Source of the DNA: Filosporella fistucella
Lineage: Eukaryota > Ascomycota > Leotiomycetes > Helotiales
DNA length: 64,000 nt
Assembly: GCA_030077755.1 (NCBI GenBank)
Contig: JAQJZZ010000019.1
Span: 1,624,501-1,688,500, forward strand
Direction of reading: 5' to 3'
Shown here: positions 1-64,000 of the stretch, piece after piece
Layout: each line of letters starts with the position of its first letter
Numbering within the stretch: the first letter of the stretch is position 1
Program-made: the position numbers and the translations under genes
Notes under the pieces: generated by a model
Seen by the model: the letters and a program-made list of their open reading frames with translations, nothing else
What the model was told of the DNA's origin: nothing
The model's database searches: none

Positions 1-1221
1 ACAACTATATAGTATATCGTACATGAATAACGCTCTAACAAAGACACATTTGTTAGCGGCCCAATTCTTACCCATCTTCAGATCTATCATAATAGTCTCA
101 AGTAAGTAGGCTATAGAGGAGTGTTATTTCGTGACCCACTGGATGTCATAAATTCATGTTCCGGCCGGTCGAGAGAATTGCACCAGTAAACGCTGCGTAA
201 TTGCCTATTCATAGTAATCACATAGCTTCTATGTAGCGTGCTGCTTTTAATTCTTATCACAGAATGAGAGGAATAGCAAAAAAAGTCATAATACATGACC
301 AGGTGACTTCCAGACGCACGCCACAAGAGCCACAACCCTCAACTTCGTACCCGCCCCGTATCCGTTCCCGTATATCGTACCCGTATTTATTTATCACCCT
401 CCAAATTCGAGGCCGAGGTCCTCGCCTTTTCTCTTTTACCCCCTTCCTTCTTCCCCCCTCTATCAACCACTACCATCCTCCCCTCACCCACCCAAACTGT
501 CTCTTAAAATCCTTACTAACACCCAAAATACGCCAAATCTGCACCTCCCTCTCCGTTCTCTCACCGCACTATATTCCATCCAATCTTCTTCCCCAGATCC
601 ACGGGATTTACTTTCTTGAACATATTTGTTGCATATCGCTCAATACGCTCGCGTTCGCTTTCGTTTTTGGATATGGGGCGGCGAATGGGGTTGTTGGTAG
701 GAGAAGAGTTTTGGGGGCGATACGTGGATACGTTGGGTTAGGGTGATAGCGTATGTATAAGCTCGGGATCGGACTCGGTTACGGATGCTTGGGATTGTAT
801 ACCCATACCTTGCTATGTCTGCGGTAGGAGGTGGTCATGGTGGGTCGGCGAGGATAGTGGGCATATCCCCAATGATTGGGAGGTGAAATTATGTGAAGCA
901 CGGGATAGATACGATTGAAAATATTTATAAAAATTGGGTGCTTACTTGTAATCGGTGTCCCTTCATTTTCAAGTCATTCTGCTTATGTTGGAATTAAATG
1001 CCATTGCCCTATTGGACTTAATGGACCTTTTCCCACGAGGGAATATCATAATGGTACTAGTCAGAGACTGAGTAGTAAATATTTTGTGCACATTTAAAGA
1101 TATCAAGACCATGCGCGATTTGAATACTAATTAGTAGGCTATTATCAACTTGCATCTCACAATTCCCGACTCTCTACCACCCTTTGCATACCTTCACGTC
1201 TACTCTTTCATACTTTCCCAC
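1..1221. other. Intergenic, no supported gene
   Basis: There is no convincing coding signal here. A 160-codon open frame at 264-746 on the plus strand is pyrimidine-rich and low in complexity (Ser/Pro/Leu/Arg) and resembles no family I know. The C/T-rich tract around 420-600 looks like fungal promoter or leader sequence. The right end is the 3' flank of the oxygenase gene that follows on the minus strand. Confidence 0.5.
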
Positions 1222-2154
1222 CTACCCTCCTCCCTCCAAGCCAGGCCACTCTCTAAAAGCCCTCCTATACCAATCCACCGCCTCCTCACTATTTCCCGCA
1301 TCCTCCAACCCCTCCGCAATTTTCAACGCCTTTCTTCCTCTCTCCTCCCTCCCAAGTCCCACATACAATCGCTCAAATTCAAAGTCCTTCTCCCTCTTGA
1401 ATATCACATCTGTTCGAAGTAAATACTTTACTCCCTCGAATACTTCTTCGCCATCATGCCAGATATTGTCCCTGAAAACTATGGCCTGGCCTAGGACAGG
1501 TGGGATCTGTAGGACAGGCGTGGATGAGGTGTCTGATAGAGAGGGATTCGTGGGATTAGAAGGGGAAGAGAAGAAACGGGTACGTCCTTTCCCAGAGGAA
1601 TCGAGAGAGGACAGGTATATGTTAATCGTCATGAAAGATTGTTCATTGACGGATGAGAGACGCCTGCCGTCGAAGTGAGGTGAGAATTTTCCCCCTACAT
1701 CCTATTAGCAAAATTCTCGTCAATTCTGTTTAGTCTAGATCACTTCTGTTATTTGTACCCATAAATGGATTCCATATATCTCAATTCATGGTCCAAAAAG
1801 GAGGATTGATGGAAGTGCTTACTCACCCGGAACATACCTACACAACCTAAACCTCTCATTCAACCCCTCAACAACCCACCCCTCACCATCCTCATCGAAA
1901 ACTCTCATTCTCTCATACCATTCCCCAATCCTTTCCCAAAGCAAAGTCGCTAAGGCCGCATCATCAAATACCTCTCTGTCTCTAACGGTAGTCGGTGTCA
2001 CATGTGAGGGAACGAGATTTTGATGCTTGGTTATGATTGTGGCGCATTCAGAGGGGCCGAGGAGGTTGGCGATGATATCGATGAAGGCAGAGGGATCGGG
2101 GAAAAGCGAGGAGATTCTTTGGTGGGTTGGAGAGGGCGAGGTTGAGTCCGACAT
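1222..2154 (-). CDS. 2OG-Fe(II) oxygenase, prolyl 4-hydroxylase-like
   Basis: Two exons (2154-1827 and 1694-1222) joined across a 132-nt intron encode 266 aa. Seen directly: the second exon opens with the HxD iron motif (His116, Asp118 in PHFDG), followed by a jelly-roll-like stretch with NIYLSS. A distal His189 (IWHDGEEV) and basic residues at 199 and 203 come next, as expected for binding of the 2-oxoglutarate carboxylate. This is the facial triad of the P4H-like dioxygenase family. The junction restores a continuous GGKFSPHFDG, which supports the intron. No signal peptide is evident, so a cytosolic or nuclear role is more likely than collagen-type ER hydroxylation. The substrate is unknown. 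The start chosen is the first ATG giving a compact N-terminus; the open frame extends a further 35 codons upstream and cannot be excluded. Confidence 0.8.
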
Positions 2155-3426
2155 TGTTGTAGTTTGAGTGGGTCGAAAACCTATCTCGATAGGAAGTGAA
2201 GCAATTGAGTTTGGTTCTTGGTAAACCGCATTGAAAAGAAGAACGTAGTCGCCTGGCAAGAAGGATTAGAACATAATCAAGATATTAAATATAAGAAAGC
2301 CTTGAGCTAGGCTGGGTTCATTTAATAAATTCTAGCCTTCAGCTGGCCTTGTTGCTCAGCCTCACCGCGTGACTCATGCCAGAATCGCAGCAACCGCTTC
2401 AATAACCAAAACAATTTCACCTCACATACACATATCACTGCACACATCAAAAGACAAAAGATTGTGAACGGATTTGCATTGGATCGATCCATAAGACCAT
2501 CCCATATTTCCATCACTCAGCGTGTCGTCGCCAAGTAGCCTCTGTTTGGTGTACCAGCTATGTGCCACAGTCCAGCCCAGCTTGAATGGACAGGAGCACT
2601 TCCGTATGCCATCAGCTCTCACGCAGACCATCTTTCAATTCCCCTCTATCTGATACATAGAGAAGAAAAAAGATGATGCCTGCTCTTCAATCTGCAGACG
2701 CCACCACGCAATTTCATGATGGAAAAAAAAGAAACCATGCCAATATCCCCTCGAATATCCCTCCCATAAAACATCCTGATGCAGCCATGTTTGAGAAGAA
2801 ACATCCCGAAAAGATCCATCCACACTTTTCATCTAAAAAACCAGGTGCATTGCAGTAAAGAAAAAGAAAACTCATGCTCGATCTTCTATGTCGGTTGCAG
2901 CAAAGCCTGCTGACCCTCGAGGGATTATTGAAAGCAAAAAAAGACTTCGAAAACATGACCGTCATGAAATGCGTTCTGTATACCCAGGATTTCTCCACGC
3001 TAAGCCCAGGTAAAAAATGCATCATGACCGGTAACGCCCTATGTTGGCGTCTCATGCATCTGCCTGATCGCCCTTAATCATCTATTGGGTATCGAAAGAC
3101 GAGGGGGACAGCCAGGAACAAAAGACAACGCTATCTATTCTTATGCCGTTCGATGGTCGAAATCACGATATAAAGCCAGCTCTATTTGCAAGGGACAAGA
3201 GCCGGCTCGAATCGTGATGAGGCCGCCACCAGAAAATCGAAATGTCGCAGGAAAGAAACTCGAATGTAAAGCAAATTATCGACCGTAAGCGCAACCGAAG
3301 GAAATAAGGCCAGTATCCATGAATGGTCCATCGATACCCGTGTGACGCCTTTGTCCCAGTTCTATGATTTGTTGAGTGTCATGAAAAATGGAGAAGCAGA
3401 ACAAAGTTGCGTCGTCCTGAGAGGAT
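2155..3426. other. Intergenic between oxygenase 5' end and DED1 3' end
   Basis: This stretch holds the promoter of the oxygenase gene (minus strand, to the left) and the 3' flank of DED1. Open frames at 2635-3077 run on both strands, overlap each other and show no family resemblance. I see no RNA gene or repeat. Confidence 0.5.
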
Positions 3427-5902
<2,476 letters not shown>

Positions 5903-7547
5903 GGTGAAAGATTGAGATCGGTGACTGAGGCTGAGTAGAAGTTCGGATTTTTGTGTATTATGAAGTTCTCAAAAGAACAAAAGTAAGGTGAGATAGTCTC
6001 AAACTCTCGAAAAAGACCGTGGGATCTAAAGAGAGTGTGAAAAATGAGCTGGAGAGATTTATGAACCGAAACGCGATCGAAACGATGACGGAGAAAAGAA
6101 GGCCTTGCTGCTTCTTCGCTTGATCTATAAATCAAACTCGGCGTTAAAGGGTCGTAAAGTATGTGCTGTGATGTGTGTAGGGTCTTCGGAGAGAAACAAG
6201 AACTTCCAAAGAAAAGGGAGAGGAGATTGTGTGTTGATGTGTATGTGGGAGGAAGGGTTTTGGTTTTGGGAGAGAGAGTGAAGGCGATAAAGCCCACACA
6301 AATTTTGCTCGCTTCGTGCAGTACTGCGCTAAGCCATATTGGTCTTAGCTTTTCTTCTGACCGCCTCATAGGGACGGTGAATGCGATTCAATTTTTATTT
6401 GTACATTAATTCGATATAGGCGTAGTACGAAATAGGGTTCTGGAAACAAGTTCGCTTGGGACGAAATCATAGATGCAGGCCTATGTGTCACTGTCGTCAT
6501 ACCAATATACACTTTTAATTCTACATTTTGTCGAGATTTTCGCCGTTAACATCCCATCATGGTGGCAAACCCAAGCTCTTCTCGAAGCAGCTGAGGCCGG
6601 ACCGGCACGATTCAGCCCTGCACTTGATTGGATCTCAGTAATTTCCTCGCTGATACGAAAAGGGGTCAAAGTTAGGTTATTGTGAACGGACTGTAATGCA
6701 AGCTTTGTCAGTTCGAATTTTTAGTTCTTGTCAGAGTTGGGCGTAGCACTGTTATCTTTCTCGATCTATTGGGTGAAATGTGTTTCAGTTGATATTTGTC
6801 TATACACGTTTCATGGTCATAGCTGGATTTTGGCCGTGCCTTGCAAGTTTACTGAAGTATACTCGACAAGTTTCGACTTCGATATAGGATGCTGCTGTTG
6901 ATCATGAGGGTGTATCGTTCGATCTTTTTAGTACACATAAATTCCATTTGCTAGTTACTGCCAAAACAGTCCGTAAAGGCTCGCTGCGAAGTGTTGCCAT
7001 ATTCTTCACTTGATGAATATTATGAATACAAATATCTACTGCTACTTGTGCACTGACATTTCGAAATTGCAAGGGAAAGAGCGCATCATCAGCGAATTTC
7101 CATCTATGTTGACAAGCATGGAATTTGTTACCAATCCTAGGAATGTTGAGGCGAGGAAGTACAGTTCCATAACTAGTAGCATTGAGCATTCAATAGGCTC
7201 GAGGACAGTACAAGACTAGAAAGGTCTTGTCTAAGAACCGTTGACTACAAGCTCTTATATACTATTAGCCTTGCCCGAAAGAGCAGACGGGTTTTGGCTA
7301 TTCCAGAGGGACGAGAATTACGGCAGCGAAACGAGGAGGATGGAGAGGAATATGAATATTCTCGAACTAGCGTCCGTAAGACACAAAAGACGAAGCAGGA
7401 GACCAAAACTTCTGCCCTCCTGCGAATATGCGTACAACTCACATCCAAAAGCAAGTTTCACAACATGACCGACCATTGAAAGCAGACCAGGCCATTCGCC
7501 ATTCCATTTATGCCATGCTATTGTACATCTTTAATCCCCTCCCCAAA
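5903..7547. other. Intergenic: DED1 promoter/leader and PRE1 3' flank
   Basis: The first 450 bases contain the DED1 upstream region, with long pyrimidine-rich runs on its sense strand that are compatible with a fungal 5' UTR. From about 6410 to 7547 I see only short overlapping frames on both strands and no family resemblance. No RNA gene was recognised. Confidence 0.5.
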
Positions 7548-8267
7548 CTACGGGCAAGCAATTCTCGCCTCATCATCATATTCAACCTCCTTAATACCAT
7601 CCTTTGTAATAACCTTGACCAACATGCCCTTGAAATCAATCGGTAACCGCCTCTTCAATTCATCTGTACACATTCTCAAAATCTTCAACCCCTGCTCGTA
7701 GTTGATATCAGGATGGTGATGCTTATCTAGGATAGACAGGCAATAGTATTGAGCATAACCGTGAGCGGCGTATGGGAGAGGAGCCAACGATGCTAGGTAG
7801 TCGAGCCAGTAAAGGGAAGGCTTGTCGGTGATGGGATCAACGCCGCCGAGGAGGAGGTTGACGTTATAAGGCTTGCGGGATCGAAGGGAGGAGGCGAGCT
7901 CACCGCGGACGAAGTGTGCGACAGCAGAGGGAGAGAGGTCAATGTTGTTTCTCATCGAATAGAGTTGGGCATTGGCTTGGATATATTCTGCAAATTGAAC
8001 TGGATATGGTCAGCCCTACACATTGCCATTTGTGCGAAAGAATAGCTTACTTGTATCACCAGCTTCTCCAGAGAATGCCATTAAGGTGTGCGAATTCAGT
8101 GCTCGGGTCTTGTCATCAGAAGCTTTGAGAATGGTTGCTCCTCTCATCGCGGCCTTGGAGGCTGCGATGAGGGTGAAATCCTTTCCAGTTATGCCTAGTA
8201 ACACCTCCCTGTAGTGGCAGATATGTTAGAAATTGTAATGGGAGCTGAAGGAGAACTTAACCTACAT
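7548..8267 (-). CDS. PRE1: 20S proteasome subunit beta-4 (PRE1/PSMB2 type)
   Basis: This encodes the non-catalytic beta-4 subunit of the 20S core particle. Three exons are inferred: 8267-8266, 8208-8051 and 7999-7548, giving 203 aa, the usual length. Identity rests on the N-terminal LLGITGKDF, the SKAAMRG and SDDKTRALN signatures, and GEAGDTIQFAEYIQAN, which appears only after removal of the 51-nt second intron. SRKPYNVNLLLGG, LPYAAHGY and DFKGMLVKVI follow. There is no catalytic Thr1, as expected for this subunit. The start codon appears split by intron 1: exon 1 contributes AT, the intron runs from GTAGGT to CTACAG, and exon 2 supplies G followed by GAG GTG, giving Met-Glu-Val-Leu-Leu-Gly. 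No other in-frame upstream ATG was found. The gene is divergent from RRP9. Confidence 0.93.
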
Positions 8268-8727
8268 GTTGATGAGTATTCGTGGTAGATGTGAAGCTGT
8301 TCAAGTTGTTGTGATGCTTTTGAAGCTCTGCGATTCTACTCTACGCGTGGAGCTCTTGCTGCCTCTGCCTCGTCTCGCGAATGGATGTTAGCGGCAGACC
8401 CTTGTCAAGTATGGAGAAGGATAAGGTGACAAAAGTTGAGAGTATATCTCAGCCACGAGACGGTGAATAGTTTCAAGAGGACTTCAATGCACACGAATAC
8501 ATAAGAGCATTGAAACCTATAGAATCAATAATTATTGGCCCCAATATCAATTTTCATTCTGGTTTCAGTCCTGCTGAAGTCGGGATCAATCACGTGTCTC
8601 TACCGCCGCCAACCCAAATCCGTCATCCCCGTCCAAATTTCCAGAGCGGCAGAATAATTTTTTGATAAACTTCGAAAACCTCCCGCATTTCTTCGCGCAA
8701 GCAAGACAACCACAGCCCACACCCAAA
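8268..8727. promoter_or_regulatory. Divergent promoter PRE1 / RRP9
   Basis: A 460-bp region lies between the start codons of two divergently transcribed housekeeping genes and must hold both promoters. A perfect E-box-like CACGTG occurs at 8591-8596, about 130 bp upstream of the RRP9 start. I saw no clear TATA box. Co-regulation of ribosome biogenesis and proteasome genes is only an inference. Confidence 0.6.
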
Positions 8728-10449
8728 ATGTCGTCTTTCTTCACAATCCCCAAGAAGCGGAAGAGAGCGCCAACTACAGAAGCTCCGAAGAAAAAATTTG
8801 CTACTGCGAAAATTGCATCTCGGGACTCAAAACCAGCTCCTAGGAAACCGTTGCGAGACGAATCGATTTCAGGCAGCGATGAAAGTGATGATGGAGAGCC
8901 AAGGGACACACTTGAGGATGAGATGCTATCGAGTAGCGACTCGTCCGGAGACGAAGGGGAGGAAGAAACAGCAGCAGAATTGCGATTGAAGCTCGCAGAA
9001 CGACATTTACAAAATATTCGGGACGAATTAGTAGTAGACCCAGAAGGATTCGACGCAGAGGAAATCGACCGGGATCTGATCGCCGAACGATTGAAAGAAG
9101 ATGCTGCAGAATCAAAAGGGCGTATGTACAGACAACTGGCAGACGAAGTAGATTTTGTTGCTGCAAAACATTGTTTCTTCAAATGGCAGTCAGAAAGTGT
9201 TACGGATGTGGCTACTTGTGCGCCATGGGCATACACTGTGACAAAAGATTTGGGATTAGTAAAATGGAGGATACAAGAGTTACCAGAAAATCAATGGTTA
9301 CCGAAAAATGGGAAGAAATCCAAAAAGCCAAAACCACCGCCGAGGAAGCAGCCTCAGCAGGTTGCATTTGTGCGGGGAGACAAGAAGAAAGCAAAAGATA
9401 ATTCATACCAAGGACATGTGGATATGATCAATTGTGTAGCAGCTTCTGAGGATGGGAAATTCGTGGTCACAGGCGGAAGAGATCGCAGAATTCTTGTCTG
9501 GGATGCTGCAACTTTGAAGCCATTACGCTTATTTACTCAGCACCGAGACGCTGTTACTGGACTTGCTTTCCGACGAGGGACAAATCAAATGTTCTCCTCT
9601 TCCAACGACAGAACAGTCAAAGTATGGAGTCTCGACGAGTTGGCATATGTCGAAACTTTGTTTGGTCACCAAGATCAGGTTGTGGATGTATGTGCATTGG
9701 CCCAAGAACGATGTATCAGTGTCGGAGCTCGAGATCGCACAGCCAGATTATGGAAAGTGGTAGAAGAGACACAATTAGTTTTCCGAGGTGGCGGTGGAGA
9801 GAAGAAGTCTAGAAGGCATGATTCTTCGAGGCCAAACGTTCAGGAAGGCAGCATTGACAGGGTTGCAATGATAGACGAAGAGACATTTGTTACTGGATCA
9901 GATAATGGCTCAATCAGTTTATGGGTAATACACAAGAAGAAACCTGTGTTCACCATGCCTTTATGTCATGGTATGGATCCAGCTTTGAAGCTCGACGAGG
10001 CTTCTGCTGAGCTCAACCCTGATCCGGCGGTTATTCCACAGCCACAACCAAGATGGATTACAGCTTTAGCTACAATTCCATATTCAGACGTCATTCTAAG
10101 CGGTAGCTGGGATGGCGAAGTGAGAGCGTGGAAAGTGAGTGACGACAAGAAAAAGCTAGAGGCAGTTGGAGTTGTTGGCCCTGGTGGAATCGTCAAGGAA
10201 GCTGAGAATGGTGAGGACTCTACGGTTGATGGCCCTGCAAAAGGCATAATCAACAACATTACCACTTTCGAACGGGGTGACCGTGGGAAAGACGGTGTAT
10301 GTATCGTCGCTGCGATAGGGAAAGAACACAGATTAGGTAGGTGGATGAGATCTAGCGGTCGAAACGGGGCTGTCGTGTTCGAAGTACCCAGAATGAAAAA
10401 AGTGAATGGAGTAGGACCAACGGAGGCAGAGGAAGCGGAAGACGAATGA
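8728..10449 (+). CDS. RRP9: U3 snoRNP-associated WD40 protein RRP9 (U3-55K)
   Basis: A single intronless frame encodes 573 aa. Rrp9 binds the U3 snoRNA box B/C motif and is part of the small-subunit processome in the nucleolus. Seen: a basic, nuclear-signal-rich N-terminus (SFFTIPKKRKRAP), an acidic Ser/Asp/Glu segment to about residue 100, then the family-typical region LRLKLAERHLQNIRDELV. A WD40 propeller starts near residue 230 (GHVDMINCVAASEDGKFVVT) and runs through repeats ending VWD, VWS, LWK, LWV and AWK. The ATG at 8728 sits in an A-rich context and gives a start matching the family; a longer in-frame extension to 8662 has no family resemblance. A conserved fungal feature is the insertion rich in Lys/Pro before the first blade. 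Confidence 0.95.
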   Translation: MSSFFTIPKKRKRAPTTEAPKKKFATAKIASRDSKPAPRKPLRDESISGSDESDDGEPRDTLEDEMLSSSDSSGDEGEEETAAELRLKLAERHLQNIRDELVVDPEGFDAEEIDRDLIAERLKEDAAESKGRMYRQLADEVDFVAAKHCFFKWQSESVTDVATCAPWAYTVTKDLGLVKWRIQELPENQWLPKNGKKSKKPKPPPRKQPQQVAFVRGDKKKAKDNSYQGHVDMINCVAASEDGKFVVTGGRDRRILVWDAATLKPLRLFTQHRDAVTGLAFRRGTNQMFSSSNDRTVKVWSLDELAYVETLFGHQDQVVDVCALAQERCISVGARDRTARLWKVVEETQLVFRGGGGEKKSRRHDSSRPNVQEGSIDRVAMIDEETFVTGSDNGSISLWVIHKKKPVFTMPLCHGMDPALKLDEASAELNPDPAVIPQPQPRWITALATIPYSDVILSGSWDGEVRAWKVSDDKKKLEAVGVVGPGGIVKEAENGEDSTVDGPAKGIINNITTFERGDRGKDGVCIVAAIGKEHRLGRWMRSSGRNGAVVFEVPRMKKVNGVGPTEAEEAEDE

Positions 10450-10621
10450 TAGATGTTAGCATAGCATTGTAGGCGTTCAGGCATAGCATGTAGGATTGCA
10501 TGATGGTATCAAATGGATATTGATTGATTGTTCGTCTGTCAGATAGTGGCATTCCACTCAGATAGAGCCATGTCGGCGCTGCTATTACATACAATACATC
10601 TCTACAACTCATCATTTTCCT

Positions 10622-12217
10622 TCATTTTGCGGCCTTTTTCTTTCCCTTCCCATCTCTCCTTCTCTCCCAGACTTGCAAGTAACTTTCTCCCAGGTACAAC
10701 AATTCTTTCTGGGTCTTCTCCACATATAGATCTTGAATTATTGCCCACTCCTCTCTCCCCTTGTCCTGGAGTTGCACTTTCCAAGCATGTTTTTCTGCTT
10801 CGCCTTCCACGCTGTCTTCTCGTCCTCTTACTGCTTCATGCACGATATTCGCCACGAGATCGTACCAAATTGGTTCTCCTGGTGGGTGGAGAGAGGGGTT
10901 TGGCTCTACGTAGGGAGACATGTCTAGATTTCGAGCATCGAAGGTGACAATTGTTGGATTTCGCTCTTCCACGAACTTGTTCTTTGAGAATCGCTTGATG
11001 TGGAATAGTAAATAAGGCGGTAAGGGGTGCAATAATCTGTATCTCTTTCTCTGATTGAGATGTTCTTGGGCTTTCAAACCGTCATATTTGCTGAGAATGT
11101 TGGTGAGTGGTATCTGAGGGATGATATTGCGCTCCAGTTCGTCTTGGAACAGAGGCGCATTTGGTAGATCGAGAGTGAGGAACATAAACCTGTTGATATC
11201 CGTTTGGACTTGTGCAGCCTCCTCAAATCGCAGACGATCTCCAGCGTCAGCTTTTGCTGTGATAGCTTGCGATTCCACTTTCAGCTTCCCTTGAAATACC
11301 TTCTGAATCATACTACTTCCAGGCTTCGTCTTGCTGCCACCCATAGCCAAATGTAAATTGTTCAGGAACCATGACAAGAATTCGACAGGATCTGATTGAT
11401 TTGTAAGGTTGAAACGCTTACTCGACTTAAGGGAGATTTCTTGCAGCAATTCGTGTGGTGAGACGTGTGATTTGAAGGCTCGAGGATTCCAAATCTTCCG
11501 GACAAGAATTGACAATCTCTTGGCAAGCTCTGGCTGAGATGAAAAATCCTCTAACATAAAGTAATTCCTCAATGGCGGGACATGCGATAGTGCCTGAACT
11601 ACCACGTTGAAATAATCGTTGTCCTTTATATTGTTCATCCCCACGAATCCTGGTGTATATTCCTTTCCTTCCAAGGTCCATGCAGTCTTCGCCTCTCTGT
11701 CCATAGTCATGACCTCCTCTTTTGTGTATTTTGGATCGGAGACAAATTTGATATCGTCCAAACTCTTATTCTTGACCTCGTAGCCTTCTGGTAACACGTA
11801 GACCTTCTGTGTCTGCATATTAATATAGACATGATGTCCCTCCTCCAATGCATGGAAATATGCATGCGATTTTGGCCCTCGACCTTGATAATACTTTCCA
11901 CAGACTAAACAGGCGTAGATATTGATGTTAGAAAGGGATATCGAGCACAATTTCTCGAAGTCAAAATCCAGCACACTTCGATTTATCGTATCTAGGTATA
12001 AATCGTCAAAACCTTCAATTGGAGCTTCCTGCCGTATAATCACGGGCGCTGCGTTCTCTTCTTCCTCATCCTCGTCAACATCACTGGTCTTGTACCGTGC
12101 TGGCAACTCGGAGCCATTATGTAGTTCGTGGAAGTTTTCGCCTCGATATTTCTTGGAAAGGGGAGAATCGGTGCCGGCAATATCTTCGAGGGCCTCTGCA
12201 GCTTGTCGCTTTGCCAT
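10622..12217 (-). CDS. SAD1: Splicing factor SAD1 / USP39, tri-snRNP associated
   Basis: A single exon encodes 531 aa. Sad1 (human USP39) stabilises the U4/U6.U5 tri-snRNP during pre-mRNA splicing. Seen: an acidic N-terminus, then a UBP-type zinc finger (residues about 90-180) with CLVCGKYYQGRGPKSHAYFH and the following GHHVYIN, then a USP fold (about 195-520). In the USP Cys box the sequence reads VGMNNIKDNDYFNVVVQAL: the catalytic Cys position is Asp, which is characteristic of this catalytically dead family. The FHIKRF stretch of the finger/palm region is conserved. The C-terminus is short and basic (GKGKKKAAK). The gene converges on RRP9 with only 172 bp between stop codons, so the 3' UTRs probably abut or overlap. 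Confidence 0.95.
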   Translation of the reverse strand: MAKRQAAEALEDIAGTDSPLSKKYRGENFHELHNGSELPARYKTSDVDEDEEEENAAPVIIRQEAPIEGFDDLYLDTINRSVLDFDFEKLCSISLSNINIYACLVCGKYYQGRGPKSHAYFHALEEGHHVYINMQTQKVYVLPEGYEVKNKSLDDIKFVSDPKYTKEEVMTMDREAKTAWTLEGKEYTPGFVGMNNIKDNDYFNVVVQALSHVPPLRNYFMLEDFSSQPELAKRLSILVRKIWNPRAFKSHVSPHELLQEISLKSSKRFNLTNQSDPVEFLSWFLNNLHLAMGGSKTKPGSSMIQKVFQGKLKVESQAITAKADAGDRLRFEEAAQVQTDINRFMFLTLDLPNAPLFQDELERNIIPQIPLTNILSKYDGLKAQEHLNQRKRYRLLHPLPPYLLFHIKRFSKNKFVEERNPTIVTFDARNLDMSPYVEPNPSLHPPGEPIWYDLVANIVHEAVRGREDSVEGEAEKHAWKVQLQDKGREEWAIIQDLYVEKTQKELLYLGESYLQVWERRRDGKGKKKAAK

Positions 12218-13121
12218 CTTGACTATGCCGATGTTTCACGATTACGAGGTGGGAGAATTCGAGGTAGTGGTGATGATGTTGTAGAAGAGTCTAAATTTTG
12301 GCAGAGCCTGGTCTCCGCCCTGGCGCGACGCGATTGCAGCCTTGCACTAAAATTACTTCGTCCATGCCATCACAACAACATCAATTAATGCAGCAGTAAC
12401 TGGGACAAGCTGGATTCTCCTCCAAATCAATCAGCTTGCTCTGCCTTGATATTCGGAGTGTCGCACTATTATAAAGCTACGCTTTCCTTGGCTGCTCTTT
12501 ATTATGCAGCTACAATCCACGAAGCCGTGGCTGGCTTTTGTATCTCTGTTCACCCTTCACATTTCAATGCCACAACTCGTAAGCGGCAGATGTTTTGATT
12601 TCGTGTGTTTATTCGAATTTAATTGACTGTCCATGTTATCGTCCTCCAACATTGGACTAAACCTTCTCAATTTTTCGCTACGATACACATCTCAGCCATC
12701 CCTCCTCTGTGTCATTTATCAAATGCTGCTCGAGAGCGAGGCTGTTCCCTTGCTTCCTGCATTCATAAATCCATGAAGCAAGATTACAAAGAGTTACCCT
12801 CAAATGCCAACTTTTCATCTGTTGTCGAGGCTTCAACTGCTATTTTATAACATATCCACCTAAGCTAATCAAGGCGCTGAGAAAATAATTCCCACATTCA
12901 AAATGCCAGCATAGTCTCGTTCCTTGGTGTCTTTATTGTAGCGAAGTCTCACCTCGCATTTTTCGAGCTGTTGAGGAAAGCTCCGGGTATTGGGAAAAAG
13001 CCACAACTCTCCGCCAGCCAGAAGGTCAGGAATAGGTTTGATAATGTCAGCTTGATGGGTATCAAACCATCACCATTCACCAGAAAAGAGCCACCTTCCC
13101 ATTTTATGAAATAGGCACTAT
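12218..13121. other. Intergenic: SAD1 promoter side
   Basis: This stretch of about 900 bp contains the SAD1 promoter (left end) and no convincing gene. Short frames at 12623-12850 and 12128-12388 show no family resemblance. No RNA gene or repeat was seen. Confidence 0.5.
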
Positions 13122-13598
13122 TTATTTGCTATCTCCAAGCTCAGATTTAGCCACTTGCTCATCCTTCTCGCAGTGATTAGGCACAAGACAGGCGTCGAAT
13201 CCATCAATCATACCCCATCTAGCCAACATGGCGGCACCTCTTGCAACAGCACATAAGCTCTCCTCGCTGTTTTCAATATATGTTTCCTCCAGCCCGAGCT
13301 TTTCTACCGACTTGTGTTTCTCCATAACAGCCTGTACAATCCGTCGGAGTTCTTCTTCTTCGAGACCACCTTCAAACCCCAAGAAAATAACCTTGTCAAC
13401 ACCTTCTTCTTCTTCTCCGACAACACGTACAATCACCCTTTGGACATCCTCCCAGTATTTCTCTGGGCTACCCTCACGGAGAAGTGAATTTTTCCCCAAG
13501 CTCAAATTCTCGCTCACTCTTCGAGGCCAGAAAGTTCCCCACAACCCACGCGTCGGGTCGTTGAATGAAGCTAGCTCTGCACAATTTTCATGCGGCAA
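13122..13598 (-). pseudogene. Possible 3' fragment of a fungal Hsp70-like protein
   Basis: An open frame of about 158 codons has no in-frame ATG at its upstream end (it begins TTG after an in-frame TGA), so it is either a terminal exon or a gene remnant. The C-terminal pattern is a conserved hydrophobic VDKVIFLGFEGG, an ELRRIV helix and CAVARGAAMLARWG, ending with spaced cysteines (CLVPNHC). This recalls the terminal part of the large family of fungal Hsp70-like (actin-fold) uncharacterised proteins, whose last nucleotide-binding strand precedes an ARGAA-AR motif. Upstream (13600-13760) an overlapping frame encodes a short NWEFIACFEVP-type stretch in a different phase, consistent with a frameshift or an unresolved intron. 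No intact N-terminal ATPase motifs are present. The identification is tentative. Confidence 0.35.
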
Positions 13599-13981
13599 GT
13601 CGGAACTTCAAAGCATGCTATGAATTCCCAGTTCATTCTACCGGTCGCCGGAGGGCAAAATCTGAAATTTTGCTTCTCCCGTCTTCCAAATCTGTGGCAC
13701 CTGCAAAGTATACCAATTAGATATCTTGGTAGAAGGAAAGCTTGGCATTTGAACCAAATCCGATATGGTCAATCAGACGAGACAGGGAACCCGAGGCCGG
13801 AACCTAGCGTGTAATATGATGCCTCTTGGTAAATAGCAATCTATGCTTCTTGTAGAAGGTGATGTCCGAATTGATCTTATATCCTATACAGGCTTTAGAA
13901 AGCACACGAAGTAGTCTGGTGGTTGGTTTCCTTGGAAAACAGAAAACCAAATCTGGTTCATTAACCACCCATTTCCGACCC

Positions 13982-15213
13982 TTATGCCTGCTTTTCCCTA
14001 ACCCCCTCCCCCATCCCGTTCAACTCCATTTGATACCACATTCCTACCACCAATCTCCTAACCTCAATCTCACATGTCTCTAGCTCTGCCTCTCCCTTCC
14101 TAAGAAGCATCTCTTTCTCGACATCAAACCTTCCCATCTTCCTCTTCACTTCCTCATGAACACCTTTGAATGCATAAGCCGGCAACCCTACCGCTCCGGC
14201 AACAGGCTTACACACAACACCACCAATTCCCATCCCAACACCTTTGAAGAAACCCCCAACACCACCCTCTCTCGCGCCTTTGACCGGCCTGACAAACAGT
14301 CCTGAAATCCCATCATACAGCCCCATTCCGAGTCCCTTCCCTGCAACTTCCAATCCACTTACGAAACCGGTAACTTTCTTCTGTTCCCTCACCTCTTTAT
14401 CACCATACAATCTAGGCAGATTCTCAAATCCTTTGCTGATGCCCATTGTGAACTCCATTGGTGCCTTTAGACTTGTGCCTATGATACGAGAGACACCTTT
14501 GTTGGAATCTAGAGCGAATTCTCGAGCGAGGGACGCGGAGATTTCTTTATCAGATCGTACCATCTTAGTGATTTCAATGGGATAGTCTGTTAGGCCCATG
14601 ACGACACCGCCGACAGTGGCGTGCGTTGCTGAGAGAATGCCTGAGCTGGGATATGTTAGAAAAGTGTTTTGGGATGGTGAGGGGGTTGGGGTGATTTACA
14701 TTGGATCAGTTGGTCCTCTGTTGAAGTCTTTTAGGTCTCCTTGATATCTGGTTTGCTGTTAGAGCTTGTATTTCGTTATCTTATCAATCTTTTTTGCAAC
14801 ACTTACATCTCCAAATCTTTCTCTGTAATGACCCCTTCATTCAGCAATACCGCAACCGCTAAGACGGAAAGAACAATTGTTCTTGCCCCCCTCTGAAGCT
14901 CCCAAGCAGCTGATTTCGCTGGCAAGAACTCGCATCTCGTCTCTTCTTCAGGCAACTTGGAATACTGATTATCACTCGATCTGAATCTTTTCGGAGAGGG
15001 GAATCTATCATGTGGTGATGGAAAACGATCATTCAAATCCGCAGCATCAAACAGAACTTCGGCATCACGATCAAAGTCCTCAGTCGTGGGGGTTGCCGTT
15101 CCGCTTGATGTTGGCGTTAAAGTGCGTTTGTGAGGGATGTTTTCGTTGCTAGCCTGTCTTTGTGTAGTCGAAGCATGACCGCTGCTCTCAGAGGGAACAC
15201 TAGTGGTCTTCAT
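13982..15213 (-). CDS. Stand-alone homologue of the fungal sterol glucosyltransferase C-terminal region
   Basis: Three exons (15213-14807, 14747-14700, 14645-13982) encode 372 aa. The first 90 residues are Ser/Thr/Pro-rich with two RFPSP repeats, probably disordered and phosphorylatable. From about residue 150 the sequence becomes a Gly-rich amphipathic module: repeated GL/GV-type turns, VKGAREGGVGGFFKGVGMG, then GGVVCKPVAGAVGLPAYAFKGV, and a charged C-terminal helix. From memory, the same kind of module follows the glycosyltransferase domain in many filamentous-fungal UDP-glucose:sterol glucosyltransferases; here no glycosyltransferase domain is attached. A role at membranes or in lipid contact is a guess. 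Both junctions keep frame and rejoin LEIYQGDLKDF and GPTDPISGILS. The gene is divergent from the epimerase-like gene on the right. Confidence 0.75.
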
Positions 15214-16117
15214 ATCGAGGTATGGATATTTAGTCGTTGATAGTGGGGTTCGCGGATCTTGATAAGAAGTTGATTGCCGCCTAGATGTTCAGCTGCAGCC
15301 TGCTGAAGGATCAGGGGTGACGAAGCCTCGGGTATGTTCCAATCATTTCAGACTTCTCACAGTCTCATCTGCGTGAGGCTTTGCGTGTTGGTTTTCATTG
15401 AAACCTTTCGAAATTGACATTTTGACCAATTGATTTGGGTGCATAAAAGTGAACCACGTAAGTGGCCGAATATAGATATTTGAGAGTATTAATAGTGGAG
15501 ACGCGGCTATGCTCTCAGTAGAATGCACTCGAATGCTGTAAATTTATTTGGCTGGAAGACTCGAATATGGAGTAGTTGTGAAACAATATTACAAATAAAT
15601 GAGCTGCGAAAAAACTTTTCTCGAAATTCTCCATGTATTTTGTTGAGATGGTCTGCTTGATTTTGCTTGTTATGTCGTGTCTTGGCTACACGAGCTTAGG
15701 CACCCATCGGCGTTAGACCTCCAATACCAACCTCTGAGAATTAAAGCCGAACGCATGTAATAGATGCTATAAAGCAAAACCAATTCATATTCAGATTATC
15801 GGCTCATTATGACTTGAAGAAGTTCCAGGTTTCAAACATCCGACGACAGATTTCACTCGGATGTTGCCTCGCATGTTCACTTACAAATCTCAGCCTCACA
15901 CGTCATATCGGGCAGTCCTGAATCAAAATTTTCATTGCCTACATATAAACCGGATAGAGACCTGGAGAACTCATATAAAGAGAGATTTAATTGAATTTCT
16001 TCCAAGCTGCATGACGCTTAGATCATCCTGCTATTTATCTTGAAGTCTCTCTTTCGGTTTTAACTAAGCCGTACCTAACTTGGTACTTACACTTAGTCAC
16101 TAGCAATTCCTGACACA
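15214..16117. promoter_or_regulatory. Divergent intergenic region
   Basis: About 900 bp separate two divergent start codons and must include both promoters. The sequence is AT-rich and without repeats. A TATAAA-like run (about 15769-15774) lies too far from either start to be assigned. Confidence 0.4.
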
Positions 16118-17362
16118 ATGGCACCTCTTAAAATTCTCATCACTGGAGTGACTGGTTACATGTATGCCTTCTAAATAGAGCTAGATAGATTGCTCGCTGA
16201 CAATTCCTAGTGGAGGAACAGTCCTGAACTCCATCCTCGAATCAGCCAAAAACATCTCTAAACATTCAATCTCAGTCCTCATCCGAGGCGAGAAGATGGT
16301 GAATGAGTACAGGAAACTTGGTGTAACTCCAATTGTCTTCCAAAGTCTTGATGAAACGGACTTACTTCGACGAATTGCATGTGAACATGATAGTAGGCAT
16401 ATTGCATTCTTCCGTAATGCCTCCAGATTAATAAAAGAATAGTTGTGATCCACACGGCGTCCGTCTCTCACTCTCCAGGGACAAAAGCCTTGATTCTTGG
16501 TCTCGCAGACCGCCAAAAAACCGGCAAGGCTGTCCATTATATCCACGTAAGCCAATGTCCCTCTTGACACACAAGTATCAACAATCTCACAATCTCTAGA
16601 CAACAGGAACCTCAAGCATCGGCGATAACCCCATCAGCGGCCTCTACCACGAATCCCGCATCTTCTCCGACAAAGACAACATTTTCGCCTACGAGAAGAT
16701 CCGCGAAGCAGATGCACCATACGCTCAACGTACATGCGATATTACAGCTATCGAGACCGGTCTCGAAGCCGGTGTTAAAGTCACGCTTGTCATGTCTCCT
16801 ACAATTTACGGTGTAGGAACTGGAATTGTGAATAAGCTTTCCATTCAGATTCCTACTATTATCCGAGCCGGAATCAGGGCAGGGCAGGTCAATGTTATTG
16901 GTGATGGACAAGGAATCTGGGATTATGTTCATATCCTCGATCTGGGAGATTTGTATGTCATCCTACTAAACAGGTTGTTGGAGGGTAAGGACTTGCCTAC
17001 GGGTGAACATGGTATTTTGTTCTCTTCTACAGGGAGATATTCTTGGCTAGAAGGAAGTCAAAGGAGCGCTAATGCGCTGTATGAGCTTGGCGCTGTTAAG
17101 ACGAAGGAGGTGAAAAGTATGACTCTGGAAGAAGCGGCTGATCTGTGGGGTGGTGGAATCACTTCTAATTTTGAGTTGGGGTTTGCTTCAAAGTAAGTTT
17201 TCCTCCCTATGCACACGTCGTGTCTTAACTGACTTTCACTGAAGCTCTCGAACTACATCTGATGTGAGTTTTGAGTTGGGCTGGAAACCTACAAAAACGG
17301 AAGATGATTTCAAGAACCACTTTTTGGAAGAGGCAAAGATTCTGGTTGCTGAAAATCATTAG
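16118..17362 (+). CDS. NAD(P)-dependent epimerase/dehydratase (extended SDR)
   Basis: Five exons (16118-16161, 16211-16392, 16443-16546, 16600-17192, 17245-17362) encode 346 aa. The Rossmann nucleotide-binding motif TGVTGYIGG spans the first junction at residues 9-17. The strand VVIHTASV, the TTGTSS strand carrying the active-site Ser/Thr, and MSPTIYG with IWDYVHILDLGD in the substrate half all match extended SDRs of the NAD-epimerase type. The region where YxxxK is expected reads YAQRT, so the usual catalytic lysine is not at its normal place. This may mean an altered or lost dehydrogenase chemistry, or that I have aligned the wrong tyrosine. The substrate is unknown; relatives act on nucleotide sugars or aldehydes. 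Length fits the family and all exon phases agree. Confidence 0.85.
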
Positions 17363-18446
17363 ATGACAGAGTATCACATCTTCACAATGTAGATCTGGTG
17401 TAAATTACACAATGAAGATCTGATACTATTCATTGCTATTTGCCTATTGCCATGATCCAAACCAACATGTAATTCTTTGATTCGAGCCGGTTTATCCTGA
17501 CATCGCCACCAGGGCAGATAGTCTGGTAAGTTGCACAATAACTACACTATAATTTACTAACTTCTGCAGTGGGTATTCGGTCACTGTGTTACAATACAAT
17601 TTGTAGAGGTTTATAGAGGTCCTAGAGAACATCTAGGCTCAAATTAACACAGAATTATGTAACAGCTCCAATAAAACACTCAGACCTCGTTATTCTATGT
17701 CGCAATGGGTCTATGGGTGCAGTCTATCATCTAATTCTATCGAGAGTGTCCTAGTGGGATTGTCAATGCTATCAATATCATATGAACGAGACGCAAGTTG
17801 TTGAGGCTCAAGTGTACTCCTGGAAATGCTTGAGCTCATGTGACACAGACAGGTTCGGAAAATGAGACGCACCCACTGAGGGGCCTTTGGCGCTGGATTC
17901 TTTCAGGCTTGGCGTTCAAGGCTTTCCATATGGTCGTGGCGAGCACAATGTTGCTGGTTTATTTGTGATCGGGTTTCGCCCATGCATATCTGTCTCAAAG
18001 GGCCATTTTGTGGCGTTTCTTGCGACTGATCCCCGTAGGTCAAGTCCCAAAATTGATTCATCAACACAGCCTTGTTCTTGATATCAAGAGTTCATCTGTT
18101 ACTCAGCCTGCTCTTTAACAATTTCTGCTCAGCCTCGGGTGGCTTAATTTTCAGGCCTGCAGGTGCAGCAAAAGTCTAGGAATCCGCGCCTGATATGGTT
18201 GAGACCTTATTGAATCAGCTCCCACCTAGGTAGGTCAACTTAAGTATGACACCGCCCTCAGCACTTCTCGTTCATCGATTTCATCGTCGCAACATTCATA
18301 TGTGTGAATGATTACGATTCTACAGCTAATGACGGGCCCACTCCTACTACACGCACTCACCTGGCTATACCGCCAAGAATTTAACGATATTGTTGCGGTC
18401 TCTATGTCGTGGGTGACTGAAACTGAACGCAAGAATAATTTTCGAA
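17363..18446. other. Intergenic, no gene seen
   Basis: This stretch of 1.1 kb lies between two co-directional genes. A 64-codon frame at 17887-18081 is the longest and is unremarkable. It should contain the promoter of the membrane-protein gene that follows. Confidence 0.45.
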
Positions 18447-20881
18447 ATGATTGAGATTTGCATTCTCCTCTATACCCTGATCTCATCTACGTTATGTCAT
18501 CCATTATCTACATTACATCCGTCACCAGGAGCTTATCCCACTCCCTGGAACAGTCATATACCATTATCTGCTCATGTCCTCTTGCAAAGAGCTACAGTCA
18601 GCAGTCCTGCATCTCCAACGCCTACGCAGACAAGCAGTGGAGCTAAACCTGGCCAGATTGTCGTTGGGTCCACCAAGATCTCAACTTTGGATCCTGAGAT
18701 ATGTGGATTCGTCCCCTACTGGAATGGATCTCACTCAGTCTTGGGTATGAATAATGGGATCTTTCGTATCGAAATGGTCATTTAATTTTGTCACAGAAAT
18801 TTTTGGTTGCCCATATTATGAACCAAGCCACGATCGGACAGCCATTTCCTATGCCGGAGGTCTAAATAGTTGCACATCTTCGTCGACTAACTTCTATTGC
18901 GCATCTACTACACCATTGACAAGTTGTGTTGCATTGTTCTATAACTCTACTGTCATATCTTACAAGACCTCATACAACACTTATTTACTCCAGGGTTCAT
19001 TCAGCGCATCGACATTCCCGAGCGTTTTAACTTCTATCCGCTCCGGGAACAACTACTTACTTACCACGACGATGACCACTTGGATTGAGAGCACCACAGC
19101 TATACCTTATCCAAAAACATCGTATAACAGCTTAGATCTTACCTGGTGCGTGGTGAAATTCCATACATGTCCTTTTTTCTATATGAGGCTGTGTCATCTG
19201 GAGCAACCTGTGTTGATAGGAATTTAGCACCATATTAAGGATCAATGATTGGCCTTGCCAGACGTTGAAGTTGAGAGAAAGGTATACTTCATATTATTGC
19301 ATTGACTACCGGAATGTGGCCCCAACCGGCCGAATGTACGATATCCTTGATCTCGGAGGCATTCAAACGAGTTTAGCGGGCACAACTATAATACTCTCGT
19401 CTTCGGTAACAACATCATTTTACACATGGACATACATCAACTTTGTGGAAATGTACACCTCGAAAGCTTTACCAGCAACGACTACTTCTGCTTTTGATGC
19501 AAGTCCATCCGCCTACATGAACCTTATCAAAAATAGCCCACCATCATGTGTGAATGCTTTCAACACTTCATGCACTATGATCAATGAAGCCGCTCGGAGA
19601 TGCTGGAGTGAGGCATTCCCACCGGGACCACAAGACTGTTTCTGCGAGTTGTTGAAATTTGGGTGTCCGCAGATTTGCCAGGCATCCAGAGACGAACGTA
19701 TTCAGTACTTTGGATGGACTATGGATCTTTGCCAAGGGTATATCCAAACTTCCAATGGCACAAATCTAACCTTCTCAAAGACCTGGATGGATTTTGACCA
19801 TCGGACAAATATAATAAAAAAAGACCTACTCCCGCTGCGCTGGACTGTCCAACCGATGAATCAAAGAGGACAGGTTGACAGTAGCTTCCATTGTGCCTCC
19901 AGCGCGGTAAAACTTGCATCATTCGCTATGATTAACGGTGTTGTCGTTTTGGCTATCTTTGTACTCACAAGTAGGCCCGTTTCGAAAAGATTGACATTTG
20001 GATTCTCTGGCCGAAATGGATCTCGATTATGGCCATTGATAGCCCTCATCATTGTAGGACTCAACGCCGTAGCAAATTTCGGCAATGCTTTTATCTTGAA
20101 AGGAAAACCTCAATTCCCCAATTCGGCTTGGGATATCAAAGCCAGCACACTCGCCTTGTTTTGGTTTACAAGACCTAGGCTAGAGTGGCTAATAACAGGG
20201 CTTTTAGTCCCACAGGAGCATGGTACTGTCCACATCTTTTCAGGTGCTGCTATGTTACTTTCGGAATTTCTTTTGCAGATATTAGGAACGTATAATATGG
20301 TGAAGGTTGTCTTGTACGGCTTTCGCGGGTCCTACTTCAAGCCTGATTACCTTGGATACATCCCCCAGCAAACGAACGCAATCATCTTGTATACAGGAGC
20401 TCTTATATGGGTTCTTACCATTGGTTTCTTTTTCCTAATCGTCATGTGGAGATGTATAAGGTTGGATCAGACCATCATCTACATCTTCACGCTGATCTGT
20501 GCTGGCATCAAAATTGCCTTCACGTACATCTTCCGCGGTGTCAAGAAAATCGGCTCTTGGATTCTAGATGGACTTTTTTTCGTAAAGTGGAAATGTTTCA
20601 GCAAAAAGGGACCAGATGTTGAAATGACCAACTACGGTTTCATAGCCCCGATTGTAGCAGCATCTCCTCTACCGCCGAAGGTCGTGTCGAAATCTTGGAA
20701 GGCTGACGCAAAAAAGATGGGCTTGACCCTGGAGTCCATGTCCAACATCACTATGACTCCTGTGTTCTTGCTTCTGCCATTCGCAGGACAGTGGATGTTT
20801 TGGGTTGGATTCGTGCTACTATATGATAATCTGTCTGTTTCATCCGCCTACCTTCAAGTCCCTGTTATGCTGACCCGATAA
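18447..20881 (+). CDS. Uncharacterised polytopic membrane protein with eight-Cys ectodomain
   Basis: Three exons (18447-18744, 18797-19145, 19240-20881) encode 762 aa. It has a cleavable-looking signal peptide (ICILLYTLISSTLC), a Ser/Thr/Pro-rich stretch, then a long extracellular-like region with several NxS/T sites and cysteines. A compact block of eight cysteines lies at about residues 319, 327, 337, 349, 351, 358, 362 and 380, including DCFC. The CxC and Cx3C spacings recall a CFEM domain, although other spacings do not fit the CFEM rule. From about 440 on there are six or more hydrophobic segments (440-460, 479-502, 550-570, 595-619, 626-646, 723-747). A Cys-rich ectodomain followed by a membrane bundle is reminiscent of Pth11-type receptors, but the helices do not obviously match that family. 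Function unknown; a surface receptor or sensor is a guess. Confidence 0.7.
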
Positions 20882-22310
20882 AAGATACTGCCCACCCCAG
20901 ATCTGGGAAATGGCTGGTGTATGGGTTGCTACGAGTTTCTTAAGTATGGTAGCTCTACTATTTCTGATGCGTAATAACTTTTTGTAGGCTTGGCAATCAG
21001 TGCTTTGGTATAGTTAGCTTTGATGGTCTGGAACAATGCGTGCTCTGGACCAAGCATCAGAAGGGGATGTGAAGAGCCAGTGAGAGGTTTTGGACGAGGC
21101 AGACATGGAAGCAGCGGGGTCAGGAAGTGCAAATTTTTTTTTTTTTTTTTGGATGCTCTGTTAGGTTAGGCCAGCAAGTTTGGAGCACGGGAAGGAAGAA
21201 TGAGATGGTTATCGGACCAGGAGATGCGTTGGAATGTTGGAGTATAATCTTATTCTCTTCGTGAGTATTTACTTTTCGCAGGCATGCCCTCGACCCTGCT
21301 CAAGTCTTTCCCAGGACTTTCAATGCTCAGATAATGCTTCAAGGTCAAGTGGCACCGAGACAGCACAGTAACGGCTGTAAAGGTACGATGGACGTGAACA
21401 TGTCATGACTGTGATTGCTCGTCTTTCGCAGGTTGATGATAAGGGTATCCTACCAGGTTTCGTTTTCTCCGAAATCCCGTGAAACGTTCATCAGGATGTG
21501 CTGGTAAAGATTGAGGAGGTGCGGAGAAGGTGCTGGTGGTTGTTTTATTGAACCAGATTGCGAATTAAACGTATCAAACGATTTAGAATCATACTCTGCA
21601 AGCAGACCTGGGAACGCAGATAAAAGTAGCGACATTTTCAAATCTGTCAGGATCACGACTCATGCGAATAACGTTCGAAAAGGCAATGTGAATATGAGTC
21701 GATGCTTGCTCTGTCAGGGGTAAAATGAGGTGATAAGCAAATGGTGTGGGATAGTGTTCAGAATTTTTGTGTAGATGTGGGAAGAACTCAGATTGAAGTT
21801 GAAAAGGCCAGAGGAAATATCTCACGATATAGTTAATTTCAAAAAGAATGTGACATGAACTTCGCTCTTGAAATTAGAGCCTGGGATAAGACAGAAAGTT
21901 GCACCTTCTTATACCGCGGCACGAAGACGCAGCTAAATAGCAAAACCTGAATTGCAGGAACCCCTACAATGGAATGAGGAAATAAATAACTTGGTCTTAT
22001 CGTAAAGAACTTCACGTACTAATTCGATTTTCAAACTCGGCATATATTGCGGAATTTCGAAATAACTCCTCGTAAAGGACCTGAAGCTGCCGCCTCTAAT
22101 GCTGGACTTAAGAGATTCTTTCCACAAAGTTCTCCTTCCAGCCAGATTTTGGGAATTGGTTTCACTGGCGAGTCAAACTCGAACTTTTCAACACCATGAA
22201 AGAAGGATCTGATAGAAAGAGAGAAACCGAGGATCGTTCTTCAGTACATCTTTCGAGAAAGGGATTACTCCTGACAGGAACCAATTTAAACGTACCATTT
22301 CGCTAATACG
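20882..22310. other. Intergenic with a poly-T tract
   Basis: This stretch of 1.4 kb lies between the 3' ends of two convergent genes (membrane protein on plus, HET protein on minus). It holds only short overlapping frames (for example 21450-21825) and a 17-nt T run. No RNA gene was recognised. Confidence 0.45.
21134..21150. repeat. Homopolymer T(17)
   Basis: Seventeen consecutive T residues follow AAA. Without flanking target-site duplications or reverse-transcriptase sequence it is only a mononucleotide run. Confidence 0.9.
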
Positions 22311-24818
22311 CTATATGAGATTAAAGCTAATATGCTCGATCCTTTTTAGCCGTGCCCATTCTCGTACCAAATCGATTCGCGGGTCATGCTCTCCTAGCGT
22401 TTCCTCATCTATCTCAATCTTATCCCAAATCCTATAACACCCAACCCTCACAAAAGTCCATTCCTTATTCTCGGAACCAGAAATCTTCTCCAATAACAGC
22501 CCACACCTTCCGTAAGGACTTAATACGCCGTCGCTACTAGCCGTCAGCTCGAGACAGAATATTCGACCTTGGCGTGATGAGAACCAGTGCCCGTCAATTT
22601 CCTCGCCATCAGCATGGATCCATCCAGCCCCTTCTGTGTTTTTGGCTCCAGCGTAGTGATTGCAGCCATTAACATTATGTTTCAGAGACGGAAGGAGAAA
22701 CCGCTCTAGTCTGTCTGTATCAAGAGGCATTAATGGAGCCCGTATACGGAGTTTGCTTGCAGTGACAGCACCGAATGGAGCTATGGAGCTGATATTCGTC
22801 ACTTCACAGTGCTCTACCTCAAAGTTTAGTGAACACTCGTCCCTAGAGAAGCTTCTTGACATCATGGTCACTGGAGTAGTAACGGATGCCCATGACCACG
22901 AAGGACCTTGTATTCGAGATATTCCCCTTGGAACTGGCCGGCAACGCCAGAGTAAACCCTTCCGCAGATGTGATCTCCAGAGACCAGCTAGATACATATC
23001 GTCTTTCAGCACAAGACTAAACGTGTAAGCTACCGCAGATATAGCTGGTAGTTTATCTTCGGAATAAGACAATGACCTTTCCGAGTACTCGGAGACGATA
23101 TATGAGTGCCAGTGCGAGTAGATTTCATCCAATTGAGATTCTTCATTAATTTCACGCCTTCGGAAAACTCGTTCGAGCGTCTCAGTCTGACATGTGATCG
23201 ATGCTTTCCGTCTTATAGCGTCCTCGCTATGAGACTCGAACTTGCGACATTTCCACTCAAAACCGTCATCAAAGAAGCTGATGATGCGGGGAGAGAGAAA
23301 CATCTCTTGAAATATCCAAGCGCGTTTGTCTGTTGGCCATGGCTTCCCCGTTCTGGACCTCTCCCTGGGTCCACTGCAATAGTACACAGCTCCGTCTGCT
23401 GAGTACTCCTCGCTTGGCAATGAAGTCATGAAAGGGAGTTTGATTGCTTCCTTTTCTCGGTTTTCGACTTTGGTTTGTATGGAAAGAAACCCATCAACGC
23501 ATGATGAAGCAATAGTCGCCGAAATGGTGACCGTTGAATTTGCATAAATGCTCGCCATCTCAGCCAGCCCTTTATTTTGGTCCTCGGGATCATCTTGGAT
23601 TATGCATAGCGAGTCAACCCATAGATATCGTATACTAAGTCCGCGGGTAACTCGTACAGCGTCTTGAATTGTTTTGGGTAGCTTGTCATAGGCTATAGAT
23701 TCCATGTTGGAGTCAAAGGTGCGACTCGTTGTCCGGAACGTTTGTGGCCCTCCCCAGCAATAGCTTAGTGTTGAATACTGAGCTCGCTGCTTTGGTAGCA
23801 TGGCAAGTTTCAGCTCCCTGCTACCATTTTTGTCTAAACCCACATCAATAACGCGAGTGGGGAGGAAAGGATCACCAGAAGCGTCGTGTGCGAGGCAAGT
23901 ACTGTGTCCGTCTAAGCACTTTTCTAGTATCGTTTTTTGCAGTAATAAATTGGAGGCCGAGCCTGGATCAGCATCGATGGGCCTTCTCTTGATAACGTCC
24001 GAAGCAGCACTCCCTGGTACAACCACCCCATTAGTGTCTCACCCCACTCAAGTGAAGTATAGAATAACCTTGAAGAGCAAATACATGTATAACACCACAA
24101 AGCTCGAACTTCCCGTGAGGTCGTTCAGGCCTAGAAATATACAGCTCGATCTTGTCATCGGTAGGCAGATACCGGACATGAACATATCTCGAGAAGGACT
24201 CCGATGTCCAGTTCATAATCTGTTCTTTGATGCTCGCGCCTGATTTCCACCGAATCATTATTTCAATCATTAATCTTGCGGTAGGACAACCGTCCAGTGC
24301 CTTCCCAGCTATATCCATAACTGGAAGACACTGGAACGAATACCCATCATCGCCATCGATAGAATCAGTCTTGATTCTATTCAATCTGGTAAATTTTTCG
24401 CAGAGAGAATTGCAAAATTTGATACCGTTGACCAAGAAGTGCTCTCCACAACCTTCAGTGAAATCAAAAGCTTCGTCAACCTCATCAAACTGCCATTCAT
24501 AGTCTACCCAGAGCTTGAGATCTTCCAGATCACGATCCTGTCCATACTTTAAGATAGTTTCAACGAGGAACCGAGACCGCCTATCGTCTGATAATGCTTC
24601 CGGGATATCTCCGATGGAATCTGGAGGGCCGTCGAATTGACAATCGTGCAAGCATGTTTCCACATACATTGCGACTGTGCTGAAATCAATGTCCTGATGT
24701 TAGAAGTCGTGCTTTTCATACATTGCTGATGTGTTGCCAGCTTACTGTTAAGGCGGAGGAGCTGTCGCATAAGCGCCAAGTTGGGGGGGCCGATTCGATT
24801 ATATGAGTGGTTCATCAT
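22311..24818 (-). CDS. HET (heterokaryon incompatibility) domain protein
   Basis: Three exons (24818-24746, 24674-24069, 24013-22311) encode 793 aa. The HET domain is clear from about residue 290: YSTLSYCWGG, then LPKTIQDAVRVTRGL, RYLWVDSLCIIQDD and EMASIYANSTVTISA, ending with RAWIFQEMFLSPRIISF. HET domains are TIR-like modules that drive allorecognition and regulated cell death in filamentous ascomycetes. The N-terminal 230 residues (acidic, with a Cys/His-containing CLHDC near residue 30) are unassigned and could be a sensor region. The C-terminus carries the usual variable region with a PSWSWAS motif. The second junction joins FALQ to GSAASD in frame. The first exon is short (24 codons) and its boundary is the least certain; a start in exon 2 at the Met of MYVETC is possible. 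Confidence 0.88.
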
Positions 24819-24943
24819 GGGTACTGTGTTGGGGATGATTGGCTGGGTAAATGCATGCTGACTGTCATTTTATGACCTACAGCACATCAAACTGAGAACA
24901 GTAAACTCCAAGTCTCGTTGAGATTGAGCAATTGCAAACCCTT

Positions 24944-25921
24944 TTATCTCTTCACCAACCCCATCCTCACTGCCGAAGTTCCAAATCCTTTACTCGCGTC
25001 CATCACAGGACAAAGCCACTCCCTTTCCCCACCAGCAGCTTTCACGGCATGAGAAGTAGAAGCTATAAAAGTCAGCGCCATGCACCGCTGTACTAGTGGT
25101 AACTCACCAAAATCAAATGGCCTAGCATTTACATAGACATTCTCCCATCCTCCAGCAGGAATACTGTATACCTCATGCGCAATAGAGATACAATCTAACT
25201 TCCCACTTGGAGAATGAGCATTCCACCAGTCCCACCCCTCCCGATGAACGGATTTGTGTGCCCAGGCATGGACGTGCTCGATGGATTTGAAATACATAAG
25301 AGACATTTGTACAGGCTGAGTGATGAAATTGTTGCTGCTGTAGTCCGAGTAGCCCAGAAAGCCATGCTCTTCGGCATTTTTCTCGAGATCTCGATACATG
25401 GCTCTGGCATACACGCCTAGGGCTCTGAAGGTAGGGTAGAATATCCCAAGTGGACTGGGCTATTAGTGAGAGCTTAAATAATCGGGAAATGCTTACTGGT
25501 TGCATTGTGAATGAAGCATAACGATGCACATCCCTCCACCACCAAGATGCTCGCCAGGTTTACGAATCATACTTCCATCTTTTGGTGGAAAGACAGCGCT
25601 TGTACGACCCAGGTTGACTCCATCCATCTTCGGATTTGAAGATACTCCAAATATGGTCAAGGCTAAGTTCGCAAGCTTATATAGGGCAATGCCAACCGGA
25701 ATGAGCAAAGTATAAAATTTCGGAACAGGAGCGTATGCCACGACCAAAGATTGAAGCAGTGCACCCATTAAGAGCCAACTACCGATATTGAAATTTACCC
25801 TTACACGTGCATGACCTTGAGTACCGAGTAGGGGGTGAAGTTTTGCTTCTCTCCATCCTATTGATGATTTGGAGAGTTGCCTGGTTGTGGTTGATCCGTT
25901 GAGAGGTTTGAGTTCCATCAT
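24944..25921 (-). CDS. Monooxygenase af470-like protein (former DUF4188)
   Basis: Two exons (25921-25497 and 25454-24944) encode 311 aa. After an N-terminal tail there is a hydrophobic hairpin (about residues 48-90, SWLLMGALLQSLVVAYAP and LLIPVGIALYKLANLALTIFG). A ferredoxin-like ABM-type domain then follows, with GGGGMCIVML, HPLGIFYPTFRALGVY, GFLGYSDY, SLMYFKSIEHVHAWAHK and an HEVYSIPAGGWENVYVN strand. These are the landmarks of the family named after the fumagillin-cluster monooxygenase af470. Such enzymes are small cofactor-poor oxygenases or of unknown activity, often linked to secondary metabolism, but no biosynthetic core gene lies beside this copy. The second exon joins in frame through HSQCNHPLG. 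The membrane hairpin suggests ER association. Confidence 0.8.
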
Positions 25922-27198
25922 GGTATTAATCTCAATTCAGGTTTTGTCCAGGCGAAAGAATTTGAATTGGGGAAACAAACGAGATGATAAGGAAAATGAT
26001 TTCCAATATAGAAGCAAATGTTGTCGGATGCCGAGCAATCACCTGGTTGCTGACATTGACGCGATAGATGCACTTGGCCCTGCAAAGAGGTACGAAACCT
26101 GGAACTCCAATGTTAACATCGCTTGATTGGACCCAAAGGGCAAAAAATCGAAGATGCGCATTCGAGGGACGGTGATGTAATCAAATTTACGCTTGACCGC
26201 GATGTTAAACCGTATATAGATCTGGATGTCAAAAGCCACCGAATGCAAATAACGGAGAGTAGCTGCATTGACCTGTTCGTAAAATTTAACTCCATCTGAA
26301 GAAGCAGCTGCTTGGCTGAAATGTTATCTTGCCAAGGTATTTGAGAAACAGTCTGTATGCATCTCGCCGAGGTGGATTTATCCGGACCAGATCACCGAAT
26401 ATGCGTCCAGAGGAGAGATAGATTGGTGCAGTTCGGCGACTTTTGCGTGTGGAAGGTCAGCGTGATGAAACCTGCCGAGGCGAGATGAAAATAGCTCGAT
26501 TCTTGTATTGATTTATCCGCCACTCCGAACAGGCGTGGCTTAAATTAAACTTTCATCTAGGTAAGCGTAAAACTTTTGGACTTGAATTCAATATATGTGT
26601 CGTGAATGACGGCATCTCGATTGGCAAAGTATATGCATACTTTTGACGTGAAACAATGTCTTCGAAGGAGTGCGGACCTTTCTCCTCGGCTTTCCTTCTT
26701 TAGTACGTATGACGTTCGAATGTCCTTGAAATGTCATTGATGGGAGATTACCACGACTGATAACCTTGGAGCCTCGTGATTCAATATATTTGAATTGAAT
26801 TGGACCTGGTTATGTAGCGACTGTTGGTAGCCTTAAAGCCATAAATGATACTTGGACGTCTGTCCAGAAAAGCGCACTTATCAATCAAGATTCAAGATGC
26901 GAATGGTGGAAACTCCCAAAGTCTGTTTTAAATCTGTGCGCTTTGGCGGAGTCTGAATAGCTGCACAATTGATTGAACATGTGTTGTAGAAATCTCCCGT
27001 AAGTATTGTTTGGGACGCTCGATCCTTCCTTTCGCCGACAAGAATTGCAGTATCTCTGGTGATGAAGTTCTCTCGAATTGAAACTTTGCACCCGCTCTAT
27101 CAATTTGATATATCCAACAGCCATATTTCATCTTTCAATATTTTGAGTGTCTTTCAATATTTTAAGTATCATTCTTTGCCTCATGATATCATACTCAT
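25922..27198. other. Intergenic, no gene seen
   Basis: This stretch contains the promoter of the af470-like gene and only short overlapping frames. An imperfect 19-bp tandem duplication lies near its right end. It is AT-rich and unremarkable otherwise. Confidence 0.45.
27131..27168. repeat. Tandem 19-bp duplication
   Basis: Two adjacent copies of TCTTTCAATATTTTRAGTR (27131-27149 and 27150-27168) differ at two positions. It looks like a local slippage duplication. Confidence 0.8.
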
Positions 27199-27930
27199 GT
27201 GTCTCCATTGACTCGAACCCTCCTTTCCACCAAGCGCTTTCGATCTCGCAGCCTAATATCCTACAGATACTTCCATCAGAAAAGATTCGGTCTTAAAATT
27301 CGTCTTGTGGGATATTGCTTCTTTGAGTACCTTCCCGCTGCCTACGATCTAGACCTCCAATGTCCGAACGAAGAGACTTGGATCAAACTCTTGTCCCAAC
27401 AAAAGCATCGCGAAAAACACATGGCTGGCTCCAAATCGACCAAAGAGAGTCTATACTTCCAAGGACCTCAACGAGAATAAAAAATAGCTTGTCGAAGATG
27501 ACACGGGCGAGGTGTGGGAGGCCGGCATTAGAAAACAATACCGATAAACACCGGAAGTGGAAAGCGCTTGACACCTATCTATACCCGAGATGAGGTCGTA
27601 CTCGTTAACTACATATACCACCAACAAGTGCAAACGTTTATGATTCTGGTCGAAATCCAAGGCGACGAATGGCTGACCAACGAAATCAAGAGACTTGATG
27701 AACATCGTCAAAATGAAGAGATTGGGGACTTTGGATGCGAAATGGTCTTATGTCTTCTGCACGCAATGGACGACGAGAAGAGACAAGTGAATGAAGAAGA
27801 TAAGGCAATATATAGTATGGAGAGCCCTTATTGTTTGATTACGATTGACCCTTCTTATTACACTGAGAAGAAGGACTCGAATGATTTGGAAGACGAAAAG
27901 CAAAATGCAAACATCGTAAAGCCAGTCTAG
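27199..27930 (+). pseudogene. Probable broken gene of unknown function
   Basis: Coding-like pieces alternate between frames. The first (27199-27480) encodes DLDLQCPNEETWIKLLSQQK and stops. The second, in the next frame, reads LVEDDTGEVWEAGIRKQYR between two stops (about 27488-27544). The third, back in the first frame (27529-27930), encodes DEVVLVNYIYHQQVQTF, LVEIQGDEWL, EIKRLDEH and EMVLCLLHAMDDEK. The pieces are charged and globular in character and look like parts of one protein, but no pair of splice sites I can find joins them, because the gaps are about 40 nt or less and lack good donors. I therefore favour frameshifts in an old gene over introns. The family is not recognised. No in-frame ATG opens the third piece. 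Confidence 0.35.
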
Positions 27931-29104
27931 GCCAAACTCTGCAGATGGATGACGAGTTCGAGAAGAAATGACAAGGAAATTGGAGGTGATCCTGCCTGAG
28001 AAGAAATCATTGTGAGGAAGGAGAAGTCGTGCTAGAGATTAAGACGCCCGCCACATAGGCGATGTGGACACTATACATAGGGAGAAAGAAAGGAGTGTAG
28101 CTGATATGATAATAAAGCGTAGTGCTCTTGATGCTCATCGAGAGAGTATAGCCAATTTCGGGATAGATAGTAACCAGCGAGCAGCGTAAAAGTACAGATC
28201 AATAAAGAGGAAGTATATTTCCTGAATGTCGCATACAGTATACAGGTCACGGACTATATATATTGTGGTAAAATTTTAACGGAAAAAACAAATGTTCTGT
28301 AAAATAAGTTGTCACGGAATTAATTAAAGGACGACAAAACGTGGCTTAATCGAAAGAGATAGAGAGTATTAGGAGTTTCAAAAGTGAAGAGACCAGGAGA
28401 AGTGAGCTCCATAATGGTCACAAGGTCTGGATCCGCTGTGGCTAGGGACTTATGACCCCTGTGATGTTCTGACAGATGTGTACCTTGTACGTAGGTCCTC
28501 CATAGGTGGGTGCATCTTGCAGTGCATTCAGTAATGTGCACCAACAGCACCCCGCATAATCGTCCGACAGGCTGCGGCCAAAAAAACAGACTATGAAATC
28601 CTTAGGGGTACATCCATTCTGACTGCAGAATACAGCAAAACAGAGGTACCAACCAGTAGCAGCCATTACGAACATGGTTGTACAATACAAACGTCAACTT
28701 CTCCAGCCACACTTGACTACAGGCTATTAAGCTTACCTTACCCTTCATTACCCTTATGAGTTACCTTACCCACCTCAGCTGGTGTGTAATGTGACTGTGC
28801 CCATCAGTGTGCGACCGCGACTATTCGTATCTGGTGTTCGTCGTTTATCGTTTAAATCAGATCAGATCACACCAACACGGCAACTTCCCCAATCCCAAAC
28901 CCAAATCAAACCTCGGACACAACACATATCCTCTACCACAAACAAACACACTTTTCCCGCCTCAAGTCTCACATCCATGAACAGTCCTCAATACTGTCAC
29001 CCTTCCACCGCGACTCTCTCACCATCATCTCGTCATCCTTACTATTCATCCGGAATAGATTCTTCAATCCATCATCTCTAATCTCCCGTCCGTTTGCCAT
29101 CGCA
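27931..29104. other. Intergenic: upstream of the bHLH gene
   Basis: The right half is the promoter and probably a long leader of the bHLH gene; around 28730-28775 there are several TTACC/CCTTACCC copies. A 77-codon ORF on the minus strand (28675-28442) encodes a hydrophobic start and eight cysteines, but nothing else supports it as a gene. Confidence 0.45.
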
Positions 29105-30093
29105 ATGGCATCCGCAAGTCCCCCAACCTCCGGTGAAGGCACGCAAAAGAAAGGAAAGAAACGCATCCGCTCCTTTACCACCGAAGAAAGAGCTGCTCAT
29201 CGAGTCATCGAGAAACAACGGAGAGAAGCTTTGAATGAAAGATTCTTAGTTCGTGATACCTTCTCGATGTTTAATATTCTGCTGACATTTAATTATAGGA
29301 CCTCGCTCGTCTTGTGCCACAACTCGCTCAAGCCAAACGATTATCCAAATCCCTCATTGTCCTCGAAAGTATTAGTTGCCTGCGAACTCAACGAAAGAAT
29401 TGTCTACAAGCTGCGATCGATATACAAGCTCTACTGGCGGAAAATCTAGAGCTTGTCACAGAGCTTAACAATTGGCGTTCACGTTATGGTCAGCCACCAA
29501 AAGAGGCCTCGACTGCAACTGATTCTATGGTCGCGTTGATGAATATGGAGAAGGATACATTCGGAACATTTCCAGGAGGATTTGGTGATAATGCTCAGAT
29601 TGGACCTATAATTGAGAAACCAGCAGAGGAGGATGATAATGCCGAGAATGGAGAGAAAGGAGATAAGGAGACTGTCGAAAGCGAACCTACTCCTGAGATA
29701 CATACACACACTGATAATAATACACCTCAGCCACAGCCAGATAACAGGAGTGGAATCAAATTCGCACCTATTCCTCACCCAGAACCACCACCTAATACGA
29801 CAATGTCAAATACACTTACCCAACAGAATATCAATTCTCAAGACTTTGCTAATGTAGCTGCGCCACCCGTACCAAATTTCGAAGCTCTTGACGAGGATTT
29901 GCTTTTGTATATGGATAACGAATTTGGTTCGATGATCCCAGCAGATGCACCACCACCACTTGGATTTCCAGACATGACTATGCAACAAAATGGTTATAAT
30001 TTCGGAATGCAAATGCCACAGAATGGATTTTATATGCCACCGATGGTTCAGAATCAGAATTACAATTATCATCCAGGAGATTCAACTCAATGA
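29105..30093 (+). CDS. bHLH transcription factor
   Basis: Two exons (29105-29248 and 29299-30093) encode 312 aa. The basic region and helix 1 (AAHRVIEKQRREALNERF) carry the His-Glu-Arg trio that contacts E-boxes. Removal of the 50-nt intron joins ERFL to DLARLVPQL, giving the loop and helix 2 (KRLSKSLIVLESISCLRTQR), followed by an extended heptad-like helix (AIDIQALLAENLELVTELNNW). The rest is acidic, Pro/Asn/Gln-rich and ends in a Met/Gln/Asn/Pro-rich tail, typical of an activation region. It should act in the nucleus as a dimer; target genes are unknown. The start is preceded by a pyrimidine-rich leader. Confidence 0.92.
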
Positions 30094-30196
30094 TGTCTCG
30101 GTCATTCAACACTTGAAGTCAATAAGTTCAAGGATTCAACACTCCAGGTAATAATATGAATTCCCTCTATATGCCACCCAATGCTAACAACTATGC

Positions 30197-31556
30197 TTAA
30201 AGATCTTTCAAAGCAGCTTCAATAGCAGCCTTGCTTCTTAACTCACCACCCTTGAATAAATCCAGTGCCTCGAAAAGACGCAATTTAGTAACCGGATCAG
30301 CCTCAATTGCCTTTTCCAATGCCTCACCATTATTAGCAAGATAATCGATATCAGTACTGGCAAGCTTTCCGTCCCAAGCAGTTGGAGCAAGTGGGTCGGT
30401 TTTTACGACCTTGGCGAGACGAGCAGGTGTTGGTGGTGCATTCTTATATGGGTGGGCTGATTTGGGAATACCTTCTCCTGGCTGTTTATTGGGATCATAT
30501 GGTAACTTTGCCAATTGCTTGAGGACAATATCGGAGATGGTGGCATGATGACAACCCATTTCACCTGCAGCCATTGCTTCTTCGGGGGAGATGAAGCTAT
30601 TACGGGTTAGGATGGAATATATTTTAGGGGGGATGGAACGTACCTGGCAGATTTCACCAGGGGTTGCTCTTTACCAGTCTCTTTGTAGAGACGTTTGTAT
30701 GTTTCGAGAATCTGAAGCATGCGAGGAGACATGGTGTGTTCAACAGCCGGATCTTTGGTATCTGGCCAGAGTTTTGCCTCTGCGTGTGCGCGAACCTCTG
30801 TTAGAGTTAGTATATGATCTCGTCAAGTAGAATCTGACTGACCATTGTAGTAGGGACTAATGTACAAACACCCAGCTTGACTAGAAGCAATAGCCTGTTC
30901 CAAACTGAAAAGTGAAGTCCCAAGTGTGCGAATACCTTCCTTGAGCAGAATCGGACCGGCGTTCATAGCTGGACCAGTAGCTGGGATCTTGATACAGAAA
31001 CGATCTTTAGATATCCCAACCTTTTCAAATTCTTCTGCGTAACTTCGTGCATGTGCTACCACTTTTTCGGTATCGTAGGCGTGATGTGGGGAGGTTTGAA
31101 GGAGAACTCGACCTTGAATGTTATCGATATTCGCGGCGCAGAGAAGGACACTCTATTCTCATTAGCTTTCCCCCTGCCGACCCAAAAGGAGATGAAGGAA
31201 GACGTACAATCCTATCCAAGATCTTCAACCATCCTTTATCTTTATACTCTTTCACTGCACCTAGAAACAACTCCCTGTTCTCGGGAATGGACATCTGCTC
31301 GTTGACTAGAAGCTGGTTGCTAGTCTGATTGTGGGGTTTGAAGGGAAGGCTCTTGGCGAAGGCTGGGTCCATTGAGTCGACGTCTACGTTGACTTTGGGG
31401 TGTTAGTTTTTTTGTTTTTATCAAAAGGTTCAGGAGAGATGTGATTTGTTAATTTGAAGATTGATTGAGTGGTTGAGTGCACGTGTAGAGAAAGTGGTAA
31501 GAGACTTACGTTGCTCCTCGAGCTTCTCGAGCCAGGTAATGGAGATACTACCCATG
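30197..31556 (-). CDS. Transaldolase-like enzyme
   Basis: Five exons (31556-31511, 31392-31208, 31152-30843, 30797-30644, 30596-30197) encode 364 aa. Transaldolase moves a dihydroxyacetone unit between sugar phosphates in the non-oxidative pentose-phosphate pathway through a Schiff-base lysine. Seen: an N-terminal NVDVDSMDP and TSNQLLVNEQ strand (the usual DATTNPSL is altered), NIQGRVLLQTSP, and CIKIPATGPAMNAG with the expected Schiff-base Lys132, followed by TLGTSLFSLEQA and LYISPYYNEVRAHAE. The C-terminal 100 residues (ARLAKVVKTDPLAP onward) are an extension beyond the barrel. The altered N-terminal signature marks it as a divergent paralogue and not necessarily the main cellular transaldolase. 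Every junction restores barrel strands in frame. Confidence 0.88.
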
Positions 31557-31844
31557 ATGACTGCTGGAGTATGCTGTGATGCTGTTGATGATATTTGCGA
31601 TGTTGAACGAAGATAGAAATGAATCCTATCGGTGACGGTTTATCCAAGACCAGACCAGAACCCTAGGGGAGACTATCCCTCTTATAACCTTCTTCTCTTG
31701 CTGTCCTGTTCTCTCTTGACCTGTCCTGTCCAGCTCCTAGCTAGTTCTCCCATGTTCCTCATTTCCTCTCCTGTACTGTCCACTATCTGACCTGTCCTGT
31801 CCAGTCTATTAGTCCTGCGCAGTGAATCCGACCTGCGTGGTACA

Positions 31845-31870
31845 ACTCACTCACTCACTCACTCACTCAC
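31845..31870. repeat. (ACTC)n microsatellite
   Basis: About six and a half ACTC units in a row in the transaldolase-side promoter. Confidence 0.9.
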
Positions 31871-31962
31871 ACCATGCCCTGTGCTGTCCAACTCGCCAGT
31901 TCAGTCTCTACCTGTACAGCGCACAGCTGCAAAATGAAGATATTGTAGTGCTACACACAGGG

Positions 31963-31981
31963 CAGACAGACAGACAGACAA
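31963..31981. repeat. (CAGA)n microsatellite
   Basis: Almost five CAGA units directly after a CACAGGG motif; a second short CA-rich run follows at 31988-31999. Confidence 0.85.
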
Positions 31982-32210
31982 ATAAAACACACACACAGGG
32001 CAACACAGGGCAAGAAAACATAGTGGGGTAAATACCTTTGATACGGAGTACTTACGAATGTCTCACCTCAACCATGCTACCTTACCTATGACGATCATTC
32101 TTCTTTCGCCTTAGCTGGAAAAGACCCCATTCTTGAATACTTTTTTGCTGTGGATATTGTGTCGATGTGGGGTCTTTTGTGTATTTGTATGTACGAGTAT
32201 GGGTGCATGT

Positions 32211-32234
32211 ATGTACATGTACATGTACATGTAC
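32211..32234. repeat. (ACATGT)n self-complementary microsatellite
   Basis: Four overlapping ATGTAC units. The sequence is its own reverse complement and can form a hairpin. Confidence 0.85.
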
Positions 32235-32362
32235 CTGGTCCAGCCTTCTTGAGGCGGGGGAGGGGTACTGTGCAGGGCAAGGCTCATAGGGTGGGTCGGT
32301 AGGTCGGGCGAGGCGGCAGAGCATGGTATTTGTTGCAGGGTACGTACCTGGTCGGGAGTGAT

Positions 32363-32390
32363 GGTTGTTGTTGGTGGTGGTGGTGGTGGT
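32363..32390. repeat. (GTT)/(GGT)n microsatellite
   Basis: GTT units grade into about six GGT units. Confidence 0.85.
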
Positions 32391-33290
32391 GCAACACACA
32401 GGGCAGTCAGGGAAGGCAGTAAGTGTGGATGGTGCTTGGCTACGAGTCAGGCATTTCAGCGGGGTCGGGTTATTTCGAAGTTTCCATCGTAGTGTTCCCC
32501 GGATTTTGCTACATGCTCTTGTTTTTGTGATGCATGCGTTTCATGGTTTCATGTTTTGAATGGGTTGGGGTGGGGTAACTGCATATGTATTCGGGAGGAA
32601 GGTAGAAAGCGATGATGATTTTTGGGGGGCAAATGTTGATAATTGGCTGTGGTCTTGTACAAATACTTTGAGTATTGGTAGGTTCAGTAAGTTGCTGAAA
32701 GGAGCCATTCTTTCAAGATGACAGAGATTTGTGGGTTCTAAAGATAGTTATTTGCCTGCTATCTCGCCCTGTATATGTTAGGCATGAAAATCGATAGCTG
32801 TCGTCGTGATAGAGCCTCGATATTTGCAATTGTGTAGGAGAACATAAAAGTTACTCATGTTCTCATTGTCATTTGCGTGCATTTAGGGATTGTTAATTTA
32901 GAAGATGATATTTCACAAGGCTAGTAGAACATGATAGAATGATGGCTTTCTCTTCCCCTGGTTCTATGTGGACCATCCTGCCCAGGTGATATTATATGAA
33001 ATAGTGACATGGCAGAAATTTCGATTCTGATGCTTATTCCATGTATGGTTCAGACGGCTTGTTATTTTGAGGAAAGGCAAAAGAATGACAACTTTCCCCG
33101 GATTTCATTCAATGTGTCCTGTGCAGGAGAGTTTTATAGTGGAGTCTCCAAAGTAGGGCGGGGAAATGAACTGATATTGATGATGCTGTGGTGTCGATAC
33201 TTGGGTCTGGCGGGGTTAACCTTACAATTACCTTGTCATTCCCGGACCAAATCCGAGGGTGAGATGATAAGAAGGATCTAGACATCCGAG

Positions 33291-33857
33291 CCTGTACAGG
33301 ACAATTACTCTTCGAATAAATCATGGTCTTTGGAAGACATATCTGTAACCTGTACAGGTGTCCAAGTAGTCATACTATCTTAAAGTTGAAAAGTAGTAAA
33401 ACCTTGGTAAAAACTACCTGCACAGGCAATTGTGTAGCTATTTTGATGGCGGGGCTATCCGCTCTTTGCACCAAAATCTGGCTGAGCATGACACTAACAC
33501 CATCTCACCGATGTGTCTTTTCGCCCTGCACAGTATACATTTGATACATGTCCAAGCATCATATGTTCTTCAGCGGACTGCGGGGTTATCCTCACACCTA
33601 ACGCCTCGCGCCAAATCCAAGCTGTAGTTGTACAGGGCGAGAGGGCCAAAGCTAGAAAACAACAGAGCTAAGACTTTCCACCGGACTTCTGTGAGCCGCC
33701 CCCCTAACCCCCTAGTCTTCTTTTCTCTCACTGTACAGGGGCAAGCACAAGCCTATCTGCATCTGCATCTGCACTGTACAGGCCTTCCAGCATGAACTCC
33801 TCCCCCACTCTAACCTCCTTCATAGTCCTGCACAGGACAATTACCTGTACAGGGCAA
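33291..33857. repeat. Cluster of CCTGYACAGG palindromes
   Basis: Perfect or near-perfect copies of a 10-bp palindrome occur at 33291-33300, 33349-33358 and 33844-33853 (CCTGTACAGG) and at 33417-33426 and 33827-33836 (CCTGCACAGG). Nine-base versions occur near 33731 and 33773, and half-matching copies near 33526 and 33630. Two copies are followed by the same ACAATTAC (33301 and 33837). The spacing is irregular (58, 68, about 300, 17 bp), which argues against a tandem satellite and for dispersed protein-binding sites or remnants of a small repeat. Confidence 0.75.
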
Positions 33858-34353
33858 ACACCTCACCCTCACCCCAGATTCCCAACCGAAGAAGGAGGCA
33901 AATAGGCACCCAACTACCCCGCCTTGCATCTGACACTGACAAGTTCATTCATTCAATCCATCCACTCTTCCCATGGGGTCCCCATACCCATAAAACCTCC
34001 TACCGAGAATACTCATCACGCCAGTTACCTTTTCATGCGGGTCCTTCTTGGCTGCATATACAGGGGGTTCCCCGGATTTGGAGCTGGTGAATTGGGAATA
34101 GACTAAGTGTTTTCCAAAAACATGTTTTAGGGATAAGACGGGAAATTGGGAGAGGGGACATTGGGTGATGATTACTTGGGAGGAGTATAAGACGAGTGGG
34201 ATTTCCAGTGAGATTTGAGGTTTTTTTTGGTTTCAATTTCAAGCACAGGCTTGAAAGGATTCTTTTGGATATTGTTTTTGATACAGGTTTATTATTGGAT
34301 TCTTTTCGAGTTGAGATCTCGGATACACCGGAACATCCGAATCATCTACAATC

Positions 34354-37034
34354 ATGTCGGATAAATCGATGAAGAAAGACGCCGCTCATATCGAAGACGT
34401 AGAGGATGTGAAAGTACAAGGTGCAATTGACTTCACGCAGAATGTCAATGCAAAGTAAGTCTCCTCTTATATTTCTCTCGCCCTCACGAATATAATCCAA
34501 AGTTTTAAAAATCACCTTAACACCCACCACAGAATCTGTAACCCTCTCGCCGGTATTCCCAAAGCAGATCTCTTTTCCAGAGTGGATTCTTTCTGCGATG
34601 CATACGGTCTCTCTGATAAAGTTGAAATCTTTCGGAAAGGTGCTCTTGTTGCACAGAGTCCAGATGATTTTGATAATATCGACGAGTTGAATGAGGAGGA
34701 TAAGAGACAGTTGAGGAGAGAAATTACTCGTTCGTACACCTGTTTTCCACCCCTTCCTTCCGAATGGGAGAATTTCATGAGAGATTGCGTACTAATGATT
34801 ACTGGGATTCCATCAGATAAATGGCATCTCCCATTCGCACTCTATTTCACCATCGCAACATGTTCCCTCGGTTCAGCTATTCAGTAAGTATTTGCCCCTC
34901 GAACCCTTGTGAACACTCGCTAAACATATAGGGGTTGGGACAACACTGGTGCAAATGGTGCGAATCTTTCTTTCCCGGAAGAATTTGGTATTGAGCATAA
35001 TACATGGTTGGTGGGGTTTATAAATGCTGCGTAGGTCCTAATGTGGAAGTGGAAAACGATTACTGATTTTTTGTAGACCGACTATTTCGGGATTGTTTGC
35101 GTGAGTTATTCCCACCTAGCCACATTGCTGGTGTCCAAATATTGGACCAAGCACGCTGATATAATATACACAGTGCCTGGACAGCAGACCCTCTAAACAA
35201 CCTCATGGGCCGTCGCGGCGTCATCTTTTTCACAGGACTCTTTTGCGTCTTCCCTGTTCTCGCTCAGGCTTTCGCGCAGAATTGGTGGGGATTACTACTT
35301 ACACGTCTCATTTTGGGAGTTGGTACGCATCCCCCGCCTCGCTTTATCGAGATCATTCTCTAACTCAGATGTGCCTCTAGGCCTCGGTATCAAGATCACT
35401 ACCATCCCCATCATGACTTCTGAAGTCGTACCTGCTACCATTCGCGGAGGACTTGTAATGAGTTTCCAGCTCTGGGTAGCTTTTGGAATTCTAATGTATA
35501 TCTCACCCTTCCACTCCCCGCCTTGGATGCATTATACTAACATCAAACAGTGGTTTTTGCTCTAACCTCATCTTCATGGATGTCGGTAGACTGGCATGGA
35601 GAATCCAATTAGCAGCTGCTTTTGCACCTGCTGTCCCGATCTTGATTATGATTTGGTTTTGTCCTGGTAAGTCAAATGAATCTTTTGGTGGTGTGAGCGG
35701 AGCTGACACCTGGAATACAGAGTCTCCTCGTTGGCTATTGAAGAAACATCGTATCAAGGAGTCTTATGCTTCTTTCTGTAGGCTGAGAAATACTGAGTTG
35801 ATGGCTGCAAGGGATTTGGTAAGTAATTATCTGTAAGATGAGGATGTCAAGCTAACAGAATGTAGTACTATGCTTATTGCCAATTCATCACCGAAGAGGA
35901 AGTCTTCGGAGGCAGCACTTTCTTGAAGAGAGCCACAGAACTCTTCACCATCCCTCGTATCCGTCGTGCGACAATGAGCGGTGGTCTCGTAATGTAATTC
36001 ATTCCCTCTCCTTCCCTTTTCTCGTACCCATCCCAGCTTTCATTCTATACCTTTAGTATCTTTAAAATCCCTTCAAAATATAAATTAACATGTATCACAG
36101 GATCGCGCAGCAATTTAGTGGAATTAATATAATGGCGTTTTACTCTAGCACTATCTTCTCTCAAGCCGGCTACGACGCAAAACACTGCCTTCTCGCCTCC
36201 TTCGGGTTTGGTCTCGTGAATTTCATTTTCGCTTTCCCTGCTATATGGACTATCGATACATATGGTCGTAGAAATTTACTCCTTTTTACATTCCCGAATA
36301 TGGCTTGGTGTCTGGTTGTCGCAGGATGCTGTTTCTTGCTTCCTGAGGATAGTGGGGCAAGATTGCCGTTGATAGCATTTTTTATTTACTTGTTCACAGC
36401 TTTTTATTCTCCTGGTATGTTGGGTTGGAAGTGCAACTCCTATGATTTCAGTAGCTGACTGTTGAATTTAGGTATCGGACCTGTACCGAATGTCTACTCA
36501 GCTGAATGCTTCCCCCTCTCACACAGAGAAATAGGGGCTGGATTTTGTATATGTGTCAATAATACTTTGTCCAGTATCTTGGGACTTACTTTCCCGAGTT
36601 TACTTGCTGGGATTACGCCTGCGGGAGGTAAGTGTCCCATTTCAACATCAAAATTGTTCTAACAGCTCTAAATAGCATTCGGATTCTATGCTGGTTTAAA
36701 TATGTTGGCATTTGTACTTATCTTCTTCCTCCTCCCTGAGACAAAGTAAGCCATCCCTCCTATTATTTCCATTACCACCTCTCAATCTTCAATTCCTACT
36801 CCCAGCTTGCATAGCCCCAACTCACATTCAACTCGCAGACAACGTACCCTCGAAGAACTTGACTACGTCTTTGGTGTACCAACTCGGAAGCATGCTGCAT
36901 ACTATAGTGGAACATGGTTACCATGGGCAGTGAAGAGATATATACTTTTTCAGAAAACTGCATCCATCCCACCTTTGTATAATCTGGAAGGATTTGAGGG
37001 TGGACATGTAGCACAGGTGGGAATTGTTCATTAA
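34354..37034 (+). CDS. MFS sugar/polyol transporter
   Basis: About 13 short exons encode roughly 640 aa. The N-terminal cytosolic region (about 150 aa, with [11 protein letters not shown] and acidic stretches) is typical of a fungal sugar-porter subgroup that has an ordered segment before helix 1. Then follow MFS landmarks: [19 protein letters not shown] (loop 2-3 motif, here NLMGRR), [28 protein letters not shown], the ESPRWLLKK motif after helix 6, [17 protein letters not shown] in helix 7, [11 protein letters not shown] and the [15 protein letters not shown] motif after helix 12. First exons are 34354-34454 and 34533-34883; the last runs to the stop at 37032-37034. The substrate is not predictable from sequence; hexose or polyol is likely. 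Divergence from a transaldolase-like gene fits sugar metabolism. The very high intron number was not fully resolved to the base. Confidence 0.85.
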
Positions 37035-37381
37035 GTGAAGTATGTTTGAAGTTCGTCGAAGTAAGAGGATGAAGGAAGAGTTCAGAGCTGGTGGATGGAG
37101 TTCGGTGAGGGTTGGTGAAGTCTTTTTAATATATCATAGGATAAAATCTCAGCTTTTCCCTTGACAAGAAAAGTTATTCATTCAGATGAAAGGGGATGAA
37201 ATGAAATGAAATGTTGCCATTGATATGGCCTATAGTCTCCCAGGTTTCCTCCTGGCCAATGTCCCGCATTTTGCCCTTCCATGACACCATCATTCGTTAG
37301 ACCTTCAGATCCGCACAATACCCTCAGCCCAAAATCACCCACATGCCTCTAGCCAAAGAGTTGATGGTCCCCACTTTGCCC
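37035..37381. other. Convergent intergenic region
   Basis: About 350 bp lie between the stop codons of the transporter and the metallopeptidase. It contains a short GAAAT repeat near 37196-37214 and otherwise only 3' UTR-like sequence. Confidence 0.5.
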
Positions 37382-39295
37382 CTATTTTGCCCCTACAGTT
37401 CTTATGACTGGAATATACTGCCAGTATTTATAGATAGAATCCAGGCAAAACTGCCCAATTCTGTGCCGACAAGGAGGCGACGGATAATAATTATACTGCA
37501 TCGCAGCATACCCATCCGAAATCCCCGGTTTCCCTTTATGAACAGTCGTCAAACGATCCCACCAGGAACTTATATCCTGAACCTGAGGCCCAGCAATAGA
37601 CTCTCTCAACACCATTTGCGGAGTGAATAATTGCCCTCCAGTACGATCACACCAGCCTGTCTTCCCTAAATCCAGATTCCCACCATTACACTCCGGAACC
37701 GCAGGGTTAATATCCATGAGATCCAGCAAGCCAGCTGCGAATCTAGCTTCAGCTAACGTCATGTCTCTATCTCTCGGGCAGGAATAAGCTTCCAAATCCC
37801 ATCCATCAACAACATGTATACCTAGTACCTGCAGCGCAAAAGCAGTAGCATACCCCTCTACAAATGCAATCTGTCTTGTGCCCTGATCATTCGTAACAGT
37901 CGGTGGACAAAATTGATGTGAAGGGAGGCCATCAGGGTAAACGAAACCACCATTCATGAGAGAAGACATAACATGATGTCCATACTCGTGAGCAGCTACG
38001 GCTATATTACCCAGGTGGAGCGGATAATACTCGATGAACTTGCGGTCTTGATCGTAATGCGTCCAGCAATTGGGGCAAACATGTCCCGGATACCAAATAT
38101 CGAGGCGAGGAACACCTGATAGACCGACCATGGCATCACCTAGGGAACGGGTGCGGTGTAGATCTACCCAAAGTATTGAAGCTCCTGATCCGAATGATGC
38201 GGGGACATAATCATTTATGTCCATGTTGTTCTTTGTTCCCTGTTTTCCTGGCATATTCAACCATTGGGAATAGGTCACTAGATTATTATGATCTGTCCCC
38301 GATTTCATGGTGAATACGTTATCGTCCCAGACCAATTTTGCTGCTAGCACTAGGTGATCACTAGTCGTTGAGAAGATAGTAGAAGCGCGGCCTGCGGAGT
38401 TTAATTGAAGACTGAATTCTTCATAGAGATACATTGACTCATCACTCGTATAAAAGATGACTTTGGCACTTGGAAATGGGGGCATGTAATCAGTTGTTTT
38501 GGTTCCTAGAAGCTGGTACCGCATGTTGACGGTGATTCTTTGAGTTACTGGGTGTACTGTGGGCCCAGGTAATGGGCCTTCTCCTCCTGGGGGTGGACGG
38601 GCAGAAATTGAGTGAATACTGGGTACGATTTCGTTTGTGCAGGAGCAGGACGCAGTGTCATTACTCTCGAGGGATTTAGGTAATGTGATATTACGTCGAT
38701 TCATATCCTCCATCCTGAAATGCCTAGTATTGTCAGTAAGTGAACACGGGTGTCGAAGATATACTTACCAGTATTCGAATGGATGGATGAGAGACACCTT
38801 TTGAGGCTTGCTCTTAGCATCATCGATAGATAGATAGATAGTCTCAGTGTAATAGGAAGTTGCATCAGCGTGGTCAGTGTTGACAAAAGTCTTCACCTCC
38901 CAATTCTTTGCATTTTGAAGTTCAGCATTTGACAGACTGAAAGCTGTTGGAATAACAGTGCTGGAGTTGACGACAACGGCGCCGTTGGCAATGGTGCGAG
39001 GCTCAGAGCCAGCAAGGTCTTCAATACTCTGGACTATCACGCTATAGTTGACATTACTGCTGAGCTGGGTCGATCCAAGGCCAGAAAGCGAAATCCTCAA
39101 TTCAACATCAAGGCCGTTTTTGTTGTGTTCGACAGTGAAGTTCTTGTCATCAAAATAGATACCAATGCCTGAAAAGGAACAGCTTGTTGGTGGCGTTGTG
39201 ATTTCAGAGATATCATCTGTGATTTGCGTTGCAAAGAGGATAGATAGACAGATGCCTATAGCAGCAGTCACCCAGCGAAGAAGTGTATTTGGCAT
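37382..39295 (-). CDS. Secreted zinc metallopeptidase-like protein (HEYGHH)
   Basis: Two exons (39295-38769 and 38714-37382) encode 619 aa. The N-terminus (LLRWVTAAIGICLSILFAT) is a signal peptide or anchor. Residues about 35-175 look like a beta-sandwich with several NxS/T sites. The second half contains the zinc-binding HEXXH as AAHEYGHHVMS (His418, Glu419, His422). FVEGYATAF lies 40 residues on, and its Glu462 is a plausible third ligand of a gluzincin. Paired cysteines (PGHVCPNCW; SCPRD; CNGG; WCDR; PPCRHR; QFCLD) suggest disulfides in an extracellular protein. I do not recognise a named family. The ATG at 39295 is preferred over an upstream one at 39409 because it puts the hydrophobic segment at the N-terminus. 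The junction after HPFEY keeps frame (YWMEDMNRR). Confidence 0.75.
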
Positions 39296-41540
39296 CGCGA
39301 AGGAGAACAGCAAACTATCCTGGATGGATTTCGAAGTAACTGGCACCAGCAAACAATGTGCTTGTCCGCGCAGGCAAAAAGAGCTCTTTAAACATGATAG
39401 TCTTATCATTTGACATTAAACCAAGCTGAAAAGGCTGATACCACCAGTCGAGATACCTTGGCAGCTGAAGCTGCTCTACCCAACAATATGCTTCCCACAA
39501 TGCTCAGTGTCAGCAAACTTCAGATAGGCGGCGCCTTGAAACCAAGAAGAGCTATTTTTTCAGCCTGAGATTCTATCATACATTTGAATTACAGCCTTGA
39601 ACCAATAAAGACTCAAGTCACTTGACGCATTGAAAGTTGAAAACCTACTCGCTAAGAATCTTCTGCAGCCACATTGTCAGCCGCTCCAAAGATCAGACGC
39701 CTAGTTTTTATGCAGCCTTACGGAGATATGGGGTTCGGGAACTTGGCTGGTTCGGATTCATTTGTGGCGTCATTGGTGGCAGTTTCCCGAGTAGATAACA
39801 TCGAGTAGAATTCTGACCGTTACGTATGAGTGTAAGTGTGTAGTTTATTCGCAGATGCCTTTCCAAATGTTGGGAATTAATTATGCCATCACAAGGTATG
39901 TTCCAGACTGTGGACGACTTGCCGGACGATTCTAACTTGTCGTTGACTTTAAAAGGTATTTCAAACCATTTCGAGTTGAAGACTAGCAGTCCCCTCCTTC
40001 GTATCTGTCAAACCGCTCGGGATCTTTGCATATGTGTAATTATAGATGCCCAGCTGCGCGGAGGACCTAATGTAGTTTTCTTTTGCTGTCCAGTTCTCAA
40101 CTCTGCCCTTTACGGCACAAACGGCATTTAACAATATCCTGAAGTCTTTCGGAACCCAATAGTAATTATTGCGTTATTTCTACTCCAACCAGACCAAAAG
40201 AGATCCGGGGTAAGGAACTTGAATGCATGTGGCTGTCGATGACAGCCAATTATATGACTACTTAAAATACCCAAGCAATGATTGGAATAAAGCAATTGGC
40301 ATTATGATCCTAGTGGTTCTAGGGAGGTAGCAATGCTATATCTTCCCATGCCGGACGCGCCAGAAAAGCCTCAGAATTAGTCCTTCTTTGGACTACTTGG
40401 ACCCCACTTCGCCTTTAAGCTTACTTTTTACACTTCTCCCAAACATGAAAGATTGATCGCCTCTCCAGAACCTCAGATCAAATATATGATCTATCTGTTA
40501 TGAATGCAAGGCATCATTCACTGCCGTGACCATTATTTCCAAGGTACATGTAAGAGTCACTGCTAAATGATTAGTTGAAGCCGTTTGGGATAAATATCAC
40601 CAAAAATCGCGCACTTCCCCGGCTACATTCCACCAGAGATTTAGTGTTGCAGCTAAGAGAGACAAGCTTTTTCCTCGCATCGTTCCGGCACAGGGAGAAA
40701 CCACCCAGACGAACTAACGATGAGGCTCCTGTAGACTCGAACTCGACATTTGATGTCTCAAGGCCGTGTTTAATTCATTCATGGCGTGATTGTTCGTTTT
40801 CATGAGCATTGTATCGAACAAAATCAACTGTTGTCCTAGGCATCATGTTATTTGCATGATCGCGAATGATTACGAATCGCTCCTCGCATTGAAGTAACCT
40901 CCGTTGTCCCGGCAAGAAGGACCCAGGTTGAATTGAACCATTGCTTCGTGTCTAAAATTATGATCTAGTATCACTCCGCGCCATATATCGTGTGCAATCT
41001 AGTTTCTGACAACTTCCACACTTCGCCAAGTACACTTTGTTGCTGCTCGCTAAGAATTGCTTCATCCAAAAGATAGATCTTGTTTCCTTCACCAAACAGA
41101 GATCTAACTCTACAGAAACCGTCGCAGAATCGAATAGATCTGAACTTACCAAGACTTTTCTGAGATGGGACGAATAAGGCCACCACCTCGATCGCTTGGA
41201 AATGCTTTCCACGGGTTTCAATTCTATGCTCGAGTCACAATAGCCGCTAATGCGTCAGAAGTGTTGTGAACGTTCACTTGAAACGGAATCAAGTCAACGC
41301 CACGATGTTACGCACAAAGTTACCCTTCTAGAATCATAATAGTGCAATATTAAGAGCGTAAACTCCCCCTTTCTCGACAGAGATGCTAGTGGACTTACCA
41401 GTGGGAGATCTGTGCCTAGCTGTGGCAGCAGCAGCTTTCACATGTCTTGGCACTGGACCTCAGAATACTCTTTATCTAATGCTCAGCTCTCCCAACTGTT
41501 TTTTTAATTTGCTTTAATTCTTGCTCTCTTCTGATTATCC
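39296..41540. other. Intergenic upstream of the NRPS-like gene
   Basis: This stretch of 2.2 kb lies between divergent genes and contains the promoters of the metallopeptidase and the NRPS-like synthetase. Short frames (for example 39883-40131 and 40575-40805) have no support. No repeat or RNA gene was recognised. Confidence 0.45.
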
Positions 41541-44500
41541 ATGGCCACTCGATCTCCTGTGCGAAATCTCGAGATGGTTCTTCCGGATGAAAGCCAACCT
41601 TCAGATGTCAACCCCAGTTATATTCTACATTCACAACACGAAACCGAAGACACCTTCATTATCCCAGATATCGACACTCTTCCTAAATTGTTCAAGTCAC
41701 AAGCTGAAAACTGTGGCGATGCAACATTGTTCTCTTTTCGAAGTCATTCAGATGGGAATTTGACAACAATATCATACTCAGAGGCTTACGCCAAATCATA
41801 TCAGCTCGCGACAAACCTTCACAACCTCTTTCCTAAGTTCAACGTGGACGCACCTGTAGTCGGAATATGGCTGGAAAGATCAATTGATCTACATCTTGCC
41901 ATTCTTGCTACCACAATATCAGGTGCCACTTGGTTACCATTCGATGCAGCTGCACCATGTACTCGTGTACAGGCATGTATCCAAGACAGTAAAGCATGCA
42001 TCCTTCTCTGCGACGAAGAGCACTACAACTCAGCTGCCAAAGCAACCGAAGGTATTTTCGGATGTCGTGTTGTGACCGTCCAAGAATTATCTCATCATCG
42101 CCAATCAATATGTATGGACATCAGAGAACTTCCAGGGGCAAAGGCAAAAGATACAGCTTATATGATTTATACAAGCGGATCGACAGGTACGCCGAAAGGC
42201 ATTGAGATTCCCCACAGTGCTGCGCTTGCTTTCTGTCTGAGTGAACGATCTGTTCTTGAGACGAATGCCAAAGATGTTGTGTGGCAAGGTTTCAGTGCTG
42301 CTTTTGATATGTTTATTGAAGAAGTGTACGTATGTTCAACCTCAACTCTTGACATATCTGATGCCATTTCTTAGATGGGTAAGCATTGCCGGGGGTGCGC
42401 AACTCGCAATCGGGAATCGTCTCGAATGTCAAGATGTTGCTGATCTTGGAGGTGCGCATGGAATATGGGCTCAGCGTGGAGTCACGCTCGTCAATGCTGT
42501 GCCGACACTTATCAATATCATGACTTCACTTGACAGTGATTGTCCACTCCCGCCATCCGTACGACTTCTAAACCTAGGAGGTGAGGCATGCCCTATGGCA
42601 CTAGTAAACCGGTTGTGGTCGCCAACTTTACGAATCATCAACACATACGGTCCCTCGGAAACGACAGTCACTGCCACATTCCAGGAGTTATTTCCAGAAC
42701 AGCAGGTGACTATTGGAAAGCCGTTGCCGATGTATCACGCCATGATTTTGAGAATTCAGGAGAGTGATGGAGGGAAATCGTGGATCCCGTCCGCAATTCC
42801 CTTGCTAGAAGGCGCGGAGGGAGAATTAGCCATTGGTGGTCATTGCCTGGGAAAGGGATATGTGGATCGGCCAACTCTCACCAAGGAAAAGTTTATCATT
42901 CACCCAATATACACCGACCAGAGATTATACAGGACTGGCGACTTGGTGCGACTTGACAAGGATTTGAATATTGTTTTCTTGGGACGAATCGACACGCAAG
43001 TCAAACATCGTGGATTCCGTATCGAGCTGGGCGAGATCGAACATGCAATATCAACACATCCCAGAGTTCAGACGGCAGCCGTCATTCTATCAATCTACAA
43101 TGACCGCCTTGAAGCCTATGTCGTCACTAGAGAGAGTGAAACAATCGGAGTTGGAGAGATTCGAGATAAGCTTCGCCATCTACCGGCGTACATGCAGCCC
43201 GAAGAATTTTGCTTCATCTCAGCAGATGAGATGCCTCGTCTACCAAGCGGCAAGATTAATGCTAAGGCTTTACAAATCTTGTCTGAACAATTCGCTTCAG
43301 CCCAGAAGACAGACGGCAGTGATGGTTCCATTCATTCTGGAAGTACACTCTATGACGGCTCAACCCCGGGTATCGTTCTTCGAGCCATGACAGAAACATT
43401 TCCCAAATCAGCCAAGATCGATATATGCAGTGACTTTTTCGACGATCTTGGAGGACACAGTCTTCTCGCTGCTCAGCTCGTCACTAAAATCCGGAAAGAG
43501 GCTCCAAATGGATCGGCATTGAAAGGTATAGGATTGACTTCAATTTATACCCATCGTACTGCGGAGGCGATAGCGGCCAGCTTCGCGCATAGATCTGATT
43601 CAGAAAAGGAGACAAGAACTGATGCTCAAATGGGAGATCACTGGCCGGTATCAAGGAGAAATTACATACTTTGCGGGATTGCGCAAGTTCCAGCTCTGCT
43701 ATTCCTCTTCACCGTCGAAGCGATCACAATCTTGGTGCCATATCTTGTTTTCTTCTTTATGTTGCAAGATCTCAACGTAGGATTTGCTATCTTAATCACC
43801 TACGCTGTATTTGTTGTTATACCCCTCCTGCGAGGTCTGACAGGAATCATTGGAAAATGGATTGTCCTTGGGAGAGCCAAGGCAGGAGAGTATCCTTTGT
43901 ATGGTTCTTACTACTATAGATGGTGGCTAGCTGAGCATTTTGCTGGGCTGGTGGATATGGTTGCTATTGCAGACACACCTCTTCTACCAGCTCTGATGCG
44001 GTGTATGGGAGCAAAAGTTGGGAAACACTGCCATTTCGGACACAATAATTCGAGTCCTGCGTATGATTTATTGACGATTGGAAATGATGTAGTGCTGGGA
44101 AAAGATGTCGTGTTTGAAACGAGCTGGGTTGAGAGAGGTCGCCTCATACTTGCCCCCATTGTGGTTGAATCTGATGCTATGGTAGGGAGCAATTCTGTGC
44201 TAGGTAAGCCCTATCCTTCCGACCACTGGTTGAGAGCTGGACGTCTTCTTCTTTCTAAGACCAAATTACACACCTCGGAAAGAGATTTTCCTAACCTTGA
44301 CCCAGAAGGAGGAACCATCGTCGAACAAGGGGGTGAACTCGGTCCAATGACTATGCTCCCTCGAGGCTCAACCATCCCATCCGGGGAGAAATGGACCGGA
44401 TCCCCAGCTAGATTCCACAACCTCGTACCAGATATCGGAAATATGCAGAAATCTCGACCCTGTCAAGTCCGCTTCATGGCGAATTATATCCTTATGACTT

Positions 44501-45965
44501 TGACATCCGTTTTCATCCTCCCTATCATATATTTCGCACCCCAGATCCCCAGTATGCTGCTTTTCGACTTTGTCCATATTCCTGGGGTTGGATTATACAT
44601 CCAAACTGCGATCGTCTGTGTACCTGCTGCCATCATCTACCTCCTCCTGGTCTATGTAGAGCTCTTCGTGTTACGCTGGCTTGTCCTCGGAAAAGTGGTC
44701 GAATGCTCCTATCACACTACCTCGATCTACTTCTGGAGAAAATGGTTAGTAGATAGATTGATGGATATAAGCCTCGTTGCTCTTGGTCCCGTCTATGCAA
44801 CACTCTATGTCGTTCCTTTCCTACGTTCCCTTGGTGTCAAGGTTGGCAAAGGAGCAGAGGTATCGACTGCTCGTATGATCAACTTTGAGCTCACGGACAT
44901 TGGAGAGCAATCCTTTATTGCGGATCGAGCTCTGGTTGGCGACTCGGGCGTGCGGCACCATATTGTGACATTGAAGAAGACAAAACTGGATAAACGTGCG
45001 TTCTTGGGAAACAGTTCTATGGTCTTGCAAGGAACCGAGCTGCCTTCAAACACTTTGGTTGGGGTCTTGTCGATTGCTCCCGAGGTTCCTCTCAAACAAG
45101 GGCAGAGCTGTTTTGGCAGTCCTGCTGTAATCATGCCCGTCAGACAACGCTGTGCAGTCAATCATTCAGCAACTGTTCTGTATAATCCTGGACGCAAACT
45201 CATTGCGCTGCGACTGTTTATAGAAGGACTACGTATCATGATTCCTCGAATACTTGTCGTCTTCGGACTCGGCTTTGGTTTACAAGTCTTTGTGACGGGC
45301 TATGATCATCTCGGACTCTGGCCAATGTTGCTCCTGTTACCAATATTTTACTTTTTTTGTAAGTTCTCCAACACATACCAGTCTTGGAAGATTGGCACTA
45401 ACAACAAACTCACACAGTCTTTGCTATTCCCTCCGTGGCTTTTGTAGTCCTCTTCAAATGGATCCTCATCGGGCACTATCACCACGCAGAATGGCCACTT
45501 TGGAGCATGAAAGTTTGGCTTTCCGAGTTCGTCACTTCAGTATACGAAACAGTCTCACCACTTTTTATTGATATGTTACCTGGAACTCCCTTTCTTGCAT
45601 GGTTCTTCCGAATTATGGGAGTTCAGATCGGATCTCTTACAACACTTCTCTCAAACGATATAACAGAATATGATATGGTGAGTATAGGAAATGAAGCGGT
45701 TCTGAATCGCCATGCTGGACCGCAGACCCATCTTTTCGAGGATCGAATTATGAAAGTTGGACGGGTGGACATTGAAGATAGGGCTTGCATGAAAGTTTAT
45801 TCTGTATGCTTGCCAAATAGTCGGGTTGGAGCAGGTGGGCAGCTGGGCTGTTTGTCACTAGTCATGAAGGGAGAGACTGTTCCAGCTGGAGAAGCTTGGG
45901 AGGGAGCTCCTATTGCTCCTAGACGTGCACAAGGCAGACGGCTTGTGAAGGAGACAAATTTTTAA
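41541..45965 (+). CDS. Pls-like NRPS: A-T plus three TM/beta-helix blocks (poly-amino-acid synthetase candidate)
   Basis: Three exons (41541-42325, 42375-45358, 45418-45965) encode 1438 aa. The adenylation domain (about 45-560) has A3 YTSGSTGTPKG (210-220), A5 NTYGPSETT, A7 YRTGDLV, A8 GRIDTQVKHRGFRIELGEIE and A10 LPSGKIN with Lys555. A carrier domain follows with its phosphopantetheine Ser624 in DDLGGHSLL. There is no condensation, reductase or thioesterase domain. Instead three blocks follow: hydrophobic pair 693-755 then beta-helix 800-945; hydrophobic pair 962-1030 then beta-helix 1078-1185; hydrophobic pair about 1208-1280 then beta-helix to the end. The beta-helix parts show hexapeptide-like LTIGNDVVLGK and MVGSNSVLGK patterns. 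This order is that of bacterial epsilon-poly-L-lysine synthetase Pls (NRPS terminal domain family), and a fungal relative has been reported from Epichloe. The product here is unknown; an iterative homopolymer of a basic amino acid is the best guess. It should be an integral membrane enzyme needing a PPTase. Confidence 0.9.
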
Positions 45966-46741
45966 GTAAAGCTGCTGCTTGGAATATCGATGCCAAATTT
46001 GTGCATAGTCAACTGGGCGAAGGCCTGACCAATACATAACAGAACAAGGCGACAGCAAACTCAAAAATAGAATTTAATATTAGTAATCCACCCCGAAGCC
46101 CCTTTCCACGATAGTGAAACTTTCTTGTCAAACAACCGAACATGTACGGCAGAAGAAGACCGATACGCACCGAGGAAGATCGATACTGTAGCCGATGGAG
46201 GTGCGGGGTCATTGAACGCCACAATTTGACACGCCGCTTCTACGATATTTGATACTGTAGCTGCCACCCTGGGAAGCCTGGTGGAAATCCGCAATGTGCA
46301 GGATGTAATTGTAAAGAATAACGCCTGCAGTGCCAAAGAATATCTGAGCCAAGATGCATCTTCTTTACTATATCCGAAGTAAAAATTTGTAAGAGGAAAT
46401 TCAAAAGTGATACATTGGAGAAGTGCAAAATCACATATCGCCGAAAAATCATCGGCGAAGAGCCACTGGGCAAACCTCGGAGGAACTACAGACCGCCCTA
46501 AAACCCTAAATGAAGCTGCCAAGTCCAGACTACTGATTCAAAGAAGTCGAGGCAGGAGGTAATGTGATGGTAGGAATTCCGCCTGGAGCGGGGTATCTGC
46601 TATAGTGGCACTTGCGTCATACAAAAAGTAGCACAATATAGACAGCAAAGTATAAATTGCTACATATCCCCAAGATTCTTAATTTTTGGGAGAGTTGACC
46701 AATCAAGACACCATCGAATTGAAAGAATAGATTATTAAAAC
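45966..46741. other. Intergenic with an unassigned minus-strand open frame
   Basis: A 153-codon frame on the minus strand (46522-46061) has no in-frame ATG and opens with TTG. It contains a hydrophobic stretch (LRYSLALQALFFTITSC) and a SNIVEAACQIVAFNDPAPP segment. It could be a terminal exon of an unresolved gene or chance. The last 200 bp are the aldehyde dehydrogenase promoter. Confidence 0.3.
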
Positions 46742-48445
46742 ATGGCACCATCTGCAACAAACGGTTCCTCGAACGGATCGTCAAAAATTGACTTTACTTC
46801 CTTCTCAAATGTAATCAATGGGAAGCTCTCCTCGACTTCCAATACTCGCGCTGGAATCAATCCCTCGACCAAGAAAGAGAATTGGCCCGTTCCAGTTTCT
46901 ACCCAGAAGGATTTAGATTCTGCCGTCGAGGCAGGTAGAGCTGCATTCCTCAAATGGAGTAAGACGAGTGTGAAGGAGCGAAGGGAAAAACTGCTTGCTT
47001 TCGCAAAGGGATTGGAGGCTCACACGGATGAGTTTGCAAAGCTGTTGACGACCGAACAAGGAAAACCAGTTAGTGGACTCGATACGATTCAAGAGGTGGA
47101 AACTGACAGCTTATAGATCACATTTGCCACAAACGAAGTCGGAACTGGTGTTACGTGGCTCTCTGAGATTGCGAAGTTGGATCTGCCAGAGGAGATCATT
47201 GAGGATAATGATGACAGACAGGTTATCACAAGATATACCCCACTCGGTGTAGTTGGAGCGATTGTGCCATGGAACTTTCCCATCCAACTTGCTTGTGGAA
47301 AGATCGCTCCTGCACTGTTGACTGGAAACGTCATTATTGTGAAGCCATCGTGAGTTTTGCGACCAGGTGAAGTTGTGGAGCTGACTTTGGAAGGCCGTTC
47401 ACCCCATACTGTGATCTCAAGATCGCAGAGCTCGCACAGCAATATTTCCCCCCTGGTGTTGTTCAAGCATTGAGTGGAGATGATAATCTTGGACCATGGT
47501 TGACTTCCCACCCTGGCATTGATAAGATTAGTTTCACTGGCTCGACTGCCACTGGAAAGAAGGTTATGGAGAGTGCTAGTAAGACTCTCAAGAGAGTCAC
47601 CCTTGAGCTGTGAGAAAATCCGCTGGCAGTTGGAGAGTAAATTCGCTGACATTGATGATAGGGGAGGAAACGACCCCGCCATCGTCTGCAAGTCCGTGAA
47701 CATCAAGGAGACAGCTCCCAAGATCGCTACTCTTGCATTTATGAATTCTGGACAAGTAGGATTGACGAAACTCAAAATCTTGCAATAGTACTGACAATCA
47801 TAGATCTGTCTCTGTCTCAAGCGTATTTACATACACAAGGATATATACGACGAATTCCGTGATGCTATGGTCGAATATACCAAGACTTTGCAAGTTGGTG
47901 ACGGGTTCAAGGATGGCGTATTCCTCGGCCCAGTTCAAAACTCGATGCAATATGAACGTGTCAAGGGGATCTTCGACGATGTTGAGAAGAATGGAATGAA
48001 GATCGCTGTGGGTGGGAAGGTAGAGAGCTCAGGAGGATACTTCATCAACCCTACTATTGTCGACAATCCAAAGGAAGACTCAAGAATTGTGACAGAAGAG
48101 CCATTCGGTGAGTTTCAAAGGATAAGGTTGACAAGACATAAGCTGATAGAAACAGGTCCTATCGTTCCAATTCTCTCCTGGACAGACGAAGACGATGTCA
48201 TTGCTCGCGCAAATGATACCAAGATGGGTCTTGGAGCTTCCGTTTGGTCCTCTGATTTGACCGAGGCTGCTCGCATTGCCAAGCAACTTCAGGCTGGTAG
48301 CGTCTGGGTGAATGCACACATTGAAGTTTCACCTCTTGCTCCATTTGGTGGTCACAAGGAGAGTGGTATCGGTAGTGAGTGGGGAGTCAGTGGACTGAAA
48401 CATTTCTGCAACTCTCAATCGCTGTTCTTGAAGAAGAAAGTGTAA
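46742..48445 (+). CDS. NAD(P)-dependent aldehyde dehydrogenase
   Basis: Six exons (46742-47068, 47117-47349, 47394-47609, 47662-47755, 47804-48107, 48156-48445) encode 487 aa, a normal ALDH length. Landmarks: [15 protein letters not shown] and IVKPS of the cofactor-binding site, [15 protein letters not shown], the general-base glutamate in [12 protein letters not shown], the nucleophilic cysteine in [25 protein letters not shown], and the C-terminal [16 protein letters not shown]. Each intron removed (44-52 nt) rejoins a conserved motif, notably LELGG and GQIC. The substrate is not predictable; the [17 protein letters not shown] ending is common in fungal ALDHs tied to aromatic or amine catabolism and metabolite clusters. 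It lies 0.8 kb downstream of the Pls-like gene in the same orientation, so an aldehyde- or amine-related accessory role is possible but unproven. Confidence 0.93.
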
Positions 48446-48661
48446 GGTAGTCTTATAGTTGTAGCAGTACAAGAAATTTGAACGCTTCGACGCTATTTCC
48501 GCAGACAAGGCCGTAAAAACTGAGCTTCTGGTACAGGAAAATCAACCGTGAATATCCCACAAAGCTCTGACGCCAGAAGAATTATTAAATATAAAGGTAC
48601 ATGCTGGAGTTACCCAATTCTCCTTATTCAGAAGGGACGCCAGGAGCTCACAACAGGATGA

Positions 48662-50293
48662 TCAGGTTGGCGGGAAGTCGTTGAAAAGTTCCATCATCCT
48701 CTCGGCTTCGAAGACTTGGTCGGCTGCTTCATTATCGAAAGATGGTCTCCTCTCTGGCTTGCTTGAGCAAGTGACTGCGATGCTGGAGGGATGAAGACTC
48801 CCAGTCTCAAAAACAGTCATCTCACCACGGAACTCTGGAAACTTCTGAAAGAATACCTTGTTCATAGTCCAATGCCGCATGTCCCGGTGGTAATGTTCAA
48901 AGAGTGGACTGATCATGTAGGCCTGTGATTTTTGGTCATATAAGTAGGTTTTCTCGAAACCAAATGGCCAATTGAACTTAAAGTGCTGGCGATAATGAGT
49001 TGAGAAGTCGCTTGTTCCGAAATAGTAATTGTGATGGTGAACCAGGCGATCGCGCAAGGCAGGCCACGGAAAGAAATCAATGGGAATGGGATGTTTACGC
49101 AGTCGTTGGGACGCACTAACATCTGTAAGATGAGAATGAATATGGAGGAGGATTTAGCTCACACTGGTCTTTGCCATTCAGGCATTTTTTCAAGGTTATG
49201 CATACCAGCATTGAAATAATACTACTAGATGTCAGTGATTTCCAAGAAAAGGCGTGGAAAATACCTTTAAAAGTAAAAAGCTCTTATACAAATTTGCAAC
49301 CTTGGTCACAGGGTCCAGGTCCCAGAAAAGATGCCGATCCACCTCTTTTAATATCTGAAGTACAGGGTTTGTACGTTCCTCGAAGCTCAATGCGTCCCAA
49401 CCATCCTTGACAATCTTAATCAATGCGCCAGAATGGAGAGTATCTGCGAGGCTCGCTCGTTGCCTATCATATTGGAAGATTTTCGCATAGATGGAGTTGG
49501 CTTTCTGCCATATTGTACAAGGTACAAAATCAGGGACACAAGGCTCCAGAAGATTTGCAGATGGATGTGTTATCTTTTGCATCTTTTGTAAGTGGGATGT
49601 TTGCTGTTCCTCCTCGTTTGACAGTTCCATGAAGTCTAGATTCACTGTTGTCATGGCTGTAGGCTTATGCTTAGGCTGGAGTACAGGCTCAGGAGCCGAA
49701 TCATCATGTGCTGACATGAAGATTTGGTTTATATCTTGGTCGTTGACTTCGGCCTCGACCTCGGTTTCCTCGCTTCCTCTCCGGAGTGCGGCTTTGTATG
49801 TGTGTGGCTCAGGCGATGGTGAGTGTATCTCGCACAATTTCGAACATTGTTCTGGCGTTCCTTGTCGTGGGAAATTCTGTTCATGATATGTGGACTGAGC
49901 AGTCCGTCTGCAAAAGTTAACATCATGGATGAGCATATTCTCGAATTTAAAAACATACTTTGGAGCAAATGCTTCTTCAATATCGACCCCAAGCAGTGCT
50001 TTGATTCCATCAATTATCTTGCGCAGTCGCTCGATTTCACCTTGTAACCTTGCCACTTCTTCGAGCAGATGATTGGTAGCCTCATTGCTGTTCTTCTCTG
50101 TCAAGATTTGGATTGTCTGTTCCAGGTGTGCAATATGTGATTTTGTCTTCTCCCTTGATGCTCTCTGCGCCTTTCTATCCAACGCCCGCTTCCGCTCTCG
50201 TTGTTGAATGTCGCTCTCCTTATTCAGATTTGACTTCCTGGCTCTGGAAGCTGCACTGCTCGTGGCAGATCGAAGTTGTCGCTGCTCTTCCAT
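48662..50293 (-). CDS. bZIP transcription factor with DUF3425-type C-terminus
   Basis: Four exons (50293-49959, 49907-49265, 49221-49163, 49115-48662) encode 496 aa. The basic region RKAQRASREKTK (about residues 42-60) is followed by a heptad zipper (HIAHLEQTIQILTEKN, then LLEEVARLQGEIERLRKII). The C-terminal half matches fungal DUF3425 proteins: FVPCTIWQKANSIYAKIF, VLQILKEVDRHLFWDLDPVTKVANLYKSFLLLK, then WQRPVASQRL and FFPWPALRDRLVHHH recovered by splicing, ending with SPLFEHYHRDMRHW. Such factors regulate stress or metabolite genes. The first ATG in frame is at 50293. The 51-nt first intron is free of stop codons and a multiple of three, so a 17-residue longer isoform is possible. It is convergent with the aldehyde dehydrogenase (217 bp apart). 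Confidence 0.87.
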
Positions 50294-50941
50294 TGTCAGG
50301 CGTGATTTGATCAAGATATGTTGAAGTGGACTCTGAACACTGTGGATATGAGCAGCAGCTCAGTTGGAATTGAAGGCATCGCGGGATTCCTCCGCAGGTC
50401 TATTCTGCAACGAGTCGCCATTGAACTGGGACGGAGAACCATGGTAGACTCGGCGTAGTGGACTCCAGGGTTCCCCGCATAGCTGAAAGAACAAGTTGAC
50501 GTTATCTCCGTAGCGTAGTATGTAGTGTGTCTTGGTGTTGTTTCCGGATTCCGGATATGGTGGTGACTGAACTTTGGAGAGAGGAGGGGCAATTGCCCAA
50601 TCATGATTAGTCATTCCGGTACTCTAATCATGTCGCGGAATGTCATCCGCAAGCTTCACATATGGTGAACATCTCGACTACAACCACAATATAATCCGCT
50701 TCTCGCGATACGCATCTCATTTCTATCGGCCATATGAAATCTGTGAAGCTATCGCCGAGACAACAAGCAAGCAATACTCGAGATATCTTCAATCGATCGT
50801 TCAGTGAAATCACACCGTCATCCAGGCACGCGTGCTTGCTCATCACGACAAAAACACCAATCTCCATATCGATATGAAACCGGCCAAAATAGAGCCGCAC
50901 ACCAACTTACAGTGCCTGGAGTTCAACCGTACCGCAGTCCG
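50294..50941. other. Intergenic between bZIP promoter and Zn2Cys6 3' end
   Basis: About 650 bp contain the bZIP promoter and the 3' flank of the next minus-strand gene. Short frames on both strands have no support; nothing else is seen. Confidence 0.45.
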
Positions 50942-52483
50942 TTACATTTCCACCCAATTTGAAGTCAAAGCCGACTCAAAGATTCCGTATCCCATTTCCC
51001 TTCCAAGAATTACAAGTTGTGACTTGAACCACGACTTCTGCCCAGCTGGAATGCATCTGATGCTGGAAGAAATTGTTAACGGACTAATAATGAGGCCAGT
51101 CAAGTATGGCTTTGCTTCAGACGTAGTAAGAATAACTTCTCCAGTCGAGGAGTCCACTTGATATCTTCCAAAGCAAAATGGTATTGTAGCTGCGACATCG
51201 TTCGCCATAACCTCCAAAACCAGCATACAATCCGCTATTTGATGATCACGTTCATCTGTTCTCTTGCATAGCCCAAGTAAGGTTATCCTCGTGTTGTTGA
51301 TGATCATACGATTGGAGTAATATCGTAGCCATACGGCAGCGAATGAAGGGTGTCCGTGGCTGAAAACTGTTGAAGAAAGGAAGTGCTCCTTCGTCCAATT
51401 CACCCCATCAGGTTTGGTGTGTTGTCGGCGCTGCCACGTCTTGGGGAAACGCTCTTTCCATTCTTTCAATGATTCATCTATACCTTGAGCTTCCTCGTCG
51501 AGAATCTCTGCTTCCGCCAGGGTCTCCATTACATTTTCCCCTGCCGATAGTTTTTCCTTGAGATCAGCCATCTTTCGGCGATTTTTGACGATCCTCATGG
51601 CAATGATATCATATTCAAGATCCAAGCCTCGCTCGCCAAAGGTTTCTCCATCCGTCAACCATTCTGGAATTGCAAAATCCCTTATCATTGCCATTTTGAT
51701 GACTGATCGCCTTGAATGTTTGATAACACCTGTTGCAGGTTTCGTGGAAGACACATGCTGTTTCCAATACTTCAAAACAGCCACGACCCCACTCAGATGT
51801 GGTAGATGCCGTATATTTGCCAAGGAGGCTAGCCCTTGCTGGCTCTCAGGTTGGTGAACGGCATCCTCATACAGAGTCATGAATATGATGGTCAGGAGGT
51901 ACGATTCCAAATTATCTTGGTCAAGGGATACAAGGTCAATTTGGAGCATCTTTAACAGCTTATGGTAGCTGATGGAAGCCTGAACAGCTGCGGGTGAAGA
52001 TTTCCTAGTTCTCGCGAAAAGTGCAAGTGAGATCGATGACACGGCAAGTTCTAATGCCCGACATTGAATTCCCTCGTTCAACAACAGCGGTGTATCGTTG
52101 ATCACGGAACCTAGCATGCTTGGCGCTTCTTCAATTCGTTTCATGTGACAATGGAGGAAGTATGTGATAGCTTCTGTTTGCAAATCTGCAGGTAGACGGG
52201 GCAATGACACTATTCTGTTGCTAGGATAGTGTATGGCTGAATTCGCGCGTGGCCCCCGAGGGCGTTTCTTTCTGCCGCTAGCATATGGATTTTCTATGAA
52301 GATTTCAGAGAACGCTTGACGTCCCCCTTGACATGAACGATTGAATTTAGCGCATCTATTGCACACTGGAAGGTTTCCATCACACTATATGAATTGTTAG
52401 ATGTGTTCTGCAATAGCAAAATCACCACCTACCTTGAGCCGCCGAGTCTTGCAAGGCTGACACGCGGTGCTTTGCAATGGCAT
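50942..52483 (-). CDS. Zn2Cys6 transcription factor
   Basis: Two exons (52483-52433 and 52384-50942) encode 497 aa. The binuclear cluster is split by the intron: exon 1 gives MPLQSTACQPCKTRRLK, exon 2 continues CDGNLPVCNRCAKFNRSC, yielding the canonical CX2CX6CX5-6CX2CX6C. A basic stretch (GRKKRPRGPR) follows. The remainder matches the helical regulatory region of fungal zinc-cluster proteins (ALELAVSSISLALFARTRK, then YLLTIIFMTLYEDAV). A Glu/Lys-rich linker occurs around residues 300-340. It probably binds CGG half-sites. It is divergent from the SDR gene to its right, with a CGG-N3-CCG site in the shared promoter, so local control is plausible. The DNA target is not known. Confidence 0.92.
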
Positions 52484-52771
52484 AATGAATGAATATCAAT
52501 CAGGCTGCTTTCAGTATCGGCATCAATCCTGCAAAGTATCTCCCAATGTAGAAAACAAGAAGATGGAAATCAAGGTTAACTCCACAGGTTCATAAAGGGC
52601 TCGGGAGGTAGGTTAAATCCGGGGAGGTCATACACCGCGAGTATCTCCCGAAAAGGTCTAGTGCTTACCGTCTCTTGTACCTGCATGTTGGTTTCGACTC
52701 TATTCGAGTTCTTGGAAGCTTCATCATGAGTTTCTCCTCAAAGAGAGTAGGTGTCCTTATATTCATAATCG

Positions 52772-52784
52772 GTCGGACTCCGAC
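52772..52784. promoter_or_regulatory. CGG-N3-CCG inverted repeat (candidate zinc-cluster site)
   Basis: GTCGGA and TCCGAC are perfect 6-bp arms around one central base. The core CGG-N3-CCG is the geometry bound by many Zn2Cys6 dimers. It lies about 280 bp from the SDR start and about 290 bp from the Zn2Cys6 gene start. Confidence 0.55.
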
Positions 52785-52948
52785 AAATTAGAAGTCCGTA
52801 TTACTTTGATTTTTCAAAATGAGTCTGGTTCAGAAAGCTTCGTACGTGTCAATGATTTCCACCGCAACCAGCATCACGCGTGCGTGAGACATAATGAGTC
52901 TCCCTCTTCGTGAACTCTTAATTCCGAGATGGTAGAGGGCAAGTTTTG

Positions 52949-52956
52949 TATAAAAA
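52949..52956 (+). promoter_or_regulatory. TATA box of the SDR gene
   Basis: TATAAAAA lies 102 bp upstream of the SDR start codon, in the expected strand and distance for a fungal inducible promoter. Confidence 0.65.
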
Positions 52957-53050
52957 GCGGCGCTGCCGTCTCGAATATGGACTCTCATCAGACAATATCA
53001 TCTACATTGTTCTTCTAATACAACCATACCTCAGTCCCACAAGCCCCAAA

Positions 53051-53840
53051 ATGACAAAAACAACTGTTCTTATTACTGGTAAGAAGCTTATTTAATATCA
53101 CAAATCTGGCATTCATCTGACATATCGCAGGGGCAAACTCTGGAGTGGGCTATGCAGCAACAAAAGTCATCACCACTGTCTCTGAAAAGTATCATGTCAT
53201 CATGGCCTGTCGAAATCTTGAGAAGGCAGAAACGGCGAAGACTGAGATTGAGGCTACTGGTATCAAAGGCACCATCTCAATCGTCTATCTCGATGTGACC
53301 AAACAGAAGAGCATCGACGAGGCGGCAGAGTCTGTTGAAAAAGAATTCGGGAAGCTTGATGTACTGGTCAACAACGCAGCCATAGGAAGCACAGATCCTG
53401 ATACGAGAACTCGATTCGAGATATCGATGGCCAACAATGTCATTGGTCCCGCCTGCGTCGCTGCTGCTTTCAGACCTTTGCTTCTGAAGTCCAACAACCC
53501 TTACTCTCTGTGGATTACAAGTGGAGTGGGATCATTTGCCAATGCTGCGGAGCAGTACGGTATCAAGCGCGGAGAGGCATATCGTGCAAGCAAGAGTGCT
53601 TTGAATATGATTGCAGTCCAGGAATGGTACGAGTTCAAGGACCAGGGACTCAAAACATTTGCTGTTTGCCCTGGTTTTGTTGTAAGCAATTTAAGAGGAA
53701 CCAGTGAGGAAGCAAGAACTGGACGTGGAATGGCTGGTGATCCCATGGTGAGTGGACAATTGATTTTGGATGTTTTCGAGGGCAGGAGAGATGCAGATGT
53801 TGGTAGAGTTGTAAAGAGTGACGGGATCTGGGAATGGTAG
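53051..53840 (+). CDS. Short-chain dehydrogenase/reductase (classical SDR)
   Basis: Two exons (53051-53078 and 53131-53840) encode 245 aa. The TGxxxGxG cofactor motif spans the junction (VLITGANSGVG), with the basic CRN strand end (MACRNLEKAE) suggesting NADPH preference. NNAAIG replaces the common NNAG; the catalytic Ser lies in WITSGVG and Tyr/Lys in YRASK. VCPGFVVSNLRG follows as the usual loop after the PG motif. The protein looks like a carbonyl-reductase-type enzyme; the substrate is unknown. A strong TATA box and the adjacent zinc-cluster regulator point to inducible expression. Length is normal and nothing is missing. Confidence 0.92.
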
Positions 53841-54344
53841 CCATTCGTGATGGGGCAGTGCACACGAGACAGTCCTCTCGTCTCAAAATGCTTTTCACTC
53901 GTGGCTAACCGACATACAACATCTCCACTCGTCAGGATGTAGGATATATTTTGCGAATTCAATCAATGGAATAAAATTCATAAAATTCCACTCAAGTACC
54001 TTTAGGAATCTCGGATGTATTGCGCAGAGATGAATATCGCTTTTTCTTTCCCTCCATCTGACAATGTCATCAATTTAAGTTCTCCGGAAAGCTCCACCGT
54101 CATGCCATCGACTATGTAATTGGCTGCAGCATCGGCTCGAAATGCCAAAACATGAGCACTAGCTGACGACTCAAAATGAGCAGAATCCCACCTCCGCATT
54201 CAATCCGAACAACAGCACAGCCTCATTTTGGCTGCGCGCTGACTGTGTATATTTCCGACTTTCTATTACAAATATGACAACTCCCCTCATAGATTTATGG
54301 TTATCACAAGCTTCACTTGGCTTTCACACGAGTACGAGAACATA
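53841..54344. other. Intergenic between SDR and Zn2Cys6 gene
   Basis: About 500 bp with the SDR 3' flank and the next promoter. A 65-codon minus-strand frame (54002-54199) has no support. Confidence 0.45.
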
Positions 54345-55617
54345 ATGCCGAGTAGGAAATCGCACAAGAAGTCAAAGACGGGGTGCCAGACGTGCAAGAA
54401 ACGAAGGATAAAGGTATATTGTACCCCTCCAAGTACATCCAGCTTAAGTCAATATTCTCTAGTGTGACGAAGTTCATCCCAAATGCGGGAATTGTCTACA
54501 CCATAGTATCCCATGTGACTTCGAACTTCTTTCCCTCGCTCTGGATGGCGATGGACGACAAAATGACACTCCAAACTCGCCGGTTGTCCCGGAAAACAGA
54601 AATATCATGGAACTTCGACTGATGTACACATACAATGTAATGACATCGAAAACACTCACGGTAGCTGGTCCGGATCAGGAAAAGACGTGGGGAATCATGG
54701 TTCCCGAGCTTGCACTTCAAGCACCTTATCTCATGGATGTCCTTTTTGCTGTGTCGGCACTGCACTTACAGTCCATGCATTCTGATGATCCTCATCTCAC
54801 AGAGGTATCGCACCAGTATATGGCTTCTGCCATCGCACAGTATAAATCTGTTCTGGCAAGCAAAATTGATCATTCAAATGCTGAGTCCCTCTTCATTACT
54901 TCAAGTCTCATCGCTTTTTATCACACAGCCGCAAGAAGTATAGTCTCGGGAATTTCATCGCCAGGGTTCGAAACTAGATATGAGTTGCCATTAGAATGGT
55001 TCTATGCGTATCAAGGAGTCAAAACCGTGGTTCTGAACAGCTGGGAATACCTTCGTGATTCAGAGCGAGTTTTGCCAATCATCCGTTCGCAACCAGCATT
55101 ATCACTTGACATGAGTTCGAATGGCCAGGGATTCTTCGATAGCTTGCTGAATGGGATGGAAGATCGGCTTCAATACTCCGAAGAACCCGCTGAAAGCGAA
55201 ACAAGACAAGCATACCAACACTCGGTCGCGTATCTAAACTGGGCTCATCAAGGACCAGATCGAAATAAGCTCATGGGATTCGCGCCTACTGTATCCAGAC
55301 GCTTCGTTGATCTCCTCGCTGAACAGGATCCCCGTGCCCTGGTCATCGTAGCTTGCTTCTTCGCTATGATCAGGGCTGTGGATGATATCTGGTGGCTCCA
55401 GGGTATTGCAATGAGAGAGGTATCTGGAATTTTTGACTTGCTTCCTGATGTCTGGAGACCACTGATGCAATGGGCGATTCGAGTTTCGAGTTCGGAAATG
55501 CCATTGAGTCCTGAAGTATGGGGTGATTTTGTGAAGCTTCAAGATAATGAAGGAGATGAGTTGAGTGATGTTCGACCACATATTGATTTCTTAGTGTCGA
55601 AGTCACCATCTGTATAA
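54345..55617 (+). CDS. Zn2Cys6 transcription factor
   Basis: Two exons (54345-54413 and 54463-55617) encode 407 aa. The intron splits the zinc cluster: KSKTGCQTCKKRRIK in exon 1 and CDEVHPKCGNCLHHSIPC in exon 2, giving CX2CX6CX5-6CX2CX6C. After a short linker the protein continues with the helical region typical of the sterol-uptake-control/Upc2-like subgroup: LMYTYNVMTSKTL, WGIMVPELALQAPYLMDVLFAVSALHLQ and HQYMASAIAQYK. No other domain is present. It is 0.5 kb from the SDR gene and followed by an MFS transporter, a common arrangement in accessory clusters. Function unknown. Confidence 0.92.
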
Positions 55618-55981
55618 TTTCGGTGAGGTGTTACTTTTGGATCGTGGTCCTAAGGGAAGTGCAACTAGATATTGAATAGACATAATTTATAATTGAGAGA
55701 ATGGACGAAGACAAAGACTGCTCAGCATCATTATTCAGGAAAAAAGCTCTGGCAACTTGCTTGTGGATTTAGGCCGTGACTAGGAACATGACCTCAAAAT
55801 TAGCAAGGGTCACAATCGCGGAAAGTAGATCAGCTTCGCTGTATGAATATTATGAATTGACTCCGTGGTATCTTTAGCTAACAGTATATAAATAATATAA
55901 CACCTCAAAGAAAATAGATGAGAACCTCTGACCTGTCATTTCCCCTTACCGCCACCACAGATGTAGACAGATGCGTCTTAT
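55618..55981. other. Convergent intergenic region
   Basis: About 360 bp between the stop codons of the Zn2Cys6 gene and the MFS transporter. AT-rich, 3' UTR-like; nothing else is seen. Confidence 0.5.
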
Positions 55982-57893
55982 TCAGTTCGATTCGGGTTTG
56001 AACAGCTCCTCATGCTTACTTTCTGGCCCCAAAGCCGATTTTGGTCCATTCTCCTTTCTGAAGATATCGCTCTCTGAAACCGGAGAGAAGACCTTACCCC
56101 AACGAAGGTGCACGAAGTCATTGGCAGTAACCATAACACTTCTGAAGTTCTCAGCCACAAGCTGTTTAGTGGGTTGACTGAAAATGATATCGATTTCCTC
56201 AAGTGTCTTGTTCTTGGTCTCTGGCATAAATAGGAGTTGATAGAACCATCCAAGAACTGCAATCCCACCATAGAATCCTAGTGTAAGGCCAATTCGAGAC
56301 ATGGCTTCTTGCATTTGAGTGAAGAAATATGTAACGAGGAAGGAACATAGGAAGAGTGTGACGTCTGAAGTCTCCATTCCGTATGATCGCAAGTATGTTG
56401 GGTAGACTTCTGAAGGGATGACCCAGGTCAAGCAGGAGTAGCTTCCGAAGAATCCCTCGTATATGATCAACCCAGAGATGTAAGCTCCTTGGGCACCTCC
56501 GACATTGGAAAGTGGAATGAGATATGAGCAGCCGATGATGAGAAGGCCGATGAAGAACCCTGGAAGCATGGCGCATGCCCAGAAACGGCGTCCAAACTTT
56601 TCCATATAAAGAATGGCTGGAATCGTGCCAAGCAATAATGCTCCACCTCCAACAAGAGACATAAAGACTGACTTCTGATCAGAAAATCCCTGTTGTTGTA
56701 ATAGCGTCGCCATATAGTACTGGATCGCATTTATACCGGTAAATTGACCTAAAAATACCATGATGTTTGCGTAGACCAAAGCTCTTCGCGCTCGTGGGAC
56801 GGTGAAGAAGTCCATCCAGATAAAGCGCTTAGAATGTTGTGCATGCTCTTTCGCCAGGTACTCATCGCCGACAGAATGCTTCATGACAAAGAATTCAGTC
56901 TTAGCATCGATATCTTCTCCACGAATTTGCTTCCAGACATGCCAAGCCTCAATCGTCTTTCCCTTGTGCATGAGAAATCGAGGCGATTCTGGCATAAATA
57001 TAATTCCGACGAACATAATTGTTGAGAAGACCAAAGAGGAGCCAAGCATGTATCTCCAACTTCCAGATTCGACATTGACAAATATAGCAGCAATAACATA
57101 TCCAAATACTTCTCCCAAAGCAATCATGAATTGGTAAAGGGAGACTAAATTTCCACGATATTTTCGAGACACTGATTCCGCGACGTAGACAGGCACTGTT
57201 CCTCCTTCAAGACCGACACCGAGACCGAGGATTATGCGGCCTGCAAGCATCATACCGAAATCGATGGCACCAGCTTCAAGGGCAGCACCCACAGTATAGA
57301 GAACTAGAGAGACAATGATTGCCATACGGCGACCGACTGCTTCGTTGAGCGGACCAAGCATCAACGCACCTCCGACAGCACCAAGTGGTACACCAGAGCT
57401 TACTAGACTGACTTGCTTGCTATTGAGACCCAGGGCTGGATGATGTTAGAGTCCACTGGATAGCGATGAAGCGATACACTTACAGCTTGGCATGAAAAGG
57501 TTTGCACCACTGATCAAACTTTGATCGACGCCAGAAAGAAGACCACCCATAGAAGCAAATCCTGTTCTGTAAGTATATATCTTTTGGTCGACATGTGAGC
57601 AACATACCAACAAGAAGCCATGTGAAATGCCTTGGATCTTTGAGCTTGAGTTGTGGCTTGAACCATGTTGACTTGATGTTCATCTCCTGGAGCGCGGCTT
57701 CAATCTCTCCCACTTCTCTGTCGATGGTGTCGATATCACCAGCAGCCGCAATTTGAATGGCCTCCCATTCTGAAGTACCGCGTTTCATTGGAGGTTTGGC
57801 TGCCACACCCACGGTCTTTTCGTTGCCCGACTCACTGTGTTGAGTGGAGCTGAGAGCATCCGAGTCTTTGGTCTCTGCCATATTGGTTGACAT
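55982..57893 (-). CDS. MFS sugar transporter
   Basis: Three exons (57893-57608, 57561-57484, 57435-55982) encode 605 aa with 12 predicted helices. After a charged N-terminal tail (about 85 aa) the core opens GFASMGGLLSGVDQSLISGA, and then shows sugar-porter signatures: NEAVGRRMAI (RXGRR-type loop), GRIILGLGVGLEGGTVPVY, ESVSRKYRGNLVSLYQF, PESPRFLMHKGK, LGQFTGINAIQYYM in helix 7, EKFGRRFWA and MPETKNKTLEEID after helix 12. The SVDQS-type helix 1 groups it with fungal quinate/hexose-like permeases; the substrate cannot be read from the sequence. It closes the accessory stretch on the right. The ATG at 57893 is chosen; a longer frame upstream lacks family resemblance. Confidence 0.93.
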
Positions 57894-58940
57894 TGTGATT
57901 AGCGATTGAGGGGATGTCACAGACAACTTTGGGAAGGATAGCGGAGGCAGCTCTTTATATAATTCTCTCAGCCATCGAGTAGCTCCGAATTCGGGAATAG
58001 ACACACCACAGATAGAATTCTGGCAAGCATATGAAGAAAAGAGCTTACCTGCCACCTCACAAAAAGTCTTGTCATCTCCCAGGTTTGTTTTGTAGACTAA
58101 GTAGTGGGGCATAGTTGATTAGAGATTAACTGGCTTAGCAAGCTGGGATAGATGCTTTTCAGGGCAGTTCCAACTAGTAGCAATTCTCCAATGGACTCCA
58201 GTGAAATGCCCCAAGGGGCCCCTTCATCTCCATCCAGTCCGCAACTCCATGTCTCCAGCTTCGAAATATCAGAGCAATCAGTTGATGAACTGGGGACTTG
58301 GTTGGAACAACTTCGGCACAGGGGTGGATATCAAAATTTCTTTGACGTCAGCCCATGGTTCGGTAACTGTCGGCAAATGCCAGGTCCAATATTCAAACAC
58401 TCATTATTTGACGACGCTGAAATCTTCGTGTGAACATCCTTGATGTCTATCCATTTTGCTGTCGAGCCGCATCTGCACGGACGAAATGTATCGAGGCCGG
58501 TCAGATATTTGCCCCACAATCGCACCGAAAAGAATATATAACTGGGTCGTTCGCGTTTTCGTTCAAGTTTTGTGCCAGGTCATCCGATTTTAGTGGCATG
58601 AGAACACGAACGATAAACCATACATGGTCAAGCTTCTGCAAGCTTCAGCCAAGTGCGGGAATGGCAACAGTTCGGCGTGGCGGAAAGCTTCTTTCGAGGA
58701 CTTCTTTCTTTCTTCCACTGAGTCATTGCGAGACGTCAGCAAACACCGGCTTCCTAAAAATCCGGGCAATTGCTCCACGTGATGAATTCGAAGTTACAAC
58801 TTTGCCGATTGGCAAAGGTGGAATGATGGCACTGCCACCCCTATCCTCGCACCGGATCGAAACGCGAAATTCTATACCCCAGACAATCTGGGCAAAGAAA
58901 TCTCTAAAACTCTAGGTGCGGATAGTTCGGGTGAGTGATA
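57894..58940. other. Intergenic upstream of the MFS transporter
   Basis: This stretch of 1.05 kb contains the transporter promoter and the 3' flank of the next minus-strand gene. A 161-codon frame at 58430-58915 starts at GTG and has no family resemblance. A perfect inverted repeat CTTTGCC-GATT-GGCAAAG lies at 58800-58817. Confidence 0.5.
58800..58817. repeat. Perfect 7-bp inverted repeat
   Basis: CTTTGCC, four bases GATT, then GGCAAAG. It could form a small hairpin or bind a dimeric factor; it sits just beyond the stop codon of the gene at 58941-60695, on its 3' side. Confidence 0.6.
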
Positions 58941-60695
58941 TCAATTCGAAGTATCCCCAGACATCTCGTCAGATATGTCTTGGGATTTTTCCTTGCGATG
59001 TTTAGAAGTCCAACGTTGTGTACAAATGGTGTAGCCTGCCCAGACGGCACCAGTGATTGCAAGTTGTATGGAGAGTGCAGAGAGAACGTTTGTGAGAGGA
59101 AAAGTTGATGGCCAAGGAATAGTAGAATAAATGTCATCAACTGGCAAGCCAGCACTGACACGGTGGGCTCTGCCAACCAGGCGAACCATCGCAGCCTCGA
59201 ATGGAAGCACGAGGATCCCAGCAACAATTTCGCGTATACCTTCAGTTGCCATGATTGGAGGAAGCATTGTCAATCCAGTTACGCGGTATTTGACAACATC
59301 AGACGTTGTCGGCTCATTCGCACTTCGAAGTTCCGCTGACCATGTCCCGAGTGTCGCCCCGACAGATTCAGTTGCTTCCACATCAAAACTTATCAGTGTC
59401 GGGTGAGCCATATCGTCATCATCTTCCTCCTCACTGGAATCATGATCATTTTGAATAGGTTGAGGTAAGTTTGCTCCTGCGTCTAGAACAGGAAGACCCT
59501 CGAGAGCACGTAAGGTTTGTACATTTTCGGCGAGGGGTTGCACGCCAGGAGTGGTGTGGAATGGACGGTCAGGAGTGTCATATTCCATTGTGGGTGCATT
59601 GATAGCGAGACTCGAGAACATGCTGTCACCGGTAGGACGTGGAAGAGTCTTGTATATCGGACGATATACCAGGCGAGAGATTAGGTGTTTTACTTTGCCG
59701 TGCAGAAGAATGATGAGGAGTGGTGAGGCTGTCTGAAAAAGTGTGAAGCCCCAAGACACGAGTGAAGATGGAGCGAGAGAGGGGCTTGCTGGAAGCTGAA
59801 GTGGAGATGTGGATGTGAAGGGTATGAAGGACATGAAGTTCGGTAACAGGTGTGTAGATGAGATGAGGTCCAGCTGCTGCAAGATTGCAAACATACGGAA
59901 ATGGAGTGTGATATAGCAAAACCCAATGTCAAGTCTGATAATTAGCCAAGCCAAGGTTTGGTGGTGGAGATCTTACGCTCGTTGACAAGCATTTCTTGCA
60001 TTTGAATCGCTGTATATCAATTCATCACCCTCCTCATCCCAGATTGTATCCAAAACAGTTTCGGCGAAGAAGGCAACCCAATCCGAGACATGATAAGCGA
60101 CGACAGTTGGAAGCCCAGCAAATAGCATATGCGGAATTGAATGACGGGCCTTCTCGTGGCGAAGGATTTCGAGCATCGTCATTTGTGCATATGGCTTGTA
60201 CAACTGGATTCATCAGTGGATGATCTAAGACCTGGGTTTGACTTACCAAAACCCTCCTTCTCAGGCCGAGTACACCCCAAACACCTCCAACCAAGACAAC
60301 ACGGCCTACTTCCATCAATCTGAGGCCAAGAAACGTATCTTCATTCTTTTCTCTCATGGCTTGGGTGGCCTTTTCTTTTGCTAAGGTGGAATCTTCGACG
60401 ATTCCAGTCACCTGCATCACTTCATTTGCTGCACGTACTTGCTCTTTCTCTCTTCTTTTGGTTTCTGGATTTTTGGGATAGCCCCGATCATTATATTGTT
60501 GGTCGCTGGTAATCTGTGCATCAGGATCCGTGATTAATTCATCCTCGTAAAGACCGCGGCCCTGTCCATGTCAGCTGTGTCAATTGAAGAGCTGGCAGGG
60601 GCGAAGATCATCAGGTATCACATCGCTGTAGAAAGAATAATGAGATCGAGAGAACATACAAGTGCCAGAGCTGCCAGAGATTCCTGCCTCCCCAT
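58941..60695 (-). CDS. Uncharacterised conserved fungal protein, multiple hydrophobic segments
   Basis: Four exons (60695-60660, 60561-60247, 60203-59977, 59934-58941) encode 523 aa. The N-terminus has GRGLYEDELITDPDAQI, a charged coiled region (PETKRREKEQVRAANEV), then a hydrophobic stretch at about 95-115 (VGRVVLVGGVWGVLGL). HMLFAGLPTVVAYHVSDWVAFFAETVLD and LDIGFCYITLHFRMFAILQ follow in the middle. A Ser/Pro linker and an acidic SSEEEDDDDM segment come later, with a final TM-like PLTNVLSALSIQLAITGAVWAGYTIC. I do not recognise the family; it is likely an organelle membrane protein. The first intron's acceptor is uncertain (several AGs lie within 30 nt), but the reading frame is continuous with the choice given. 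Confidence 0.65.
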
Positions 60696-61125
60696 GGCGA
60701 AGATTAACTAGAGTGATATGAAGACCCCGTGACACTGTAGCAGAGCTGTGTTCGAATTTTATCTTCAAGAGTCAAATGGTCATCTTGTTCAAGGTTGAGA
60801 AAAAGAGCCAAGGTGTGTAATATGGATGAAAGTACCGATTGCGAGCAGAATTTAGGATGCTGTATTCGGTTGACAGATGCGGAACGATGCTAGTTGAATC
60901 AAGATGTTTGGGGTATCAAAGGGAGGAAAGTTGGTTCCTGAATACAATTAAGGTGGGTCAGGCTGGGGAACAGGAGGCTGATACACTAAGACTAAGATTG
61001 TGCCTTAGCGACCTAACCTTATCGGCGCCAATCCCTGTACCAAAACTTTTTTTCGAGGCTGCGAAGAAAACAAAGTTGAACCTCAACACTTTCGCATTTT
61101 ACTACAGCCGTTCAAATTCGTCGCA
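60696..61125. promoter_or_regulatory. Divergent promoter (uncharacterised gene / UTP13)
   Basis: About 430 bp between divergent start codons. No TATA box or repeat was found; both genes look constitutive. Confidence 0.5.
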
Positions 61126-63769
61126 ATGGCGAATAAAGCGCCATATCGGACCACTTTCGAGCCGGAGCATACCATACAACCAATATACACAGGTGGAAGT
61201 GTAGCATTGGACAATACCGGGCGCATTCTTGCGACAACTCTTGGTGAAGATGCTTTATTGACTGATCTCAGTACTGGCAAGCAGCTCGCGAGGATTGAAG
61301 GGGTATGGCAGATCCCACTATGCCTCAGAAATCTGCTGACTTTCGACTAGGATGGCGAGGAAATCTCCACTCTCACTTGTTTGTGGCATTTACCCCTCGT
61401 AGAGCTTCTGCTGACCATTTACAGTAACACCGTCTGCCTCCCACCTCATAGTATGCTCCAGATCACTTTCTATGCGGATATATGCCCTCAAACCATCACC
61501 TACATCGAAATTTGCCATAACCTACGAGCTTCTTCGAAGCCTTAAACCTCATACAGAGCCAGTTGTTGTATTGGCAGTGGATCAAACAAGCACTCTTCTG
61601 GCAACTGGAGCAGCTGATGGAGTAGTAAAGGTCTGGGATATCTCTGGAGGCTATATCACACATACTTTCCGCGGACCTAATGTGCTGATTTCGGCTCTTC
61701 ACTTTTTCGAATTGATTGGTGGAAAGGATGATGGGCAAATAAAGCAGAACAAAAGAACACGGGAGGAAAGCAATGGAAATGAAGCTGGGAGGGGTTTCAG
61801 ATTGGCATCTGGTGCTCGAGATGGAAAAGTTAGAATATGGGATCTTTACAAGCGTACATGCGCCTCTGTTCTAGACTCTCATGTGTCTGATGTTACATCT
61901 TTGGACTATTCGGCAGAAGAGAATACCGTTCTTACAGCAAGTCGCGACAAGACGATCATGTGGTGGGATGCAAAATCATGGAAAGTTCGGAAAGTTGTGC
62001 CTGTCCTAGAAGAGGTTGAATCTGCTGGATTTCTCAAATCTGGAAGATTTGCATATACTGGAGGCGTCAATGGCAACATTCGAGTTTGGGAATCAGAGAC
62101 TGGAAGAGAAATCACATCAGCACAATCTGCGAAGGGAGAAGCTGAGTCGATTGTAGATGCGATATCGATTGCGGAATTGCCTTTCATCATTTCTGTTCAT
62201 TCCGATCATACCATGGTGCTTCATTCGACAGCATCTCTGGACGAAGTTGAGGGTACAATCTCTCCTCTTGACGAAATCAGACGAATATCTGGAACTCACG
62301 ATGAAATTATTGATCTTGGTTACCTTCTCCCGGATCGATCATTACTTGCTCTAGCTACGAATTCGGAGGATATTAGAATTGTATCACTCAATGCAGAGTA
62401 TTTCGGCGCAGATGTTGCACGACTGGAAGGGCATGAAGATATTATCATTTGTCTTGATATAGACTGGTCGGGTCATTGGATTGCGACGGGGGCGAAGGAT
62501 AACACTGCTCGATTATGGAGAATCGATGCCGAAAATTCGTCATACACATGCCATACAACATTTACTGGTCATGCAGAATCACTTGGTGCAGTTGCTTTAC
62601 CACGTGGCCAGCCTGTCGAGTCAACGTCTGCTTTCAAATCGCCATTAGATCACCCTCCAGCATATCTTCTTACCGGTTCCCAAGATCACACAATAAAGCG
62701 GTGGAATATTGACCGGAAAACTCCTCGGGCAGTATATACTCGGAAAGCTCACGACAAAGACATCAATGCAATCGATATCAATCCTACTGGTCTCCTTTTT
62801 GCATCTGCTTCTCAAGACAAGACTGTGAAGATATGGTCTGTTGAGGAGGGTGAGGTTCAAGGTGTCCTCAGAGGTCATCGAAGAGGTGTATGGTCTGTCA
62901 AATTCGCCCCAAAAGAGATACTTTCAATTGCTGGTGAAAGTGGTCTTACTGGGAAGGGATTGATTTTGACGGGTAGCGGTGATAAGACAGTGAAGATTTG
63001 GAATCTGTCGGATTATAGCTGTGTACGAACATTCGAAGGCCATACCAATAGTGTCCTGAAAGTGGCATGGCTAAATGATCCGAAACATGTTCAAATGGCG
63101 AGTGCTGGAGGTGATGGGTTGGTCAAGGTTTGGAATGCAAGCTCGGGTGAGGAGGCTTGTACTTTGGACAATCATGAAGATCGAGTCTGGGCACTGGCTG
63201 TTCATCCCAAGACAAACATGATTGTATCCGGAAGCGGTGATTCCACAGTGAGCTTCTGGAAAGATACGAGCTCCTCGACGCAAGCAGAGACGACAGCGGC
63301 TGCGACGCGATTTGTTGAGGAGGAGCAGGAATTACAGAATTACATACACACCAAGTCGTATCGAGAAGCCATCACTTTGGCTTTGCAACTCAATCACCCT
63401 GGTCGCTTACTCTCTCTTTTCACGACTGTGATTACTAGCCCACCTGATGGAAGCCTGTGTGGCGTGAAGGGAGTTGATGAGGTTCTGTGTTCTTTGTCTG
63501 ATGCTCAACTTTCAACTCTTCTTCTCAGGATTCGTGATTGGAATACTAATAACAGGACTGCGCCTGTTGCTCAAAGGATCTTGTCCGTGTTGGTCAAGAG
63601 CTATCCTGCGTCTCGATTGTCGAAACTCAAAATAGATTGCGATGCTCTCAAGGCTTATAGCGAGAGACAGTACAAGAAAGTGGAGGAGCTTGCTGATGAA
63701 AGTTTCTTGATTGAGTATACCTTGGGGTGTATGGATGGGTTTGGAGATCGGGATGTGGCCATGGTGTAG
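61126..63769 (+). CDS. UTP13: U3 snoRNP WD40 protein UTP13
   Basis: Three exons (61126-61302, 61351-61378, 61425-63769) encode 849 aa. Utp13 is a tandem-WD40 subunit of the UTP-B module of the small-subunit processome, needed for 18S rRNA maturation. Seen: N-terminal GGSVALDNTGRILATTLGEDALLTDL, then HLIVCSRSLSMRIYAL recovered after splicing, then at least twelve WD repeats (VKVWD, VRIWD, MWWDA, IRVWE, ARLWR, IKRWN, VKIWS, VKIWN, VKVWN and others). A C-terminal helical Utp13 domain starts near residue 700 (EEQELQNYIHTKSYREAITLALQLNHPGRLLSLF). Exon 2 is only 28 nt. Length is close to the yeast protein. It is the second U3 snoRNP component in the window, after RRP9. Confidence 0.96.
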
Positions 63770-64000
63770 AAAAATGAATCCATGTCAAAGTCCAATTTCC
63801 GAGAGAATGCTTGCATGATTATATATTCTCTGCGTCACATTTTTATATTTCTGCTCTGGAATTGACCTCCTTTTTTCTGCCTTCTTTTATCGGTGCGGGG
63901 TGCCGAATTCCATTTTCATTTTCCTGGGTAGGTCCCTACTTGCTTGATGCTACCTATTTATCACGCGTTGCTGTATTCCAAGCGGAAAATGACCAACTGT
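63770..64000. other. UTP13 3' flank
   Basis: The last 231 bases follow the UTP13 stop codon. T-rich, 3' UTR-like; no gene is seen. Confidence 0.5.

Follow-up and report, generated by a model that had tools for sequence, protein, structure and literature searches.

The gene at 41541-45965 on the + strand in the filamentous fungus Filosporella fistucella probably specifies a PosA-type cationic homo-poly-amino-acid (CHPA) synthetase whose product is most likely delta-poly-L-ornithine. We favor this product because the predicted substrate pocket resembles that of PosA, the match to the family profile TIGR02353 extends over its whole length, and positions that are nearly invariant in bacterial relatives are kept. 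The gene lies in the window, by which we mean the whole stretch of 64,000 nucleotides that was analyzed, from a 45.8-Mb genome in 19 contigs, and it was the sole match genome-wide above a trivial score. A gene with a HET domain is also part of the gene content, as is a fungal transcription-factor domain.

Three overlapping open reading frames merge into a single gene at this position, and the sequence-only reading had located both of its ends correctly. The ATG is at 41541, with an upstream in-frame stop at 41532 and no further ATG in between, and the last nucleotide of the stop codon is 45965. The gene is real and complete, but its structure had to be corrected for three introns, including one of 102 nt within the long open reading frame. 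We infer the following four-exon model, for which the predicted splicing gives a protein of 1404 residues.

41541..42325, + strand: exon 1, start codon and first part of the adenylation domain (open reading frame, PF00501 match)
42326..42374, + strand: intron 1, 49 nt, GTACGT...TTAG, phase 2; its removal restores the A-domain frame EEVWVSIAGGA, matching relatives
42375..44203, + strand: exon 2, remaining A domain, carrier, TM pair 1, and first part of C1
44204..44305, + strand: intron 2, 102 nt (3n, stop-free), GTAAGC...CCTAAC...CCCAG; an insert missing from the seven bacterial rows of alignment A1
44306..45358, + strand: exon 3, end of C1, TM pair 2, C2, and first part of TM pair 3
45359..45417, + strand: intron 3, 59 nt, GTAAGT...CACTAAC...CACAG, phase 1; its removal restores the frame into C3
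45418..45965, + strand: exon 4, remaining TM pair 3, C3, and stop codon (TIGR02353 match)

Intron 2 is easily missed because its 102 nt are in frame and stop-free, so that the raw open reading frame reads through it, and it was detectable solely through comparison with relatives. It corresponds to a 34-residue insert that was missing from all seven bacterial rows of alignment A1, and its signals (GTAAGC, TCCTAAC, and CCCAG) resemble those of a fungal intron; if it were retained, C1 would be longer by 34 residues. At the 3' end of the gene, the open reading frame at 45435-45965 by itself scored 174.3 bits against TIGR02353.

The predicted spliced protein is a member of the Pls/PosA family of CHPA synthetases, as the sequence-only reading had proposed from its layout. 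In the TIGR02353 search suggested there, the protein scored 532.5 bits against a curated cutoff of 423.1, with an E value of 1.6e-159 that places the family match far beyond chance, and the alignment ran end to end (residues 698-1388 against profile positions 2-695 of 695). The A domain was matched by PF00501, spread over two exons, and by PF13193, and it scored 318.0 bits against TIGR01733 (cutoff, 317.4); the carrier domain was matched by PF00550 (25.2 bits; cutoff, 20.8). The arrangement described earlier, a single A-T module followed by three TM/beta-helix blocks, agreed with these profile matches, with a structure model of the C2 block, and with hydropathy, which gave three pairs of peaks plus a single extra peak at residues 1026-1044. 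Likewise, profile scans gave no match to a condensation, thioesterase, or reductase family in the coding stretches scanned, in line with the domains said to be lacking. The main features of the protein are as follows.

41673..43299, + strand: adenylation domain, residues about 45-570, code DMENNGTVTK (profile matches)
42306-42320, + strand: D256, M257, and E260 of the substrate code (alignment)
43459..43461, + strand: carrier serine S624 in LGGHS, the phosphopantetheine site (PF00550; invariant in all eight rows of alignment A1)
43696..44451, + strand: TM pair 1 (residues 703-746) and C1 block (hydropathy, TIGR02353)
44473..45201, + strand: TM pair 2 (residues 928-992) and C2 block (hydropathy, beta-helix model of the hexapeptide kind)
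45235..45914, + strand: TM pair 3 (residues 1182-1233) and C3 block (hydropathy, TIGR02353)
45723-45746, + strand: QTHLFEDR motif in the C3 block (sequence)

When the middle block was modeled alone, it folded into helices and a beta-helix (pLDDT 88.6, pTM 0.83), and the nearest solved folds, in a search mainly on model residues 116-288, were hexapeptide acyltransferases. We also considered whether the C-terminal half was some other hexapeptide protein and rejected this, as its sequence matches in the PDB were far weaker than that to TIGR02353. That search returned 34 chains at E values up to 10, the best at 3.3e-4, and the top two chains were gamma carbonic anhydrase or complex-I subunits, aligned over 36 and 55 residues. 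A better match to unrelated acyltransferases, named earlier as a result that would speak against the family assignment, was thus not seen.

The substrate code of the fungal A domain was read as DMENNGTVTK (residues 256, 257, 260, 302, 328, 330, 352, 360, 361, and 555), at ten positions that we took to follow gramicidin synthetase numbering. Eight of the ten were confirmed with L015, a locus from an Acinetobacter baumannii plasmid record that carries the eight checked PosA residues at their published numbers and encodes the A domain of PDB entries 8g95-8g98 (946.9 bits); thus, the comparison was made with PosA itself. The code of the Acinetobacter enzyme is printed as DMEHNGTVSK, and its ornithine contacts are D217, M218, E221, T304, and S313 (PMC10522769). 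According to the same report, D217 and E221 are essential and bind both amines as a pair, M218 hinders longer substrates, and H260 is without substrate contact. In our alignment, the five contacts corresponded to D256, M257, E260, T352, and T361 of the fungal protein, four of them identical and the fifth a Ser-to-Thr change that retains the hydroxyl, and the counterpart of H260 was N302. A cationic monomer, also proposed by the sequence-only reading, would fit Asp256 and Glu260 as the counterparts of the amine-binding pair. PosA makes delta-poly-L-ornithine of 7-12 units in vitro, with dansyl labeling used to distinguish a delta from an alpha linkage, and prefers L-ornithine over L-lysine by more than 160-fold, but it also binds and weakly activates lysine, so that substrate codes can mislead (PMC10522769). 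Over 1307 aligned positions, the fungal protein was 35.7% identical to PosA (L015). The A-T-six-TM/three-block layout is common to both, whereas the fungal gene differs in its three introns, its eukaryotic host, its longer N terminus, and the N for H at code position 4. The fungal protein also has an insertion near PosA residues 132-147 that was missing in the three Pls-type rows shown; L014 and L018, which belong to other groups, carry it as well.

The sequence-only reading had taken the epsilon-poly-L-lysine synthetase and the Epichloe enzyme as the closest comparison, and here we came to a different result, with a pocket of the PosA type. The epsilon-poly-L-lysine (epsilon-PL) synthetase code, taken by alignment from the A domain of PDB entry 7wew, is DAESIGTVVK, and the same code was found in six actinobacterial Pls-type proteins (L019, L020, and L101-L104). 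The fungal code departs from it at the second, fourth, fifth, and ninth positions, and the residue that is Met in the fungal protein and Ala in Pls is described as the site that sets chain length (PMC10522769). Identity of the fungal protein was 28.5% to L101 and 29.5% to L020, lower than the value for PosA, while L101 and L020 were 55.0% identical to each other. L101 is annotated as pls, and an M1 peptidase gene adjoins both L101 and L020. Epls of Epichloe, whose product is epsilon-polylysine, is reported to be 51% identical to Streptomyces albulus Pls and to have a conserved Pls-like pocket (Purev et al. 2020, PMC7179176). Compared by this published description, Epls shares with the fungal protein a fungal host, the domain layout, and the enzyme family, but it is set apart by the PosA-type pocket and the low identity to Pls-type proteins on our side; Pls shares the TIGR02353 family and, presumably, the overall mechanism. 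On the grounds of pocket and identity, we firmly place the predicted protein outside the Pls/Epls type. That it is nevertheless an epsilon-poly-L-lysine synthetase like Epls is unlikely. Layout and family are in common, epsilon-PL production by a fungus has been shown for Epichloe (PMC7179176), and lysine can bind a PosA-type pocket (PMC10522769); however, four code positions differ, including Met for Ala, and the identities of under 30% to Pls-type proteins contrast with the 51% reported between Epls and S. albulus Pls.

Bacterial relatives were collected by tblastn on plasmid records and by a single scan across genomes of bacteria and archaea, in which at least 568 of at least 594 stretches were confirmed. 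The scan used patterns from alignment A2, its matches were ordered by how closely they resembled the fungal protein, and the best 80 of the at least 568 loci were used. DME-type codes were found in 79 of the 95 bacterial rows (these best 80 loci plus the plasmid relatives), a share that is due to sampling, that is, to the A2 patterns and to ranking by likeness to the fungal protein. Trees were made by the "quick" method with SH-aLRT only, on the 44 of 96 rows that remained after a redundancy cut at 66% identity, and supports were counted as splits. In the full-length tree, the fungal protein fell within a 29-row set (SH-aLRT, 100) together with 26 bacterial DMExNG proteins, including PosA, and two DLEDIG rows; four further DMExNG rows and all six Pls rows lay outside. 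The two DLEDIG rows put a non-DME code beside PosA, and we counted them against the ornithine reading. Each half analyzed by itself, A+T or C-terminal, gave the identical 29-row set with an SH-aLRT of 100, and the neighbors within it differed, the A+T half leaning toward Pseudomonadota and the C-terminal half toward Bacteroidota. The fungal branch was very long (1.87 changes per column). Two other placements of the fungal protein were compared by AU tests, and neither was rejected: one beside Pls (P = 0.258), a point in favor of a polylysine product, and one outside the 32 rows with a DME or DLED code (P = 0.313). At the 23 sites that separate the 6 Pls rows from the 79 DME-code rows, the fungal protein agreed with the DME rows at 18 and with the Pls rows at 1, and it matched neither group at the other 4. 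These sites oppose Pls more than they favor ornithine, because three other non-Pls bacterial groups also mostly had the DME state (at 13, 16, and 17 of the 23 sites). A position inside the ornithine clade is therefore favored by the tree, short of proof. We dropped the idea of a transfer from a given bacterial phylum, since identities among the best 80 of the at least 568 loci were all between 32.7 and 37.0%, with overlapping ranges for Bacteroidota, Pseudomonadota, and Verrucomicrobiota, and since the AU tests leave the position of the fungal protein unfixed.

It is quite unlikely that the A domain activates another cationic amino acid, such as diaminobutyrate, arginine, or a modified ornithine, and yields a polymer not yet described. 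The code has N302 at position 4, where His is usual; its first six letters, DMENNG, recurred only in L058 among the 95 bacterial rows, which include the best 80 of the at least 568 loci; and homologues with other pockets exist (PMC10522769). However, the PosA contact residues are all kept or conservatively changed, and the diaminobutyrate and diaminopropionate enzymes described in that report carry Phe at position 2 (PMC10522769). Among the bacterial relatives, L018 has the code DFECLSAVTK, and its gene adjoins a diaminobutyrate transaminase gene. We also looked at genes that might supply the monomer. No ornithine-pathway or polymer-degrading enzyme was recognizable among the window proteins scanned, and a divergent HExxH gene, weighed as a linked gene, was without a family match in profile scans. 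In the flanks of the best 80 of the at least 568 loci, no ornithine or lysine pathway gene was found among representatives of 6 recurrent clusters, of 30 listed, that were scanned; three of these clusters were of phosphopantetheinyl transferase genes, and GNAT, SDR, and transglutaminase-like genes also occurred.

The preferred reading, a working PosA-type synthetase that makes delta-poly-L-ornithine, agrees with the conservation of the protein. The fungal protein shared the residue at 53 of the 55 A-domain positions that were at least 98% invariant in the 95 bacterial rows, and at all such positions in the carrier region (6) and the C-terminal half (48), a pattern that selection on a working enzyme would leave. 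The frame was intact in the organism's own genome, so the in-frame disruption that the sequence-only reading had held up against its own proposal, with related genomes in mind, was not seen here. It is very improbable that the gene is nonfunctional or that its product transfers one aminoacyl group to an acceptor in the membrane without forming a polymer, for although the unusually long branch might mean relaxed selection and simple acetyltransferases have the same beta-helix fold, the frame is complete with three well-formed introns, and the full retention of near-invariant C-terminal positions is unlike decay.

By analogy with PosA and Pls, the A domain would adenylate L-ornithine, and a host phosphopantetheinyl transferase would modify the carrier, which would then bear an ornithine thioester. 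On the same analogy, delta-amide bonds would be formed repeatedly by the three beta-helix blocks, which would work together as one pseudo-threefold domain of the kind modeled for PosA (PMC10522769). A short polymer might then be released, probably to the outside of the cell or into a compartment, and it could conceivably act on competing microbes.

A fungal CHPA branch of proteins under 1500 residues, within the ornithine-activating group, was described by Patel and Gulick 2023 (PMC10522769), and our gene most likely belongs to it, matched by that description in being fungal, in its length of under 1500 residues, and, as the tree favors, in its ornithine-type group. In the available portions of PMC7179176 and PMC10522769, the Epichloe polylysine enzyme was the only fungal CHPA synthetase with a described product, and those of PMC10522769 gave no assay of a fungal ornithine-type member. 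Neither title of the two delta-poly-L-ornithine papers found named a fungal product, which is a weak test of absence from print. The gene is a clean candidate for fungal poly-ornithine, because it is complete, is the sole one found above a trivial score in its genome, and has a corrected four-exon model. We lean slightly toward the view that the fungus makes delta-poly-L-ornithine through a lineage separate from the Epichloe polylysine synthetase and, with it, that fungi hold at least two CHPA lineages with different monomers. A synthetic 12-mer of delta-poly-ornithine has MICs of 0.15-0.30 g/liter for Saccharomyces, Cryptococcus, and Candida (PMC10522769). Since the synthetic polymer inhibits yeasts, poly-ornithine, if it is the true product, would serve the fungus as a weapon against other fungi, and its producer would raise questions of self-protection. 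For the family as a whole, these results caution that layout alone is a poor ground for naming such fungal genes polylysine synthetases.

The second intron of the synthetase (44204-44305, plus strand) is 102 nt long, stop-free and in frame, and therefore its retention would add 34 residues to the first of the three C-terminal beta-helix blocks (C1) while leaving the protein unbroken. Three further genes were located in the window, with the aldehyde dehydrogenase gene lying immediately downstream of the synthetase:

22314-24026, minus strand: heterokaryon-incompatibility (HET) domain gene (PF06985)
37382-39409, minus strand: gene with the motif HEYGHH (HExxH), from ORF reading, in two ORFs
46742-48445, plus strand: aldehyde dehydrogenase gene, in pieces (PF00171)

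The two ORFs at 37382-39409 appear to be joined as a single gene across a short GT-AG intron near 38721-38766. The product carries a hydrophobic stretch at its N-terminus and the zinc-peptidase-like motif HEYGHH, and searches of Pfam and PDB sequences with it returned no match. This gene is oriented divergently from the synthetase, approximately 2.1 kb away. Because an M1 metallopeptidase gene adjoins the synthetase in two actinobacterial loci for epsilon-poly-L-lysine synthetase (Pls), L020 and L101, a candidate role in processing or self-protection is worth considering.

Among the related bacterial loci, the lysine-type code DAESIGTVIK was found in synthetases of Verrucomicrobia and Planctomycetes (L026, L072 and L094). 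Both the full-length tree and the C-terminal tree kept L026 and L072 separate from the Pls rows of actinobacteria, whereas the A+T tree placed them on one side with those rows (support, 99), a conflict that suggests either pocket convergence or A-domain exchange. A different code was found at another locus:

L018 (Streptomyces plasmid), 2224-8643: synthetase, code DFECLSAVTK

A gene for diaminobutyrate transaminase and one for aspartate kinase adjoin this synthetase, and L018 is likely a diaminobutyrate polymer locus.

Bacterial synthetases with the DME code are often adjoined by a GNAT acetyltransferase or phosphopantetheinyl transferase gene, for example:

L013, 6192-7303
L022, 9898-10428
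L035, 5195-5824
L076, 9813-10466
L095, 9852-10427

Within the 80 loci ranked best of at least 568 confirmed stretches, one neighbor cluster was GNAT (13 loci) and three were phosphopantetheinyl transferases (11, 9 and 8 loci), family assignments being those of the scanned cluster representatives only. The acetyltransferase beside DME-code synthetases might serve in polymer modification or producer protection.
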